Part shown: piece by piece, positions 1 to 64,000 of the stretch
How the letters are laid out: the number at the start of each line of letters is the position of its first letter
Position numbering within the stretch: position 1 is the stretch's first letter
Assembly (NCBI RefSeq): GCF_014189855.1
Contig: NZ_BJFN01000001.1
Span: 248,001 to 312,000, forward strand
Length of the DNA stretch: 64,000 nucleotides
Direction: 5' to 3'
Source: Buttiauxella sp. A111
GTDB lineage: Bacteria; Pseudomonadota; Gammaproteobacteria; Enterobacterales; Enterobacteriaceae
Made by a program: the position numbers and the translations under genes
The notes under the pieces: generated by a model
Seen by the model: only the letters and a program-made list of their open reading frames with translations
The model's database searches: none
Told to the model about the DNA's origin: nothing

Positions 1-1159
1 CGTCAGCTTCCATATCCTTGAGCGACTCGGCAACCACACCCACGTCAGAAGGACGAATAGCTTCGTGCGCTTCTTGTGAGTTTTCTTTGCTGGAGTACTG
101 GTTCGCGGCAGCTGGAAGATATTTCTTACCGAAATTCTCCTCGATATAGCCACGCACCATGCTCACTGCATCCTGGCTCAAGTTGGTTGAGTCGGTACGC
201 ATGTAAGTAATATGACCCGCTTCATACAGACGCTGAGCCATCATCATGGTTTTCTTCACGCCAAAACCAAGACGGGTACTTGCAGCCTGCTGCAACGTGG
301 AAGTAATAAACGGCGCACCAGGTTTGCTGCTGGTTGGTTTATCTTCACGCTCAAGCACGGAATAACGTGCTTTTTCCAGTTCGCTAACCGCAGACATGGT
401 CTGCTCGCGGTTAACCGGACGGAACGGTTTGTCTTTATGGTGGCTGACCTGAACCGGCAGACTGTCACCTTTCGGCGTGGTCAGATTCGCATCAACTTCC
501 CAATATTCTTCGGGTACGAACGCTTTAATTTCGCGTTCGCGGTCAACAACCAGACGCACAGCAACAGATTGAACGCGACCGGCAGATAAACCACGGGCAA
601 TTTTCTTCCACAGCAGTGGCGACACCATGTAACCCACAACGCGGTCCATAAAACGACGCGCTTGCTGTGCGTTAACACGGTCGATGTTCAATTCGCCCGG
701 CTTTTCAAATGCCTGTTGAATAGCATTTTTCGTAATTTCGTTAAACACAACGCGGCTATAGCGTGTGTCGTCGCCACCGATAACTTCCCGCAGGTGCCAT
801 GCAATGGCTTCCCCTTCGCGGTCAAGGTCGGTTGCGAGATAGATATGGTCTGCTTTTTCAGCCAGCGATTTCAGTTCTGAAACCACTTTTTCTTTACCAG
901 GCAGCACTTCGTATTGTGCTTCCCAGTTGTGCCATGGATCGACACCCATACGATTTACGAGCGCGCCGCGTTCATCCTTTTTGACCTTTTTGGTCCCTTT
1001 GGTCGAGGCGGAGTCAGCGCTCTTCTTGGTGGTTGATCCACTGGTCGGCAAATCGCGGATATGACCGACGCTGGATTTAACCACGTAGTCATTGCCGAGA
1101 TATTTGTTGATCGTTTTGGCTTTTGCCGGGGACTCAACGATGACGAGAGCTTTACCCAT
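1..1159 (-). CDS. topA: DNA topoisomerase I, N-terminal part (cut by window edge)
   Basis: TopA relaxes negatively supercoiled DNA by transient cleavage of one strand. About 386 N-terminal codons are present; the C-terminal zinc-ribbon half lies outside the window. The ATG is at 1159, preceded by AAGGTGAA. The Toprim domain is visible: [10 protein letters not shown] near the start with Glu9, and the TDLDREGEA motif with Asp111 and Asp113. The active-site tyrosine is codon 319 in the [10 protein letters not shown] context (bases 203-205), the same number as in E. coli. The gene is divergent from yciN, as in E. coli. Identity is certain; only truncation by the window edge limits the description. 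Confidence 0.97.
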
Positions 1160-1561
1160 ATTCACCTTTACCTAATGTAATTCTTCCAGAAAACGTCGCA
1201 CGTTAGTTACACCTTCCACTGGCGACTCGCTTTTCTATATTGCGACAGCGTCAATGGATATCAACTCTTTTTTCATCATCAACCCGATTGCGCCAACATA
1301 CGCAGGTGATTGAGATAGCGAGCCTTTCACATTGGTGACATAGCACGACGTATGTTTGGTTGAATGTCAAGCAATTCCGTTGCCAGATTTGCGAAAGCGT
1401 CACACTCTACCTGATAAAATGAGTTAAGCAACTTTATTAGCATGCAACTTCGATTCCTGCCAGAACAGTAAACTGATTAAATCACCCGTGGTTTACAGGG
1501 AAATATTGCCCTTTGCAGTATAGCGGAAGTACACTACTGCCAGTTTTTAAAGGAGGAAATC
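1160..1561. promoter_or_regulatory. topA / yciN divergent control region
   Basis: This 402-base gap separates two divergent genes and must hold both promoters. E. coli topA is known to use several promoters with different sigma factors, so a long upstream region is expected. On the minus strand a TTGACA hexamer (1365-1370) could serve as a -35 for topA, but no convincing -10 follows at the right distance. A strong Shine-Dalgarno AAAGGAGG (1549-1556) precedes yciN. No coding potential or repeat was recognised. Confidence 0.5.
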
Positions 1562-1813
1562 ATGAAACCGACCACTCAACCTATCGATAAACAATCGCTA
1601 CTCGTTGAAGCCAACAAAGTCATCCGCGAACATGAAGATTTCATGCACGGAATGGAAGCAACGGATGTAGAGCAAAAAAACGGGGTGCTGGTGTTCAAAG
1701 GTGAATACTTCCTTGATGAGCAAGGCTTACCTACCGGGAAAAGCACCGCGATTTTTAATATGTTTAAGCATCTTGCGCATGTGTTTGCCGATAAATATCA
1801 CCTGCAAGATTAA
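1562..1813 (+). CDS. yciN: YciN family small protein (DUF2498)
   Basis: An 83-residue soluble protein of the enterobacterial YciN/DUF2498 family, whose function is not established. The ATG at 1562 follows an almost perfect AAAGGAGG Shine-Dalgarno with five bases of spacing. The protein is charged, with no signal peptide or membrane segment. It sits in its usual place, divergent from topA and convergent with sohB, and is closed by a strong bidirectional terminator. Family assignment is based on sequence resemblance and on the conserved neighbourhood. Confidence 0.9.
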
Positions 1814-1816
1814 AGT

Positions 1817-1850
1817 AAAAAACGAGGCCATTTGGCCTCGTTTTCATTTT
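1817..1850. terminator. Bidirectional terminator between yciN and sohB
   Basis: AACGAGGCCA and TGGCCTCGTT form a ten-pair stem with a two-base gap, flanked by an A run on the left and TTTTCATTTT on the right. It can therefore stop transcription from yciN (plus) and sohB (minus). Confidence 0.9.
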
Positions 1851-1864
1851 CAGTAATAATTTGC

Positions 1865-2914
1865 TTAGAGCAACGGTTTTTCACCACGTTGCCACCAGCG
1901 CAGCAACAGACTATCAATGCTATTTGCCGCACTCCCCGTAAAACGATCCATCATTTTTTTACGGCGCGTGTAGTGCACATTAATGACCTCATGATTTTTC
2001 ATCAGATTAATCAGTAAATCATCGCTGGTGCTTACCGCATCAATCAGTCCTTTCTCTAACGCTTGTGTACCGTACCAATGCTCGCCTGTGGCCACTGAAT
2101 CAATGTCCAGAGAAGGACGCATGTCATGCACAAACTGCTTAAACAACAGGTGAGTTTCATTCAGGTCTTCACGGAATTTCTCACGCCCCTGCTCGGTATT
2201 TTCACCAAACAGTGTCAATGTGCGTTTGTACTGCCCTGCAGTATGTAGCTCAACATCGATATCATTACGTTTTAGCAGGCGGTGAAAGTTTGGCACCTGC
2301 GCGACGACGCCAATTGAGCCAATAATAGAAAACGGGGCGGCGACAATTTTGTCTGCCACACACGCCATCATGTAACCCCCGCTGGCCGCGACTTTGTCCA
2401 CAGCGACAGTCAGACGCACTTTGTTGTCACGCAGACGCTGTAATTGCGAAGCCGCAAGTCCATATCCATGTACGACGCCACCAGGGCTTTCCAGCCTCAA
2501 CAGAACCTCATCCTCAGGTTTCACCACGGCTAACACTGCCGTTATCTCTTCACGCAAAGAAGTGACTTCGTGGGCATCCATACTCCCTTTAAAATCCAAC
2601 ACATAAAGCGTTGGTTTATCGGAAATAACCTTTTCACCCCGTTTAGCACGTGCTTTAGCCTGTTTTGCTTCGAGTTTGTGTTTTTTCTTCTCAGCTTTAT
2701 GCCAGATTTTTTGCTGATGGCTGTCGAGCCTTGCCACCTGCATTTCTTCCTGCATTTCCTGGTACTGTTCACTTAAATTGGTGAGCCGTAATTCCCCACG
2801 CTGATGTTTTTTACGCCCAGCCACATTCACGATAATCGTGACAAGAATGCCAATAGCAGCAACGACAGTGACAATTTTTGCCAAAAACAGCCCATAGTTT
2901 GCAATTAGATCCAC
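1865..2914 (-). CDS. sohB: SohB, inner-membrane S49 family protease
   Basis: A 349-residue S49 (SppA-like) peptidase, the expected length for SohB. An N-terminal membrane anchor (about residues 5-32) is followed by a basic, coiled segment (40-95) and the S49 catalytic fold. The likely nucleophile is Ser178 in KVAASGGYMMA and the catalytic base is Lys231 in AGQYKRTLT, so it should use a Ser-Lys dyad on the periplasmic side. E. coli sohB is known as a multicopy suppressor of degP (htrA) mutants; its substrate is unknown. Convergent with yciN and divergent from yciK. Confidence 0.95.
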   Translation of the reverse strand: MDLIANYGLFLAKIVTVVAAIGILVTIIVNVAGRKKHQRGELRLTNLSEQYQEMQEEMQVARLDSHQQKIWHKAEKKKHKLEAKQAKARAKRGEKVISDKPTLYVLDFKGSMDAHEVTSLREEITAVLAVVKPEDEVLLRLESPGGVVHGYGLAASQLQRLRDNKVRLTVAVDKVAASGGYMMACVADKIVAAPFSIIGSIGVVAQVPNFHRLLKRNDIDVELHTAGQYKRTLTLFGENTEQGREKFREDLNETHLLFKQFVHDMRPSLDIDSVATGEHWYGTQALEKGLIDAVSTSDDLLINLMKNHEVINVHYTRRKKMMDRFTGSAANSIDSLLLRWWQRGEKPLL

Positions 2915-3185
2915 GCTTTCCGCCTTCCATTCAGAGCATTAAATACCTGGCGCCCAGTGTAACCGAGCGCTGATTCCACGTCTGCAACCAACTATAAATG
3001 CTGCGAGGCGCATTCCTGAACGGCTTTAGCAAAATGAAACTTTTGCAAAATGTTAATCAAAGGTATTGTCTCCTGTTGCCTGATTGAAATAACCAGCCCT
3101 TTCAGGCATAAAGCCTAAAGGCTAAGTAAACCCAGGCATTTCTGAGAATTAAGACGCGAGCTTTGCATCGCGCGAGGAGTTGAAA

Positions 3186-3947
3186 GTGCACTATCAACCG
3201 AAAACCGACTTACTGCAAAATCGCATCATCTTAGTGACAGGTGCCAGTGATGGCATCGGACGAGAAGCCGCCTTAACCTATGCTCGTTACGGGGCAAGCC
3301 TCGTGCTGTTAGGTCGTAATGAGGATAAATTACGTACCACAGCCCAGGAGATCACCACCCGCTACGGGGGCCAACCGCATTGGTTCGTGCTGGATTTTGC
3401 CACCGCTACACCTGAAAATTGTCAGCATCTGGCACAAAAACTGTCAGGGCTAATCCCTCGTTTGGACGGCGTTTTACACAATGCCGGGATCCTCGGCGAT
3501 GTTCGGCCAATGGATGAGCAAGATCCGCAAACGTGGCAAAACGTCATGCAAGTTAATGTCAATGTCACCTTTTTCCTGACTCAGGCTCTGCTTCCTTTAT
3601 TACTGAAATCAGATTCAGGGTCGCTGGTGTTTACCAGTTCCAGCGTCGGCCGCCAGGGGCGAGCGGGTTGGGGAGCTTACGCAGCGTCGAAATTCGCCAC
3701 TGAGGGAATGATGCAGGTGTTGGCCGAGGAATATAAACAACAGAATCTGCGCGTAAATTGTATTAATCCAGGCGGAACACGTACCGCAATGCGCGCCAGT
3801 GCATTTCCAACCGAAGACCCCGAAAAACTGAAAACGCCACGAGATTTGATGCCGCTTTATTTATGGCTGATGGGTGATGATAGTCGCCGTAAAACAGGCA
3901 TGAGCTTTGATGCACAACCCAACCGTAAACCAGGAATTTCCGAATGA
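3186..3947 (+). CDS. yciK: YciK, short-chain dehydrogenase/reductase
   Basis: A 253-residue SDR oxidoreductase of unknown substrate. It has the NAD(P)-binding TGASDGIG motif near residue 18, HNAG in place of the usual NNAG, and a catalytic Ser plus YAASK (Tyr-x3-Lys). I use the GTG at 3186 because it restores the conserved start (M-H-Y-Q-P-K) and stands seven bases after GAGGAG; a TTG two codons earlier is possible but overlaps that site. It overlaps btuR by ATGA, so the two genes are translationally coupled, as in E. coli. Confidence 0.93.
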   Translation: MHYQPKTDLLQNRIILVTGASDGIGREAALTYARYGASLVLLGRNEDKLRTTAQEITTRYGGQPHWFVLDFATATPENCQHLAQKLSGLIPRLDGVLHNAGILGDVRPMDEQDPQTWQNVMQVNVNVTFFLTQALLPLLLKSDSGSLVFTSSSVGRQGRAGWGAYAASKFATEGMMQVLAEEYKQQNLRVNCINPGGTRTAMRASAFPTEDPEKLKTPRDLMPLYLWLMGDDSRRKTGMSFDAQPNRKPGISE

Positions 3948-4534
3948 GTGAAGATCGTTATCAACAACGCCAGCAGCGACAAAAAGAAAAAGTAGACGCG
4001 CGTGTGGCTGCAGCACAAGAAGAACGCGGCATTTTAATTGTCTTTACCGGAAACGGGAAAGGTAAAACCACCGCTGCGTTTGGCACGGCTTCGCGCGCGG
4101 TAGGACACGGTAAAAAAGTCGGCGTCATCCAGTTCATAAAAGGCCAATGGCCGAATGGGGAACGTAATTTACTCGAACCCTTGGGTGTCGAGTTTCAGGT
4201 AATGGCGACAGGTTTTACCTGGGACACACAAAACCGCGAAACCGATACCGCCGCCTGTATGGAAGTGTGGCAGCATGCAAAACGTATGCTCGCTGATAGC
4301 TCACTTGATATGGTTATCCTCGACGAAATCACTTACATGGTGGCTTACGATTACTTACCGCTTGAAGAGGTGCTAGCCGCACTGACACAACGTCCAGAGC
4401 ACCAAACAGTGATTCTGACTGGTCGTGGATGTCATCGGGATATTCTTGAAGTCGCTGATACGGTCAGTGAATTACGACCGGTTAAGCACGCATTTGATGC
4501 AGGCGTCAAAGCGCAAATCGGTATCGATTATTAA
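3944..4534 (+). CDS. btuR: Cob(I)yrinic acid a,c-diamide adenosyltransferase
   Basis: BtuR (CobA/CobO family) transfers the adenosyl group of ATP to the cobalt of reduced corrinoids, giving the adenosylcobalamin form. The 196-residue protein has the typical N-terminal P-loop GNGKGKTTAA (about residues 36-45) and the ILDEI motif near residue 125. It is coupled to yciK through an ATGA overlap and closed by a perfect hairpin terminator. It acts in corrinoid salvage; no other cobalamin gene is in the window. Confidence 0.96.
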   Translation: MSEDRYQQRQQRQKEKVDARVAAAQEERGILIVFTGNGKGKTTAAFGTASRAVGHGKKVGVIQFIKGQWPNGERNLLEPLGVEFQVMATGFTWDTQNRETDTAACMEVWQHAKRMLADSSLDMVILDEITYMVAYDYLPLEEVLAALTQRPEHQTVILTGRGCHRDILEVADTVSELRPVKHAFDAGVKAQIGIDY

Positions 4535-4563
4535 AAAAAACCCCTCAGCTGAGGGGTTTGATT
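4535..4563. terminator. Bidirectional terminator between btuR and rluB
   Basis: CCCCTCAGCTGAGGGG (4541-4556) is a perfect 16-base palindrome with eight A residues on the left and TTT plus a T-rich stretch on the right. It serves both convergent genes. Confidence 0.93.
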
Positions 4564-4565
4564 TT

Positions 4566-5444
4566 TTAGCTGCTGCGTCCACCGCGGCGGCCACCACCCG
4601 TGACTTGGGTGTGGCGTTTTACCGCACGACGAATTTGATTCGCCTTCATGCGACGACGGTCTTTTTCAACCGCAACTTTACTTTCTGTCTCTTCTGGCAA
4701 CTCTACCAATTTACGCAGGTAGTTAGTCGGAGCCAAATCGAGTTCAGTGTAACCACCACGCGGCAGGCCTTTTGGCAACTGAATGTCACCGTAACGCACA
4801 CGGATCAAACGGCTAACCTGTACACCGACTGCTTCCCAAAGACGGCGAACTTCACGGTTGCGGCCTTCGGTCAGAGTCACGTTGTACCATTGGTTAATAC
4901 CTTCACCACCGGTAAACTTGATGGTTTTGAACGCTGCTGGGCCATCTTCAAGCTGAACGCCACGCGCCAGTTGTTTCACTTTGTCTTCGTCAACCTGACC
5001 GAATACACGCACAGCATATTCACGTTCAACTTCACGGCTTGGGTGCATCAGGCGGTTTGCCAGCTCACCGTCAGTTGTGAATAACAGCAGTCCGCAGGTA
5101 TTTACATCCAGACGACCGACTGCAATCCAGCGTGCACCACGCAGTTTGGGTAAACGGTCAAATACCGTTGGACGCCCTTCCGGGTCATTACGTGTACACA
5201 ATTCACCTTCCGGCTTGTAGTACGCCAGTACGCGGCAAATCTGTTCTGCGGATTCTTTAATAGAGATCAGGTGACCATCGATACGAATTTTCAGGGCCTG
5301 AGTCACTTCAACACGGTCGCCCAGCGTGGCAACTTTGCCATCCACACTAACGCGGCCTGCGGAGATAATGGTTTCAATTTCACGGCGTGAACCGTGGCCG
5401 GCGCGAGCCAGGACTTTTTGTAACTTTTCGCTCTTATCGCTCAT
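4566..5444 (-). CDS. rluB: 23S rRNA pseudouridine(2605) synthase RluB
   Basis: A 292-residue RsuA-family pseudouridine synthase. An N-terminal S4 RNA-binding domain (about residues 7-60) precedes the catalytic domain, with the nucleophilic Asp113 in the GRLDVNT motif. The basic C-terminal tail ends in Gly/Arg-rich repeats, as in E. coli RluB. The enzyme isomerises U2605 in the 23S peptidyl-transferase region. Length agrees with the family. It is followed by the shared btuR terminator and preceded by a 95-base gap to yciO that should hold its promoter. Confidence 0.96.
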
Positions 5445-5539
5445 TGAGCTTCCTCGGGTGTCGCCTTCACAGGCGTCGAATTGGGATAATGGGGCACATC
5501 AGCCCCATTTTAGGCCGGACAGTATAGCCGTAGACGCAC

Positions 5540-6160
5540 TTATAAGAAAGGTTTAGCGTCACCCACGCCTTCGCGGATAACCACTGGTGCATCATCGGTT
5601 AAATCCACTACGGTCGTGGGTTGCTGACCAAGATATCCACCGTGGATAACCAAATCGACTACCTTCTCAAGACGATCTTTAATTTCTTCCGGATCTGACT
5701 CCGTAAATTCGCTGCCAGGTAACATCAGCGAAGTCGATAACATAGGCTCGTTCAACACTTCCAGAAGCGCTAACGCTATAGGATTGGAAGGTACGCGCAA
5801 ACCGATGGTCTTACGTTTTTCCTGCAACAAACGTCGCGGGACTTCTTTGGTGCCTTTCAGAATAAATGTGTAATTACCCGGCGTGTTATTTTTGATTAAG
5901 CGAAACGCCACGTTATCCACAAATGCGTAGGTCGAAAGCTCCGATAAATCCCGGCACATTAAGGTGAAATTGTGTCCATCGGGTAACTGACGAATACGAC
6001 AAATACGTTCCATTGCCGATTTATCTTCAATTTTACAGCCCAACGCATAACCCGAATCGGTTGGGTAAACAATAACGCCGCCCTTGCGAACTATCTCCAC
6101 CGCCTGATTAATCAGGCGCTGCTGGGGATTATCTGGATGAATATAGAAAAATTGACTCAT
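5540..6160 (-). CDS. yciO: YciO, YrdC/Sua5-like protein
   Basis: A 206-residue single-domain member of the YrdC/TsaC/Sua5 family, whose better known members make threonylcarbamoyl-AMP for tRNA t6A. YciO is a paralogue whose cellular role is not settled. The conserved ATP/RNA-binding features are visible: [14 protein letters not shown] near residue 30, IRQLP near 56, and the [13 protein letters not shown] segment. It overlaps trpH by ATGA, so the pair is translationally coupled. Confidence 0.93.
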
Positions 6161-7038
6161 ACTGCCCTCTCTTTTGCGATGTGGCTGCTACCCCAATTCT
6201 GCCAGACAGGTTCTACACCTGCCGGTAGCCAAAGCTTGCGTCCAAGCTCTATCCACGCACACGGCATATGGAAATCGGAGCCCTGCGATGCCAGCAAATT
6301 AAACTGCTGGGCATAGCTGGCAAGTTGGGTACGCTCATTTGGGGCTTGCTGACACTGCGCGACTTCCATAGCATCGCCACCACTTTCGGCAAACTGCGCC
6401 AGCAATCTTTTCAGCCATTTAGCCGTCAGGTCATAACGGCCTGGATGTGCCAGAACCGCCTGCCCGCCAGAATGATGAATCACATCAATAGCTTGTTCTA
6501 TTGTACACCACTGAGGCGGAACGTAACCGGTTTTCCCTTTTGCGAGATACTTCTTAAACACGTCAGCCATATTATTGGCTTTACCGCACTCCACCAGGAA
6601 ACGCGCGAAATGTCCGCGAGTCACTTCTCCTCCGTTGGCATGGCGCATCGCCCCCTCAAGTGCCCCAGGGATGTGCGCTTTTTCAAGCCGCTCAGCAATT
6701 AACGCCGCACGTTGTACACGTCGCTCGCTTTGCTGGGCCAGAAACGCGGTCAGCGCCGGATGATGTTCATCAACACCTAAGCCAACGATATGGATTTCAT
6801 GGTTTTCCCAAAGGGTGGAGATCTCCACGCCACTGATTAAACGCAAAGGTAGCTGGAGGCGTGATATCGCTTCCCTTGCCGCAGCAATTCCGGCTACTGT
6901 GTCATGGTCAGTAATGGCCAGAATACCAACACGCATATCCACAGCACGTTGCACCAGCGCCTCAGGTGTTAGCAGGCCATCTGACGCAGTGGTATGGCTA
7001 TGTAAGTCGTAAATCACCGCAAGTGTTGGTTCGCTCAA
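6157..7038 (-). CDS. trpH: RNase AM / 5'-3' exonuclease of the PHP family (TrpH, Rnm)
   Basis: A 293-residue PHP-domain phosphoesterase. Metal-binding motifs are in order: [11 protein letters not shown] with His13, His15 and Asp20, then ITDHDT, GVEIST, HPGRYD and GSDFHMP. The E. coli homologue is a 5'-3' exoribonuclease that matures the 5' ends of rRNA and also degrades small oligonucleotides. Despite the name it has no role in tryptophan synthesis; it only lies divergent from the trp operon. It heads the trpH-yciO unit. Confidence 0.95.
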
Positions 7039-7113
7039 AATGGCTCCGGTTGTGCTAATAAAAGAAAAACGCCGCTCATGATAACGATATTCACTGATAA
7101 CTAAAAATCGCTA

Positions 7114-7146
7114 TTGACTTTGATTCATTGAACTAGTTAACTAGTA
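7114..7146 (+). promoter_or_regulatory. trp operon promoter and TrpR operator
   Basis: The -35 hexamer TTGACT (7114-7119), a 17-base spacer and the -10 hexamer TTAACT (7137-7142) match the E. coli trp promoter layout. The -10 lies inside the perfect palindrome ACTAGTTAACTAGT (7132-7145), the TrpR operator core, so repressor with bound tryptophan would block RNA polymerase directly. Confidence 0.95.
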
Positions 7147-7176
7147 CGCAAGTTCACACGATAAAGGTATCTGAAA

Positions 7177-7221
7177 ATGAAAGCGATAATCCGCATGCAC
7201 AGCTGGTGGCGTACTTCCTGA
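7177..7221 (+). CDS. trpL: trp operon leader peptide
   Basis: A 14-codon ORF reading MKAIIRMHSWWRTS with tandem Trp codons at 10-11, the same length and Trp position as the E. coli leader (which differs at residues 5-9). It follows AAAGGTATCTGAAA. Ribosome stalling at the Trp codons when charged tRNA-Trp is scarce would favour the antiterminator and allow transcription of trpE. Confidence 0.96.
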   Translation: MKAIIRMHSWWRTS

Positions 7222-7265
7222 AAACGGGCAGTGTAATCGCTATGGCTGTAATTCAGCCCAGATAC

Positions 7266-7296
7266 CAGGCCCGCCAACTAAGCGGGCCTTTTTTTG
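7266..7296 (+). terminator. trp attenuator
   Basis: GGCCCGC (7268-7274) pairs with GCGGGCC (7282-7288), followed by seven T residues. It lies 46 bases after the trpL stop and just before trpE, the position of the classic 3:4 attenuator hairpin. GGGCAGTGTAATCGC upstream provides the competing leader segments. Confidence 0.94.
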
Positions 7297-7317
7297 AACA
7301 AAATATGAGAGCAGAAC

Positions 7318-8880
7318 ATGCAAACACAAAAACCAGCGCTCGAATTACTGATTAATGACGCGCCATATCGGGATAACCCAACGGCAGTATTCCATCAACT
7401 GTGTGGTGCTCGCCCGGCAACCTTGCTGCTCGAATCCGCCGATATCGACAGCAAAAACGATTTGAAAAGCCTGCTGTTAGTCGACAGCGCACTACGCATT
7501 ACCGCATTAGGTGACACCGTCACCATTCACGCACTTTCAGAGAACGGCGCTTCACTGCTCCCTCTGCTTGATGCCGCACTGCCTGCCGGTGTTGAAAACG
7601 AACACTCTCCTCAAGGCCGCGTACTGCGCTTCCCGGCGGTTAGCTCGCTACTCGATGAAGATGCGCGTCTGTGTTCACTGTCAGTATTTGACGCGTTCCG
7701 CCTGATGCAGGAACTGGTTACTGTGCCGGAAGACGAGCGCGAAGCCATGTTCTTCGGCGGTTTATTTGCCTATGACCTGGTCGCAGGGTTTGAAGCACTG
7801 CCAACCCTTGAGCAAGATAACAATTGCCCTGACTACTGTTTCTATTTGGCAGAAACACTGCTGGTTATCGATCATCAGAAAAAGAGCACCCGTATCCAGG
7901 CCAGCTTATTTACTCCATCAGCTTCAGAAAAACAGCGTTTGATTCAGCGTGCTGCACAACTGAGTAAGCAAATGCAGCAAGAGCCCGCTGCATTGCCCGT
8001 GCAGAAAGTTGAGCACATGACCTGCGAGTGCAACCAGAGCGATGAAGAATTTGGCGACGTGGTGCGCAAAATGCAAAAAGCGATTCGCATCGGTGAAATT
8101 TTCCAGGTCGTTCCTTCTCGCCGTTTCTCACTGCCGTGCCCTTCTCCACTTGCGGCTTACCAGACGCTGAAGAAGAGCAACCCAAGCCCGTACATGTTCT
8201 TCATGCAGGATAACGACTTCACGCTGTTTGGCGCATCGCCTGAAAGTTCACTTAAGTATGATGCGACATCGCGTCAGATTGAAATCTATCCCATTGCCGG
8301 TACTCGCCCACGTGGTCGTCGTGCTGACGGTTCTCTTGACCGCGATCTGGATAGCCGCATTGAACTGGAAATGCGTACCGACCATAAAGAGATGTCCGAA
8401 CACCTTATGTTGGTTGACCTGGCGCGTAACGACCTGGCGCGCATTTGTACCCCGGGCAGCCGTTATGCTGCTGACCTGACTAAAGTCGACCGCTACTCCT
8501 TTGTGATGCACCTGGTTTCTCGCGTTGTCGGTGAATTGCGTAACGATCTCGACGTACTGCACGCCTACCGCGCCTGCATGAATATGGGCACCCTGAGCGG
8601 CGCGCCAAAAGTCCGTGCGATGCAATTGATTGCCAAAGCGGAAGGCGTTCGTCGCGGCAGCTACGGTGGTGCTGTGGGTTATTTCACTGCTCATGGCGAT
8701 TTGGATACCTGCATCGTCATCCGCTCCGCCTACGTTGAAAATGGTATTGCCACCGTTCAGGCGGGCGCTGGTGTGGTACTGGATTCTGTACCACAGTCCG
8801 AAGCTGACGAAACCCGCAACAAAGCCCGCGCTGTACTGCGCGCCATTGCCGCCGCGCATCACGCACAGGAGATTTTCTGA
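7318..8880 (+). CDS. trpE: Anthranilate synthase component I
   Basis: TrpE converts chorismate to anthranilate using ammonia or the amidotransferase of TrpD. The 520-residue protein has the tryptophan feedback-site motif LLLESAD with Ser40, and the chorismate-binding C-terminal domain with [27 protein letters not shown] and GAPKVRAM segments. It is the first structural gene of the operon. Its TGA stop overlaps the trpD ATG by one base (TGATG), giving tight coupling of the two subunits. Confidence 0.98.
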
Positions 8881-10475
8881 TGGCTGACATTCTGCTGCTC
8901 GATAACATCGACTCGTTCACCTACAACCTGGCCGATCAATTGCGTGCCAATGGTCACAATGTCGTTATTTATCGTAATCACGTTCCTGCGCAGACCTTAA
9001 TTGAACGTCTGGCGACTATGGACAACCCCGTACTGATGCTTTCTCCAGGCCCTGGTGCGCCAAGTGAAGCAGGTTGCATGCCCGAACTGTTAACGCGACT
9101 GCGTGGCAAATTGCCGATTATTGGTATTTGTCTTGGCCACCAGGCGATTGTTGAAGCATATGGCGGATATGTCGGCCAGGCGGGCGAAATCCTGCATGGT
9201 AAAGCGTCGATCATTTCACATGATGGCGAGGCGATGTTCGCAGGTTTACCTAACCCACTCCCTGTTGCGCGCTACCATTCGTTAGTCGGCAGCAACATTC
9301 CAGCGGGTTTGACCATCAACGCCCATTTTGATGGCATGGTCATGGCCGTACGCCACGATGCTGACCGTGTATGTGGATTCCAGTTCCACCCGGAATCTAT
9401 CCTCACCACGCATGGTGCTCGTCTGCTTGAGCAAACCCTCGACTGGGCGCTGCTGAAGTTAAAGCAGGCCAACACGCTGCAACCGATTCTCGACAAACTT
9501 TACCAGGCGCAAACTCTGAGCCGTGAAGAAAGCCACCAGCTTTTTGCCGCTATCGTGCGTGGCGAGCTGAAGCCAGAACAACTGGCAGCGGCCCTGGTCA
9601 GTATGAAAGTCCGCGGTGAGCATCCGAACGAAATCGCAGGCGCAGCCACTGCGTTGCTTGAAGCTGCAGCACCATTCCCAAGCCCTGACTATCCGTTTGC
9701 CGACATCGTCGGAACCGGTGGAGACGGCAGCAACAGCATTAATATCTCCACCGCCAGCGCATTTGTTGCTGCTGCGGTCGGATTGAAAGTGGCCAAACAC
9801 GGTAACCGCAGCGTTTCCAGTAAATCGGGTTCATCAGACTTATTAGCCGCATTTGGGATCAACCTCGAAATGAGTGCTGAAACTTCGCGCAAAGCATTAG
9901 ATGAATTGGGCGTTTGCTTCCTGTTTGCACCGAAATACCACACCGGTTTCCGACATGCGATGCCCGTGCGCCAACAGTTAAAGACGCGTACCCTGTTTAA
10001 CGTATTGGGGCCATTGATAAACCCCGCGCATCCGCAAATGGCATTGATCGGCGTTTACAGCGCAGAACTGGTTCTGCCCATTGCAGAAACTCTCCGCGTG
10101 CTGGGTTACAAACGTGCAGCAGTCGTACACAGCGGCGGAATGGATGAAGTTTCTCTGCACGCCACGACGCAAGTTGCTGAACTGCACGACGGGGAAATCA
10201 AAAGTTATCAACTGGAAGCCGCAGACTTTGGCCTACCTGCCTATCATCAGGATCAGCTTGCAGGCGGCACACCGGAAGAAAACCGTGACATTCTCACCCG
10301 CCTGTTACAAGGTAAAGGTGAGACCGCTCATGAGTCTGCAGTCGCGGCAAACGTCGCCATGTTGATGCGTCTGCATGGACAAGAAGATCTTAAAGAGAAT
10401 GCACAACGAGTGCTGGAAGTGCTGCGCAGCGGCGCGGCATACGACCGGGTAACAGCACTGGCAGGAAGAGGATAA
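8880..10475 (+). CDS. trpD: Fused anthranilate synthase amidotransferase / anthranilate phosphoribosyltransferase
   Basis: A 531-residue TrpGD fusion, typical of Enterobacteriaceae. Residues 1 to about 195 form a class I glutamine amidotransferase with the nucleophile Cys84 in GICLGHQ and the His-x-Glu of FQFHPES. The remainder is the phosphoribosyltransferase, with the PRPP loop [14 protein letters not shown] near residue 280 and [13 protein letters not shown]. It therefore supplies ammonia to TrpE and makes phosphoribosyl-anthranilate. One-base overlap with trpE, three-base gap to trpC. Confidence 0.98.
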
Positions 10476-10478
10476 GTC

Positions 10479-11840
10479 ATGCAGGAAACCGTATTAAAGA
10501 AGATCGTCGACGATAAGGCGATATGGGTTGAAGCACGTAAACAACAACAACCCCTGGCAAGTTTCCAGAACAACATTGTACCGGCAACACGCAACTTTTA
10601 TCACGCCCTGCAAGGTGCAAGAACTGCATTCATTCTGGAGTGCAAAAAGGCTTCTCCGTCAAAAGGCGTGATTCGGGATGATTTTGATCCGGCTCGCATT
10701 GCCGGCGTGTACAAACACTATGCTTCCGCTATTTCCGTTCTAACCGACGAAAAGTATTTTCAGGGAAGTTTTGATTTTCTGCCGATTGTTAGCGATATCG
10801 TCACGCAACCGGTGTTATGCAAAGACTTTATTATCGACGCGTATCAGATTCTGCTGGCTCGTTTTTATCAGGCCGATGCCTGTCTGCTGATGCTCTCGGT
10901 GCTTAACGATGAGCAATACCGCCAGCTCGCAGCCGTTGCACATAGTCTGAATATGGGCGTGCTGACAGAAGTGAGCAATGAAGAAGAGCTGGAACGGGCT
11001 ATTGCGCTGAAAGCAAAAGTCGTCGGCATTAACAACCGCGACCTGCGTGATTTATCCATCGATCTGAATCGAACTCGCCAGTTAGCACCTCGCCTGGGTC
11101 ACGGCGTAACGGTGATCAGCGAATCTGGTATCAGCAACTATGGCCAAATCCGCGAACTCAGCCATTTTGCCAACGGCTTCCTGATTGGTTCAGCCTTAAT
11201 GAGCGAAGACGACCTGAATGCGGCGGTTCGTCGCGTCATGTTGGGCAGTAACAAAGTCTGCGGCCTGACTCGCCCGCAAGATGCGCGCGCAGCATTTGAA
11301 GCGGGTGCCATTTATGGTGGCCTGATTTTTGTTCCTTCCTCACCGCGTTTTATCAGCGATGAAACTGCCGCCTCGGTCATCGAAGCCGCCGCACTGAAAT
11401 ATGTAGGCGTATTCCGTGACACAGCGATTGACGAGGTCGTACAAAAAGCCGTTCAGTTATCTCTTAGTGCTGTGCAACTGCATGGTGAAGAAAACCAGGC
11501 GTATATAAACGATCTTCGTGCGGCCCTTCCGGCAAATGTACAAATCTGGAAAGCATTGAGCGTGAAAGAGAGTTTGCCTGCTCGTGATTTAAACCACGTC
11601 GACAAATACCTGTTCGATAACGGCCAGGGCGGTAGCGGCCAACGTTTCGACTGGTCATTGCTCGCAGGGCAGAATCTGGAAAACGTGATTCTGGCGGGTG
11701 GTTTAGGTGCAGACAACTGCGTGGATGCAGCTAAAACGGGTTGCGCAGGTTTAGATTTCAACTCAGGTGTCGAAAGCGCACCGGGTATTAAAGATGCTAA
11801 CAAGCTGGCTGCCGTCTTCCAGACGCTGCGGGCTTACTAA
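10479..11840 (+). CDS. trpC: Fused indole-3-glycerol-phosphate synthase / phosphoribosylanthranilate isomerase
   Basis: A 453-residue TrpCF fusion of two (beta/alpha)8 barrels. The N-terminal IGPS half shows [13 protein letters not shown] near residues 51-63 and [11 protein letters not shown]. The C-terminal PRAI half begins near residue 256 with [11 protein letters not shown], whose Cys is the general base in the family, and has QLHGEE and GLDFNSGVE. It catalyses the two steps from phosphoribosyl-anthranilate to indole-glycerol phosphate. It lies between trpD (3-base gap) and trpB (10-base gap). Confidence 0.98.
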
Positions 11841-11850
11841 GGAAAATATC

Positions 11851-13041
11851 ATGACATTACTTAATCCCTATTTTGGTGAGTTTGGCGGTATGTATGTGCC
11901 GCAAATCCTGATGCCTGCACTGCGCCAGCTTGAAGAAGCGTTTGTGGCAGCACAAAGCGATGCAGAATTTCAGGCTGAATTTAACGACCTGCTGAAAAAC
12001 TACGCGGGCCGTCCAACAGCACTGACCAAGTGCAGAAACCTGACCGCTGGCACGAAAACTACGCTCTATTTAAAGCGTGAAGATTTGCTGCACGGCGGCG
12101 CGCACAAAACTAACCAGGTGCTCGGCCAGGCGTTGCTGGCGAAGAAAATGGGTAAAACTGAAATCATCGCAGAAACCGGCGCGGGTCAACACGGTGTGGC
12201 GTCGGCATTAGCCAGCGCCCTGCTCGGCTTGAAATGCCGTATCTATATGGGTGCAAAAGACGTTGAGCGTCAGTCACCAAACGTGTTCCGTATGCGTCTT
12301 ATGGGTGCGGAAGTGATCCCAGTACACAGCGGTTCCGCCACGTTAAAAGACGCATGCAACGAAGCGCTCCGCGACTGGTCTGGTAGCTACGACACCGCAC
12401 ACTATATGCTTGGTACAGCAGCAGGCCCGCACCCATTCCCAACTATCGTGCGTGAGTTCCAGCGCATGATTGGCGAGGAAACCAAAGCGCAGATCCTTGA
12501 AAAAGAAGGCCGTCTGCCTGATGCGGTAATCGCCTGCGTGGGCGGCGGTTCGAATGCTATCGGCATGTTTGCTGATTTCATCGAGGAAACGAAAGTCGGT
12601 CTGATAGGTGTTGAACCTGCAGGTCACGGTATCGAAAGCGGTGAGCATGGCGCGCCATTGAAACATGGTCGCGTGGGGATTTACTTCGGTATGAAATCGC
12701 CAATGATGCAAACGGACGAAGGCCAAATCGAAGAGTCTTATTCCATCTCTGCCGGCCTGGACTTCCCTTCTGTTGGGCCACAGCACGCACACCTGAACAG
12801 CATTGGACGTGCGGACTATGTTTCGATTACGGATGACGAAGCTTTGGAAGCCTTCAAAACGCTGTGCCTCAAAGAAGGGATTATTCCTGCGCTGGAATCT
12901 TCTCACGCACTGGCTCACGCGCTAAAAATGATGAAAGAAAACCCAGAAAAAGAACAACTGTTGGTGGTGAATCTCTCTGGCCGTGGTGACAAAGATATCT
13001 TCACTGTTCACGACATCCTTAAAGCACGAGGGGAAATTTAA
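11851..13041 (+). CDS. trpB: Tryptophan synthase beta chain
   Basis: TrpB condenses indole with L-serine using pyridoxal phosphate. The 396-residue chain starts at ATG 11851 after AAGGAAAAT; an upstream in-frame ATG inside trpC gives an unlikely extension. The PLP lysine is Lys86 in HGGAHKTNQ, and the phosphate-binding glycine loop GGGSNAIG is near residue 231. It is one residue shorter at the N terminus than the Salmonella protein. The stop overlaps the trpA start (TAATG), consistent with the equimolar alpha2-beta2 complex. Confidence 0.98.
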
Positions 13042-13850
13042 TGGAACGTTATCAACACGCATTTGAACAGTTGCAAGCTCGCAAGGAAGGTGCTTTTGTT
13101 CCTTTCGTTACCCTTGGTGATCCTTCACCAGAACAGTCTTTGAAGATAATCGACACACTGATTGAAGCGGGTGCTGACGCACTGGAATTGGGGATCCCTT
13201 TCTCCGACCCATTGGCAGATGGCCCAACTATTCAGAACGCTGCACTGCGCGCATTTGCCGCAGGTGTGACGCCAACACAATGCTTTGAAATGCTGGCGGC
13301 AATTCGCCAGAAACACCCAACCATTCCGATTGGCTTGCTGATGTACGCAAACCTGGTGTTTAACCGTGGCATTGATGAGTTCTATGCGTTGTGTGCAAAA
13401 GTGGGCGTTGATTCCGTGCTGATTGCGGATGTCCCTATTGAAGAGTCTGCGCCATTCCGTCAGGCCGCAATGCGCCACAACGTCGCGCCAATCTTCATTT
13501 GTCCACCGAATGCGGATGACGCGCTGCTGCGTGAAATCGCAACTCATGGCCGTGGTTATACTTATCTGCTGTCTCGTGCGGGTGTGACGGGAGCGGAAAC
13601 TCGCGCCCAGTTGCCACTGCATCATCTGGTAGAAAAGCTGACTGAATTTGGTGCGGCACCTTCGCTGCAAGGCTTTGGGATTTCCGAACCATCGCAAGTT
13701 AAGGATGCGATTGCTGCAGGCGCTGCCGGGGCGATTTCAGGTTCCGCCATCGTGAAGATTATCGAGAAAAACCTTGATAAACCGGATGTGATGTTAAGCG
13801 AGCTGAAAACCTTTGTGCAGGCACTGAAAGCCGCAACTCACACAGCATAA
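13041..13850 (+). CDS. trpA: Tryptophan synthase alpha chain
   Basis: TrpA cleaves indole-glycerol phosphate to indole and glyceraldehyde 3-phosphate and channels indole to TrpB. The 269-residue TIM barrel has both catalytic acids at the canonical positions, Glu49 (ADALELG) and Asp60 (SDPLADGPT), and the phosphate loop near [10 protein letters not shown]. It is the last gene of the operon, coupled to trpB by a one-base overlap and followed 11 bases later by a terminator. Confidence 0.98.
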
Positions 13851-13859
13851 GAAAACTGA

Positions 13860-13890
13860 TTGGCCGGAGCCATTCCGGCCTTTATTGTTT
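13860..13890 (+). terminator. trp operon terminator
   Basis: GGCCGGA (13862-13868) pairs with TCCGGCC (13874-13880) around a five-base loop, followed by TTTATTGTTT. It ends the trp operon directly after trpA. Confidence 0.9.
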
Positions 13891-13898
13891 CCAGAACG

Positions 13899-13943
13899 TC
13901 ATAATCGATAACCTTCAGAGAACATAAACACCGACAGTTCAAT
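13899..13943 (-). pseudogene. Detached 3' end of an ompW-like gene
   Basis: On the minus strand this reads I-E-L-S-VFMFSEGYRL-stop, which mirrors the OmpW C-terminus D-P-W-VFMFSAGYRF-stop encoded at 14737 onward. At DNA level 13906-13944 matches 14744-14782 at 32 of 39 positions, including a 17-base perfect repeat CAGAGAACATAAACACC (13916-13932 and 14754-14770). There is no start codon context or upstream barrel, so it is a remnant. It lies between the trpA terminator and two small ORFs, in the same orientation as ompW. Confidence 0.75.
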
Positions 13944-13998
13944 GTACATGTTTTACAAAAAAGTTTGTGTACCTGAAATGTTTGTGCGGACAATCAAA

Positions 13999-14080
13999 CT
14001 TGCACGCATTGCTCCTGTTTTTCCTATAGTCTATTGGACATTATCCCTACTATTGGTTTTTTCTACTGGAGAGTTTGAAG
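13999..14080 (+). promoter_or_regulatory. Candidate promoter and ribosome site for the 42-codon ORF
   Basis: TTGCAC (14000-14005) and TATAGT (14025-14030) resemble -35 and -10 elements, with a rather long 19-base spacer. CTGGAGAG (14067-14074) is a good Shine-Dalgarno seven bases before the TTG at 14081. Confidence 0.4.
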
Positions 14081-14209
14081 TTGTTTAAGGTTATTACCGC
14101 TGCGGCATTTGCACTGATTTCCCTACTATGGGGTGCGTTAATCTTCGATATTGAAATGATTTCTCACCCTTTGTCCCAGGTTACGCATTGGTTTGAAGAT
14201 AAATTTTAA
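14081..14209 (+). CDS. Putative 42-residue membrane protein, unrecognised
   Basis: A TTG-initiated ORF of 42 codons starting M-F-K-V-I-T-A-A-A-F. It has one hydrophobic segment (about residues 4-22) and then an amphipathic, acidic/aromatic tail (HWFEDKF). A ribosome site and promoter-like elements precede it. I do not recognise the family. It lies in the islet between trpA and ompW, pointing towards the next hypothetical gene. It could be a genuine single-pass small protein; the non-ATG start keeps confidence moderate. Confidence 0.45.
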   Translation: MFKVITAAAFALISLLWGALIFDIEMISHPLSQVTHWFEDKF

Positions 14210-14421
14210 GCCCACCTAAACATAGACGCGTACTTTCCGTCACCTCAATACACGCGAGCCTGTAGATCGATATAACCTGCATCGAGAGCTTTTTCGGGAT
14301 TATCAGTTCTGAGATTTTGGAAGTTTTATGAAGTGAGCTGCCCGCTCGTGACGTTCAGCCCAAACAACTCATATCAAGTTATTGCATTTAATTAAGAAAT
14401 GCACTGCCAGAAGATAGCTTT

Positions 14422-14601
14422 CTACTCCTTGATTTTTTCGTCGAAAAATTCTTCATAGCGAGAATAGAATTCGCCAATTAGCTTCATTGGGTTGGATGCA
14501 GCGGTGAATGCTTGACTAGTGGTTATTTGAGCAGATCTATAAGCGTTATGTGTATCGACAGCTAAACGCATTAAAAACATGACTTTTTCTTCTTTGGTCA
14601 T
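14422..14601 (-). CDS. Hypothetical 59-residue protein
   Basis: The ATG at 14601 follows GAGGAATATCAAAA, a good ribosome site; the longer in-frame reading from 14676 lacks one and is less likely. The product begins M-T-K-E-E-K-V-M-F and is soluble and helical in composition, with an acidic C-terminus (EEFFDEKIKE) and no cysteine. It has no membrane segment or motif I recognise. It lies between the 42-codon ORF and ompW in the islet bounded by ompW 3'-end sequences, and its base composition is more AT-rich than the neighbouring trp genes. Confidence 0.5.
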   Translation of the reverse strand: MTKEEKVMFLMRLAVDTHNAYRSAQITTSQAFTAASNPMKLIGEFYSRYEEFFDEKIKE

Positions 14602-14684
14602 TTTTGATATTCCTCGAGCGTCGTGAAGAGTATCAAAATACCACCAACGATGTGTCATTGAAAAGATAGGTAACAAAATGTATT

Positions 14685-14712
14685 CAAAATACTGGCCATA
14701 GAATGACCAGTT
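14685..14712 (-). terminator. ompW terminator
   Basis: Read on the minus strand, ACTGGTCAT and ATGGCCAGT form a nine-pair stem with one G-T wobble and a three-base loop (14691-14711), followed by ATTTTG. It lies 26 bases after the ompW stop. Confidence 0.75.
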
Positions 14713-14736
14713 TTGCAGGGGTTTTGCTGAGGTACT

Positions 14737-15369
14737 TTAGAAGCGGTAACCCGCAGAGAACATAAACACCCACGGGTCGATGCGTGTCTTGATATTCTGC
14801 TGTTCGCCACCAGCTTTAAACTTCACTTCGGTGTCGATATCCATGTACCAGACTGACATATTCAACAGCCAGTTCTGATTGACCATATAATCCAGCCCCA
14901 CCTGACCCGCAGCACCCCACGAGTCTTTGACGCTAAGGTCGCTTAAACCGGCGTCTTTGCCCGTCTGGTTAAAATCGGCATCAAAGAAGGTGGTGTAGTT
15001 GATGCCTGCACCAATGTATGGACGTACTTTGCTTTTCGAATCGCCAAAGTACCACTGTGCCATCAGCGTTGGCGGCAGTTGACGTACAGTGGCTAAGTCA
15101 CCTGTTGGGCCTAACCCGACGCGATGGCGGAATGGTGTAGCAGCCAGCAGTTCGATTCCTATGTTTTCCGTCACCATGTAATCAAATGTCAGCCCCAGTT
15201 GGGTATTGTTGCTGACGCTAAAACCACCCATTCCAAGCACATTGTCAGAACCTTCCGTTGGGCGCACGGTAGCAGAACCCGCACGCATGAAGAACTCACC
15301 TTGTTGATGTGCCAGCGCTTCACCTGACAAACAGGTTAATGCGAGTAACGCCACAGACAGTTTTTTCAT
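14737..15369 (-). CDS. ompW: Outer membrane protein W
   Basis: OmpW is an eight-stranded outer-membrane beta-barrel with a hydrophobic channel; in E. coli it is the colicin S4 receptor and responds to oxygen and osmotic conditions. The 210-residue precursor has a 20-residue signal peptide ending SGEALA before H-Q-Q-G-E. The body contains the family hallmarks FFMRAGSATVRPTEG, LPPTLMAQWYFGD, RPYIGAGINYTTFF, and the C-terminal strand ending in Phe for BAM recognition. Its last 17 codons are partly duplicated at 13899-13943. Confidence 0.96.
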   Translation of the reverse strand: MKKLSVALLALTCLSGEALAHQQGEFFMRAGSATVRPTEGSDNVLGMGGFSVSNNTQLGLTFDYMVTENIGIELLAATPFRHRVGLGPTGDLATVRQLPPTLMAQWYFGDSKSKVRPYIGAGINYTTFFDADFNQTGKDAGLSDLSVKDSWGAAGQVGLDYMVNQNWLLNMSVWYMDIDTEVKFKAGGEQQNIKTRIDPWVFMFSAGYRF

Positions 15370-15561
15370 AGCCCTCTCCTTGTTATGGTTTTATAAGCGG
15401 GCTGAATATACTCATTATTGAGTACAAAGTGATCTTGATTCGATCACACTTCTCTGGCTAATTTAACATTTAATGATCTAGATTAATTTTTCCACATTTT
15501 GCTTAAACTGGGAGACTAACCATAAGATAGCCGCGATCAATTTTATTTAACTCTCGTGTTA
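15370..15561 (-). promoter_or_regulatory. ompW upstream region with FNR-like site
   Basis: This gap holds the ompW promoter. ATGAT-CTAG-ATTAA (15473-15486) differs at two of ten conserved positions from the FNR dyad TTGAT-N4-ATCAA; E. coli ompW is known to be FNR-controlled, which makes the site plausible. A second dyad, GTGATC-N7-GATCAC (15429-15447), has wider spacing than a CRP site and its factor is unknown. Confidence 0.4.
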
Positions 15562-16347
15562 TCAATCTCTTTGCCCTGCAATCCTTTCACTTTTACGCCA
15601 GTCGTTCACCACCAGCCCGCCGACCATCACCACAATCGCTACGCCAAAAATCAGGCTGGTCAGGTTCGCGCCAAGCCCTAATCCACCATTGTCGACGGGT
15701 TGTGATAGCAAATCACCGCAGGCTGCACCGAAGGGTCGCGTGAGAATGTAGGCCGCCCAGAAGCAGAACACCTTATTGGCACGGAAGGTAAAGCGGGCAA
15801 TGGTGATTATCACAATCCATGCGCCAAAGAAGATGGCAGCACCGCTGTAACCAAGTCCCAGCCCTTCTGCCAGCCAGTCTCCAACCGCCGTACCCAGAGC
15901 AAATGTCGCAAGGATAGCCAGCCAGTAAAAGGATTCACGGCTCAAACTATCAATGCTGTGAATTGATAGCGTGCCTTCCTGGCGATACCAGACCACAAAC
16001 GTCACGACTAAAACCACACTGAAGAAGAGTGATGATGCGGCAAGCGGAACCTGCCAGGCGTCGGTTAGATTATCGGTTATCAACGTGCCAAAGACGCTAA
16101 TAAAAACCACCGTTAGCCAATAAAGAACCGGTTTATAACGTGGTACACGCATTTGAAAGAACAGTGCAACCGCCAGTAATATACCGGTAATAATCGAAGT
16201 ATTTGTCAGGCCAAAGTTAAGGTCCATATTCAGGAAATCTGCCGCCGTTTCACCGACGGTGGTCGACATCATTTTAATAAACCAGAATACAAGGGTGATT
16301 TCCGGGACTTTATTTAACCACCCACAATAATTTTGTTGGCTATTCAT
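15562..16347 (-). CDS. COG4705-type multi-pass membrane protein
   Basis: A 261-residue inner-membrane protein with about seven to eight hydrophobic segments. It resembles the uncharacterised COG4705 family, marked by an internal repeat. Three related units are visible: KMMSTTVGETAADFL (about 26-40), FALGTAVGDWLAEGL (about 153-167) and ILTRPFGAACGDLLS (about 201-215), each with a T/R-x(1-2)-G-x3-(A/G)D pattern. It starts two bases after the PAP2 gene, so the two form one operon. That operon starts at a CusR-type box behind a two-component system. Function unknown; a transport or envelope role is only inference. Confidence 0.75.
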   Translation of the reverse strand: MNSQQNYCGWLNKVPEITLVFWFIKMMSTTVGETAADFLNMDLNFGLTNTSIITGILLAVALFFQMRVPRYKPVLYWLTVVFISVFGTLITDNLTDAWQVPLAASSLFFSVVLVVTFVVWYRQEGTLSIHSIDSLSRESFYWLAILATFALGTAVGDWLAEGLGLGYSGAAIFFGAWIVIITIARFTFRANKVFCFWAAYILTRPFGAACGDLLSQPVDNGGLGLGANLTSLIFGVAIVVMVGGLVVNDWRKSERIAGQRD

Positions 16348-16349
16348 TA

Positions 16350-16877
16350 TTAATTTCTCACATTAGTCAGGCGTTGTATTATTTGCAGACGAGTAATGAT
16401 CCCGGCGCTTACTGCTGCCACCACCAAAGCACCGAGCATATCAACCGGGAAATGCACGCCAATAAAAACACGGGCCCAGGCTACCGCGACACCAGCCACA
16501 GAAAGTAAGATGCCCACTTTCCGATAACGAGGCGCCATCAACATCGTGAAGCCAACAGACCACGTCAGCACCGCATGATCGCTTGGGAATGAGGCACTGG
16601 CAGCATGTGGAACCAGTGTAAGACCGATACCCTCCACAAACGGGCGTGGCATTGGCCAAATATGGCCAATAGTGATGTTAATCAGCAATGCGAGTCCTGC
16701 GCATAATAGGCAACTCAGCACAAGTTGCCGATTCTCTTTCTTTCCCCAAAGTAAACCTAAAATTAACGGAATAAACCATATTGGTATTTCTGCAATGGCT
16801 CGCGCAACGTAAAGCGGGATGACACCAGGAATATGTGATGCATTAATCAGAAGAAATAATGACGTATTAAGTGACAT
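16350..16877 (-). CDS. PAP2-family phosphatase (BcrC/YbjG-like)
   Basis: A 175-residue membrane phosphatase with five to six hydrophobic segments. The three acid-phosphatase motifs are present: PMPRP (motif 1, about 74-78), SFPSDHA (motif 2, about 95-101, with the catalytic His) and ARVFIGVHFPVDMLG (motif 3, about 134-148). The size and the S-x-P-S-D-H-A form fit the BcrC/YbjG group that dephosphorylates undecaprenyl pyrophosphate. Its ribosome site GGAG lies inside the last codons of the upstream 54-codon ORF, with one base between stop and start. Confidence 0.85.
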   Translation of the reverse strand: MSLNTSLFLLINASHIPGVIPLYVARAIAEIPIWFIPLILGLLWGKKENRQLVLSCLLCAGLALLINITIGHIWPMPRPFVEGIGLTLVPHAASASFPSDHAVLTWSVGFTMLMAPRYRKVGILLSVAGVAVAWARVFIGVHFPVDMLGALVVAAVSAGIITRLQIIQRLTNVRN

Positions 16878-16878
16878 G

Positions 16879-17043
16879 TTATTTACTCCACCGAGATGAC
16901 TTTGTTTTTATCGGGTCGCTCACAGGAATAAGAGAGATCTCGATAAAAGCCAGCACTATTAATTCCATATACGTTTTAACCCAGGGGAATAAAACCCAGG
17001 AGATAACCGGCGCTGACAAATAATAAACACCATGCAGGGCCAT
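16879..17043 (-). CDS. Putative 54-residue hydrophobic leader/small protein
   Basis: An ATG at 17043 stands six bases after AGGAGA on the minus strand and opens a 54-codon ORF beginning M-A-L-H-G-V-Y-Y-L-S. It contains one or two hydrophobic stretches (about residues 5-23 and 26-41) and a basic tail. Its TAA ends one base before the PAP2 ATG, which implies translational coupling. I do not recognise a family. It may be a small membrane protein or a coupling leader. It is the first ORF after the CusR-type box at 17122. Confidence 0.5.
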   Translation of the reverse strand: MALHGVYYLSAPVISWVLFPWVKTYMELIVLAFIEISLIPVSDPIKTKSSRWSK

Positions 17044-17081
17044 TGGCTTCTCCTGGAAATCCTGTTGTTGGTCTTCCCGGA

Positions 17082-17137
17082 ATTATCAGCTTTTAACCAT
17101 GACGGTAGCTCAACCTCTGAATGACAATTTTGTCAGA
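17082..17137 (-). promoter_or_regulatory. CusR-type box and promoter of the PAP2/COG4705 operon
   Basis: TGACAA-TT-TTGTCA (17122-17135) has perfect six-base arms and matches the core of the E. coli CusR/HprR box TGACAA-N2-TTGTCA. A TGATAAT element (minus strand, 17082-17088) about 43 bases from the box centre is a good -10 and would put the box near -54, a usual activator position for CusR-type regulators. The same arrangement precedes the response-regulator gene. Confidence 0.7.
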
Positions 17138-17155
17138 ATTGACAGCGGGTGAATG

Positions 17156-18547
17156 TTATTGCGGTAATACCAGAGTGAAGCAACTTCCCTTGCCTTCGGT
17201 GCTTTCCACCTGGATTTTTCCACCATGCAGTTCGGTAATAGTCTTGGCTAACGCAAGTCCCAACCCGGTGCTTCCGGCATTGCTGCGTGCATCGTCTACC
17301 CTGTAAAAACGGTCAAAAATATGTGGCAAATGCTCGGTACTGATCCCCTCACCATTATCAATTACCGATAACAATACATTGCCATTTTCCTGCACGGCTT
17401 TCAGACACACTTCACCACCCGATGGGGTGTGGCGTATTGCGTTGGAGAGCAAGTTTGAAAGCGCCCGTTGTAAATGCACTGGGTCGGCGCGGAATGCCAC
17501 GCTCCCCTCGCTCGTTAGAGTGATCTTTTTTTCTTCGGCCAGGATGTCGTAATAATTAATTAAACGAGCAAATTCCAGGGTGCTATCCAGGTGTTTAATG
17601 TGCAGCGGTTCACGACTGTTATCGGCTCTTGCCAGAAACAGCATGGAAGAGATCATGCGCGACAACCTTTCACCTTCTTCCACAATCGCCGCCAGAGCGT
17701 CCCGATACTCTTCCGGGCTGCGTGCTTTGCTCTGCGTCACGCTGGCCGCTGAGATGAGGTTGTTGATAGGGCCGCGCAGTTCATGGGCAATATCTGATGA
17801 GAAGCGGCTCAGTTGTTTAAACGACGCTTCAAGGCGTGTCATCATTCCGTCGAACGAAGACGCCAGCGTATTTAGCTCAGATGGCCAGCGCTGAGTGGCA
17901 AGACGGGTATGCAAATCCTCCGCGTGAATGTACTCAATTTCGCGGCTCATTTTACGCAGCGGATATAGCCCGCGCCGCGCCAGCCAGTAGCCAATTGCCG
18001 AAAAGAGAACAATCGCCAGCGCCACCGCAATCTGCATTCGTTCCCAATAATCTTCAATGATTTCATTGTTGCGCGAAATGTTTAGCGCTGCCTGAACCCG
18101 CCACGGTTGGTTGCCTTTCAGCAGAAAATGAGTCGAGGTAATCAGGTATTCTTCTGTGATGCCGCCGGAGCGATAGTGCCATGGGCTGTATTTGAACTCA
18201 GGTGATGGAGCCGGGAAATCCCCTTCAGGCACCCGCAAATTCTTCGATTGCGCCCATACCTTGCCGTCGGGGCTGATGATGCGCAGCGATAGCCTGTCCT
18301 GGTGGGCGATAAAATCGAACAACTCTCGCTGCCAGAGATCGGTTGGCCCCTGGCGCTCACTGATGGTGGTGGCAATCTCTTGTTGAAACTGCAAGGTGCT
18401 GCGCAGTTCGTTTTCATTTTTTTGGCTGATCTGATTGCGCATGCTGGAGTACAAAAGCCCGGATACGCTATACAGCACCAGCGTCATGGCGATGGTAAAA
18501 TAGAGCGTCAGCCTTAGCGTTATCGAGAAATTACGCGGTATCGGCAT
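17156..18547 (-). CDS. Sensor histidine kinase, heavy-metal (CusS/IrlS) type
   Basis: A 463-residue membrane kinase. Two membrane segments (about 12-35 and 170-190) enclose a periplasmic sensor domain, followed by HAMP, a dimerisation domain with His255 in [11 protein letters not shown], and a catalytic domain with N box ([14 protein letters not shown]), DNGEGI and GSTGLGLAL. This architecture fits the heavy-metal sensor kinase subfamily. The signal is unknown; no metal-efflux gene is adjacent, and the predicted target operon encodes envelope proteins. It overlaps the regulator gene by 17 bases. Confidence 0.88.
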
Positions 18548-19232
18548 TATCTCTTTCTTCCAGCACGTAACCTGCGCCTCTGATGGTATGTAGAAGCTTC
18601 ATGTCATAGCCATCATCAATTTTGCAGCGTAAACGGCGAATCGCGACATCAATCACGTTGGTTTCCGGGTCAAAATTCATGTCCCATACCTGCTCAGCGA
18701 GGACTGTTCGCGAGAGCACCTCGCCGCTACGACGCATCAACAGACTTAAGAGTAGAAATTCTTTTTGCGTAAGCTCAATACGTTTTCCTGCACGCGATAC
18801 CCGATGCTTGAGAAAATCGAGTTGCAAGGTGCTGATTTGCAATACTGATTTTTCCACTACTGGCGCGTGAACGGCCTGACGGCGCATGATCACGCGTACT
18901 CTTGCGAGCAATTCGCTGAATGAAAAAGGTTTGATCAAGTAATCTTCTGCACCTAATTCCAGACCACGAACCCGATCTTCGACTTCATCCCGCGCAGTGA
19001 GGAACATGACTGGAGTGGCCTTCCCCGCCTGGCGTGCCAGCTCAAGAATTTTCCAGCCATTCATGCCAGGCAGCATCACATCCAGAATCGCAAGGTCATA
19101 GTCGTTGGTGAGCAAAAAGTGCAGGCCATCAACACCGTTGTTGGCAACATCAACCACAAAATCGTTTTCTTTCATTCCTTTAGCGATGTAATCCGCCGCC
19201 ATGGATTGATCTTCAACCAGCAATAGTCTCAT
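18531..19232 (-). CDS. OmpR/PhoB-family response regulator, CusR-like
   Basis: A 233-residue regulator with a receiver domain (Asp51 in [10 protein letters not shown], Lys101 in IKPFSF, acidic Glu7-Asp8) and a C-terminal winged helix ending RRLRCKIDD...[10 protein letters not shown]. It resembles CusR/HprR/IrlR regulators. A CusR-type box (19301-19318) and a TAAAAT -10 lie upstream, and an identical box precedes the PAP2/COG4705 operon, so it probably activates both itself and that operon. It is not E. coli cusR itself by context, since no cusCFBA genes are present. Confidence 0.9.
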
Positions 19233-19261
19233 TGAGCCTCCAATAAATGCGCCGCAACTAC

Positions 19262-19318
19262 ATTTTACCTTGGGCTTTCCGACAAACAGAGAGGCGCTAA
19301 GATGACAATTTTGTCATC
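19262..19318 (-). promoter_or_regulatory. CusR-type box and promoter of the two-component operon
   Basis: GATGACAA-TT-TTGTCATC (19301-19318) has perfect eight-base arms. On the minus strand a TAAAAT -10 lies at 19262-19267, 45 bases from the box centre, so the box is again near -54. The box starts immediately after the fbpC stop codon. Confidence 0.75.
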
Positions 19319-20356
19319 TTAATCCGCCAGGACGCAGGCATGACCCGTAACCGCCAGTTTAACTTGCATCCCCACCTGCCACTTTTGCTGACTGACCGTT
19401 TTAATCTGTAACGGCGCGGTCCATACGGGAGAGATGAGCGTCAGTGTTGAAAGGTAACCGGTAAAATCCACATCGCTGATGGTGACAGTGTGATGAGTTT
19501 CAGCATCGGCCTGGTATGGAGAAATAATGATTTGCTCCGGGCGCAGCATAATACGTTTGTCACCTGTAAATTGCGGGTTGTCCGCAGGAATAGTACCCAG
19601 CTCACAGTGGGCAAAGCCGTTGCTGACTTGTGCGGAGAAAATCAACGCATCGCCGAGAAACAGCGCGGTGGCTTCATCCACGGGTTGTGAATAAACCTCT
19701 GTCGGCGAACCGACCTGGGAAAAACGGCCATCGCGAATGACCGCAATCTGGCTGGCAAAGGAGAGCGCTTCATGCTGATCGTGAGTCACCAGAATCGAGG
19801 CCACTCCGGCGTATGCCAATAATTCAGCCGTGGCTTTTCGAGTCGCTGCACGCAGCCCGGTATCGAGTGCAGAGAACGGTTCATCGAGCAACATCAGCAC
19901 CGGTTCTTGTGCGAGCGCGCGAGCCAGCGCCACGCGTTGCTGTTGCCCGCCTGAGATTTCATGCGGCCAGTGGTCTTGCAGATGACGGTCGAGAGAAACG
20001 AGTTCCATCAGTTCAGCGATGCGGCGGCGGTTTTCATGACGGGACCCCGTCAGGCCGTACGCGATGTTGTCCCCCACTTTCATATGTGGGAAAAGTGCCC
20101 CTTCCTGCGGAACGAAACCAATGCCACGCTGATGCGCCGGGATAAACGTACTTTCGTCAAAAAGCGTTTTACCCGACAGAGTAATTCGCCCGCTATCCGG
20201 CGTTTCAAACCCCGCAAGAATGCGCAGCAATGTGGTTTTTCCCGAACCAGATGGCCCGACAATCACCGTCCGGCTGGCAGGCACGACAGATAAATTGATA
20301 TTTTCCAGCACTGATGTCTGGCCAAATTTTTTGGAAATATTCGCTAGTTCAATCAT
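19319..20356 (-). CDS. fbpC: Ferric iron ABC transporter, ATP-binding protein (FbpC/SfuC type)
   Basis: A 345-residue ABC ATPase. I start it at ATG 20356 (M-I-E-L-A-N), one base after the permease stop; a longer in-frame start lies inside the permease. Walker A GPSGSGKTT is at about 34-42, the Q loop in GFVPQEGALFPH, the signature SGGQQQRVALARAL, and Walker B LMLLDEPFSALD. A C-terminal TOBE-like domain follows, as in FbpC. It energises uptake of Fe3+ through FbpB. The gene ends directly against the regulator's CusR-type box. Confidence 0.92.
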   Translation of the reverse strand: MIELANISKKFGQTSVLENINLSVVPASRTVIVGPSGSGKTTLLRILAGFETPDSGRITLSGKTLFDESTFIPAHQRGIGFVPQEGALFPHMKVGDNIAYGLTGSRHENRRRIAELMELVSLDRHLQDHWPHEISGGQQQRVALARALAQEPVLMLLDEPFSALDTGLRAATRKATAELLAYAGVASILVTHDQHEALSFASQIAVIRDGRFSQVGSPTEVYSQPVDEATALFLGDALIFSAQVSNGFAHCELGTIPADNPQFTGDKRIMLRPEQIIISPYQADAETHHTVTISDVDFTGYLSTLTLISPVWTAPLQIKTVSQQKWQVGMQVKLAVTGHACVLAD

Positions 20357-20357
20357 C

Positions 20358-21932
20358 TTACAGACCCGCCAGTTTTTGAGACTGCACATATAAAATACCG
20401 GTTAACGGCAGTGCAATAAGGACCATCAGCAGCGCATAAGGGGCGGCAGCAACGTAATCAATTTCGCTGGTCAGCGCCCAGAAGGCGGTCGAAAGCGTGC
20501 GCGTGCCTGGCGGTGATAGCAAAAGCGTTGCAGTCAGCTCATTGGTCACCCCGAGGAATACCAATGCAGCACCTGCGGCGGCACCCGGAGCCGCAAGGCG
20601 TAAGGTAATGCTCCAGATGGCAGCGGCCTGGGTTTTACCTAAACTGCGAGCGACATTCTCAAGTTCTACAGGCGCCTGAGCAATCCCGGCGCGCAAGTTT
20701 ATCAACGCTCTCGGCGTGAACATCAGCAAGTAAGCCAGAAACAGTGTGACTTCTGTCTGATAGATGGGGCGCATGTAGTGAATGGTTACTGTGACCAGCG
20801 ACAGTGCGACCACAATGCCGGGCAATGAACTGGTAAAGTAATTACACCCTTCAAGCACGCGGTACAGCGGACGCGGATGGCGTACCGAAAGCCAGGCAAT
20901 GGGAATACCTGCAAGAATAATGACCAATGCGCCCGCAGAGGCCAGCAGCAGGGTCTGGCGCAGAGTGGACCAGAGTTCGGGCTGGTTCCAGTTTTCTATT
21001 CCCCCCAACCATAACCAGCGCAACAGCACCGCGATTGGCACCACGAAAGCCAGCAGTATGATCGTCGATGAGAATAACTGACCTAAAATACTCAGCAGCC
21101 TGTTCAAACGCAGATGATTTTGCTGACGCGGCGAACCCGCTCCCACTCGCGCGTAACGAGCTTTGCCACGAGTAGCCCCTTCGAGGGTAAGGAACACCAG
21201 ACAACACAAGGCCAAAACTCCCGCCAGCATATTCGCCGCAGGACCGCTAAACGTCGATTGAAATTGGTCGTAAATAGCAGTGGTGAAGGTATCAAAACGA
21301 ATCATCGCGTACAGCCCGTATTCCGCCAGCAAATGCAAAGTCACTAGCAGCGCCCCACCCCAAATCGCAAGCTTAAGCTGCGGCAGGACAATACGGAAAA
21401 ATACCGCCCAGGGCGGTGTACCCAGTGAAGCGGCGACATCTTCTAATGTGGGGTCGAGACGACGAAGTACGGCCGCCACAGGCAGATAAATAAAGGGGTA
21501 ATAGGCCAGTACAGACAGAAAGACCCCAGCGGATAAGCCGTGCATCGACGGCACCGCACTGACCCACGCGTAACTTTGCACAAAAGCTGGGATTGCCAGG
21601 GGAGCCACGGCCAGCATCGACCAGATACGCCTTCCGGCAAGCGTCGTTCTTTCAGTCAGCCAGGCGAGCAATGTCCCCGTGAAGATACAAAGCGGGACGG
21701 CGATTATCACTAAGAGCAGTGTGTTGCTGAGAAGCTCAGCAACACGAGGACGGAATATGAGTGCCTTGACCGTTTCCCAGCCGGTGTCAAATCCAATAAC
21801 AATGACAAAAACGGGGGGGATCAGCGATAGCATTGAGAAAAAGATCGCGAGCAGCACCATCAAAAAGGCAGGACGCCGCTGTAAATCACGGATCTGTATG
21901 TTGGGACTCTCTGTAACGTTAACCACGGACAT
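20358..21932 (-). CDS. fbpB: Ferric iron ABC transporter, fused permease (FbpB/SfuB type)
   Basis: A 524-residue inner-membrane permease with about twelve hydrophobic segments in two homologous halves. Each half carries an EAA-type loop for docking the ATPase: [20 protein letters not shown] near residue 165 and [19 protein letters not shown] near residue 428. Such two-domain permeases are typical of FbpB/SfuB/CysTW-like ferric transporters. It lies between fbpA (22-base gap) and fbpC in one operon. Confidence 0.92.
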
Positions 21933-21954
21933 CAGGCACTCACCACTGCATTTA

Positions 21955-22971
21955 TTAAAGAAGGCCAGCTTCAGTCATCAAATCAATGACTTTTTTGCTA
22001 TTGAGTGATGACGGCTCAACTTTCGGCGCATCCAGATCTTTCAGTGGAACCAGTTTAGGGTTAGATGCCGCGTTATTACCGACCGCATATTCAAACGCAT
22101 TGTTAGTACGCAGAATTTCCTGACCAGATTTACCGGTCACCCACTTCACGAAGGCCTGAGCTTGTTGTTGATGCTTGCTGGAAGCCAGAACACCGCCGCC
22201 AGAGATACTGACAAAAGCGCCTGGGTCCTGATGTTTAAAGTAGTGGAGTTGCGTGTTTTTGCTGTTTTCGCCGGTTTTGGCCTGGTCAACAAAACGGTAA
22301 TAGTGATAAATCACCCCACCATCAATTTGATCTGCGTTCACGGCTTTCATGACGGTACTATTGCCTTTATAAGCAACAAAGTTTGTTTTCATTGCTTTCA
22401 GCCAATCCAGCGTTGCTTTCTCGCCTTTCAGTGCCAGAACGGCGCTCACGATCGCCTGGAAATCAGCACCTGACGGGGAAGCGGCCCAGCGCCCTTTCCA
22501 CTCAGGTTTCGCCAAATCCATTAAGGATTTTGGCAATTGCGCTTCGCTCAGTTTTGCAGGGTTATACACGAACACGGTGCTACGGGCGGCAATGCCAATC
22601 CAGCGCCCATGATCCGGACGATATGCTGGAGCGACCTGCGCAAGGGTATCGGCATCCAGAGGTGCGAATAATTTCGCGTTATCAACCAGTACCATCGCAG
22701 GTGAGTTTTCGGTAAGGAAAACGTCCGCAGGCGACGCACTGCCTTCCTGCACCAGCTGATTGCCTAACTCACTGTCCCCGCCGTTACGCAGAGTGACTTT
22801 GATGCCCGTCTCTTTGGTGAAGCCATCGACCCAAGACTGAACCAGATTTTCATGCTGGGCGTTATAAACCACGATTCCTTCGTTGTTATCCGCCGCACTG
22901 GCAAATGACGACAGTAGAATAGATGAAGTCACTACTGCGATGGAGCAAAGGGACGATACGCCAAATTTCAT
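21955..22971 (-). CDS. fbpA: Periplasmic ferric iron-binding protein (FbpA/SfuA type)
   Basis: A 338-residue class of bacterial transferrin-like binding protein. The signal peptide of about 26 residues ends SFASA before A-D-N-N. Mature-protein iron-binding features are present: YNAQHENL near the N terminus, [11 protein letters not shown], and the paired tyrosines of GVIYHYYRF near residue 225, equivalent to the two Fe-ligand tyrosines of Neisseria FbpA. It is the first gene of the operon, preceded by AAGGA and a Fur box, so it is presumably derepressed on iron starvation. Confidence 0.94.
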
Positions 22972-23049
22972 AAGTTAATCCTTCATAAAAATGAGTACAT
23001 AACACCAGAATGCATAGCGACGCGGATTACACCACAGCGCATTCGGAAT

Positions 23050-23068
23050 GATAATGAAAATGGTTATC
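23050..23068 (-). promoter_or_regulatory. Fur box upstream of fbpABC
   Basis: GATAATGAAAATGGTTATC matches the 19-base Fur consensus (GATAATGATAATCATTATC) at 16 positions. It lies 79 bases ahead of the fbpA ATG, a sensible operator position for iron repression of the transporter. Confidence 0.85.
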
Positions 23069-23223
23069 ATTTTTAAAGAAAGGTAAAAAATGTGGCGGAT
23101 CGGGGCTTTACTAAGAAAATATCCTGCTCGCGAATGACGGAGGTTAAAAACATTAGTAAAACCTTAGGAACAATTGACCATGTCACGAAAAAATCACACG
23201 ACCGCCATTTTGTAACGTTCCCG

Positions 23224-23241
23224 AGCTCTGTTGAATAAATC
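23224..23241 (+). mobile_element. Possible remnant of an IS903/IS5-family terminal repeat
   Basis: AGCTCTGTTGAATAAATC agrees at 16 of 18 positions with the IS903 terminal inverted repeat as I recall it (GGCTTTGTTGAATAAATC). No opposite end or transposase is nearby, so at most this is a solitary relic; chance similarity is possible. Confidence 0.25.
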
Positions 23242-23442
23242 GGAACATGCCGGGAAGATTAAGGCTATGCCAGATTATGGTTCATATATGTCAACTTATG
23301 GATAAAACGCCATACCCTATCCAGATCAATATTTCTTGCTGACAGTAACTTACTCAAGGCTTACATCTTGTCGGTGCCACCGCCCTTCATCCAGGGTACA
23401 ATTGGCCGCTGATTTTTAACCGCGCAACATCAAGGAGAGTGC

Positions 23443-24186
23443 ATGTCTATCACGGCAGGTTCTGTGTACCGTGACACGGGGAATTTTCTACGCAATCAGT
23501 TTGTTACTGTCTTACTGATCGCGTTACTTTGTGCTTTTATTTCGGTTGTGATCGGTCACGCCTTTTCACCCAGCGACGAGCAACTGTCTATCCTTAGTGA
23601 AGGAGACAATTTATCGAATAGCGTTGGGCTGTTTGACCTTGTGCAGAACATGACACCTGAGCAGCAACAAATGTTACTCAGAGCCTCTGCGGCTTCGACA
23701 TTTTCTGGCCTGATCGGCAATGCTATCCTTGTAGGTAGCGTGCTGGTGCTAATCCAGATGGTGAGTGCCGGACAACGTGTGAGTGCGCTTCGTGCCATTG
23801 GCACTTCGGCTCCTGTGTTGCCTAAAATCTTTATTCTGATGTTCCTGACGACTTTCCTGGTGCAGATTGGCATCATGTTGATAGTCGTGCCGGGCGTGCT
23901 GTTAGCGATTTTGCTTTCATTCGCACCGATTATGGTTGTTCAGGATAAAGCGGGGGTCTTCCAGTCACTGCGCAGCAGTATGCGTCTTGCCTGGTCAAAT
24001 ATGCGCCTTGTTGCACCAGCAGTGATTAGCTGGTTGCTGGCGAAGACTGCACTGCTGATGCTCGCATCTTCGTTTGCGGCACTATCCCCCTCTATTGGCG
24101 CGGTGATAGCGAATACGATAAGCAATCTTATTTCAGCAGTATTGCTCATCTATTTATTCCGCCTGTATATGCTGATTCGCCAATAA
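23443..24186 (+). CDS. yciC: YciC, UPF0259 inner-membrane protein
   Basis: A 247-residue polytopic membrane protein of the UPF0259 (YciC) family with about six hydrophobic segments and a polar loop (about 40-75) rich in acidic and Gln residues. The biochemical role is not known. The ATG at 23443 follows AAGGAGAG. It is followed 59 bases later by yciB, the usual enterobacterial order. Confidence 0.92.
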
Positions 24187-24245
24187 CTTACACCTGCTCC
24201 TGAGCCTGGATTTCAGCGCTCAGGAGTCATTTTACGGAACAGATT

Positions 24246-24782
24246 ATGAAGCAGTTTCTCGACTTCCTCCCCCTGATTGTCTTCTTCGCATTCTACAAAA
24301 TGTATGACATCTACGTCGCTTCCGGCGCATTGATCGTCGCAACCGGCTTTGCGCTGATCTACAGCTGGTATAAATTCCGCAAGCTGGAAAAGATGGCGTT
24401 GATTACTTTCCTGATGGTCGCTGTGTTCGGCGGCCTGACGTTGTTCTTCCATAATGATGAATTTATTAAATGGAAAGTGACGGTGATTTACGGGCTGTTC
24501 GCTCTCGCGTTGCTGATTAGCCAATTTGTGATGGGCAAGCCGTTAATTCAACGGATGTTAGGAAAGGAAATTTCTCTGCCAGAAACCGTCTGGTCGCGCC
24601 TGAACATTGCCTGGGCGTTGTTCTTTATCGCTTGCGGTGCGGTGAATATTTACGTCGCTTTTTGGCTTCCACAAAGCGTTTGGGTCAACTTTAAAGTGTT
24701 CGGCCTGACGGCTGCGACCCTGGTATTTACCCTGCTCAGCGGCGTGTACATCTATAAGCATATGCCGCAAGAAGAGAAATAA
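24246..24782 (+). CDS. yciB: YciB, inner-membrane protein of the septation/IspZ family
   Basis: A 178-residue protein with five to six membrane segments, beginning M-K-Q-F-L-D-F-L-P. It belongs to the YciB/IspZ family (intracellular septation protein A); in E. coli it affects cell length and envelope integrity and interacts with elongation and division proteins. Length matches E. coli YciB. Co-oriented with yciC and closed by a hairpin shared with the convergent SlyB-like gene. Confidence 0.94.
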
Positions 24783-24801
24783 GCCTCCGGCTTCAAGGCC
24801 A

Positions 24802-24847
24802 AAAAAAAGCACACATTGGTATCCTTACCAGGCGTGTGCTTTTTTAT
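24802..24847. terminator. Bidirectional terminator after yciB
   Basis: AAAAAAGCACAC and GTGTGCTTTTTT form a long stem with outer A/T pairs (GCACAC 24810-24815, GTGTGC 24835-24840). The A and T runs on both sides allow termination of yciB and of the convergent 24888-25316 gene. Confidence 0.85.
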
Positions 24848-24887
24848 TTCAACCGAGTTCGATTAACCACTCGTGCAGTTATTTAGA

Positions 24888-25316
24888 TCATACGGACTTA
24901 TCAACGGTGGTGTTCGAACCGGAGGTGAGAATACGCACCTTGTCACCTTTGTTGAAGGTGAGCGTTCCGTTATAGTCCTGCACCACCTGGATGATTTGCC
25001 CACTATTGGTCTTGATAGTCAGGTTCACGGTCTGGGCACTTTGCTGCCTCGCCTGACGATTACGTGAAGCTTCCACCCCAGCGACGGCGCCTGTAGCCGT
25101 CATGATAGTCTTCCCGGATCCCCCACCAAACTGATTACCTATTGCAGCACCGGCGGCACCCGCTGCCATGGTTCGCAGCGGATGGGATCGATTCTGGCTG
25201 CTAATAATTGTGCTCTGTTGAACAACGCCATAATCCACCAGGGTTTTGGTCCCCGCGAAACTGGATTGACTGGATAACGCGAGCAGGCTGAAAGCGATAA
25301 GTAGATATTTCTTCAT
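24888..25316 (-). CDS. SlyB-like glycine-zipper envelope protein
   Basis: A 142-residue exported protein with a signal peptide ending SSFA before G-T-K-T-L. It has no lipobox cysteine. The middle has a Gly-rich 2TM/glycine-zipper motif (AGAAGAAIGNQFGGGSGKT, about 54-72), and the C-terminal beta domain ends KGDKVRILTSGSNTTV. It aligns along its length with SlyB at 59196 (GGGTGRSLATAAGAVAGG, GQRVRIASNGSQTTV). Its position between yciB and yciA is not the E. coli arrangement, so it may be a lineage-specific insertion. Exact role unknown. Confidence 0.8.
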   Translation of the reverse strand: MKKYLLIAFSLLALSSQSSFAGTKTLVDYGVVQQSTIISSQNRSHPLRTMAAGAAGAAIGNQFGGGSGKTIMTATGAVAGVEASRNRQARQQSAQTVNLTIKTNSGQIIQVVQDYNGTLTFNKGDKVRILTSGSNTTVDKSV

Positions 25317-25474
25317 GTTGAGAGCTGTGTCGTTTTTAGGTGGAGCTGATTTTGCCAGCCATAAAACAAACCCCTTTAGACATTAATGCTACTTACAGAG
25401 GCTTACACGTATTAAACTAGAGGCAGAGACATCAAAGCTATGATGAATGACATCTATACATATCGGGAAGACAA

Positions 25475-25867
25475 ATGATCCAGCAAGACACTCCTTCAGG
25501 GGAATTGGTATTACGCACAATGGCAATGCCTGCTGATACTAACGCCAACGGCGATATTTTTGGTGGCTGGTTGATGTCACAAATGGACATGGGTGGCGCA
25601 ATTCAGGCAAAAGAAATCGCAAAAGGCCGCGTAGTCACTGTTCGTGTCGATGGGATGACATTTCTCAAGCCGGTCGCTGTGGGCGATGTGGTGTGTTGCT
25701 ATGCGAAATGCGTAAAACGCGGAACCAGTTCCATCACGATTAACGTGGAAGTTTGGGTGAAAAAAGTCTCTTCCGAACCTATTGGTCAGCGTTACAAAGC
25801 AACAGAAGCCATTTTCATTTATGTGGCGGTGGACCCCGCGGGTAAACCCCGCCCGATTCCGGTCTAA
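25475..25867 (+). CDS. yciA: Acyl-CoA thioester hydrolase YciA
   Basis: A 130-residue hot-dog-fold thioesterase that hydrolyses a broad range of acyl-CoAs in E. coli and Haemophilus. The conserved N-A-N-G-D-I-F-G-G-W-L motif (residues 23-33) carries the active-site Asp region, followed by VTVRVDGMTFLKPV. The start ATG at 25475 matches the family N-terminus. In E. coli its neighbour is tonB; here a terminator and then dcp follow, which marks a rearrangement boundary. Confidence 0.95.
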   Translation: MIQQDTPSGELVLRTMAMPADTNANGDIFGGWLMSQMDMGGAIQAKEIAKGRVVTVRVDGMTFLKPVAVGDVVCCYAKCVKRGTSSITINVEVWVKKVSSEPIGQRYKATEAIFIYVAVDPAGKPRPIPV

Positions 25868-25880
25868 ATTTATTGACCAC

Positions 25881-25911
25881 AAAAAATGCGCCCGAGGGCG
25901 CATTTTTTTAT
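25881..25911. terminator. Bidirectional terminator between yciA and dcp
   Basis: AAAAAATGCGCCC and GGGCGCATTTTTTT form a near-perfect hairpin with A and T runs on either side, located 13 bases after yciA and just before the dcp stop. Confidence 0.92.
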
Positions 25912-25920
25912 CAACACGGG

Positions 25921-27966
25921 TTAGTCTGCTAAACCCCGATTTGCCAGCATCGGTTCACTGTACGGTGCATGTCCCCGCCACTCGTTATACAACGCTTTAA
26001 GATCCTGGCTATTGCCACGAGATAGAATCGCCTCGCGGAAACGCTGGCCATTGTCCGCCGTTAGCCCGCCTTGCTCCACAAACCATTGGTAGCCATCATC
26101 CGCCAACATTTGCGTCCAGATATAAGCGTAATATCCAGCGGCGTAACCCCCGCCAAAGATATGCGCGAAGTAGCTGCTGCGATAACGAGGAGGTACTTCC
26201 GGTAAGTCAATATGCTCACGATTGAGTGCCAGCGCTTCAAACGCGGTTACCTCATCCACTACGCTGCCTGCTGGCAAACTGTGCCAATTCATATCCAGCA
26301 ATGCGGCGCTGAGGAGTTCCGTCATGTCGTAGCCTTTATTGAATTGCGCAGCACGGAATAACTTTTCTTTCAGGGCTTCAGGCATCGGCTCGCCGGTCTG
26401 GTAATGCCGCGCATAGTTTGCGAAAACTTGCGGCTGGCGCGCCCAGTGTTCGTTAATTTGCGACGGAAACTCAACAAAATCGCGTGGGGTGTTGGTGCCC
26501 GACAGCGTCGCATAACGTTGGGTAGCAAACAGTCCGTGCAACGTATGGCCAAACTCGTGGAACAGCGTAACAACGTCATCCCAGGAGATAAGCGCCGCCT
26601 CCCCGTTTGCCGGTTTACTGTAGTTACAAACGTTGTAAATCACCGGTGCGTTTTCCAGCAGCGTAGATTGTTCCACGAAATTGCCCATCCATGCGCCGCC
26701 ACCTTTGCTATCACGGGCAAAAAAGTCGCCATAGAACAGCGCCATACCGCGCCCGTCTTTATCGAATATTTCCCATACCCGCACATCATCGTGATAGACG
26801 GGAATATCAAAACGTTCAACAAAACTCAGGCCGAAAAGCTGGCTCGCCGCCCAAAAGACGCCATTGGTTAACACATTGTTCAGTTCAAAATAGGGTTTGA
26901 TTTGCGCTTCATCGAGGTCGTATTGCGCGAGTCTGACTTGTTCAGCATAAAAAGCCCAATCCCAGGCTTCAGCTTTGAAACCACCTTTCTGCTGGTCAAT
27001 AACCTGTTGAATAGCGGCTAATTCGCGTTGTGCTCGAGCGGTCGCTGCGGGCACGATGTCTCGCATAAACTGTAATGCAGCCTGCGGGGTTTGCGCCATT
27101 TGATCGGCAATTTTCCACGAGGCATAGCTCTCGAAGCCCAACAGTTGCGCTTGTTCCGCACGCAGCGTCGCCAGACGAGCAACAATGGCGCGTGTATCGT
27201 GGCTGTCGTCGTGCTGAGTCCGCTCCCAACCTGCTTTAAACAGTTTTTCACGCGTCTGGCGATTGCTCAGAGATTGCAACGCGGGTTGTTGGGTAAAATT
27301 GAGCAGCGGAATGACGTATTTCCCCTCCAGTCCTTTAGCACTGGCATGCTGTGCTGCCGCGGCAATTTCCGCAGAAGTTAACCCATCAAGAAATTGAACG
27401 TCATCAACCACCAGAGCAGCCGCTTTATTGGCTGCGTGCAGACGATTATTAAACTGGCTGTTCAACTGTGCAGCTTCTTTATTCAGCACCTTCAAACGCG
27501 CTTTTTTATCCTCGCTGAGAGTTGCACCCGCGAGGGTAAAGTTCTGCCAGACGACCTCTATCAAACGCAGAGACTCGTCATCAAGTTCTAATGTCAGACG
27601 ACGCTGGTACACGTCATTTAAACGCGAAAACAGCACGGCATTCAGGCGCATTTCATCGGCTAACTCAGCCAGCTCGGCGCCAAACTCTTCATCCAGTTGT
27701 TGCAGGTAATCATTGGTATTTGCAGCGGTCATCGCGAAGAAAACCTGGGTAACGCGCCCCAACATGTGGCCCGTATTTTCCAGCGCGAGGAAGGTGTTCT
27801 CAAAGTTAGGCTCTGCGGGGTCGTGAGCTATCGCCGCAATTTCCTCACGTTTAATGCGTTTGGCTTCGTCAAAAGCCGGACGGTAGTGGCTATCTTTGAT
27901 GTCATCAAAATGAGGGGCTTGATAAGGCAATAAACTGAGGTGGTAAAACGGATTGTCTGACAACAT
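25921..27966 (-). CDS. dcp: Peptidyl-dipeptidase Dcp
   Basis: An M3-family zinc metallopeptidase that removes C-terminal dipeptides from peptides. With the ATG at 27966 (preceded by GGGAG) it is 681 residues, the E. coli length; a longer in-frame start is not supported. The HEFGHTLHG zinc motif begins at His470, and the downstream Glu ligand lies in the segment PSQINEHW. The protein has no signal peptide and acts in the cytoplasm or is loosely periplasm-associated. Here it is followed upstream by the xdh operon rather than by ydfG directly. Confidence 0.96.
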   Translation of the reverse strand: MLSDNPFYHLSLLPYQAPHFDDIKDSHYRPAFDEAKRIKREEIAAIAHDPAEPNFENTFLALENTGHMLGRVTQVFFAMTAANTNDYLQQLDEEFGAELAELADEMRLNAVLFSRLNDVYQRRLTLELDDESLRLIEVVWQNFTLAGATLSEDKKARLKVLNKEAAQLNSQFNNRLHAANKAAALVVDDVQFLDGLTSAEIAAAAQHASAKGLEGKYVIPLLNFTQQPALQSLSNRQTREKLFKAGWERTQHDDSHDTRAIVARLATLRAEQAQLLGFESYASWKIADQMAQTPQAALQFMRDIVPAATARAQRELAAIQQVIDQQKGGFKAEAWDWAFYAEQVRLAQYDLDEAQIKPYFELNNVLTNGVFWAASQLFGLSFVERFDIPVYHDDVRVWEIFDKDGRGMALFYGDFFARDSKGGGAWMGNFVEQSTLLENAPVIYNVCNYSKPANGEAALISWDDVVTLFHEFGHTLHGLFATQRYATLSGTNTPRDFVEFPSQINEHWARQPQVFANYARHYQTGEPMPEALKEKLFRAAQFNKGYDMTELLSAALLDMNWHSLPAGSVVDEVTAFEALALNREHIDLPEVPPRYRSSYFAHIFGGGYAAGYYAYIWTQMLADDGYQWFVEQGGLTADNGQRFREAILSRGNSQDLKALYNEWRGHAPYSEPMLANRGLAD

Positions 27967-28044
27967 CCTGAACTCCCGAAGCGAGGCCAACAGGAAGGTG
28001 GAAGCCGCTTTGCGTTCCCACCTTACGAAAAAGATGTATTGATT

Positions 28045-28078
28045 GTAGGGCGGATACGCGTGAGCGTCATCCACCGTT
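28045..28078. repeat. REP-like palindromic element overlapping the xdhC 3' end
   Basis: TAGGGCGGATACGCGTGAGC followed by GTCATCCACCG is an imperfect dyad (GGCGGAT against ATCCACC) of the kind found in enterobacterial REP sequences. Related dyads occur at 42873-42898 and 57329-57358. The final codons and stop of xdhC lie inside it. Confidence 0.6.
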
Positions 28079-28852
28079 AACCTTCGCCGCCTGATACACC
28101 GCGATAATTTCAGCGGCAATAGCCACAGCAATTTCTGCCGGGAGTTTGCCTTTTACATCCGGCAACCCCACCGGGCAGCGCAATGTACTCAGTTGATCAG
28201 GCGTTATCCCTTTCCCCGCCAGCCGATACTCAAAGCGCTGACGTTTGGTCTGTGACCCAATCAGCCCCAGGTAGCGGTAGTCGCCACGCTTGAGTATCGC
28301 TTCGGTCAACTCCAGATCCCGCGGATGGCTGTGGGTCATCACGATAAAATAGCTCTGCGCAGGTGCCGCGTGTACGGCATCCAGCGGCTCTTCTGCCTGA
28401 AACGTTTTCACCCCCTTGGGTGCGCAGGCGAACAGGTCCGGACGTTCATCAACCCAGGTAATGTGACAGGGTAACGTTGATAGCAACGCTACCAGTGCCT
28501 GCCCGACATGGCCTGCGCCAAAAACGGTCATTTGCGGTTGTGCCTGAATCAGTGGTTCAAAGAGCACCGACGTCATTCCTCCGCAACACTGCCCAAGCCT
28601 TGCGCCCAAATTAAAATGCTCGGTATGTGGCTGCGTAATGTGCTTGTCCAGCATCGCTCGTGCCATGGCAATACATTGGTATTCCAGATGCCCACCGCCG
28701 ATAGTCAGGTACGTGTGCTCACGCCCAACAATCATTTTGGTGCCACAGTTTCTCGGCACCGATCCTTTATCAGCCAGTACCGTCAGCAACACACACGGTT
28801 CGCGACGCTCGCGCAGTTGCATCAGAATGCTTATCCATTCGTCATCGTTCAT
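28067..28852 (-). CDS. xdhC: XdhC, molybdenum cofactor insertion factor for xanthine dehydrogenase
   Basis: A 261-residue XdhC/CoxI-family protein that in Rhodobacter binds sulfurated molybdenum cofactor and inserts it into the large subunit. Conserved features include ADKGSVPRNCGTKM near residue 30, TIGGGHLEYQ, LGQCCGG, and the Rossmann-like VFGAGHVGQALV near residue 130. I use ATG 28852, after AGGAGG, overlapping the xdhB stop by ATGA. Its last residues come from a REP-like element. Confidence 0.92.
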   Translation of the reverse strand: MNDDEWISILMQLRERREPCVLLTVLADKGSVPRNCGTKMIVGREHTYLTIGGGHLEYQCIAMARAMLDKHITQPHTEHFNLGARLGQCCGGMTSVLFEPLIQAQPQMTVFGAGHVGQALVALLSTLPCHITWVDERPDLFACAPKGVKTFQAEEPLDAVHAAPAQSYFIVMTHSHPRDLELTEAILKRGDYRYLGLIGSQTKRQRFEYRLAGKGITPDQLSTLRCPVGLPDVKGKLPAEIAVAIAAEIIAVYQAAKVNGG

Positions 28853-31194
28853 GGCGCCTCCTGACAACCCCAGAATACGCGTTCCGGCGTGGCGGGGGCA
28901 TCCAGCATCGGGTGTTTACGGTAGCCAGTTACGCTGGCTACTGCGTCCTGTAAGGCGCACCAGACGGAAATCCCCAGCATAAATGGTGGTTCACCAACGG
29001 CTTTAGAACGGTAAACGGTGTGCTGCGGATTGGCATGATTTTCAAGCAGCTTCACCCGCAAGTCGGCTGGCACATCGCTTATTGCAGGAATTTTGTAACT
29101 CATCGGGCTGTCGGTCAGTAACCGTCCTTTGTCATCCCACACCAACTCTTCGCAGGTCAGCCAGCCTGCGCCTTGTACAAAACCGCCTTCAATTTGCCCG
29201 ATGTCGAGTGCGGGATTCAGCGAATTGCCAACATCATGAAGAATGTCCGTACGCAACAGGCGATACTCTCCGGTTAGCGTGTCGATAATGACTTCCGAAC
29301 AGGCCGCGCCGAATGAAAAATAATAGAACGGCTGCCCGCGACCCGCTGCGCGGTCGTAATGAATGCCCGGCACGGTGTAGAACCCCGTGGCAGACAGCGG
29401 GACCTGGTTCAGCCAGGCCAGGTTTGTGATTTCACTAAAGGTAAAATGCCGCCCCTGGACTTTCACCACGCCGTTACGAAACTCCACATCTTCGGCTTCG
29501 CAATCATGCAAACGGCAGAGCATTTCTATCAGTCGCTGTTTAACCGTGAGTGCTGCGATTTCCGCTGCTTTACCGTTAAGATCCGCACCAGATGATGCGG
29601 CCGTCGGCGAGGTATTGGGCACTTTCCCCGTATGGGTGGCGGTGACCTGAATCTGTTCGACAGGAATTTGCAACACCTCAGCGACCACTTGCGCCACTTT
29701 AGTATTCAACCCCTGGCCCATTTCTGTCCCGCCATGATTAAGCTGCACGGTGCCATCGGTATAAATCAGTATTAACGCCCCTGCCTGGTTGAGAAAGCTG
29801 GAGGTAAAGGAGATGCCAAATTTTACCGGCGTGAGCGCCAGACCACGTTTTAGCACCGCGCTTGTACGGTTAAACGCGTTTATTTCCGCGCGACGCTGAG
29901 AGTAATCAGCACTGATCTCAAGCTGGCGGGTCATTTCCGGCATGATGTTGTGTTCAACGGTTTGATGGTAGTGCGTCACATTGCGCTCGGTGTCGCCATA
30001 ATAATTGAGCTTGCGAACGTCCAACGGATCAAGCCCGAGCTCGCGCGCAATGTGGTCCATAATCTGCTCAATGGCGACCATACCCTGCGGCCCGCCAAAT
30101 CCCCGGAAGGCAGTATTGGACGCCAGATTGGTGCGGCAACGATATCCGGTAATTCGTGCATCACCGAGGTAGTAAGCATTATCGGCGTGAAACATCGCGC
30201 GATCGCAGATCGATCCTGATAGATCCAGTGAATACCCGCAATTGGCGGCCAGATCGATTTTCACACCATTGAGTCGACCTTCGTCAGTAAACCCCACGTC
30301 GTAACGCACAAAAAAGGGATGCCGTTTACCTGTCGTGCGCATGTCGTCACGCCGTGAAAGACGCATTTTGGCTGGGCGTCCTGTTAATACAGCCGCCAGT
30401 GCAGCGTGGCAGGCAATTCCTGCCGCCTGGGTTTCTTTGCCACCAAACCCGCCGCCCATACGGCGCATATCCACCGTGACTTTGTTCATTGTTACGCCAA
30501 GCACCGACGCCACCAGCTTTTGCACTTCGGTCGGATGTTGGGTGGATGACCAGACCGTTGCGCAGCCATCTTCCCCTGGCTGTACCACAGCAATCTGCCC
30601 TTCAAGATAAAAGTGTTCCTGGCCCCCAATGTGAAATTGCCCCTGAATACGGTGCGGCGCAGTGGCCAGCGCGGTATCGGCATCACCACGTTGATGGACA
30701 TGCGGTTCCTGAACGTAAAGTTCACGCCGTAAAGCCTCTTCAACATCCAGCACCGGCTCGAGAATTTCATATTCGATGACCACCTTCTGCGCCCCTGCTC
30801 GCGCCGCGTCTGGTGTATCGGCCGCCACCGTCAGGACAACCTGGCCGTAATAATCAACCTTGTCGCGGGCAAACAGCGGGTCGCCTGGTGCGAGTGGGCC
30901 AATATCCAGCTCGCCCGGCACATCCTGCCAGCCAAAAGTGCGTACAACGCCAGCAATGGCATAACACGCGGAGGTATCGATATTGAGGATCCGTGCATGA
31001 GCGTGCTGGCTGAGAACCGGGCACAGGTACAGCATTCCGGGTAACGTTAGATTGTCGTCGATATATTCCGCTTTACCGCTAACCTGCTTATCCGCACTTT
31101 CATGTTTGCGGCTTTCGCCTGCGCCACCGTGCAATTTGCGAGAGAACTGCTCGATTAAAGCCTGTTCTGACAGGCGCACTGGATTAGTTGACAT
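28849..31194 (-). CDS. xdhB: Xanthine dehydrogenase, molybdopterin-binding subunit
   Basis: A 781-residue xanthine oxidase-family large subunit. It has the N-terminal hammerhead domain (SADKQVSGKAEYIDD, about 34-48) and the molybdopterin-binding core with MRRMGGGFGGKETQ, FRGFGGPQG, GGTEMGQGLNTK and a C-terminal GEPPFML motif carrying the catalytic glutamate. It oxidises hypoxanthine and xanthine to urate. It overlaps xdhA by 11 bases and xdhC by 4. Naming follows the Rhodobacter XdhA/XdhB/XdhC scheme, not the E. coli one. Confidence 0.95.
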   Translation of the reverse strand: MSTNPVRLSEQALIEQFSRKLHGGAGESRKHESADKQVSGKAEYIDDNLTLPGMLYLCPVLSQHAHARILNIDTSACYAIAGVVRTFGWQDVPGELDIGPLAPGDPLFARDKVDYYGQVVLTVAADTPDAARAGAQKVVIEYEILEPVLDVEEALRRELYVQEPHVHQRGDADTALATAPHRIQGQFHIGGQEHFYLEGQIAVVQPGEDGCATVWSSTQHPTEVQKLVASVLGVTMNKVTVDMRRMGGGFGGKETQAAGIACHAALAAVLTGRPAKMRLSRRDDMRTTGKRHPFFVRYDVGFTDEGRLNGVKIDLAANCGYSLDLSGSICDRAMFHADNAYYLGDARITGYRCRTNLASNTAFRGFGGPQGMVAIEQIMDHIARELGLDPLDVRKLNYYGDTERNVTHYHQTVEHNIMPEMTRQLEISADYSQRRAEINAFNRTSAVLKRGLALTPVKFGISFTSSFLNQAGALILIYTDGTVQLNHGGTEMGQGLNTKVAQVVAEVLQIPVEQIQVTATHTGKVPNTSPTAASSGADLNGKAAEIAALTVKQRLIEMLCRLHDCEAEDVEFRNGVVKVQGRHFTFSEITNLAWLNQVPLSATGFYTVPGIHYDRAAGRGQPFYYFSFGAACSEVIIDTLTGEYRLLRTDILHDVGNSLNPALDIGQIEGGFVQGAGWLTCEELVWDDKGRLLTDSPMSYKIPAISDVPADLRVKLLENHANPQHTVYRSKAVGEPPFMLGISVWCALQDAVASVTGYRKHPMLDAPATPERVFWGCQEAP

Positions 31195-32620
31195 AACGCT
31201 GTACCTCCAGAGCGTGAGTCGGCTCGGCGAGTTGTAGCGCCAGACGCCTGAGCAGATTTTGCGCGAGTTTCAGACGATATGCTGCGGAACCCCGGAAATC
31301 ACTGAGTGGTTGAAAATCCGCAACCAGCGCGGTACACGCCTGAGCCAGTGTTTGCGGATTGAGCGGCAAACCTGTTAGTGCATTTTCAGCCCCTTTTGCT
31401 CGTGCCGGAACCACCGCCATACCACCAAATGCCAACCGTGCTCGTGTCACCACTCCTGCCTCAAACTGGAGATTAAACGCCCCAAACACCGTAGAAATAT
31501 CATCATCCAACCGTTTGGAGACTTTCCAGGCGCTGAACGTTGGGGAAATCGCGTTCCTATCAATGATCACCGCGCTGATAAACTCACCTGCCTGCAAAGC
31601 GGTTTTGCGATAGCCAAGGAAGAATTCGTCAAGCGGCAGATTGCGAACGGTCTCTGCACAGCGCAGTTCGAGACTGGCACCGAGCGCCAGCAGCATCGGC
31701 GCACCATCACCAATGGGTGAGGCGTTAGCCAGGTTGCCTGCAAGCGTCGCATGATGACGAATTTGCGGTGATGCAAAGCGCTCCAGCACCTGTGTAAACG
31801 CCGGGATAAGTGGCTGCAAAATCTCCTGACACGCCTGCAATGTCGCCATTGCGCCGATACTAATGTGGCTATCCGTGACGGAAATGGTTTTAAGCTCATC
31901 CACCTGGCTAAGCGTGATAATCAGCGGCAGCGTCTGGAATTGTTGCGTAATGGTCAGCGCCAGATCGGTTCCCCCCGCGAGTAAGCGTGCTTGCGGATTT
32001 TGCTGATAGAGCTGTGCCAGTTGCTGAACGGTTTTTGGCAATAGGCAACGGTTGGATTGGGTTAACTCGGCGACCTCCGGCTCCTGCATCAACCTTAAGC
32101 GCGCAACGGTTTGCGGCGCTGCTCGCGTAAATGAGTCTGTATATGCGCCACAACTTTGCTGCATCGCCTGAATTATCGGGCGATAGCCGGTACAGCGGCA
32201 GAGATTTCCCGCGAGTTGCTTTTCAATCTCCTGATGCTGCGGGTCACCGTTTTTCTTTTGCAATGCAAACCCGGACATCACAAATCCGGGAGTACAAAAA
32301 CCACATTGAGAGGCATGGCAATCGGCCATCGCCTGCTGAACGGGATGCAATTTGCCCCCTTCTGATAAATCTTCAACCGTTAGCAACTGTTTACCCTGCA
32401 ACTGGCTGACCAGCATGATGCAGCTATTGGCGGTGTCATAACGTATGTTCTCGCCATCGGGCTGCCCGAGCACCACCGTGCAGGCCCCACAATCCCCCGT
32501 CGCGCAACCTTCTTTGCTGCCACAGCGGTGCTCGCTGCCGCGCAACCAGTTCAACACGGTGGTGTTCGGGTCAATATCATCAAGCGTCTTGACTGTTTGA
32601 TTGAGCAAAAATTGGATCAT
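31184..32620 (-). CDS. xdhA: Xanthine dehydrogenase, iron-sulfur and FAD subunit
   Basis: A 478-residue small subunit. The N-terminal plant-type ferredoxin domain has GSKEGCATGDCGACT (about 34-48), followed by the second 2Fe-2S domain with QCGFCTPG and GNLCRCTGYRPI. The rest is a CO-dehydrogenase-type FAD domain (LLAGGTDLALTITQ, GNLANASPIGD). Electrons from XdhB pass through the clusters to FAD and NAD. Start chosen at ATG 32620, after GGAGG and overlapping the guaD stop by ATGA. Confidence 0.94.
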   Translation of the reverse strand: MIQFLLNQTVKTLDDIDPNTTVLNWLRGSEHRCGSKEGCATGDCGACTVVLGQPDGENIRYDTANSCIMLVSQLQGKQLLTVEDLSEGGKLHPVQQAMADCHASQCGFCTPGFVMSGFALQKKNGDPQHQEIEKQLAGNLCRCTGYRPIIQAMQQSCGAYTDSFTRAAPQTVARLRLMQEPEVAELTQSNRCLLPKTVQQLAQLYQQNPQARLLAGGTDLALTITQQFQTLPLIITLSQVDELKTISVTDSHISIGAMATLQACQEILQPLIPAFTQVLERFASPQIRHHATLAGNLANASPIGDGAPMLLALGASLELRCAETVRNLPLDEFFLGYRKTALQAGEFISAVIIDRNAISPTFSAWKVSKRLDDDISTVFGAFNLQFEAGVVTRARLAFGGMAVVPARAKGAENALTGLPLNPQTLAQACTALVADFQPLSDFRGSAAYRLKLAQNLLRRLALQLAEPTHALEVQRYVN

Positions 32621-33954
32621 GCCGCAACCTCCAGCGTGCCGCGTTGCCACACGCATTTGCCGTTAACCCAGGTGTGCCAAATGTTGCGGTCATCGCCAAG
32701 CGTCATCAGCACGAACAATTGTTCATAAATATCCCGACTGTTGGCATGCCGCAGTTTCTGTAATGGCGTTACCGCCAAGTCCAGCACCACGAAATCTGCC
32801 TCTTTACCCGGCAAGAAGTTGCCAATTTTGTCATCCAAATCCAGTGCGTGTGCCCCTCCCAGAGTGGCGTGATAAAACGCCTCGCTGGCACACAGTCGGT
32901 AGCCTTGCAACTGGGCGACTTTGTAGGCTTCGGCGAGGGTTTGCAGCATATTAAATGTTGTGCCTGCACCAACGTCAGTGCCAATTCCCATGCGGATCCC
33001 CCGCTCATGACACTGTTTCAGGTTAAACAGACCGCTTCCCAGAAACAGATTGGAGGTCGGACAAAATGCGATGGCCGATTCGGTACGGTGCAGACAATCC
33101 CATTCACACTCCTGCAAATGAATGGCATGGGCAAATACGCTGCGTTTCCCGGTCAGTTGATACTGGTGATAGACGTCAAGATAGCTTTCGGATTCCGGCC
33201 ACAGGTTCTTCACCCATTCCACTTCTGCACTGTTTTCACTCAAATGGGTATGCAGCCAGGTATCAGGAAACTCTTCGCGCAGGGTCTGTACCATTTTGAG
33301 CAATTCCGGCGAAGACGTCGGGGCAAATCGCGGCGTCAGTGCGTAGTTCAGACGCCCTTTTTTATGCCAACGTTGAATCAGCTCACGCGTTTGTTGATAA
33401 CTTTGCTCCGGCGTTTCTGTGAGGTATTCCGGTGCATTGCGATCCATCATGACTTTACCGGCGATAAGCCGCATGGCGAGATGTTCTGCCGCACTGAAAA
33501 GTGCCTCCACCGACTGCGGATGTACCGTGCCAAAAACTAAAGCCGTGGTGGTGCCATTACTCAAGAGTTGGCTGAGGAAAAATGCCGACATTTTCGCTGC
33601 GTGCGAGCTGTCCTGATATTGACTCTCAACCGGAAAAGTATAGGTCTGTAGCCATTCCAGAAGTTGCTCGCCATAGGCCCCGATCATTTCCGTTTGCGGA
33701 TAATGCAGGTGGGTATCGACAAATCCGGGAAGAATCAATTTACCGCGATAATCGACATAATCACTCTCGCCACGCAAATGCTTGCGCCCTTCTTCCCATG
33801 GCAACAACGCCAACACCGTACCGCCATCAATGAACAGCAATGCATCTTCATGATGACGCGCATTCGCCAGCAACTCGTCAGGACGGGTTCCGGTTTGGGT
33901 CATATCGAAAAACTGACCGCGTAGCACTTGCGTGTAATTAACTGTCATCGTCAT
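32617..33954 (-). CDS. guaD: Guanine deaminase
   Basis: A 445-residue amidohydrolase that converts guanine to xanthine, the substrate of the following xdhABC genes. Zinc-binding and active-site motifs include DTHLHYPQTEMIGAYG (about 81-96), HTHLSEN near residue 236 and IGTDVGAGTTFNML near residue 326. Two close in-frame ATGs exist (33954 and 33948); the weak AGG upstream fits the second slightly better. First gene of a tightly overlapped guaD-xdhA-xdhB-xdhC operon with a complex promoter. Confidence 0.95.
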   Translation of the reverse strand: MTMTVNYTQVLRGQFFDMTQTGTRPDELLANARHHEDALLFIDGGTVLALLPWEEGRKHLRGESDYVDYRGKLILPGFVDTHLHYPQTEMIGAYGEQLLEWLQTYTFPVESQYQDSSHAAKMSAFFLSQLLSNGTTTALVFGTVHPQSVEALFSAAEHLAMRLIAGKVMMDRNAPEYLTETPEQSYQQTRELIQRWHKKGRLNYALTPRFAPTSSPELLKMVQTLREEFPDTWLHTHLSENSAEVEWVKNLWPESESYLDVYHQYQLTGKRSVFAHAIHLQECEWDCLHRTESAIAFCPTSNLFLGSGLFNLKQCHERGIRMGIGTDVGAGTTFNMLQTLAEAYKVAQLQGYRLCASEAFYHATLGGAHALDLDDKIGNFLPGKEADFVVLDLAVTPLQKLRHANSRDIYEQLFVLMTLGDDRNIWHTWVNGKCVWQRGTLEVAA

Positions 33955-34047
33955 ACCTGTAATGGTTTTGTGAAGAGTGAGTTAAATATTGCAATGTTGA
34001 TGCCATGTTGAACTTTGGGTTTAATCAGTTTTATAACAGCAGCTTAG

Positions 34048-34084
34048 ATTATATTTATCACCATTGCGCAACATTTGCGCAACA
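34048..34084 (-). promoter_or_regulatory. guaD operon promoter with two TTGCGCAA repeats
   Basis: On the minus strand a perfect TATAAT (34048-34053) lies about 95 bases ahead of guaD. No good -35 exists at 16-18 bases; instead the octamer TTGCGCAA occurs twice, 11 bases apart (34064-34071 and 34075-34082), covering the -35 region. This fits an activator-dependent promoter, although a repressor could also bind here. Confidence 0.6.
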
Positions 34085-34091
34085 GCTACCT

Positions 34092-34127
34092 ATGCAATCG
34101 GTTGCCTTGAGGCGCAACCGATTGCAT
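34092..34127. promoter_or_regulatory. Paired PurR-type operators upstream of guaD
   Basis: The first site (34092-34107, core GCAATCGGTTGC) fits the PurR consensus ANGCAANCGNTTNCNT at every defined base, and the second (34112-34127, core GCAACCGATTGC) misses only the first. Together they form 14-base inverted arms with an 8-base gap, centres 20 bases apart. They lie at roughly -51 to -86 from the predicted guaD start site. Another LacI-family regulator could also use them. Confidence 0.65.
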
Positions 34128-34315
34128 TTTGATATCATGAGTTCGGACACGACACATTGTGGGATTTCGTGCACCAGAAAATTGCACTTTATTGAGGTCC
34201 CTGCACCAGCAACGCGCAGGCAGTTTCTACGTTGTTTTTAGCTAAAAGTTGAATTATCACTAACAGCCTTAGCGTGCTAAGGTATTACGACATAAAAGCG
34301 TTGAGGAACAGTGAG

Positions 34316-35065
34316 ATGATTATTCTGGTAACCGGCGCCACCGCCGGATTTGGTGAGAGCATCACCCGTCGTTTCGTACAGCAAGGCCACAAAGTGATTG
34401 CCACTGGCCGCCGTAATGAACGTCTGCAAGAGCTCAAAGAAGAACTGGGTGAAAGCATCCTAACGCTGCAACTCGATGTGCGTAACCGCGCGGCTATTGA
34501 ACTCGCGATGGAACAATTACCTGCAGAGTGGCGCAATATTGATGTGCTGGTGAATAACGCAGGCCTGGCACTCGGTATGGAACCAGCTCATAAAGCTGAC
34601 CCAGATGACTGGGAAACAATGATTGATACCAACAACAAAGGCCTCGTATATATGACTCGCGCCGTGCTTCCTGGCATGGTGGAACGTAATCGTGGGCACA
34701 TTATCAACATCGGTTCTACCGCAGGCAACTGGCCTTACGCGGGTGGGAATGTCTACGGTGCGACGAAAGCATTTGTGCGCCAGTTCAGCCTGAACTTACG
34801 TGTAGATCTGCATAAAACCGCGATCCGCGTAACCGATATTGAGCCGGGTTTGGTCAGCGGTACTGAGTTTTCCAATGTGCGTTTCAAAGGCGATGACGAA
34901 AAAGTCGGAAAAACCTATGAAAATGCCAATGCGTTAACGCCTGAAGATGTGACGGAAGCGGTTTGGTGGGTCGCAACGCTGCCTAAGCACGTCAACATCA
35001 ATACGCTTGAGATGATGCCGGTTAGCCAGACATTTGCCGGTTTAAGCGTTCACCGTGAAAGTTAA
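34316..35065 (+). CDS. ydfG: NADP-dependent 3-hydroxy acid dehydrogenase YdfG
   Basis: A 249-residue SDR enzyme. E. coli YdfG oxidises L-allo-threonine, serine and other 3-hydroxy acids with NADP and reduces malonic semialdehyde, part of the Rut pyrimidine pathway detoxification. Motifs are TGATAGFG (about 7-14), NNAGLALG, and the catalytic Ser in IGSTAG with YGATK. The ATG at 34316 follows TGAGGAAC and gives the family N-terminus; an upstream in-frame ATG adds 14 unlikely residues. rspR follows, as in E. coli. Confidence 0.95.
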   Translation: MIILVTGATAGFGESITRRFVQQGHKVIATGRRNERLQELKEELGESILTLQLDVRNRAAIELAMEQLPAEWRNIDVLVNNAGLALGMEPAHKADPDDWETMIDTNNKGLVYMTRAVLPGMVERNRGHIINIGSTAGNWPYAGGNVYGATKAFVRQFSLNLRVDLHKTAIRVTDIEPGLVSGTEFSNVRFKGDDEKVGKTYENANALTPEDVTEAVWWVATLPKHVNINTLEMMPVSQTFAGLSVHRES

Positions 35066-35105
35066 CCATCCAGCCCATATTTGAAGGGATTTCGGGTATG
35101 GGCGA

Positions 35106-35134
35106 CCGTGCAAATAAATGTTACATTTGCACGG
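35106..35134. promoter_or_regulatory. Ten-base inverted repeat upstream of rspR
   Basis: CCGTGCAAAT and ATTTGCACGG are perfect ten-base arms separated by nine bases. There is no T run, so it is not a typical terminator. It lies 25 bases before the rspR start and could be an autoregulatory operator or a transcript hairpin. Confidence 0.5.
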
Positions 35135-35158
35135 TTATTCCACGATAAGAAAATATTA

Positions 35159-35845
35159 ATGCTACCGCCAACTTTACTAAATCCTACCCAGCCTGTTAAC
35201 CAGCAAATCTACCGTATTTTGCGTCGGGATATTGTTCGTTGCTTAATTCCGCCAGGAACACCGCTGTCCGAAAAAGAAGTGTCAATCCGCTTTGACGTTT
35301 CACGCCAACCCGTTCGTGAAGCCTTCATTAAACTGGCAGAAACAGGATTGGTGCAAATTCGCCCGCAGCGTGGAACATACGTCAATAAGATTTCCGTCAG
35401 CCAGGTGAAAAACGGCTGCTTTGTTCGTGAAGCGATTGAATGTGCAGTAGCGAAGCGTGCGGCAAGGATGGCGACGGACGAGCATCTTTATCTGCTTGAG
35501 CAATTGCTGAACCAGCAACGTACCGCCATCGAGCGAAACCAGCTGGATGATTTCTTCCAGCTAGATGATGAATTTCATCAGCAACTGGCACTGGTTGCCG
35601 ATTGCCCCCTGGCCTGGGACACAGTGGAAAACATCAAAGCGACGATGGATCGAGTGCGTTATATGAGCCTTGAGCATGTCTCGCCACCCGAGATGTTGCT
35701 CGCTCAGCACTACGATATTTTTGACGCGTTAAAGCGCCATGATGAAGACGCAGTGGATCAGGCGATGCATCTCCATCTGCATGAGATAAGCCAGTCAATA
35801 TTATTGATTCATCAAGAAAAACGCGATTGGTTTAGCGAAGAGTGA
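35159..35845 (+). CDS. rspR: RspR, GntR-family (FCD) transcription regulator
   Basis: A 228-residue regulator, the E. coli YdfH/RspR length, when started at ATG 35159 (M-L-P-P-T). An N-terminal winged helix (about 15-75; [20 protein letters not shown] and QRGTYVNKI) precedes an FCD ligand-binding domain with the usual metal-binding His/Asp residues ([14 protein letters not shown]). E. coli RspR represses rspAB. Its presumed targets, the rspA-rspB-ydfJ-ydfI genes, lie convergent and adjacent. The ribosome site before the start is weak. Confidence 0.93.
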
Positions 35846-35849
35846 TGTG

Positions 35850-35878
35850 AGAAAACTCGCCCGGTATCGGGCGAGATG
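35850..35878 (-). terminator. Terminator between rspR and ydfI
   Basis: CTCGCCCG (35856-35863) and CGGGCGAG (35868-35875) form a perfect eight-pair stem with a four-base loop. Read on the minus strand it is followed by TTTT, suiting the end of the ydfI transcript. Confidence 0.75.
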
Positions 35879-35890
35879 AATACGCGATTT

Positions 35891-37342
35891 TTAGAACTTA
35901 GCGACTGTTGCTTTTGCACCGTTTTCACGTAGCGCCAGATAACACTCCGTGACACGCTGAACAAATTTCTCGTTTGCTGGCAGGTCTTCGCCAAAGATAG
36001 TTTTCAGCTCCAGCAGCGCTTTAACACGAGTCTCCCCTTCTTTACTTGCCGCCACCGCTTGCTGAATGGCAGGCAGCAATGGGTCACTCACTTCGATTGG
36101 ATTACCCTGCTCGTCAACACCACCAACATAACGCATCCAACCAGCAACGCCCAGCGCCAGCAGATCAAACTGACTGCCGTTTGCCAGATGCCAGCGGATG
36201 GAGTCTAACCAACGCTGTGGCAGTTTCTGGCTGCCGTCCATGGCGATTTGCCAGGTGCGGTGGCGCAGCGCCGGGTTGGTATAACGCGCAATCAATGAAT
36301 CGGCATATTTCGCCAGGTCAACACCCTGCACTTTTAAAGTTGGCGCCTGCTGTTGCAGCATTAATGCGTGCGCAGTACGACGATAGTTCTCATCCTGCAT
36401 ACATTCAGAAATGTGTTGATAACCCGCCAGATAACCCAGGTATGCCAGGAATGAGTGGCTGCCGTTGAGCATGCGCAGTTTCATCTCTTCGTATGGCAGA
36501 ACATCTTTCACCAGTTCTGCACCCGCTTTTTCCCACTCAGGGCGGCCTGCAACGAAGTTATCTTCGATAACCCACTGACGGAACGGTTCACACGCCACCG
36601 CCGCTGGGTCAGCAACCCCTGTCGCCTGGGCAACTTGTTCCAGGGTTTCAGCGGTAACGGCTGGCACGATGCGGTCAACCATGGTGGATGGGAATGTCAC
36701 ATGAGTCCCAATCCATTCTGCCAATTCAGGGTTTAGCGCCTGTGCGTATGCCGTGATGACGTTACGGGTTACGTGGCCGTTTTCCGGCATGTTGTCGCAG
36801 GACATCACGCTAAACGCTGGCAGACCCGCAGCTTTACGACGAGCCAGTGCCTCGACAATCACGCCAGGTGCGGATTTTGGCTGCTGCGGATTGGCGAGAT
36901 CGTGCGCGATTAAAGGATTGTCGAGCAGGATGGTGCCGGTTGCTGGAGTATGGCAGTAACCTTTTTCAGTCACGGTCAGGGAAACAATGGCAACGTGTGG
37001 CTGAGTCAGTGCGCTAAATACGGCTTCCAGCCCCTCAACCTGCGCATGTATGGCTTCTTTCACCACACCCACAACGCGGCAATGCCAGGCCTCTGCAGAC
37101 ATTTCTGCCACGCTATAGAGGTTGTCTTGCTTCTTCAAATCAGCAATTTGCTGCTCGCCACCAATCAAATTGACTTCACAGTAACCCCAGTCGCTACCAT
37201 GTTCATTAGCCAAAATGTCGGCGTAAACTGCCTGATGCGCGCGATGGAATGCGCCAAAACCAAGATGAACGATGCGTGTAACCAGTTTATTACGGTCATA
37301 TTTCGGGAGAATAGCTTTTGCTGATAAGAGCTTGTTTTCCAT
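35891..37342 (-). CDS. ydfI: Mannitol dehydrogenase-family oxidoreductase YdfI
   Basis: A 483-residue polyol-specific long-chain dehydrogenase related to fructuronate and mannitol dehydrogenases. Features are the N-terminal nucleotide-binding [12 protein letters not shown] (about 27-38), [22 protein letters not shown] and the catalytic-helix region [18 protein letters not shown]. It probably interconverts a keto-sugar acid such as fructuronate with mannonate, which RspA can dehydrate. Its own upstream inverted repeat suggests an extra promoter. Very close to E. coli YdfI. Confidence 0.92.
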
Positions 37343-37379
37343 TTTTAAAACTCGCTGTGTAGTAACGTGGGGACAGCTA

Positions 37380-37403
37380 CAGACTACCTGCTATGGTAGT
37401 CTG
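37380..37403. promoter_or_regulatory. Candidate RspR operator upstream of ydfI
   Basis: CAGACTACC and GGTAGTCTG are perfect nine-base arms around a six-base centre, 38 bases ahead of the ydfI ATG. The half-site AGACTAC recurs upstream of rspA at 41300-41306 (minus strand), with GTAGT at similar spacing, so one regulator may control both genes. Confidence 0.55.
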
Positions 37404-37513
37404 CATTTTGATTTGAATTAAACTTTGGTTATTTGGTATGACACGAATTTAAAAGTTGTATAACAGGATCGCATTTTCGATGTCTGCCGAGCCTTGAACA
37501 TGTGGCGAAACCC

Positions 37514-38917
37514 TTAATAGCTCCTGACCCCCGCGATCGCAGCAGCCTTTTTCGGTGTTTCTGCCGCATCTTCAGCCAGGCTGAGATCCCGGTCTTTCAC
37601 TTCCGGCATCAATATCGCTGCCAGTAAGCCAATGGTTGAATAGGCAATCATCATGACGACAATTGGCCACCAGGAACCCGTCATGTTGACGAAAATACCC
37701 GCGAGAACCGGACCAAATCCGACCGCGACCAGCCCCCCCGCCTCTTTCGAAATCGCCATTCGTGTAAATCGATTACGTGAACCGAACATTTCTGCCATGG
37801 TGATATTTTCCAGGGCAAATAATCCCAGTACCGCAACGTTATGAATAATGATAATTGAGGCCATAATAACGTTAACATCATTGCTCTTATCAACAATCAT
37901 CGACAGCATTGGCCAGGCAAGAATAATGGCTGAAATATTGACGATAATATAAGGAATGCGACGACCTATTTTATCTGATAACCAGCCTAAGAACGGAATA
38001 GTCATAAAACCAATAATAGAGCTAATCATTAACGCGTCAGTCGGAATCTTTTTCTCGAACAATAATGTCTGGACTAAATACCCAGCCAGGAAAGTTTGAA
38101 TTAAACCTGAGTTTCCGGCTTGACCAAAACGCAATCCCGTTGCAAGCCAGAATGATTTACTGGTAAACATTGCGCCAAGAGAGTGAGTCTCATCAGCTAC
38201 CGGTTTTGCCACCGCAACGTTTTCAGTGTCGTCATTAACTTTCTCAAACACAGGGCTTTCTTTGAGGTTCATACGCAACCAGATGGCAAAAATCATTACC
38301 ACCACGCTCGCAAGGAACGGTACGCGCCAACCCCATGCCAGCAGCTCTTCTTTCGGAAGGACGAAGAACATCACAGCCCAAATTGCCGTGGCCGATAGCG
38401 TTCCGCAGTTGGTCCCCATAGCCACCAAAGAGGAGATAATGCCGCGTTTTCCTTTGGGCGCATACTCTGCAAGCATGGTCCCAGCCCCAGAAATTTCAGC
38501 ACCCGCCCCCAACCCTTGAATAATACGTAACAACACCAGCAGCATCGGTGCAAAAATACCGATTTGAGCATACGTTGGGAGCACACCGATTAAGGTGGTA
38601 CAAATCCCCATCATTGTAATAGTGATAAACAGAACTTTCTTACGCCCAATAGTATCGCCCATTCGGCCAAAGAAAAATGCACCGGCGATGCGTGCTATAT
38701 AACCGGCACCATAGGTTCCCATCGCCAATATTAATGCCATCGCAGCAGATTGCTCTGGGAAAAATATTTCATGAAAAACTAATGCAGCGCCTAATGAATA
38801 TAACTGAAAGTCCATAAATTCAAGTGCAGTACCGAGCCAGCCGGAAACGGCGGCCTTAACTAAATCACCCGTACTTCTTTCCGGTTGATTATTTTTAATA
38901 TCAATAGAAGTATTCAT
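37514..38917 (-). CDS. ydfJ: MFS transporter YdfJ (intact)
   Basis: A 467-residue major facilitator of the MHS (metabolite:H+ symport) type, with twelve predicted membrane segments. The loop 2-3 signature GRMGDTIGRKKVLF and the later SDKIGRRIPYI are present, as is the N-terminal WLGTALEFMDFQLY motif. ATG 38917 follows GAGAACAG; an upstream start adds 30 residues and is not supported. In E. coli K-12 this gene is broken by the Qin prophage; here it is whole and sits between rspB and ydfI, suggesting uptake of the sugar acid they metabolise. Confidence 0.9.
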   Translation of the reverse strand: MNTSIDIKNNQPERSTGDLVKAAVSGWLGTALEFMDFQLYSLGAALVFHEIFFPEQSAAMALILAMGTYGAGYIARIAGAFFFGRMGDTIGRKKVLFITITMMGICTTLIGVLPTYAQIGIFAPMLLVLLRIIQGLGAGAEISGAGTMLAEYAPKGKRGIISSLVAMGTNCGTLSATAIWAVMFFVLPKEELLAWGWRVPFLASVVVMIFAIWLRMNLKESPVFEKVNDDTENVAVAKPVADETHSLGAMFTSKSFWLATGLRFGQAGNSGLIQTFLAGYLVQTLLFEKKIPTDALMISSIIGFMTIPFLGWLSDKIGRRIPYIIVNISAIILAWPMLSMIVDKSNDVNVIMASIIIIHNVAVLGLFALENITMAEMFGSRNRFTRMAISKEAGGLVAVGFGPVLAGIFVNMTGSWWPIVVMMIAYSTIGLLAAILMPEVKDRDLSLAEDAAETPKKAAAIAGVRSY

Positions 38918-38979
38918 ATTTCTGTTCTCAGTAATTTGTCGTTGTAGGGACAGCAAATCTTCAGATACAGATGGGGGAA

Positions 38980-39993
38980 TCAGAACGTCAGCAATACCTT
39001 GCAGCACTGCTTTTGGTCTTTCTCAAATATCTCCATTGCATCAACTACTTGCATGTAATTGAACTGATGGGTGATTAATTTCTCCGGGTTTATTTTTTTC
39101 TGTGTCATCCAGTCAATCACCAGTGGGAAGCGATTGCTGTTGAGTCGTGAGCTATATATTGCAAGCTCTTTACTGGTGATCGCTTGTTGATTCAACACGC
39201 AAGGGTCAGATGAAAAGCCCATAATGCCGATGCGTGCAGCGGGAGAAGCAAGCGCGATAGCTTCCGGTAAAATGGCCGGATGACAGGCCGCATCAATGAT
39301 CAGTGTTGGGCGTATTCCCAGACGCTCAAGTTCTGCGCGCAAATCCAGGTGGGTATTATTGATAACGCGATCGGCTCCGTTTGCTTTTGCCATCGCAAGA
39401 CGCTCGTCGATACGGTCTACGACGATAATTTCTTTTACGTTATACACGCCACGCAATGCCTGAATTGACGTCAAGCCCATCGGCCCGGCCCCGTAAATCA
39501 TTGCGATGTCCAGTGGGCCTGGATTCATTTGGCTACAGATATTGGCGGCAATGGTGAACGGCTCCACCATCGTGGCTTCATTATCAGAGATGTTCTGCGG
39601 TACAACATGGGCATTCCTCGCGGGCAAGGTGATAAATTCACTAAAACCACCGTCGCGGTGAACACCAATAACCTGGAGTTCCGTACAAACATTGGGTCGC
39701 CCGACTAAACACGGATAGCACTGACCGCAGCTCACGACCGGATCACCCACTACGCGCTCCCCGATGCGTGATGGTTCAACCCCTTCGCCAACGGCATCAA
39801 TATGACCAAAGAACTCGTGGCCAATGACGCGTGGGTATTTAGCGAACGGATTATGGCCGCGATAAATATGTATGTCAGAACCACAAATACCGGCACTGCT
39901 GACACGAATTCGCACTTCTCCTGGCAGGGGTTGTGGAACAGGACGCTCTTCAATAACCAACTTTTCTGGTTGCTGTATGGTGATGCTTTTCAT
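38980..39993 (-). CDS. rspB: Zinc-dependent alcohol dehydrogenase RspB
   Basis: A 337-residue medium-chain dehydrogenase. Catalytic zinc ligands are in AGICGSDIH and GHEFFGH (about 35-66), the structural zinc site is CGQCYPCLVGRPNVC (about 94-108), and the nucleotide-binding motif is IYGAGPMGL near residue 166. It resembles E. coli RspB and L-galactonate/L-idonate-type dehydrogenases. Substrate is unproven; it is co-transcribed with the sugar-acid dehydratase RspA (15-base gap). Confidence 0.92.
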   Translation of the reverse strand: MKSITIQQPEKLVIEERPVPQPLPGEVRIRVSSAGICGSDIHIYRGHNPFAKYPRVIGHEFFGHIDAVGEGVEPSRIGERVVGDPVVSCGQCYPCLVGRPNVCTELQVIGVHRDGGFSEFITLPARNAHVVPQNISDNEATMVEPFTIAANICSQMNPGPLDIAMIYGAGPMGLTSIQALRGVYNVKEIIVVDRIDERLAMAKANGADRVINNTHLDLRAELERLGIRPTLIIDAACHPAILPEAIALASPAARIGIMGFSSDPCVLNQQAITSKELAIYSSRLNSNRFPLVIDWMTQKKINPEKLITHQFNYMQVVDAMEIFEKDQKQCCKVLLTF

Positions 39994-40008
39994 CGTTTAG
40001 TTTCCTTA

Positions 40009-41223
40009 TTACCAATTCCACAAGGTGCCATCTTCGAGACGAGCAACCGGCAAATATGCAGGTTCATAGGGGTATTTCGCCGCCAGTTTTTCATCGAACT
40101 CAATTCCAATACCCGGCTTTTCACCAGGGTGCATATAGCCGTTATCAAACGTCCAGGTATGCGGGAACACTTCAAGCATTTGCTCGGAATAACCCATATA
40201 TTCCTGTACGCCAAAGTTCGGCACCCACAGGTCAAAGTGCAACGCCGCCGCCATACAAACTGGCGAAAGGTCTGATGGCCCATGCGAGCCGGTACGTACT
40301 TGATATAGCGAAGCAAAATCGGCAATTCGCCGCATCCCGCTAATCCCTCCCGCGTGGGTGATAGTCGTGCGGATGTAATCGATAAGCTGTTCTTCAATAA
40401 GCTGTTTACAGTCCCAGATGCTGTTAAACACTTCCCCTACGGCAATGGGGGTAACGGTGTGTTGGCGAATCAAACGGAAGCATTCCTGGTTTTCCGCCGG
40501 AGTGGGATCTTCCATCCAGAACAGGCGGTGATCTTCAATGCTTTTCCCAAAGCGAGCGGCTTCGATTGGCGTCAGACGGTGGTGCATGTCATGCAATAAA
40601 TGCTCATTGAAACCAAATTTATTACGCACGGCTTCGAATAGCTTTGGCGTGAAATCGAGGTATTTTTCACTGGACCACAACTGCTCTTCTGGCCAGTCAC
40701 CTTTGGTTGCGGGCTCGTAAGCCAACCCTTTACCTTTCGCCATACCGTAGGTGGTTTTCATGCCTGGCACGCCGCACTGCACGCGAATCGCTTTGTAGCC
40801 CAACTCTTTATGACGCGCGTAGTCGTCCAGTACTTCATCAATGGAATGCCCGGTGGTGTGGCAATAAACCATGACCCCTTCACGGGATGCGCCGCCCAGT
40901 AATTGATACAACGGCATGTTGGCGGCTTTAGCTTTGATATCCCACAACGCCACGTCGACCGCAGAAATTGCCGACATGGTAACGGGTCCGCGACGCCAGT
41001 AAGCGCCTTTGTAAAAGAACTGCCAGATGTCTTCGATGCGATGAGCATCGCGACCAATTAGCTGCGGACACACATGATCTTTCAGATACGATGCAACGGA
41101 AAGCTCACGGCCATTTAAGGTGGCATCGCCAAGTCCGGTAATCCCTTCATCGGTAGTGATTTTCAGCGTGACAAAGTTACGCCCAGGACACGTGACAAAT
41201 ACTTCTGCTTTTACAATCTTCAT
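40009..41223 (-). CDS. rspA: D-mannonate/altronate-type dehydratase RspA (enolase superfamily)
   Basis: A 404-residue enolase-superfamily protein of the ManD subgroup, the same length as E. coli RspA. It carries the ManD catalytic pair Arg147 and Tyr159, His214 in the HDMHH segment, and metal ligands Asp212, Glu238 (FWMEDP) and Glu264 (VGEVFNS). Start at ATG 41223 after AGGGAG. First described in E. coli as a starvation-sensing protein affecting RpoS, it is more likely a sugar-acid dehydratase, feeding 2-keto-3-deoxygluconate metabolism. Confidence 0.93.
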
Positions 41224-41287
41224 TCGGACTCCCTGACGGCAAATGAGGTGTACGGTGTTCAATGAAGGTTAAACTACACATGAAAAT

Positions 41288-41346
41288 ACTACCATACAAG
41301 TAGTCTTATGGTGATTTCTTGGACTGCGTCACAATTAACTTGTGAC
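41288..41346 (-). promoter_or_regulatory. rspA upstream operators
   Basis: On the minus strand AGACTAC-N7-GTAGT (41288-41306) resembles the ydfI-upstream dyad and is a candidate RspR site. Further upstream, GTCACAA-N5-TTGTGAC (41328-41346) is a perfect seven-base inverted repeat whose factor is unknown; its half-sites face the wrong way for CRP. Confidence 0.5.
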
Positions 41347-41409
41347 ACTGACAAAGGAAAACAGCCGATTTGAAAGGAGACAGAAAAGAACGATGAGAGA
41401 AAGGTGAAA

Positions 41410-41736
41410 TCAGGTGCGTGACCATCCAGCAACGATGATCAACATGCCGCAGAAGGCGACGGTTGCGCCAACCCAATCGAAGACGCTCAATTTTACGCCA
41501 TCGACCCAGCGTAACCATAGCAACGCGGTCACGACATAGACCCCACCGTACGCGGCATAAACACGCCCACTCGCGGCCGGATGCAACGTGAGTAACCAGA
41601 CAAACATCGCCAGGGAGAACGCCGCGGGAATCAGCAACAACGGCGATCCCTCGCGTTTTAACCACAGCCAGGGTAAAAAACAGCCGATGATTTCAGCCAG
41701 GGCTGTTGTAAAAAAAAGTAAGGTTGTTTTGATCAT
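41410..41736 (-). CDS. ynfA: YnfA, UPF0060 small membrane protein
   Basis: A 108-residue protein with four membrane helices, matching the YnfA family (UPF0060), which resembles small multidrug-resistance transporters and in Shigella has been linked to drug efflux. The helices carry [31 protein letters not shown] and [10 protein letters not shown] signatures. It is divergent from ynfB, as in E. coli. Confidence 0.94.
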
Positions 41737-41844
41737 CTTTAACCTTGTCTGGAATAATGGGCTAATACATGGTCGCGTTGGTCCGCGCCAGTCTCAATGG
41801 TACATTTACTTCAACAAAGAGCGTCACCCTAAAAGGAAAATGCA

Positions 41845-42195
41845 ATGAACACAAATCTTCGCAAACGTCTGTCCGTGGCAACACTGCCGCTGGCGCTGTT
41901 GCTAAGTGCATTTGCGTTTGTTCAACCAGCCAATGCCCAGACAAACAAGCTGATTATTGAATCTGGTGACAATGCGCAGACTCGCCAGGATGCGGCGATG
42001 GACAAAGAGCAATGGAATGACACACGTAACTTGCGCCAGAAAGTGAACAAACGGACCGAGAAAGAGTGGGATAAAGCCGATACTGCTTTTGACGCGCGTG
42101 ATAATTGCCAGAAAAGCGCCAATATCAACGCCTATTGGGAACCAAACACCCTGCGTTGTCTGGATCGCAAAACCGGCCGCGATGTCGCACCGTAA
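41845..42195 (+). CDS. ynfB: YnfB, UPF0482 periplasmic protein
   Basis: A 116-residue exported protein with a 31-residue signal peptide ending QPANA before Q-T-N-K-L. The mature part is very charged and contains two cysteines (DNCQKS and TLRCLD) that could form a disulfide. It belongs to the uncharacterised UPF0482/YnfB family. AAAAGGAAAA precedes the ATG at 41845. It is followed by a hairpin and speG. Confidence 0.92.
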
Positions 42196-42213
42196 CACGG
42201 TACTGTAGTCAAT

Positions 42214-42235
42214 AAGGCTTCTGTCCAGAAGCCTT
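42214..42235 (+). other. Strong hairpin between ynfB and speG
   Basis: AAGGCTTCTG and CAGAAGCCTT are perfect ten-base arms with a two-base centre. No T run follows, so it is a weak terminator at best; it ends about ten bases before the speG ribosome site and may act as a transcript-stabilising or partial termination structure. Confidence 0.55.
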
Positions 42236-42256
42236 GAAACTTTGAAAGGAACTCAC

Positions 42257-42814
42257 ATGTCCCAAGAGCTGCAAATCAAACTTCGCCCCCTGGAACGCGA
42301 AGATCTTCGTTTCGTCCACCAACTGGACAACAACGCAAGCGTGATGCGCTACTGGTTTGAAGAACCCTACGAAGCGTTTGTCGAGCTGTCCGACCTGTAC
42401 GACAAACATATTCACGACCAAAGTGAGCGGCGTTTTGTTATCGAATGTAATGGTGAAAAAGCCGGTCTGGTTGAATTAGTCGAAATTAATCATGTTCACC
42501 GCCGTGCCGAGTTCCAGATTATTATTTCACCTGACTATCAGGGCAAAGGGCTGGCATCACGTGCTGCGAAGCTTGCGATGGATTACGGGTTTATGGTGTT
42601 GAACCTGTACAAACTGTATTTAATTGTTGATAAAGAAAATGCAAAAGCCGTGCATATTTATAAGAAATTGGGCTTTATGGTGGAAGGCGAATTAATCCAC
42701 GAATTCTTTATTAATGGTGAATACCGCAACACTATTCGTATGTGCATTTTCCAGCATCAGTATCTGGCGGAGCACAAAAAGAGCGGAAATATGTTAAAAC
42801 CCACCGCGCAATAA
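42257..42814 (+). CDS. speG: Spermidine N1-acetyltransferase
   Basis: A 185-residue GNAT enzyme that acetylates spermidine and spermine with acetyl-CoA, limiting polyamine toxicity. The acetyl-CoA loop is in [20 protein letters not shown] (about 92-111), and the polyamine-binding acidic helix region [14 protein letters not shown] is conserved. I use ATG 42257 after AAAGGA; an in-frame ATG five codons earlier overlaps the ribosome site. Length is about that of E. coli SpeG. Confidence 0.96.
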
Positions 42815-42870
42815 TCAGTCACCTTGTCGTTCGGGTAAGCGCAAGCTGCTCCCTTCAATCGCGCAGTAAT

Positions 42871-42900
42871 ATGGTGGATGCGCAAACGCTCATCCACCCT
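42871..42900. repeat. REP-like palindrome between speG and ydgJ
   Basis: GGTGGATG (42873-42880) and CATCCACC (42891-42898) are perfect arms around a GC-rich ten-base centre. It resembles the elements at 28045 and 57329, and lies between convergent genes, a typical REP location. Confidence 0.65.
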
Positions 42901-42936
42901 AAAAGCCGCATTCATCTGTCGTTCACGGAGTCCGCG

Positions 42937-43977
42937 TTATGCCAGATTCAGCGTAGCGCGATGCTTTGCGGATTCCATACCCAGTTCAATCATTTCCATG
43001 ACCTGAATAGCTTGAGCTGCCGGAACCGGATTTTCACCATGTCCGGTGAGTGCGTCGCGAATAGCGGCATAGTACGCAGGATAATTACCCGGCACCGTTA
43101 GCAACGTCTGTTCGTTCATCACTTCACCCTGAGCCAGCGTCAGAACGCCGTCACGCATATCGTAACCCCAGTCTTCCTGCGGCAAACGCTCGCCTGCTTT
43201 CAGGCGGTCTTCCTGTGGGTCCAGACCATATTTGATATAGCTGCCGCGAGCCCCATGCACGATATAACGAGCCGTTTCTGCCGCCGCCAGCAAGGTGCCG
43301 TGCAGGACAACGCGGCGTTGTGGATACGCAAGTACAGCATGGAAGTAGTCGGTCGCTTGCGCACCTGGGCGAAGCTGGCCTAAATCCACAGTCAAGCTCA
43401 CCGGTAACCCGAAAAGATTCAGCGCCTGGTCGATAAGATGCGGTCCTAAGTCATACCAGATGCCGCTGCCTACGCCGGCCTGCTCACGCCAGCGATTGCG
43501 AACTTGCGGGCGATAACGGTCGAAGTGCGATTCAAAATAGGCAACTTCTCCCAGGGTGCCTTCGGCTAACAGCCCTTTGAGGGTTAGGAAATCACTGTCC
43601 CAACGACGGTTATGAAACACCGAAAGCAACAAACCGCAGCTTTTTGCCAGCGCATCTAATTCACGAGCTTGTGACAACGTCACGGTAAACGGTTTATCGA
43701 CCACCACGTGTTTGCCTGCTTCCAGAGCCGCTTTGGCCAACGGGAAATGGGTATCATTTGGGGTTGGGATGACAATCAGGTCGATATTAGGGTCATTGAA
43801 CAGATGATGAGGGTCAGAGACGACCGGCATGTTTGGCCAGTCAGCATGAACTTTCGTGGCATCACTGCTGGAAACCCCGGCCAAAACCATACCTGGCGTA
43901 CCGACAATTAATGGCGCATGGAAGGTTTTGCTGGCGTAACCGTAACCGATTAGTCCGACACGAATGTTATCACTCAT
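42937..43977 (-). CDS. ydgJ: YdgJ, GFO/IDH/MocA-family oxidoreductase
   Basis: A 346-residue NAD(P)-dependent oxidoreductase of the Gfo/Idh/MocA family. The N-terminal Rossmann motif is GLIGYGYASKTFHAP (about 8-22), the family EKP-like motif appears as VVDKPFTVTL (about 92-101), and the C-terminal alpha/beta domain starts near residue 125 with ESHFDRYRPQVR. Substrate is unknown. Very similar to E. coli YdgJ and in the same place. Confidence 0.93.
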   Translation of the reverse strand: MSDNIRVGLIGYGYASKTFHAPLIVGTPGMVLAGVSSSDATKVHADWPNMPVVSDPHHLFNDPNIDLIVIPTPNDTHFPLAKAALEAGKHVVVDKPFTVTLSQARELDALAKSCGLLLSVFHNRRWDSDFLTLKGLLAEGTLGEVAYFESHFDRYRPQVRNRWREQAGVGSGIWYDLGPHLIDQALNLFGLPVSLTVDLGQLRPGAQATDYFHAVLAYPQRRVVLHGTLLAAAETARYIVHGARGSYIKYGLDPQEDRLKAGERLPQEDWGYDMRDGVLTLAQGEVMNEQTLLTVPGNYPAYYAAIRDALTGHGENPVPAAQAIQVMEMIELGMESAKHRATLNLA

Positions 43978-44257
43978 TTGCTTTCCTCATGATTATTTGA
44001 CGGCTCATTTGACACCATCCCAGTGATTGTAACAACAGGTAATTATATTGTTACGTGTTAGTTGCATGTTCGCCAGGCGACCGTCAATCAAGTGGACATC
44101 TGGAGAAGATTCGTGTGGCTGCGGCTAATTGAAAAATCCTAAAAAGCCCATCAGGGAGTATTTATTGATTTTTAATGCATGGTTACCGTTTATTATTCAT
44201 GCATAACGAACACACCGCGTACCTACTCCTCATTTATTGTATGGATAACAGCCGCCC

Positions 44258-44473
44258 ATGACTGCTCTCGACTATTTAATGAAGTTTCGCAAAATCAGCT
44301 CATCTGAAAGCCTGGAAAAACTGTTTGATCACCTCAATTACAACCTGACAGATAATAATGAGCTGATGAATATGTATCGCGCAGCCGATCATCGTCGTGC
44401 TGAATTAGTCTCGGGCGGGCGTCTGTTTGATTTAGGCTGCGTGCCAAAATCGGTCTGGCGCTATGTGATCTAG
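44258..44473 (+). CDS. cnu: Cnu (YdgT), Hha-family H-NS partner
   Basis: A 71-residue nucleoid-associated cofactor. Hha/YmoA/YdgT proteins bind H-NS and help silence horizontally acquired genes; Cnu also binds near oriC in E. coli. The family core [18 protein letters not shown] and [22 protein letters not shown] is present and ends PKSVWRYVI. No membrane segment. The 280-base gap before it contains no recognisable blr gene, which E. coli has at this place. Confidence 0.95.
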
Positions 44474-44566
44474 CCTCTCTCAGGTAGCAAAGCGCTGAAA
44501 AAACCTTATAATCCTCCCGCCTTATGATTCACATAAGGAAAGTTTCACACTTTTTCGGGAGGTAAT

Positions 44567-45019
44567 ATGACGACCATGCAAGAACCCACGCAAGCACCAC
44601 GTATTGCAGGCTGGCTTCTGGCCCCTCTCGCCTGGCTTTTGATGACGCTTCTCAGCAGTACAATTGCGCTGGCCATTTATCTTATGATGCTCATCTCCCC
44701 AGAAAGCCATCGACTTATGAGCGCTCAAGGCCCCAAAATGGTGATCTTTTGGTATACCTCGATTGCCTGCGCGATTGCTATGTGGGGTTATACCATGTGG
44801 TTGACGATCGCCTTCTTCAAACGTCGTAAGAATGTGGTACGTCATTATATTTTTTGGTTATTGTTGTCAGTACTGTTAGCGATTAAAACCTTCGCATTTT
44901 CCCCAGTAAGTGACACGCTGGCATTACGTCAGTTGATGTTTCCTTTATTGGCTGCTGCCTTGTTGGTTCCTTACCTCAAGCGCTCAAGCCGTGTGAAGCA
45001 AACATTTATTAAGCCGTAA
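44567..45019 (+). CDS. ydgK: YdgK, DUF2569 membrane protein
   Basis: A 150-residue inner-membrane protein with four hydrophobic segments, resembling YdgK/DUF2569. It starts M-T-T-M-Q-E-P and includes the family-like [22 protein letters not shown] lies six bases before the ATG at 44567. Function unknown. It precedes the rsx operon but is separated from it by an 80-base segment with alternative hairpins. Confidence 0.88.
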
Positions 45020-45044
45020 TAACCTTATAAACACCCCGTTGTCG

Positions 45045-45083
45045 TTATTGGCCAGTTGGCCGATAATAGGCGGCTTTTTTTTG
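45045..45083 (+). promoter_or_regulatory. Alternative hairpins before rsxA
   Basis: TTATTGGCC (45045-45053) pairs with GGCCGATAA (45058-45066). The second arm's GCCG can instead pair with CGGC at 45071-45074, which is followed directly by eight T residues. The two foldings exclude each other. This could be the ydgK terminator or a leader structure for rsxA. Confidence 0.4.
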
Positions 45084-45098
45084 TTTCAGGTCTTATTC

Positions 45099-45680
45099 AT
45101 GACAGATTATTTGCTGCTCTTTGTTGGCACGGTGCTGGTCAATAACTTCGTATTGGTGAAGTTTCTTGGTCTGTGTCCGTTTATGGGGGTTTCCAAAAAA
45201 CTGGAGACCGCCATCGGCATGGGGCTGGCGACCACTTTTGTACTAACGCTGGCTTCTATTTGCGCCTGGCTGGTCAATGAGTTGATCCTTGTTCCTCTCG
45301 ACTTAGTCTATTTGCGCACGCTGGCCTTTATTCTGGTGATTGCCGTCGTCGTGCAATTTACCGAAATGGTGGTTCGCAAAACCAGCCCGGCACTCTATCG
45401 CCTGCTGGGAATATTTTTGCCACTCATCACCACGAACTGTGCGGTGCTGGGTGTTGCGCTGCTCAATATCAATCTGGGCCACAACTTCCTGCAATCAGCA
45501 CTCTATGGGTTTTCAGCAGCGGTTGGTTTTTCGCTGGTGATGGTGCTATTTGCGGCCATTCGCGAACGCATGGCCGTCGCCGATGTGCCCGCTCCTTTTC
45601 GCGGCAACGCTATTGCGCTGATCACTGCTGGCTTGATGTCTTTGGCCTTTATGGGCTTTAGCGGATTGGTTAAGTTCTGA
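45099..45680 (+). CDS. rsxA: Rsx electron transport complex subunit A
   Basis: A 193-residue membrane subunit (homologue of RnfA/NqrE) with six helices and the conserved cysteines in GLCPFMG and TTNCAVLG that coordinate an intramembrane 2Fe-2S cluster with RsxE. In E. coli the Rsx complex helps re-reduce SoxR. Start at ATG 45099 gives the E. coli length; the upstream extension is not conserved. Stop overlaps rsxB (TGATG). Confidence 0.96.
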
Positions 45681-46258
45681 TGAGTACTATTTGGATTGCT
45701 GTGCTTGCATTGGGCCTTTTAGGCCTGGTATTTGGGCTGATACTCGGTTACGCCTCACGCCGTTTTCTCGTTGAAGAAGACCCGATCGTCGATAAAATTG
45801 ATGAATTGCTGCCGCAAAGTCAGTGCGGCCAGTGTGGCTATCCAGGCTGTCGCCCATACGCAGAAGCCGTAGGAAACCAGGGTGCGAATATCAACCTGTG
45901 CGCCCCTGGTGGCGAAGCTGTTATGCACAAAATTGCCTCGTTACTGAACGTCGATCCACAACCTATTGGTGGCGATGGCCAGGCTCAGGAACCGGTACGA
46001 ATGCTGGCGGTTATCGATGAGCCCAACTGTATCGGTTGTACCAAGTGCATTCAGGCTTGCCCGGTTGACGCCATTGTTGGCGCGACGCGTGCCATGCATA
46101 CCGTTATTAGTGACCTTTGCACCGGATGCAATTTATGTGTCGACCCGTGCCCAACGCGCTGTATTGAATTACGCCCGGTCGAAACCACCACAGAAAGCTG
46201 GAAGTGGGATCTGCAAACCATCCCGGTTCGACTGATTCCGGTGGAGCAACATGTTTAA
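45680..46258 (+). CDS. rsxB: Rsx electron transport complex subunit B (ferredoxin)
   Basis: A 192-residue iron-sulfur protein. An N-terminal membrane anchor (about 5-25) is followed by a four-Cys motif [11 protein letters not shown] (about 48-58, with a further Cys in NLCAPGG) and two 4Fe-4S ferredoxin motifs, [12 protein letters not shown] (about 114-125) and [12 protein letters not shown] (about 144-155). It shuttles electrons within the complex. It overlaps rsxC by eight bases. Confidence 0.96.
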
Positions 46259-48338
46259 GCTATTTACCCGTTTCAACAAAGATAAAATCTGGGATTTTGA
46301 TGGCGGCATTCATCCGCCAGAAATGAAGACTCAGTCAAACGGCACACCGTTACGCCAGGTTCCTTTACCTCAAAAACTGGTTATCCCGTTAAAGCAGCAT
46401 ATTGGTGCTGAAGGCGAGCTGTGCGTGAAACCCGGTGATTATGTTCTGCGCGGTCAACCTTTGACTCGCGGGCGTGGTCGCATGCTTCCGGTTCATGCCC
46501 CAACCTCAGGAACCGTTACCGCCATTGCGCCCCACTCCACTGCTCATCCTTCTGCGCTGGCAGAGTTGAGTGTGATTATTGAAGCCGATGGCGAAGATAA
46601 GTGGATTGAACGCGATGGCTGGCAAGACTATCTCTCCCGCAGCCGCGAAGAGCTGATTGAGCGTATTCATCAGTTTGGTGTGGCCGGTTTGGGTGGCGCA
46701 GGCTTCCCTACAGGTAATAAATTGCAGGGTGGCGGAGATAAAATTGATACGCTGATTATCAATGCTGCTGAGTGCGAACCGTACATTACTGCCGACGATC
46801 GCCTGATGCAGGATTGTGCCGCGCAAATCATCGAAGGTGTACGCATCCTCGCGCATATCCTGAAACCCCAACGCGTATTAATCGGGATTGAAGACAACAA
46901 ACCGCAAGCGATTTCGATGCTGCGTGCGGTGTTATGCGACACCCACGGTATTCAACTGCGCGTGATCCCGACCAAATATCCATCCGGTGGAGCGAAACAA
47001 CTGACCCAAATTCTGACGGGCAAGCAGGTTCCCCAGGGTGGGCGTTCTTCTGATATTGGCGTATTAATGCAGAACGTCGGTACAGCCTTCGCGGTGAAAC
47101 GCGCCATAATCGACGGTGAACCTTTAACCGAACGCGTGGTGACGTTAACCGGCGAGGCGGTTCAGCAGCCCGGGAATGTCTGGGCGCGGCTGGGGACCCC
47201 TGTCCGCCATCTACTCGATTTCGCCGGTTTCCGACCAGGCCATGATCAACAAGTGATTATGGGCGGCCCACTGATGGGCTTTAGTCTGCCGTGGCTGGAT
47301 GTGCCGGTGGTTAAAATCACCAACTGCTTGCTGGCCCCGTCTGCCAATGAAATGGGTGAACAGCAAGAAGAACAGAACTGTATTCGTTGCAGCGCGTGCG
47401 CCGATTCTTGCCCTGCCGATTTACTGCCACAACAGCTTTACTGGTTTAGCCGCGGGCAGCAGCACGATAAAGCACAAGCGCATAACCTCAAAGACTGTAT
47501 CGAGTGCGGAGCTTGCGCTTATGTATGCCCAAGCAGCATTCCACTGGTGCAATATTTCCGTCAGGAAAAGGCGGAGATCCGCGAAATAGAGCTCGAAGCA
47601 AAACGTACGGCGGAAGCAAAAATTCGTTTTGAAGCTCGCCAGGCGCGTCTTGAGCGTGAAAAATCCGCCCGACTGGAGCGCCATAAAAAGGCCGCTGTTC
47701 AGCCCACAGCGCAAGATAACGATGCAATTCAGGCAGCCCTTGCGCGCGTGAAAAACAAACAAGCGCAAAGCCATGAGCCTATTGTGATTCAGGCAGGAAG
47801 TTTGCCTGATAACCAACAAGTCATCGCTGCTCGTGAAGCACGCAAAGCGCAGGCTCGCGCTCGTCAGGCAGAGAAAGAATCGCAAATTAGCGTGGCAGAA
47901 ACACAGACAAACGATCCGCGCAAAGCGGCGGTCGAAGCGGCTATTGCCCGGGCTAAAGCACGTAAAGCCGCGCAAGCCGGTGAATCTGTACCTGTTGTCA
48001 AAACCGTTGAAGTGGCAAACACCGAACCCGTTGACCCACGCAAAGCCGCCGTCGAAGCGGCTATTGCCCGAGCTAAAGCACGTAAAGCCGCGCAAGCCGG
48101 TGAATCTACGGCTGTTGCGAAAAGCGCTGAAGTGGTAAACGTCGAACCCGTTGACCCACGCAAAGCCGCAGTCGAAGCCGCTATTGCCCGAGCTAAAGCA
48201 CGTAAAGCGGCTAAGGCTACTGAGGAATCTGTAGAAGAAACCGCAGAAGAACAAGATCCGCGTAAAGCCGCGGTTGCCGCTGCTATCGCCCGAGTCCAGG
48301 CACGAAAAGCAGCGCAACAAATGGCATCAGAGGAATAG
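46251..48338 (+). CDS. rsxC: Rsx electron transport complex subunit C
   Basis: A 695-residue peripheral subunit related to RnfC. The N-terminal flavin/NADH-binding SLBB-type region contains [16 protein letters not shown] and [14 protein letters not shown], followed by two 4Fe-4S motifs, [12 protein letters not shown] (about 376-387) and [12 protein letters not shown] (about 415-426). From residue 555 a repeated Ala/Lys/Arg-rich tail begins, with four copies of the [20 protein letters not shown] unit. Such tails vary in copy number between enterobacteria. It ends one base before rsxD. Confidence 0.95.
47913..48326 (+). repeat. Tandem repeats in the rsxC 3' end
   Basis: Units starting with DPRKAA begin at 47913, 48033, 48153 and 48255. 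The first three are spaced exactly 120 bases (40 codons) with long near-identical DNA stretches; the last is a shorter, degenerate 34-codon step. The helical, positively charged repeats could lengthen by recombination. Confidence 0.9.
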
Positions 48339-49388
48339 ATGGTTTTCAAGATAGCAAGCTCCCCTTATACCCATAACCAACGCAGCACCTCCCGGATTAT
48401 GCTGCTGGTAACCTGTGCCTGCGTGCCGGGAATGGCAATGCTATGGTACTGGTTCGGTTGGGGCAGCCTGGTGCAAATCGCATTAGGCGTCCTGACGGCC
48501 GTCGCCGCAGAACTGCTGGTGATCAAACTTCGTAAGCAACCGCTGAGAATTCTGAGTGACAATTCAGCTGCGTTAACCGGCCTGCTGTTAGGCATGAGTA
48601 TTCCACCGCTTGCCCCATGGTGGATGGTGATCCTCGGTACCGTATTCGCGGTTATTATCGCTAAACAATTGTATGGCGGGCTTGGCCACAACCCATTTAA
48701 CCCGGCAATGGTCGGCTACGTGGTGTTGCTGATTGCCTTTCCGGTACAAATGACATCGTGGCTCCCACCACAATCACTTGCCGCTACGGTGCCTGGTTTT
48801 GCCGATTCGTTACAGGTGATTTTTTCGGGTGCCACTGCTGCGGGTGACAGCATGTCGCAACTCCGCATGGGCATTGATGGCATAAGCCAGGCCACACCAC
48901 TTGATACCTTTAAAACCGGGTTGCGTGCCGGACATTCCGCAACGTCCCTGATGCAGGCTCCTATTTATACGGGCGCACTGGCTGGGATTGGCTGGCAGTG
49001 GGTCAATCTGGCATTCCTGGCAGGTGGCGTCTTCTTATTGATGAAAGGCGCAATTCGCTGGCATATTCCGGTCAGTTTCCTGATAACGCTGGCGGTGTGT
49101 GCCACGCTGGGTTGGATATTTTCCCCTGAAAAATGTGCCTCGCCAGTCATTCACCTGTTCTCTGGTGCAACGATGTTGGGTGCATTTTTCATTCTTACCG
49201 ACCCCGTTACCGCATCGACAACGAATCGTGGGCGTTTGATTTTTGGCGCCCTGGCGGGGGTTTTAGTGTGGCTAATTCGTACCTACGGCGGTTATCCAGA
49301 TGGCGTTGCGTTTGCCGTGTTGCTGGCAAATATTACCGTCCCATTGATTGATTACTACACCCGTCCTCGGGCTTATGGACACCGCTAA
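48339..49388 (+). CDS. rsxD: Rsx electron transport complex subunit D
   Basis: A 349-residue membrane subunit (RnfD/NqrB family) with about nine to ten helices. The covalent FMN site is Thr186 in [10 protein letters not shown], and the loop [10 protein letters not shown] is conserved. It begins [10 protein letters not shown] as in E. coli and follows rsxC immediately, with nine bases to rsxG. Confidence 0.96.
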
Positions 49389-49397
49389 GGAAATGTC

Positions 49398-50024
49398 ATG
49401 CTGAAAACAATGCAAAAACATGGCGTTACTTTGGCGCTGTTTGCCGTACTGGCTACGGGTCTGACGGCAGTGGTCAATGCTCTGACCAAAGACACCATCG
49501 AACAACAGGCAGTTGCGCAGCAAAAGCTGTTGTTTAACCAGGTTATTCCGGCTGATAGCTACAACAATGATATTCAAACCAGCTGTGTGGTCGTGAATAA
49601 TTCGCCGTTAGGAACAGGCACACACCATATTTATGTGGCACGTCTTGGCGAACAGCCCGTTGCCGTGGTGATGGAAGCAACAGCACCAGATGGCTATTCT
49701 GGCGCGATTCAATTGCTGGTCGCGGCTGATTTTAACGGCAAAGTATTAGGTTCGCGCGTCACGGAACATCATGAAACACCGGGCCTTGGCGATAAAATCG
49801 AAACACGACTGAGTAACTGGATTACCTATTTTTCCGGTAAAACCATTCAAGGTAGTGATGACCCAAGCTGGGCGGTTAAAAAAGATGGTGGTCAGTTTGA
49901 CCAGTTCACGGGCGCGACTATTACACCTCGTGCCGTGGTTAATGCGGTAAAACGCGCGGGACTGTTCGCTAAAACCTTACCCTCGCAAATTGATAACCTG
50001 CCTGTTTGTGGAGCACAACCATGA
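49398..50024 (+). CDS. rsxG: Rsx electron transport complex subunit G
   Basis: A 208-residue subunit (RnfG/NqrC family) with an N-terminal membrane helix and a periplasmic FMN-binding domain. The flavinylation motif is [10 protein letters not shown] with Thr174, the E. coli position, and the motif [13 protein letters not shown] near residue 123 is conserved. FMN would be attached by ApbE, which is not encoded in the window. The stop overlaps the rsxE start by ATGA. Confidence 0.96.
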
Positions 50025-50707
50025 GCGACGTAAAAGACATTATCGTTCAGGGGCTATGGAAAAATAACTCAGCCCTGGTTCAGCTGTTGGGTATGTGCCC
50101 TCTGCTAGCGGTAACCTCCACGGCCACCAACGCACTCGGCCTTGGCCTTGCGACTACGCTGGTGTTGGTATTGACCAACAGCGCTATTTCCGCGCTACGT
50201 CAGTGGGCTCCAGCAGAAATTCGTATTCCGATTTATGTGATGATCATTGCTTCGGTGGTGAGCATCGTACAGATGTTGATCAACGCTTACGCCTACGGCT
50301 TGTACCAGTCATTGGGGATTTTCATTCCATTGATTGTGACCAACTGTATCGTTATTGGCCGCGCCGAAGCATTTGCAGCTAAAAATAGCGTGCCCCTTGC
50401 CGCTCTGGATGGCTTAGCCATTGGTCTGGGGGCGACCAGCGCAATGTTTGTTTTAGGTTCGCTGCGTGAAATCATTGGTAACGGAACGTTGTTTGATGGG
50501 GCCGATGCGCTGCTGGGTAGCTGGGCTAAGGTGCTGCGTATTGAAGTCTTCCATACTGACACGCCTTTCCTGCTCGCGATGTTGCCACCGGGTGCATTCA
50601 TCGGCCTGGGTTTAATGTTGGCAGTGAAGTATCTGATTGATGAAAAAATGAAAACGCGCCGCGCAGCGAAAGCTGCTGCACCTGAAGGGAATCCAGAGAA
50701 AGCGTAA
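50021..50707 (+). CDS. rsxE: Rsx electron transport complex subunit E
   Basis: A 228-residue membrane subunit, homologue of RnfE/NqrD, with six helices. Conserved cysteines in LGMCPLLAV and VTNCIVIGR match those of RsxA and complete the shared cluster. Start at ATG 50021 gives ATGA overlap with rsxG; the earlier in-frame ATG adds five unlikely residues. The stop overlaps nth (TAATG), so nth is the last gene of this operon. Confidence 0.96.
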
Positions 50708-51342
50708 TGAATAAAGCCAAACGGTTAGAGATCCTCACACGTCTGCGTGATAACAACCCTCACCCGACCACAGAGTTACATTTCAGCTCCCCGTTTGAAT
50801 TGTTGATATCGGTATTGCTGTCAGCACAAGCTACCGATGTCAGCGTCAATAAAGCCACGGCGAAGCTATATCCGGTGGCGAATACACCTCAGGCCATACT
50901 CAACTTAGGTGTGGATGGTGTGAAGTCGTACATCAAAACCATTGGCCTGTTTAACAGTAAAGCCGAAAACGTCATCAAGACCTGCCGGATATTGCTCGAG
51001 CAACATAACGGTGAAGTGCCGGAAGACAGAGCTGCGCTGGAGGCCTTGCCGGGCGTGGGTCGTAAAACGGCAAACGTGGTGCTCAATACTGCGTTTGGTT
51101 GGCCCACTATCGCCGTCGACACCCACATTTTCCGCGTCTGTAATCGCACCAACTTCGCTCCAGGTAAAAATGTTGAGCAAGTTGAGGAAAAACTACTTAA
51201 GGTCGTTCCGGCAGAATTTAAAGTGGATTGCCACCATTGGTTAATTCTCCATGGCCGTTACACCTGCATCGCCCGTAAGCCCCGCTGTGGCTCATGTATC
51301 ATTGAAGATCTCTGCGAATTCAAAGATAAAGTTGATATCTAA
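50707..51342 (+). CDS. nth: Endonuclease III
   Basis: A 211-residue DNA glycosylase/AP lyase for oxidised pyrimidines. The helix-hairpin-helix GPD motif contains LPGVGRKTANVV with the catalytic Lys120 and the conserved Asp138 (VDTHIFR). The 4Fe-4S cluster ligands are Cys187, Cys194, Cys197 and Cys203, all at E. coli positions. Coupled to rsxE by a one-base overlap. Confidence 0.97.
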   Translation: MNKAKRLEILTRLRDNNPHPTTELHFSSPFELLISVLLSAQATDVSVNKATAKLYPVANTPQAILNLGVDGVKSYIKTIGLFNSKAENVIKTCRILLEQHNGEVPEDRAALEALPGVGRKTANVVLNTAFGWPTIAVDTHIFRVCNRTNFAPGKNVEQVEEKLLKVVPAEFKVDCHHWLILHGRYTCIARKPRCGSCIIEDLCEFKDKVDI

Positions 51343-51956
51343 TCCGCTGCCTGCTTCTTATGAAGCGGGCGATATCTCTCCCTGCCTCCAATGTCACTGC
51401 TAACAGCAGAAAATCCATTGATTTATTCTGCATATTATTACCGCTTCGTTTACTTCATCTGGTGTGTAATCACTCGAAGAGGTTAATCGTTTTTTTACGA
51501 TAAGAATTTTCCATAACTATGTGACATAGATCGCTTTGATAACTTGATGTTAAATTTAAGTCATCAAAATGAAATAAATAACCTCGTAATACACAGTGAT
51601 AACCCAACTCAAGCAGTACAATAGCCTGCACAAATCTTTACACCTGGCCCATATCACTACCCATTCGGCCGTAAAGCAGAATATATAACTAAATTTCGTT
51701 TATTTTAGCATTCGAGAAGAGAATAAATTGGCAAAGCGCATTTTGATAAAATTTAACGCTGAATAACAATTTGCTTTGCGGAGCTTTATCTCGCGCGAGA
51801 TAAATGTAACAGGTTATTACAAACCTCTTGCCTGATGTCTCAGGATAGTGAACATTACCCGCCGTTTCCCCTTTCTTATAACTAAAAAAGCGAATGCATT
51901 CTCGGCATAGCGCTTAAAAACTCCTGTTAAATTGGGATGTAAAAAAAGAGGTATAT
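51343..51956. promoter_or_regulatory. nth / dtpA intergenic region
   Basis: A 614-base AT-rich gap with no ORF I can support. It must hold the dtpA promoter. A CRP-like site TGTGA-N6-TCGCT (51520-51535) has a good left and a poor right half. A perfect 20-base palindrome lies at 51785-51804 (described separately). AGAGG (51946-51950) is the dtpA ribosome site. Confidence 0.5.
51785..51804. promoter_or_regulatory. Perfect 20-base palindrome upstream of dtpA
   Basis: The core TATCTCGCGCGAGATA with two further paired bases on each side makes an uninterrupted dyad centred between 51794 and 51795, about 152 bases before the dtpA start. Its lack of a loop argues against an RNA terminator and for a dimeric DNA-binding protein. 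The factor is unknown. Confidence 0.55.
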
Positions 51957-53462
51957 GTGTCGACTGCAAACAAAAAACCAGCAGAAAGCGTTAGTCTGAA
52001 TGCTTTCAAGCAACCTAAATCGTTCTACCTGATTTTCTCTATCGAATTATGGGAGCGTTTTGGCTACTACGGCCTCCAGGGCATTATGGCCGTATACCTG
52101 GTCAAAATGCTGGGTATGTCCGAAGCTGACTCCATCACCCTGTTCTCTTCCTTCAGCGCACTGGTCTACGGGATGGTGGCGATTGGTGGTTGGTTAGGTG
52201 ATAAAGTTCTCGGCACCAAGCGTGTCATTGTGCTCGGTACCATCGTACTGGCTATCGGTTACGCGCTGGTAGCTTACTCCGGTCACGATGTTGCTATCGT
52301 TTATATGGGTATGGCGACTATCGCTGTGGGTAACGGTCTGTTTAAGGCTAACCCGTCCTCCCTGCTTTCCACTTGCTATGAAAAGGATGATCCACGTCTG
52401 GACGGTGCATTTACCATGTACTACATGTCCATCAACATCGGTTCATTCTTCTCAATGCTTGCCACGCCATGGCTTGCTGCGAAATATGGCTGGAGCGTTG
52501 CGTTCTCTCTGAGCTTCGTGGGTATGCTTATCACCCTCGTAAACTTCATGTTCTGCAAGAAGTGGGTCAAGAACCACGGTTCCAAACCTGACTTCCAACC
52601 TGTTCACTTTGGTAAACTGGCAACCACTATTGTGGGTGTTCTGGTGCTGGTTACCGCGGCAACCTGGCTGCTGCACAACCAGGGTATCGCACGTATGGTT
52701 CTGGGCGTCGTCGCTCTGGGCATCGTGATTATCTTTGCTAAAGAAGCTTTCGCAATGCAGGGTGCTGCTCGTCGTAAGATGATTGTTGCGTTCATCCTGA
52801 TGGTGCAGGCAATTGTGTTCTTCGTGCTGTACAGCCAAATGCCAACCTCTCTGAACTTCTTTGCGATTCGTAATGTTGAGCACTCTATCCTGGGTGTCAT
52901 GTTCGAACCTGAGCAGTTCCAGGCACTGAACCCGTTCTGGATTATGATTGGTAGCCCGATTCTGGCTGCAATCTATAACAAGATGGGCGACCGTATGCCG
53001 ATGCCGCACAAGTTCGCATTCGGTATGGTTCTGTGTTCCCTGGCCTTCCTGGTGCTGCCACTGGGTGCTAAGTTCGCATCTGATGCCGGTATCGTATCTG
53101 TAAGCTGGTTAATTCTGAGCTATGCGCTGCAGAGTATCGGTGAGCTGATGATTTCCGGTCTGGGTCTGGCGATGGTTGCACAACTGGTTCCACAGCGTCT
53201 GATGGGCTTCATCATGGGTAGCTGGTTCCTGACTACCGCAGGTGCTGCAATTATTGCAGGTAAAGTTGCTAACCTGATGGCTGTACCTGAAAACGTTACA
53301 GATCCGCTGGTTTCTCTGGAAGTTTACGGTCGTGTGTTCATGCAGATTGGTATTGCCACCGCAGTCATCGCGGTTCTGATGATGATCACTGCACCGAAAC
53401 TGAGCCGTATGGCACAGAGTGACGAAAAAGCTGAAGCCGCTAAGGAAACAGCTACCGCGTAA
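51957..53462 (+). CDS. dtpA: Dipeptide/tripeptide:H+ symporter DtpA
   Basis: A 501-residue POT/PTR-family permease with fourteen predicted helices, importing di- and tripeptides with protons. The family [10 protein letters not shown] motif (about 31-40) and FYMSIN-like [15 protein letters not shown] segment are present. It starts at GTG 51957 (M-S-T-A-N), as E. coli DtpA does by homology, after AGAGG. The Ala/Lys/Glu-rich C-terminus is cytoplasmic. It is followed by a strong terminator. Confidence 0.96.
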
Positions 53463-53483
53463 TGTAGCGGGAAACATAAAATT

Positions 53484-53521
53484 TTAAGCCGTTAGCTTCA
53501 TGCTTAACGGCTTTTTTTTTA
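53484..53521 (+). terminator. dtpA terminator
   Basis: AAGCCGTTA (53486-53494) and TAACGGCTT (53505-53513) form a nine-pair stem, followed by nine T residues. Confidence 0.95.
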
Positions 53522-53572
53522 TCTGAATGAGCACTACCATAGAGTATCTTTGCGCCCTATAGGAGTTCAGAA

Positions 53573-54175
53573 ATGAAACTGTATTATAAAGCTGGTGCCT
53601 GTTCCCTCTCCCCTCATATTATCCTGCGTGAAACTGGTGTTGATTTCTCTCTGGTTAAAGTCGATTTAGCGGCGAAGAAAACCGAAGCGGGTGACGACTA
53701 TCTCGACGTGAATGCAAAAGGACAAGTCCCCGCGCTGCTGCTTGATGATGGTTCACTGCTGACTGAAGGCGTGGCGATTGTGCAGTATCTGGCAGATAAA
53801 GTACCTGACCGCCAATTACTTGCGCCTGCCGGCAGTATGACGCGCTACCACACGCTCGAATGGCTCAACTACATCGCAACCGAGTTACATAAAGGTTTCT
53901 CACCGCTGTTCAATCCGGCCACACCGGAAGAGTTCAAACTCATCACTCGTGCGGCACTGGAGAAGAAATTCAGATACGTCAACGAAGAGCTCAATGATAA
54001 ACAGTGGCTGATGGGGCTGCGCTTTAGTGTGGCAGATGCGTATCTGTTTACCGTGTTGCGCTGGGCGGGTGCGGTGAAACTGAACATGGAAGGGCTAAGT
54101 AATATCGATGCGTTTATGGAACGAATGAAAGCGCGTCCTGCAGTAGCTGCTGCATTAACGGCTGAAGGGATTTAA
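53573..54175 (+). CDS. gstA: Glutathione S-transferase, beta class
   Basis: A 200-residue bacterial beta-class GST. Cys10 in the segment [10 protein letters not shown], the residue that contacts glutathione, is present, as is the thioredoxin-fold cis-proline motif [11 protein letters not shown] and the [14 protein letters not shown] helix. The C-terminal helical domain starts near residue 88. It conjugates glutathione to electrophiles. TAGGAG precedes the ATG. Similar to E. coli GstA in size and position. Confidence 0.95.
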
Positions 54176-54193
54176 TTCGATGGGTTGTGCTTA

Positions 54194-54220
54194 GTCGGAT
54201 AGCGCTGTTGACTATCCGAC
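54194..54220. repeat. Inverted repeat after gstA
   Basis: GTCGGATAG (54194-54202) and CTATCCGAC (54212-54220) form perfect nine-base arms. The GGAT/ATCC core resembles the REP-like elements elsewhere in the window. It lies before the gstA/pdxY terminator. Confidence 0.5.
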
Positions 54221-54241
54221 CTATTGCCAGCAATTCAGAAG

Positions 54242-54272
54242 GCGGAATGACGCATGCGTCACCCGCTTTTTT
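54242..54272. terminator. Terminator between gstA and pdxY
   Basis: GCGG...TGACGC pairs with GCGTCA...CCGC around AT, followed by TTTTTT. It ends two bases before the pdxY stop and serves gstA; weaker function on the minus strand is possible. Confidence 0.85.
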
Positions 54273-54273
54273 A

Positions 54274-55134
54274 TTACAGTTTCACCGCAGTGAAATAATG
54301 CTCTGGACGCGCAATACCTTCCTGCGCTGCAACCAGTTGTAACTCGTATTCTTCCATTTTCTTGGTCACGACCATGATGTCGTAAACCGCTGCCGTGACA
54401 TGCTCTAATGCTTCGCGTAGCGTGGCACCATGCAAAAGATTTACCAGCAGCAGCCCACTCGTCACATCACCCACGCCGACTGGCTGGCGCTCACCAAAAT
54501 CGACCAATGGGCGATGGATATGCCAGGCTTCATCGGCCGTCACCAATAGCATTTCAAAGCGATCCTGCTGATAAGCTGCGCGCGCCAGGTGTTTCACCAG
54601 CACAATTTCCGGGCCCAGATTAATCAACTCTCTCGCGGCATGTACCGCTTCTTCTACCGTGTTAACCGCATGACCGCACAGGATTTCAAGCTCAATCAAG
54701 TTTGGCGCGATAATGTCACTGGCTGGCAATGCGTAACGCGTATGGAATTCAGCAACACCAGGGGCGACGATACAGCCCTTTTCAGGATGCCCCATGACTG
54801 GGTCACAGAAATACTTAGCACCTGGATTCGCTTCTTTAACTTTACGCACAATAGAAAGAATGTGTTCGCCCTGTTCCGCTGAGCCAAGATAACCACTCAG
54901 AACTGCGTCACAACGCTCTAATTGCCCAATATCTGCAATCCCCTGCACAATCTCGCTGAGGTGACTGGCTGGCATTACGCTGCCTGTCCATTTTCCGTAT
55001 TGGGTATGGTTGGAGAACTGTACTGTGTTCAGCGACCATACGTTTGCACCAAGACGTCGCATCGGGAATTCTGCGGCACTGTTACCTGCATGACCGAAAA
55101 CTACATGGGATTGGATGGCAAGAATGTTTTTCAT
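54274..55134 (-). CDS. pdxY: Pyridoxal kinase PdxY
   Basis: A 286-residue ribokinase-family enzyme that phosphorylates pyridoxal in B6 salvage. The N-terminal [18 protein letters not shown] segment binds substrate, [14 protein letters not shown] is near residue 117, and the anion-hole motif [11 protein letters not shown] near residue 221 carries the catalytic Asp. I use ATG 55134 (M-K-N-I-L-A); the earlier ATG adds six residues. It follows tyrS on the same strand, as in E. coli. Confidence 0.95.
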
Positions 55135-55193
55135 TTCTCTACTCGGATACACCGATTTTTATAGTGGTTGTGAAATAACAACGGGTGGTAAAA

Positions 55194-55224
55194 ATAAAGG
55201 GCGTGGTTTCCCACGCCCTTCTGT
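55194..55224 (-). terminator. tyrS terminator
   Basis: On the minus strand AAGGGCGTGG and CCACGCCCTT form a ten-pair stem with a four-base loop, followed by TATTTTTA. It lies 15 bases after the tyrS stop; some read-through would feed pdxY. Confidence 0.85.
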
Positions 55225-55234
55225 TCATTCTTAA

Positions 55235-56509
55235 TTACTTCCAGCAAACGAGGCAGTAATTTTTCTTGCCCCGGCGCAGCAAGGTGTAGCGATTGAAAAG
55301 AATATCGCTATCTGCAAAGGTATATTCCGGGTCAGACTGCTTCTCGCCGTTAATGGTGATGGCGTTTTGCGCGATGGTTTTACGTGCCTGGCCGCGTGAC
55401 GGTTGCAGCTCGGAATCAACCAATGCCTGTTGCAGGTCAGCGCCGCGCTCCATTTCCACCATCGGTACGCCGTCTTGTGCCAGTTGCTCAAGGTCAGCTT
55501 CGGTCAAATCGCTCAGGTTGCCATTGAACAGGCTGCTGGTGATACGTTTCGCCGCTTCCAAACCTTCTTCACCGTGAACCAAACGAGTCACTTGCTCTGC
55601 CAGCACATATTGCGCACGCGGAGCCGTACCGCTGTTCTTGTCTTCTTCTTCCAGCGCGTTGATTTCTTCGAGGCTCATGAAGGTGAAGAACTTCAGGAAA
55701 CGATAGACATCGGAATCAGCCGTGTTAATCCAGAATTGGTAGAATTTATATGGACTGGTTTTCTTAGGATCCAGCCACACCGCACCACCTTCAGTTTTAC
55801 CAAACTTGGTGCCATCGGATTTGGTGATCAACGGAACAGTCAGACCAAAGGCTTGTTGCTGATGCAGACGACGAGTCAAATCGATACCGGAGGTGATGTT
55901 GCCCCACTGGTCAGAACCACCGATTTGTAGAACCACGCCATGCAGCTTGTTCAGACATGCAAAGTCATAGCCCTGCAGCAGGTTGTAGGAGAATTCAGTA
56001 AAGGAGATACCGACATCATCACGGTTCAGACGCTGCTTCACGGCTTCTTTGTTAATCATCTGGTTAACAGAGAAGTGCTTACCAATATCTCGCAGGAAGG
56101 TCAGCACGTTCATGCCGCCAAACCAGTCGTAGTTGTTAGCCGCAATTGCTGAGTTTTCGCCACAGTCGAAATCAAGGAACGGTGCAACCTGACGGCGGAT
56201 TTTTTCAACCCACTCCTGAACGGTATCTTCGGTATTGAGTTTACGCTCTGATGCTTTAAAACTCGGGTCGCCAATCAGACCTGTCGCACCACCCACCAGC
56301 GCAACCGGTTTGTGACCTGCTTCCTGGAAGCGTTTCAGGCACAGCAGAGGAACCAGATGGCCCAAATGCAAGCTGTCAGCGGTAGGATCAAAGCCGCAAT
56401 ACAGAGCAATTGGCCCTTGCGCCAGTCGCTGTGCTAACGCTTCTTCATCCGTTACCTGGGCGACTAAGCCCCGCTCTTGCAATTGTTTTATCAAATTGAT
56501 GCTTGCCAT
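55235..56509 (-). CDS. tyrS: Tyrosyl-tRNA synthetase
   Basis: A 424-residue class Ic aminoacyl-tRNA synthetase. The HIGH signature appears as HLGH (48-51), the KMSKS-like loop as KFGKT in [12 protein letters not shown], and the C-terminal S4-like RNA-binding domain ends [11 protein letters not shown]. Start at ATG 56509 after GGAGAAT gives the E. coli length; the in-frame ATG four codons earlier overlaps that site. It follows pdxH on the same strand. Confidence 0.97.
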
Positions 56510-56651
56510 CAAATTCTCCATCTATATACGACTGCACCTTGGCCGGTACACGGCTTTTCGCCAGTTGACGAAAGGAAGTAATTTCTTAGGGGACATAGAA
56601 TAAAGCGCCAACAACCGGAGTGCCAGCGCTTAAAACAACAATTTGCCTATG

Positions 56652-57308
56652 TTATGGAGCCAGACGGTCTATTTTCCAGGCACTGCCTTCACGCTGGTAT
56701 AAAAAACGATCGTGTAGACGATGTTCTCCACCCTGCCAGAATTCCATTTGTTCAATTGTTACGCGATACCCCCCCCAGAAACTGGGTAATGGAATTTCGC
56801 CCTGCTGGAATTTCTGTTTCAGTTCAAGGAATTTACTTTCAAGAATACCGCGAGCGGAAATTCGGCTGGATTGTTTGGAAACCCAGGCACCGATTTGGCT
56901 GTCACGCGGTCGACTGTGGAAATACTTCATCACTTCGAGTGTGGATAAGCGCTCCGCAGTACCCTGCACCATCACCTGACGGTCGAGCATATGCCAAGGG
57001 AAATGCAGACTTATACGTGGATTATTTTCCAGATGATGCGCTTTGCGCGAACCGAGATTGGTATAAAACACCAGCCCACGTTCATCAAAGTGTTTGAGCA
57101 AAACAATACGCTGATACGGTTGGCCGTTCTCATCAACCGTGGCCACCACCATGGCGGTAGGATCAGCAAGTTTTGCGTCGCAGGCTTGAGCTAACCAGCG
57201 CTCAAACAGTGCTAACGGTTGTTCAGTAAGATCATTACGGCGCAAGCCACCTTTAGTGTATTCGCGGCGCAGATGTGCAATTTGTTGCAGAGAGTCGTTA
57301 TCAGACAT
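56652..57308 (-). CDS. pdxH: Pyridoxine/pyridoxamine 5'-phosphate oxidase
   Basis: A 218-residue FMN flavoprotein that makes pyridoxal phosphate, the last step of B6 synthesis and salvage. FMN- and PLP-binding stretches include [34 protein letters not shown] and the C-terminal [12 protein letters not shown]...RLAP with the active-site Arg-x-His. It lies upstream of tyrS and pdxY on the same strand, placing two B6 genes around tyrS. Confidence 0.97.
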
Positions 57309-57328
57309 GGCGTTACGTCAGGCTATCG

Positions 57329-57358
57329 TAAGGTGGAGCTATTGTGCGCCCCACCCTA
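57329..57358. repeat. REP-like dyad between pdxH and mliC
   Basis: TAAGGTGG (57329-57336) and CCACCCTA (57351-57358) form an imperfect dyad with an inner GGAGC/GCGCC region. It resembles the elements at 28045 and 42873, lying in a short intergenic gap. Confidence 0.5.
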
Positions 57359-57365
57359 AGAAATC

Positions 57366-57689
57366 TCAACGTTTTGGATTTTGTAGCTGGCAATTATTCA
57401 GTACAATCTGGTCTTTACGATACACCGTAGCGGTATCCCCCTTCGACCAGAACACGTAAACCCCATCAGTATAGCGGGCACCCGATGCGGATAAGCCCTG
57501 TGTCAGTGATAAGTATTCGTTGTCGTAAACAAAGCTCACCATACTTTTTTGGTTGTTTTGTTTAACCGTCAGGGGTTTTTCATCACATTGATATTGCAGC
57601 GTATCCGTCTGCATACGTTCTACAAAAGTGTTGTAGTAGCTACATCCGGCAAGCATGAAGGGGATGGTGGCAATAAGTAGTTTTTTCAT
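57366..57689 (-). CDS. mliC: MliC, membrane-bound C-type lysozyme inhibitor
   Basis: A 107-residue lipoprotein with lipobox LAGC (Cys16), so it is anchored in the outer membrane. The mature part has the MliC/PliC fold motifs [10 protein letters not shown] and [21 protein letters not shown], the conserved Ser-Gly and Tyr positions that insert in the lysozyme active site, and paired cysteines (YQCD, LNNCQ). It protects the cell from C-type lysozyme. Start at ATG 57689 is two codons after another ATG. Confidence 0.93.
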
Positions 57690-57786
57690 CTGCATGTCCT
57701 GAAGTTCTTATTATTTCTTATAAAGGGGGAGCATAACCTCCCCCATTAACTTCAGTTTAGAGATTTAGTGCTGAAGATTATTTCAG

Positions 57787-58911
57787 TTAACTCTGATTAT
57801 GCAGTGGATTTGCAGGAAAAATTGCACCTATCACACTGGCGGCCGACGCGCCCGTTACCGAAGGCAGATTACCCGGTAACCCAGATAACGTGCGGAAGGC
57901 AAGCCAGGCGAAAGCTAACGCTTCCATATCATCACCACTGATTCCCGCGTCGTCAGTGGTGGTGACTTCGATTCCAGCCAGGAGCCCAGCCAAACGGGCC
58001 ATCAATAAAGGATTACGGCTGCCCCCGCCACACACCATCAGGCGCTCACAACCGCCGCTCAACAAGACTTGCTCTGAAATCGTTACCGCAGTCAGTTCGG
58101 TCAGTGTCGCCTGAACATCTTCTGCAGCAACGCCCGGAAATGCCGCGAGTTGACGCTCGAGCCAGCCATAATTGAAATACTCGCGCCCGGTACTTTTTGG
58201 CGCGGGCATCGCAAAGTAAGGATCGCTTAGCATTTGCTGCAACAGCGGGAGAATCACCTTACCGCTGATCGCCCATTCCGCGTCTTTATCGTAGGCTTTC
58301 CCACGCTGACGCCAGATCCATGCATCAATCAGCATATTTCCCGGCCCAGTGTCGAAGCCGCGCACCGGTTGTTCGGGAATGAGCAGCGAGAGATTTGCGA
58401 TACCGCCGATGTTGAGCACCATACGATGTTCAGTAGGATGCCCAAGTAAAGCCTGATGGAAAGCAGGCACGAGTGGTGCTCCCTGTCCCCCAAGCGCCAT
58501 ATCACGACGACGGAAGTCCCCCACAACAGTGACACCCGTACGGGCAACAATCTGATTATTGTCACCAATTTGCATGGTATGAGGCGCTTCACCATGTGGC
58601 TCATGCCACACCGTTTGCCCATGGCAACCAATGGCGGTGACATCCGTATACGTCAGCCCTTGTTCAGTCATCAGGGTTTGTATCGCCTCAGCGAACAATT
58701 TACCCAGCCGATTATCAAGCTGTCCGAGTTGAGAAAGGGTTAATTGTTGCCCCTGGCAGATAGCCAGAATGGCTTTTTTGATATCCAACGGAATCGGATG
58801 GCAGTAACTGGCCTGCTGGGCAACAAGATGTTCATCGATCGCTGCCAGAACGACATCAATACCGTCCAGGCTGGTACCTGACATCACACCGATATAACGC
58901 CCTGATTTCAT
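57787..58911 (-). CDS. anmK: Anhydro-N-acetylmuramic acid kinase
   Basis: A 374-residue enzyme that converts anhydro-MurNAc and ATP to MurNAc 6-phosphate in cell-wall recycling. The N-terminal ATPase motif [14 protein letters not shown] (about 8-21), [23 protein letters not shown], and [12 protein letters not shown] are characteristic. Length is close to the family. It heads an anmK-mliC-pdxH-tyrS-pdxY run on the minus strand and is divergent from slyB. Confidence 0.96.
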
Positions 58912-59050
58912 CTGTTACTCCTGGAGACTCGCCAAATAGTGGGATTAATTCCTTCATAAACTAACATTCAATGCGGTGATTAATTAATATTTTTAATAAC
59001 ATTGCGTCACAAAATGAGAGTGAAAGTGGTGTTATGCCCTAACTGCAACT

Positions 59051-59085
59051 GGTTTAAGCCTGGTTAATGCAGGCTTTTTTAGTAT
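59051..59085 (+). promoter_or_regulatory. PhoP box and slyB promoter
   Basis: GGTTTA-AGCCT-GGTTAA (59051-59067) matches the PhoP direct repeat (T/GGTTTA, five bases, T/GGTTTA) with one change, and TAGTAT (59080-59085) lies 12 bases downstream as a -10. This is the typical PhoP-activated promoter layout, and slyB is PhoP-controlled in E. coli. Overlapping it, AGCCTG and CAGGCT followed by Ts form a terminator-like hairpin. Confidence 0.7.
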
Positions 59086-59195
59086 CAATGCCATAATGGG
59101 GCTGAACTAATATTAAATTCAGCACCTAAATACCATATAATTTAGACATGATGGATGCTCAGTTGGGCGTTTCTAGATGATCAGGAGAGTCATAA

Positions 59196-59663
59196 ATGAT
59201 TTCACGTATACTGGCAGTCTCGTTAGTGGGTTTAACTTTGGCTGGTTGTACTAACACCAGCACGCTTTCAGGCGATGTTTATAGCGCCTCAGAAGCCAAA
59301 CAAGTTCAAAGCGTAACCTACGGCACGTTGGTATCCACCCGTCCGGTTCAAATCCAGGCAGGCGAAGATTCAAATGTGATGGGCGCGATTGGTGGTGCTG
59401 TTCTGGGTGGTTTCCTGGGTAACACTGTTGGCGGGGGTACCGGTCGTTCACTGGCAACTGCCGCTGGTGCAGTAGCAGGTGGTGTTGCGGGCCAGAGCGT
59501 TCAGGGTGCACTGAACAAAACCGACGGTGTTGAGCTAGAAATTCGTAAAGATGATGGCAACACTATTCTGGTCGTGCAGAAACAAGGCAAGACCCAATTC
59601 GTAGCAGGTCAACGTGTACGTATCGCCAGCAACGGCAGCCAAACGACTGTATCACCAAATTAA
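59196..59663 (+). CDS. slyB: SlyB outer-membrane lipoprotein
   Basis: A 155-residue lipoprotein with lipobox LAGC and acylated Cys18. A glycine-zipper segment (GAIGGAVLGGFLGNTVGGGTG, spanning about 63-84) inserts in the membrane, and the C-terminal domain ends GQRVRIASNGSQTTVSPN. SlyB is induced by PhoPQ under envelope stress and supports outer-membrane integrity. TCAGGAG precedes the ATG at 59196. A paralogue without lipobox lies at 24888. Confidence 0.96.
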   Translation: MISRILAVSLVGLTLAGCTNTSTLSGDVYSASEAKQVQSVTYGTLVSTRPVQIQAGEDSNVMGAIGGAVLGGFLGNTVGGGTGRSLATAAGAVAGGVAGQSVQGALNKTDGVELEIRKDDGNTILVVQKQGKTQFVAGQRVRIASNGSQTTVSPN

Positions 59664-59731
59664 TAATGCCAGGGGCGGCTTGCTTGCAGGTTGCCCCACG
59701 TTATTTCTGCAGTATCGATTGTTGCAAAATA

Positions 59732-59760
59732 GAAAGCCTCACCGAATGATGAGGCTTACT
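59732..59760. terminator. Terminator between slyB and slyA
   Basis: AAGCCTCA (59734-59741) and TGAGGCTT (59750-59757) form a perfect eight-pair stem between the convergent genes. The trailing T run is short, so the strength is uncertain. Confidence 0.7.
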
Positions 59761-59768
59761 GAAAGGCA

Positions 59769-60203
59769 TTACTCTTTTGTCTGTAGATGAACGATGTTTT
59801 GCTCCAGGCGATTAATCAGGTCAAGTAATAGTTCTTGTTCTTCAGAACTGATCCCCAACAAAATTTCATTGCGCGTTTTTTTAATAACCGTTTCCATCTC
59901 ATTAATAATTGGCTCAGCACGTTCAGTAAGCTTTATGCGTTTCGCCCTTCGGTCATTCGCACAAGTTTGACGTGAAATAAGCCCTTTCTCTTCCAGTTGG
60001 TCGAGCGTTCTAACCAGTGATGGTTGCTCAATACCAATCGCTTTGGCCAACTGAATCTGTGACTGCTCGGGCGGTAACTGGTGAATATTGTGCAGCGTTA
60101 CCCAATGCGTCTGTGTCAACTCCAGAGGTTTCAGGCGATGGTCAATCAGAGCACGCCAAATGCGCACCAACCGTGCCAGATCCGATCCTAGTGGCGATTC
60201 CAA
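59769..60203 (-). CDS. slyA: SlyA, MarR-family transcription regulator
   Basis: A 144-residue winged-helix dimer that antagonises H-NS at virulence and envelope genes. I use TTG 60203 (M-E-S-P-L-G) because the AAGGAG site lies only directly against an ATG two codons earlier but at a proper six-base distance from TTG; E. coli SlyA is annotated with the same start. The DNA-binding helix is [16 protein letters not shown] with the wing [14 protein letters not shown] SlyA box stands 16 bases upstream. Confidence 0.94.
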
Positions 60204-60219
60204 TTTCATCTCCTTATAA

Positions 60220-60336
60220 TTAGCTTGCTAACTTATTATACTGATTTTAAACTATTGTGCAGGCATTAATTGAAAAATTAGATTCCTTACTTTTGCTGAC
60301 GTTAAGCAACCAGCTATACTTTTAGTTTACAACTAA
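60220..60336. promoter_or_regulatory. SlyA box and second dyad in the slyA/ydhI control region
   Basis: TTAGCTTGCTAA (60220-60231) is the reverse complement of the SlyA consensus TTAGCAAGCTAA, a perfect match next to slyA, implying autoregulation. A second dyad TTAGTT-TAC-AACTAA (60322-60336) has similar half-sites nearer ydhI. SlyA may control both divergent genes. Confidence 0.75.
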
Positions 60337-60384
60337 GTCAGGGGAAACGGCAGTCATCCCCGGAAATTTAAAGGATTATCTGAC

Positions 60385-60621
60385 GTGAAACTCGATTTTT
60401 TAACATCCGGCCTGCCGCTCCAGGACTTGGTTGTAGGAGCTTCAATCTACTTCCCCCCTATTTTTAAAGCGATATTCCTGGGCTTTTTTATCTGGCTCAT
60501 TCTTCATCATTTACTGCGTGACTGGATGTATTCCGGTGATATCTGGCATCCGACATTAATGGATCTGTCGTTATTTTCACTCTCCGTCTGTGCAGGACTT
60601 GCGTTTCTGGTGGTCTGGTAA
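60385..60621 (+). CDS. ydhI: YdhI, DUF1656 small membrane protein
   Basis: A 78-residue protein with two membrane segments (about 30-47 and 57-76), of the DUF1656/YdhI family found with HlyD-FUSC efflux partners such as AaeX. It starts M-K-L-D-F-L. It precedes ydhJ by three bases and forms an operon ydhI-ydhJ-ydhK. Role presumed accessory to efflux. Confidence 0.92.
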
Positions 60622-60624
60622 AAC

Positions 60625-61476
60625 ATGAAAACAATAAAATACTTTTCCACTTTGCTGATTTTCGCTGTAGCCATCATTGTTGGCTGGTTGTTATGGAATT
60701 ATTACATGCAATCTCCGTGGACGCGAGATGGGAAAGTGCGCGCCGAACAAGTCAGCATCACGCCCCAGGTGTCGGGAACCATTACTCAACTCAATATTGA
60801 AGATAACCAGTTCGTCAAAGCGGGTACGATACTGTTCACGATTGACCCCACGCCCTATCACATTGCACAACTGAACGCGGAAGCGCAGTTAGCCCAGGCG
60901 CAGTCTGAACTGGCAAAAGCCAGCAATGAAGCACTGCGCCGCAGAAATTTACCCCGCAATTACATATCGGCTGAAGATATGGATACCGCGAATATTAATG
61001 TCAAAGCCGAGCAAGCCGCAGTCAAAGCGGCCGAAGCTACGCTTGAACAGGCAAAATGGCAAATTACTCAAACTACGGTCAGCGCACCGGTGGATGGATG
61101 GGTGACGAATCTCTCAACGCGAACCGGTAACTACGCCACTGTGGGCCAACCCGTCTTTGCCCTCGTCGACAGCCACTCGTTTTACGTTGTGGGTTATTTT
61201 GAAGAAACCAAACTGCGCCATATCCAACCCGGTGATGCTACACAGATTGTTTTGTATAGCGGGCATATTCCATTAAGCGGCAAAGTACAAAGTATTGGGC
61301 GCGCGATATACGATCAAAGCGTGGAAAGTAATAGTGATTTAGTACCGGACATTAAACCTAATGTGCCGTGGGTGCGCCTGGCCCAACGTGTTCCTGTGCG
61401 CATTCAGCTAGATGAAATCCCGCAAGGAATTACTCTGGTTTCCGGCACCACCTGCACCGTGACCATTAAGCACTGA
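60625..61476 (+). CDS. ydhJ: YdhJ, HlyD-family membrane fusion protein
   Basis: A 283-residue periplasmic adaptor with one N-terminal helix (about 5-24), related to AaeA. The biotinyl-lipoyl halves ([20 protein letters not shown] and [12 protein letters not shown]) flank a short coiled-coil hairpin (about 85-145). It should link the FUSC protein YdhK to an outer-membrane channel. Substrate unknown. Length matches E. coli YdhJ. Confidence 0.94.
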
Positions 61477-61484
61477 CCTCGCCG

Positions 61485-63506
61485 ATGAAATTCTCCGCGT
61501 TGACATGGCGAAATACCCCCTGGGCGAAAGCGAATGCAGGCCAATGGCGTTACGCACTGCGTAATGCTATTGCGATGTGTCTCGCACTCACCATCGCCTA
61601 CTACCTCAATTTAGATGAACCTTACTGGGCAATGACCTCAGCGGCCGTAGTCAGTTTTCCAACGGTCGGCGGCGTGGTCAGCAAAAGCCTTGGGCGAGTC
61701 GCGGGTAGCCTGATAGGTGCGATGGCCTCCCTGATCATTGCGGGGAATACGCTCAACGACCCGTGGTTGTTCACCTTTGCGATGGCGTCGTGGCTTGCGC
61801 TCTGTACCTGGAGCTCCAGTCATTATCAGAACAACGTGGCGTACGCCTTTATGCTGGCGGGCTATACCGCCGCGATCATCGCTTTCCCCATGGTGAATAC
61901 CGTCGATACCACGCAACTTTGGGATATCACACAGGCGCGTGTTTGCGAAGTTATCGTCGGTATTTTGTGTGGCGCATTCATGATGATGGTGCTGCCCAGT
62001 ACGTCAGATGGCACCACGCTGCTCACCGCACTGCGCAATATGCATACGCGCTTGCTCGAACACGCCTCGATGCTGTGGAAGCCTGAAACCACTGATGCGA
62101 TTCGTACCGCGCATGAAGGTGTTATTGGGCAAATTCTGACCATGAACCTGTTACGCATTCAGGCATTCTGGAGCCACTACCGTTTCCGCCGTCAGAACAA
62201 TTTGCTTAACTATCTCATTCATCAGCAATTACGCATGACCAGTGTTATCTCCAGCCTGCGCCGTATGCTGATGAACTGGCCGAATCCACCTGAAAATTTA
62301 TGGCCTGTTATGGACGCGCTGATCAAAGAGTTAGCGCGGGAAGATGTTCATAAGTACACCGTTGCACGTCTCCTTTCGCAGATTGCTCCCCCTTCAGAAG
62401 ATGATTATCGCCACCAGGCTTTCTGGCATCGTCTGCGCTATTTCTGCTGGCTGTATCTCAATAGCAGCCGTTGGATGCGTGAACTGGAAAATGCCACTCC
62501 GGTTTCAGTACTCACTCCACCTGTCACCGCACCGCTGGCACGTCATACCGATAGTACTGAAGCCATATGGAGCGCACTGCGTACATTTTGCGTCATAACC
62601 ATAACCGGAGCCTGGTGTATCAGCACCCAATGGGATTCAGGCAGTGGCGCATTGACGCTTGCGGCAATCAGTTGTGTGCTCTATTCGTCCGTACCTTCAC
62701 CGCTGAATTCACTCACACTCCTGATGCGCACGTTGTTGTGGCTCTCAATGTTCAGCTTCCTGGTGAAATTTGGCCTGATGGTCCAAATTACCGATCTCTG
62801 GCAATTCCTGATTTTCTTGTTGCCGTTGTTGGCGACGATGCAATTACTGAAACTACAACAACCCAAGCTTGCCGGTTTATGGGGGCAATTGATTGTGTTC
62901 ATGGGATCGTTTGTTGCCGTAACGAATCCCCCGGTTTATGACCTCGGCGACTTCCTGAACGACAATCTGGCAAAAGTTATCGGCGTGGGCCTTTCCTGGG
63001 TAGCATTTTCTGTACTGCGCCCGGGTTCAGACTCGCGGAAAAGCCGTCGTCATATTCGCGCATTGCGTCGCGGTTTCGTTGACCAGCTCAGCCGTAAGCC
63101 ACTGCATTCTGAAAACCAGTTCGAATCACTGGTTTATCATCACATTAGCCAGCTAAGTAATAGTAAAGATGAGATGGCGCGTCGATGGCTGCTGCGTTGG
63201 GGCGTGGTGCTACTTAACTGCTCACATGTGGTGTGGCAACTTCGCGGTTGGGAAACACGCTCCGACCCGCTTTCTCAGGTACGTGATGTATGTATTCATA
63301 CCCTGAGAGACATAATGAGCGAGCGAGGGGTTCAGCAAAACTCTTTAGCCCGGACGTTGCAGGAATTGCAGCGTATGTCGGATTCACTGTCGCACCACCA
63401 TACTCCGGCCGCGCGTGAACTTGCCGGTATCATCTGGCGACTCTATTGTTCGCTTTCACAATTGGCACAAGCGCCGCCTGCCGAACAACCAGCAGGCAGC
63501 CGCTGA
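61485..63506 (+). CDS. ydhK: YdhK, FUSC/aromatic-acid-exporter family transporter
   Basis: A 673-residue inner-membrane protein of the FUSC family (AaeB relatives). Two sets of about five to six hydrophobic segments (around 25-165 and 365-500) are each followed by a long cytoplasmic helical domain. It begins M-K-F-S-A-L-T-W-R. It probably exports aromatic or organic compounds with YdhJ. Convergent with sodC, two bases apart, with no terminator visible between them. Confidence 0.94.
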
Positions 63507-63508
63507 GT

Positions 63509-64000
63509 TTACTGGATCACACCACACGCGTATCGCGCGCCGCCACCGCCAAGCGGTTTAGGTTGATCGGACATATTATCGCCGTCGACATGCACCATCA
63601 GCGCCTTGCCTTTGACTTCATCAAGGGTTTTCAGGCGTGGTGCAGTCACGGGTTCGGTTGCAATGCCGTCATTATCGACCACCAGCACGGGTAAATCGCC
63701 CAGATGTCCAACGCCCATTGGCCCCATATGTTTACCGGTTTTATCGGGATCAAGGTGTCCTCCTGCGGCTTCAGCGGCCGAAGGTTTTCCCGCTTTCATT
63801 GCGGGCTCACAACTGCCGTTGGCATGAACATGGAAGCCATGCTCACCAGGAGGAAGTGTTCGGAGATCGGGCGCGAAAACCAGCCCTTTATCGGTTTCGG
63901 TGATTTTTACCGTACCAAGAGAATGACCAATTCCCTGTGGCGTGACGAGATTCATTTGAACCTCGGTGCTCGCAGCCTGAACTGCCGCACAGCTAAATAG
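63509..64000 (-). CDS. sodC: Periplasmic Cu/Zn superoxide dismutase SodC (N-terminus cut by window edge)
   Basis: SodC dismutates superoxide in the periplasm. The window shows 163 codons in frame from base 64000; the first residues of the signal peptide lie outside, but its end is visible (AAVQA before A-S-T-E-V). Copper and zinc ligands are in GFHVHANG, GGHLDPDKTGKH, GDLP and MVHVDGDNMSD, and the conserved disulfide cysteines in GSCEP and YACGV. The internal ATG at 63955 is not the start. Confidence 0.96.
   Translation of the reverse strand, partial: LFSCAAVQAASTEVQMNLVTPQGIGHSLGTVKITETDKGLVFAPDLRTLPPGEHGFHVHANGSCEPAMKAGKPSAAEAAGGHLDPDKTGKHMGPMGVGHLGDLPVLVVDNDGIATEPVTAPRLKTLDEVKGKALMVHVDGDNMSDQPKPLGGGGARYACGVIQ

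Follow-up and report, generated by a model that had tools for sequence, protein, structure and literature searches.

Organization of the locus

The window analyzed here is a stretch of 64,000 nucleotides from Buttiauxella sp. A111 (GCF_014189855.1, NZ_BJFN01000001.1, positions 248,001-312,000 of the forward strand). It contains a locus with the gene order response regulator (RR), sensor histidine kinase (HK), short open reading frame (ORF), PAP2 phosphatase and DUF347 membrane protein (Table 1). This order, given in an original prediction made on the same DNA, agrees with the ORF list and with domain scans of 7 locus proteins, which yielded domain matches for every protein except that of the short ORF. 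An operon coding for an FbpC/PhnT-like ABC transporter lies upstream of the two-component system (TCS), and RND genes are absent at the locus.

Table 1. Features of the TCS-PAP2-DUF347 locus in window coordinates
Feature	Position	Strand	Basis
Response regulator, OmpR family, CusR/HprR-like subclade	18531..19232	-	TIGR01387, tree
Sensor histidine kinase, heavy-metal subfamily	17156..18547	-	TIGR01386, HAMP, HisKA, HATPase
Regulator box 1, TGACAATTTTGTCA, ahead of the regulator-kinase operon	19303..19316	.	exact match
-10-like hexamer TAAAAT, regulator promoter	19262..19267	-	35 bases past box end
Regulator box 2, TGACAATTTTGTCA, ahead of the dedA remnant-PAP2-DUF347 unit	17122..17135	.	exact match
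-10-like hexamer GATAAT, PAP2-DUF347 unit	17082..17087	-	34 bases past box end
dedA (VTT-domain) remnant with large internal deletion; the 54-ORF of the original prediction	16879..17043	-	alignment to B2 dedA
PAP2 phosphatase, relative of YbjG/BcrC-type undecaprenyl-pyrophosphate phosphatases	16350..16877	-	PF01569
DUF347/COG4705 membrane protein, 8 predicted helices	15562..16347	-	PF03988

The short ORF had been counted as a gene of the downstream unit, but it is what a large deletion has left of a dedA gene that is intact in Buttiauxella sp. B2 (206 aa with a VTT domain, L004:4816-5433). Its 5' part, with the ribosome-binding site, start and first codons, is 24/26 identical to the B2 gene and its 3' piece 36/46 identical, while the middle is absent. 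This alignment also ruled out a small regulatory protein as the product of the ORF.

Regulator boxes and their promoters

A scan of the window recovered both predicted copies of the palindrome TGACAATTTTGTCA, starting at 17122 and 19303, as exact matches, and the E. coli cusC box is the identical 14-mer, in keeping with the claim that the box equals the known CusR/HprR core. The exact pattern TGACAA-N2-TTGTCA (TGACAANNTTGTCA) occurs at 3 sites in the entire assembly of 4,889,549 bases (37 contigs), as against 0 for a reversed control pattern; the third site falls within a 419-aa ORF that by eye resembles an MFS transporter. Allowing up to 2 mismatches gives 6 sites in the window where 3.05 would be expected, a count reached by 11 of 100 shuffles. 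Hence, there is no clear excess of such sites in the window, and it is the exact copies that carry the signal. At up to 1 mismatch the assembly has 26 sites (3 exact and 23 with one mismatch) versus 16 for the control pattern. Inspection of 17 of the 23 one-mismatch sites, 14 inside an ORF and 3 outside (L157, L159 and L160), yielded no convincing further target of the regulon. Site L157 is followed by a 335-aa ORF at a distance of 142 bases.

Each box is accompanied by a -10-like hexamer at the predicted 43-45 bases from its center: measured from box center to hexamer center, the distances are 45 for TAAAAT and 44 for GATAAT. Thus, with box and -10 about 44 bases apart, both promoters are built in the manner of CusR/HprR-type promoters, and the 34-35 bases from box to -10 are also the spacing at E. 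coli cusC and hiuH. Towards cusR and hprR of E. coli, the best candidate hexamer falls at 38 and 37 instead, which counts against the circuit proposed below. Across 12 promoters from six loci, the best hexamer at an offset of 34 or 35 matches the -10 consensus at 4.33 of 6 positions on average, a mean that none of 2000 base shuffles attained (shuffle mean 2.81, largest 3.5), although the loci are related and their sites not independent. B2 and two promoters of a Klebsiella pneumoniae plasmid also have GATAAT itself at this offset from the box. A reading of the 17122 box as a terminator was rejected by eye, as it is a 14-base AT-rich palindrome without a run of T.

Conservation of the boxes in plasmid loci

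Four plasmid loci, from K. pneumoniae (NZ_CP069846) and three Pantoea plasmids, code for RRs that are 82-88% identical to that of the window. Like the window, they combine the orthologous TCS and its box with nearby DUF347 and PAP2 genes; unlike in the window, RND pump genes lie immediately ahead of those for the TCS, and in 4/4 an exact box precedes the RND adaptor. The K. pneumoniae plasmid has further boxes before a methyltransferase-DUF347 pair (1 mismatch) and before a hypothetical gene followed by PAP2 (exact), Pantoea At-9b has an exact box before DUF347-PAP2, and P. soli has a box with 1 mismatch before a small ORF. The methyltransferase is distantly like phospholipid or ornithine-lipid N-methyltransferases (74/350 and 70/250 bits).

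In two relatives with an orthologous regulator, a TGACAA-N2-TTGTCA-type box is therefore found before DUF347 and PAP2 genes as well. Since the exact sites are nearly unique, the distance from box to -10 is conserved and the boxes recur in these two relatives, comparison supports a real regulon, and with it the proposal that a single TCS would control both units through CusR/HprR-type boxes. Certain observations count against this: the DUF347 unit of Pantoea At-9b has a weak -10 (3/6), and 2 of the 4 plasmid loci lack a box at their DUF347/PAP2 genes, which there accompany a second TCS.

The response regulator and its sensor kinase

The RR scores 320 bits against the heavy metal response regulator model TIGR01387 (cut-off 279.2), and falls well below the cut-offs of the CusR equivalog (PRK09836/NF007346, 287.5 bits against 420) and the HprR equivalog (PRK11517/NF008567, 280.6 against 353). 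In a tree of 24 rows it sits in a separate 6-member clade with support of 97/99; the deep branches of this tree are not strongly supported, two long branches make its deep joins unsure, and 3 of the 6 genus paralogues (L067-L069) were left out as no frame was found for them. An RR alignment (A1) contains frames from conventional ORF calling, of which at least one is doubtful (19% identity). The RR of B2 is 97% identical to that of the window. In the recognition region VWDMNFD...KID, 19 of 25 residues, counted by hand on the alignment, are identical between the window RR and E. coli CusR.

The HK, with HAMP, HisKA and HATPase domains, scores 402.5 bits against the heavy metal sensor kinase model TIGR01386 (cut-off 292.55). 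A partial match to the Pfam CusS-sensor model (26.6 bits, cut-off 24.1, residues 5-103) points towards CusS, in which His and Met residues of the periplasmic domain are the metal ligands. The window HK does not show this feature: among 6 aligned orthologues no Cys, His or Met is invariant in sensor residues 36-168, and the invariant residues of this Cys-free region include 7 Glu and 1 Asp. E. coli CusS, by contrast, carries 5 His and 5 Met over the aligned stretch, and its His/Met-rich insert corresponds to a gap in the orthologues.

These observations bear on whether the TCS is simply a diverged CusRS or HprRS, responding to copper/silver or HOCl, that by chance lies beside unrelated lipid genes. 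Membership of both proteins in the heavy-metal subfamilies, the partial CusS-sensor match and the identity of the box with that of E. coli cusC favor such an origin. In the same direction, no other RR in the genome matches that of the window at E<=1e-50, and a CusA-family RND gene elsewhere in the genome has no recognized regulator gene alongside. This gene (an open frame of 1039 aa; a 'TAA' counted in the match is the gene's end) scores over its curated cut-off and is adjoined by ORFs that by eye are cusB-, cusC- and cusF-like, so that the predicted lack of copper efflux genes holds for the locus and fails for the genome. A 16-kb stretch around it contains no box-like string with <2 mismatches, on which ground the copper efflux genes were rejected as a box-controlled target. 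This, together with the equivalog scores, the separate clade, the sensor residues and the way boxes track DUF347 and PAP2 genes in two relatives, makes a simple diverged CusRS or HprRS distinctly unlikely. The E. coli systems CusRS-cusCFBA and HprRS-hiuH-msrPQ (PMC9302797) share with the window the palindromic box type, the box to -10 distance (cusC, hiuH) and the TCS subfamily; they differ from it in that its locus has no metal efflux or MsrPQ genes, in the equivalog scores that it misses and in the sensor residues.

The PAP2 and DUF347 proteins and their gene neighborhoods

The PAP2 protein (48.7 bits against PF01569) is 39% identical to E. coli YbjG, and the R-P, P-S-x-H and R-x5-H-x3-D columns are invariant in 10 aligned sequences; these intact catalytic-type columns suggest that it is likely a working phosphatase. 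Its score against the YbjG equivalog PRK11837 is 119.3 bits with a cut-off of 229. Thus, the prediction of a likely undecaprenyl-pyrophosphate phosphatase stands as regards kinship with the family, and membership in the curated equivalog does not follow.

The DUF347 protein matches PF03988 with 199.8 bits in 4 repeats, and its structure model (mean pLDDT 90.2) has 8 predicted helices. The motif [FY]W-x9-G-x4-D occurs fourfold, with its W, G and D invariant in 57/57 sequences, and no sequence relative with a solved structure was found at E<=1. The fourfold invariant motif and the membrane aspartates suggest ion transport. The available text of PMC8999054 and PMC8069873 concerns DUF3470, not DUF347.

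We surveyed 56 DUF347 loci from many phyla using stop-to-stop ORFs, as conventional ORF calling missed or mis-set genes in high-GC loci. Within 5 kb, an RR and HK were found at 35/56, a gene for PAP2, DedA or UppP (the last a different family from PAP2) at 26/56 and both at 20/56, against 0/20 for each in random stretches, all of them from Enterobacterales. These loci were chosen via short exact peptides common with the window protein and are thus biased towards its nearer kin; contig ends truncate several of them, and L022 and L032 come from one species. At 15 DUF347 loci of the order itself, a TCS was found within 5 kb in 2, a lipid-phosphate gene in 4 and both in 0, which counts against the circuit proposed below. 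Eight hand-picked plasmid loci, outside both sets, have a TCS in 7/8 and both in 5/8.

Relationship to the mmf cluster and the proposed circuit

The combination of a PAP2/BcrC-like phosphatase, a DUF347 protein and a linked TCS is also that of the mmf cluster of Tn6048 from Cupriavidus metallidurans (pMOL98, pHB44, pBS64). The available text of PMC4914505, PMC2864759 and PMC12029693 describes a BcrC-like phosphatase (mmfB), one or two DUF347 proteins (mmfC1, mmfC2) and a linked TCS; it further lists PepSY (mmfA), mmfD, a second DUF347 and eamA, and does not list DedA. The locus ORF list and the scans of 7 proteins revealed neither PepSY, mmfD nor a second DUF347 in the window operon. The regulators differ too: the MmfR-like regulator encoded by L126, a Tn6048-like Delftia locus, shares 33-35% identity with the window RR and groups with PmrA in the 24-row tree, and L126 has no CusR-type box with <2 mismatches. 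Undecaprenyl phosphatase and DUF347 genes likewise share operons in Frankia, where the phosphatase is named UppP and, in the portions available, no regulator is described (PMC4531530).

According to the accessible parts of these reports, zinc and lead induce the Tn6048 genes (PMC2864759), lead raises the Frankia operons, for which metal export-precipitation was proposed (PMC4531530), and an mmf plasmid raises the bacitracin MIC (PMC4914505). As such phosphatase-DUF347 units, with a TCS in mmf, were already linked to induction by zinc or lead and, for mmf plasmids, to bacitracin, the original description of an 'undescribed' circuit and an 'unstudied' membrane protein cannot be upheld. In the one pair compared, the presence of mmf in two C. 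gilardii strains gave no growth advantage under Cd, Co or Zn over an mmf-free strain (PMC12029693), and pHB44 carriage improved growth at low Fe and V (PMC4914505). Hence, mmf cannot be taken as an established metal exporter. What is new is an mmf-like module under a CusR/HprR-type rather than an MmfR-type regulator, with a sensor devoid of invariant Cys, His or Met.

We favor, with a probability of roughly 0.65, a TCS of a CusR/HprR-family subclade that activates its own operon and an mmf-like (dedA)-PAP2-DUF347 operon for envelope protection. The regulator would bind TGACAA-N2-TTGTCA palindromes centered near -54 and activate two sigma-70 promoters, that of its own operon, giving positive feedback, and that of the downstream operon, which is related to the mmf module. 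On the outer face of the inner membrane, undecaprenyl phosphate would be regenerated by the PAP2 enzyme and then flipped inward again by the ancestral DedA, and the eight-helix DUF347 protein with its four repeated membrane aspartates probably moves a cation or another small ion. Under divalent-metal or bacitracin-like stress, these proteins would jointly safeguard the envelope and the cycle of the lipid carrier. The boxes and their geometry, the linkage within the regulon, purifying selection and the association of the module's genes are shown by comparison, whereas binding, activation, the signal, the transported species and the physiological role are inferred. Such a circuit, which joins the response to metals and the recycling of undecaprenyl phosphate to the CusR/HprR box, offers a compact setting (two boxes, one regulator, two promoters) for testing DUF347 function, and illustrates that regulators of two distinct families serve downstream genes of one kind.

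In an alternative reading, the TCS serves, much like PmrAB/BaeSR, against stress on the envelope or from cationic peptides, with metals incidental, and would combine undecaprenyl-phosphate recycling with drug efflux and phospholipid modification. This reading involves the same box control as our favored one and differs in the signal. In the loci of the orthologous TCS, an RND pump lies downstream of a box, and the only permease scanned, that of the K. pneumoniae plasmid, scores best with MdtB/C-type rather than CusA/CzcA models, which counts against our favored reading; other boxes precede the methyltransferase-like gene and PgpB/YbjG-like phosphatases. The Cys-free sensor with its invariant acidic residues and the bacitracin phenotype of the mmf plasmid fit as well, as does the P. 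aeruginosa DedA protein PA4029, reported in PMC12893004 to act as flippase for C55-P and to be important in resistance to polymyxin. Phosphoethanolamine transferase genes occur <=3 kb from DUF347 in 7/79 loci, a set that includes the 8 hand-picked plasmid loci, and in 0/20 random stretches. Against this stand the zinc and lead induction of the Tn6048 and Frankia genes and the resemblance of DUF347 to an ion transporter, and we consider it a substantial possibility short of an even chance.

Our favored reading can be extended, more speculatively and with considerable doubt, to DUF347 as an ion transporter of its own kind, whose four repeats, each bearing the [FY]W-x9-G-x4-D motif, form eight helices and place their four membrane aspartates at matching positions. 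PAP2/UppP, DedA and DUF347 would then form a widespread lipid-carrier protection unit, found next to TCSs across several bacterial phyla, in which the movement of cations is coupled to the release of phosphate or the recycling of the lipid carrier on the outer face. On this view, the unit seems to have switched on more than one occasion between MmfR-type and CusR/HprR-type regulators by gain or loss of TGACAA-N2-TTGTCA boxes.

Selection on the locus

The boxes of B2 are not exact, with 1 mismatch at the regulator and 2 symmetric ones at dedA, where the site aligned to box 2 is the symmetric variant TAACAAAATTGTAA; in a genome of the same species (G009) the unit is reduced to scraps and the box is changed. 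Both count against our favored reading, and the scraps, taken with the dedA remnant of the present strain, imply that the unit is dispensable there. It might be argued that the 17122 box is a fossil of a dying PAP2-DUF347 unit that is no longer regulated or used, and the dN/dS of PAP2 between the window and B2, the highest of the four genes, fits such decay. We regard this as improbable, since the window box and its -10 are intact and all four genes are open and conserved, with dN/dS values (rough, at a dS of ~1 to 1.5) of 0.020 for the RR, 0.059 for the HK, 0.046 for DUF347 and 0.133 for PAP2, a comparison that points to purifying selection.

Locus organization and operator sites

The regulator, the sensor kinase and the dedA remnant-PAP2-DUF347 unit lie between an FbpC/PhnT-like ABC transporter operon on one side and ompW on the other. 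The ABC operon, which reaches no equivalog (curated family model) cut-off, precedes the regulator; it also adjoins it in Buttiauxella sp. B2, of the same genus, and is kept in genomes G008 and G009 without an intact regulator.

Features of the locus in the window
Feature	Position	Strand	Remark
FbpC/PhnT-like ABC transporter operon	19319-22971		
Exact box TGACAATTTTGTCA	19303-19316		ahead of the response regulator-kinase operon
OmpR-family response regulator	18531-19232	minus	
Sensor kinase	17156-18547	minus	
Exact box TGACAATTTTGTCA	17122-17135		ahead of dedA remnant-PAP2-DUF347
54-aa ORF (dedA remnant)	16879-17043	minus	
PAP2 phosphatase	16350-16877	minus	
DUF347/COG4705 protein	15562-16347	minus	

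The original prediction, that CusR-type boxes precede both transcription units, was right: TGACAA-N2-TTGTCA is exact at both sites and has only three exact copies in the 4.89-Mb assembly, the third within an ORF, versus none for the reversed control pattern. Base composition predicts 0.0006 exact copies in the 10 kb surrounding the locus. With two mismatches allowed the window has no clear excess, so the evidence consists of the exact copies only. The -10-like hexamers TAAAAT and GATAAT, at 19262-19267 and 17082-17087, are found 35 bases past one box and 34 past the other, respectively, and in E. coli such hexamers occur at offset 34 in cusC (TAAAGT) and hiuH (TATCCT), the best in the cusR and hprR directions being at 38 and 37. 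Taking the best of offsets 34/35 over 12 promoters from six loci with an orthologous regulator, agreement with the -10 averages 4.33 of 6 bases, a value reached by 0 of 2000 shuffles; these loci are related, so the promoters are not independent. We put the probability that both units are under the predicted box-mediated control at roughly 85%, and are less confident of the unit's role. In B2 the box ahead of dedA is the variant TAACAAAATTGTAA; the E. coli hiuH/hprR box CATTACAAAATTGTAATG, reported to be bound by both CusR and HprR (PMC9302797), suggests a way in which this variant could still work.

Identity of the regulator and its sensor

The regulator scores over the cut-off of the heavy-metal subfamily model and under those of the CusR and HprR equivalogs, and is identical to CusR at 19 of 25 positions of the recognition region. 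A tree of 24 rows placed it in a six-member clade (97/99) inside a group with CusR and HprR, while regulators resembling MmfR, the type found in the mmf cluster of Tn6048, fell apart from it and grouped with PmrA (91/85; long branches). We also scanned 40 regulators (the window's, four from plasmids, 33 adjoining DUF347, and E. coli CusR and HprR); at E<=1e-60, 15 matched TIGR01387, nine PmrA and four QseB models, a spread indicating that DUF347 associates with several regulator types.

A partial match to the CusS-sensor Pfam model, just over its cut-off, speaks for a CusS-like sensor. Nevertheless, a CusS-like copper site is unlikely, because the sensor has no Cys and, over six orthologues, His or Met is invariant at no position; Glu is invariant at seven and Asp at one. 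Elsewhere in the assembly, a CusA-family efflux gene (G000:C3:293400-300900, L175) has neighbours that look cusB/C/F-like by eye, with no adjoining CusR-like regulator recognised; the 16 kb around it lacks any CusR-type box within one mismatch.

Relatives with an orthologous regulator

Orthologues of the regulator are rare: among 394 evenly drawn genomes of the order, only its own genome gave a match at E<=1e-90, and of 3225 plasmid records matching at E<=1e-60 just four exceeded 80% identity, namely K. pneumoniae NZ_CP069846 and three plasmids of Pantoea. Each has the gene order RND adaptor, RND permease, response regulator, kinase, with an exact box upstream of the adaptor (4/4). The K. pneumoniae plasmid bears further boxes at two separate units, methyltransferase-DUF347 (one mismatch) and hypothetical gene-PAP2 (exact). 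In Pantoea At-9b an exact box precedes DUF347-PAP2, and in P. soli a one-mismatch box precedes a small ORF; no second box within one mismatch was found in SOD02. The PAP2/DUF347 genes of P. soli and of SOD02 have no box and are accompanied by a second, MmfR-like two-component system. On the simplest reading, the box accompanies the target genes where these lack a regulator of their own. ORFs of 90-95 aa with a box upstream and PAP2 genes adjoining were seen at L122:11762-12034 and L131:11187-11474; neither has a Pfam match.

Relationship to the mmf cluster

The module of PAP2, DUF347 and a two-component system is already known as mmf, described on Tn6048, where a BcrC-like phosphatase and two DUF347 proteins accompany a two-component system (PMC4914505, PMC2864759, PMC12029693). 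Within 5 kb of DUF347, 35 of 56 loci in our genome collection have a regulator plus kinase, 26 a PAP2, DedA or UppP gene and 20 both; the corresponding counts are 2, 4 and 0 for 15 loci in 12 genomes of the order, and 0, 0 and 0 for 20 random stretches, where a single regulator and a single kinase each stood alone. While the proposed circuit is well supported by comparison, it is not wholly undescribed: it is a re-wired relative of mmf. We found no published account of this exact circuit in the open-access library searched. PAP2 and DedA domains share one open frame in seven loci (L017, L020, L026, L029, L031, L039 and L040; frames of ~2 kb near DUF347, in records labelled alphaproteobacteria).

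Decay of the unit

At the position of the 54-aa ORF, B2 has an intact dedA-family gene (206 aa, VTT domain). The window's remnant keeps the ribosome-binding site, start and first codons (24/26 bases versus B2) and a 3' piece (36/46), the middle being gone. The same-species genome G009 (L127:7684-8070) retains a one-mismatch box, two regulator scraps and one DUF347 scrap, followed by ompW; these lie between the ABC operon and ompW, a locus caught mid-decay. Of 12 genomes examined in the genus, two carry DUF347, the window's own genome being one of them. Hence the unit is accessory and decaying in this lineage. The B2 DUF347 protein (NZ_VEXQ01000003.1) is 88% identical to that of the window, and the four surviving genes are nonetheless under purifying selection between the two strains, with dN/dS of 0.020-0.133, rough values given near-saturated synonymous changes.

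Candidate functions and signals

The window PAP2 protein is 39% identical to YbjG with catalytic-type columns intact, and a P. aeruginosa DedA protein has been reported as a C55-P flippase (PMC12893004). The DUF347 protein, which matches no solved structure by sequence, is modelled with eight helices (mean pLDDT 90). Its alignment repeats [FY]W-x9-G-x4-D four times, invariant in 57/57 sequences (W22/G32/D37, W77/G87/D92, W142/G152/D157 and W197/G207/D212), with the aspartates in helices 1, 3, 5 and 7 by the helix limits of the model. Four equivalent membrane acids suggest that it may handle a cation.

Bacitracin MICs are reported as 300 ug/ml with the whole mmf-carrying plasmid pHB44 versus 40 without in Variovorax, and as 200 with whole pMBUI8 (mmfA and mmfB only) versus 40 in E. 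coli (PMC4914505). A plain metal-resistance reading of mmf is weakened by the improved growth that pHB44 gives at low Fe and V (PMC4914505), together with the lack of a growth difference in Cd, Co or Zn between one C. gilardii strain with mmf and another lacking it (PMC12029693). Tn6048 genes are reported to respond to zinc and lead by induction (PMC2864759), and in Frankia three UppP-DUF347 operons are reported as raised under lead (PMC4531530). Metal stress and bacitracin-like stress, singly or together, are compatible with DUF347, the phosphatase and the data on mmf and Frankia. Envelope stress would be favoured by the genes that follow boxes in the Klebsiella plasmid (an MdtB/C-like pump and a distant lipid-methyltransferase relative), the Glu-rich sensor and neighbouring phosphoethanolamine transferases, present <=3 kb from DUF347 in 7/79 loci.

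Such a transferase in B2 (L004:6857-8473) is 84% identical to plasmid MCR-10.1 and convergent with DUF347, ~70 bases away. On plasmid pECL_A (L124:6502-9741) DUF347 follows mcr-10.1 by ~850 bases, and L108, L112, L113, L114 and L132 also have a transferase near DUF347. The B2 transferase has matches in 12/12 genomes of the genus, at 83-100% identity in 10 of them.
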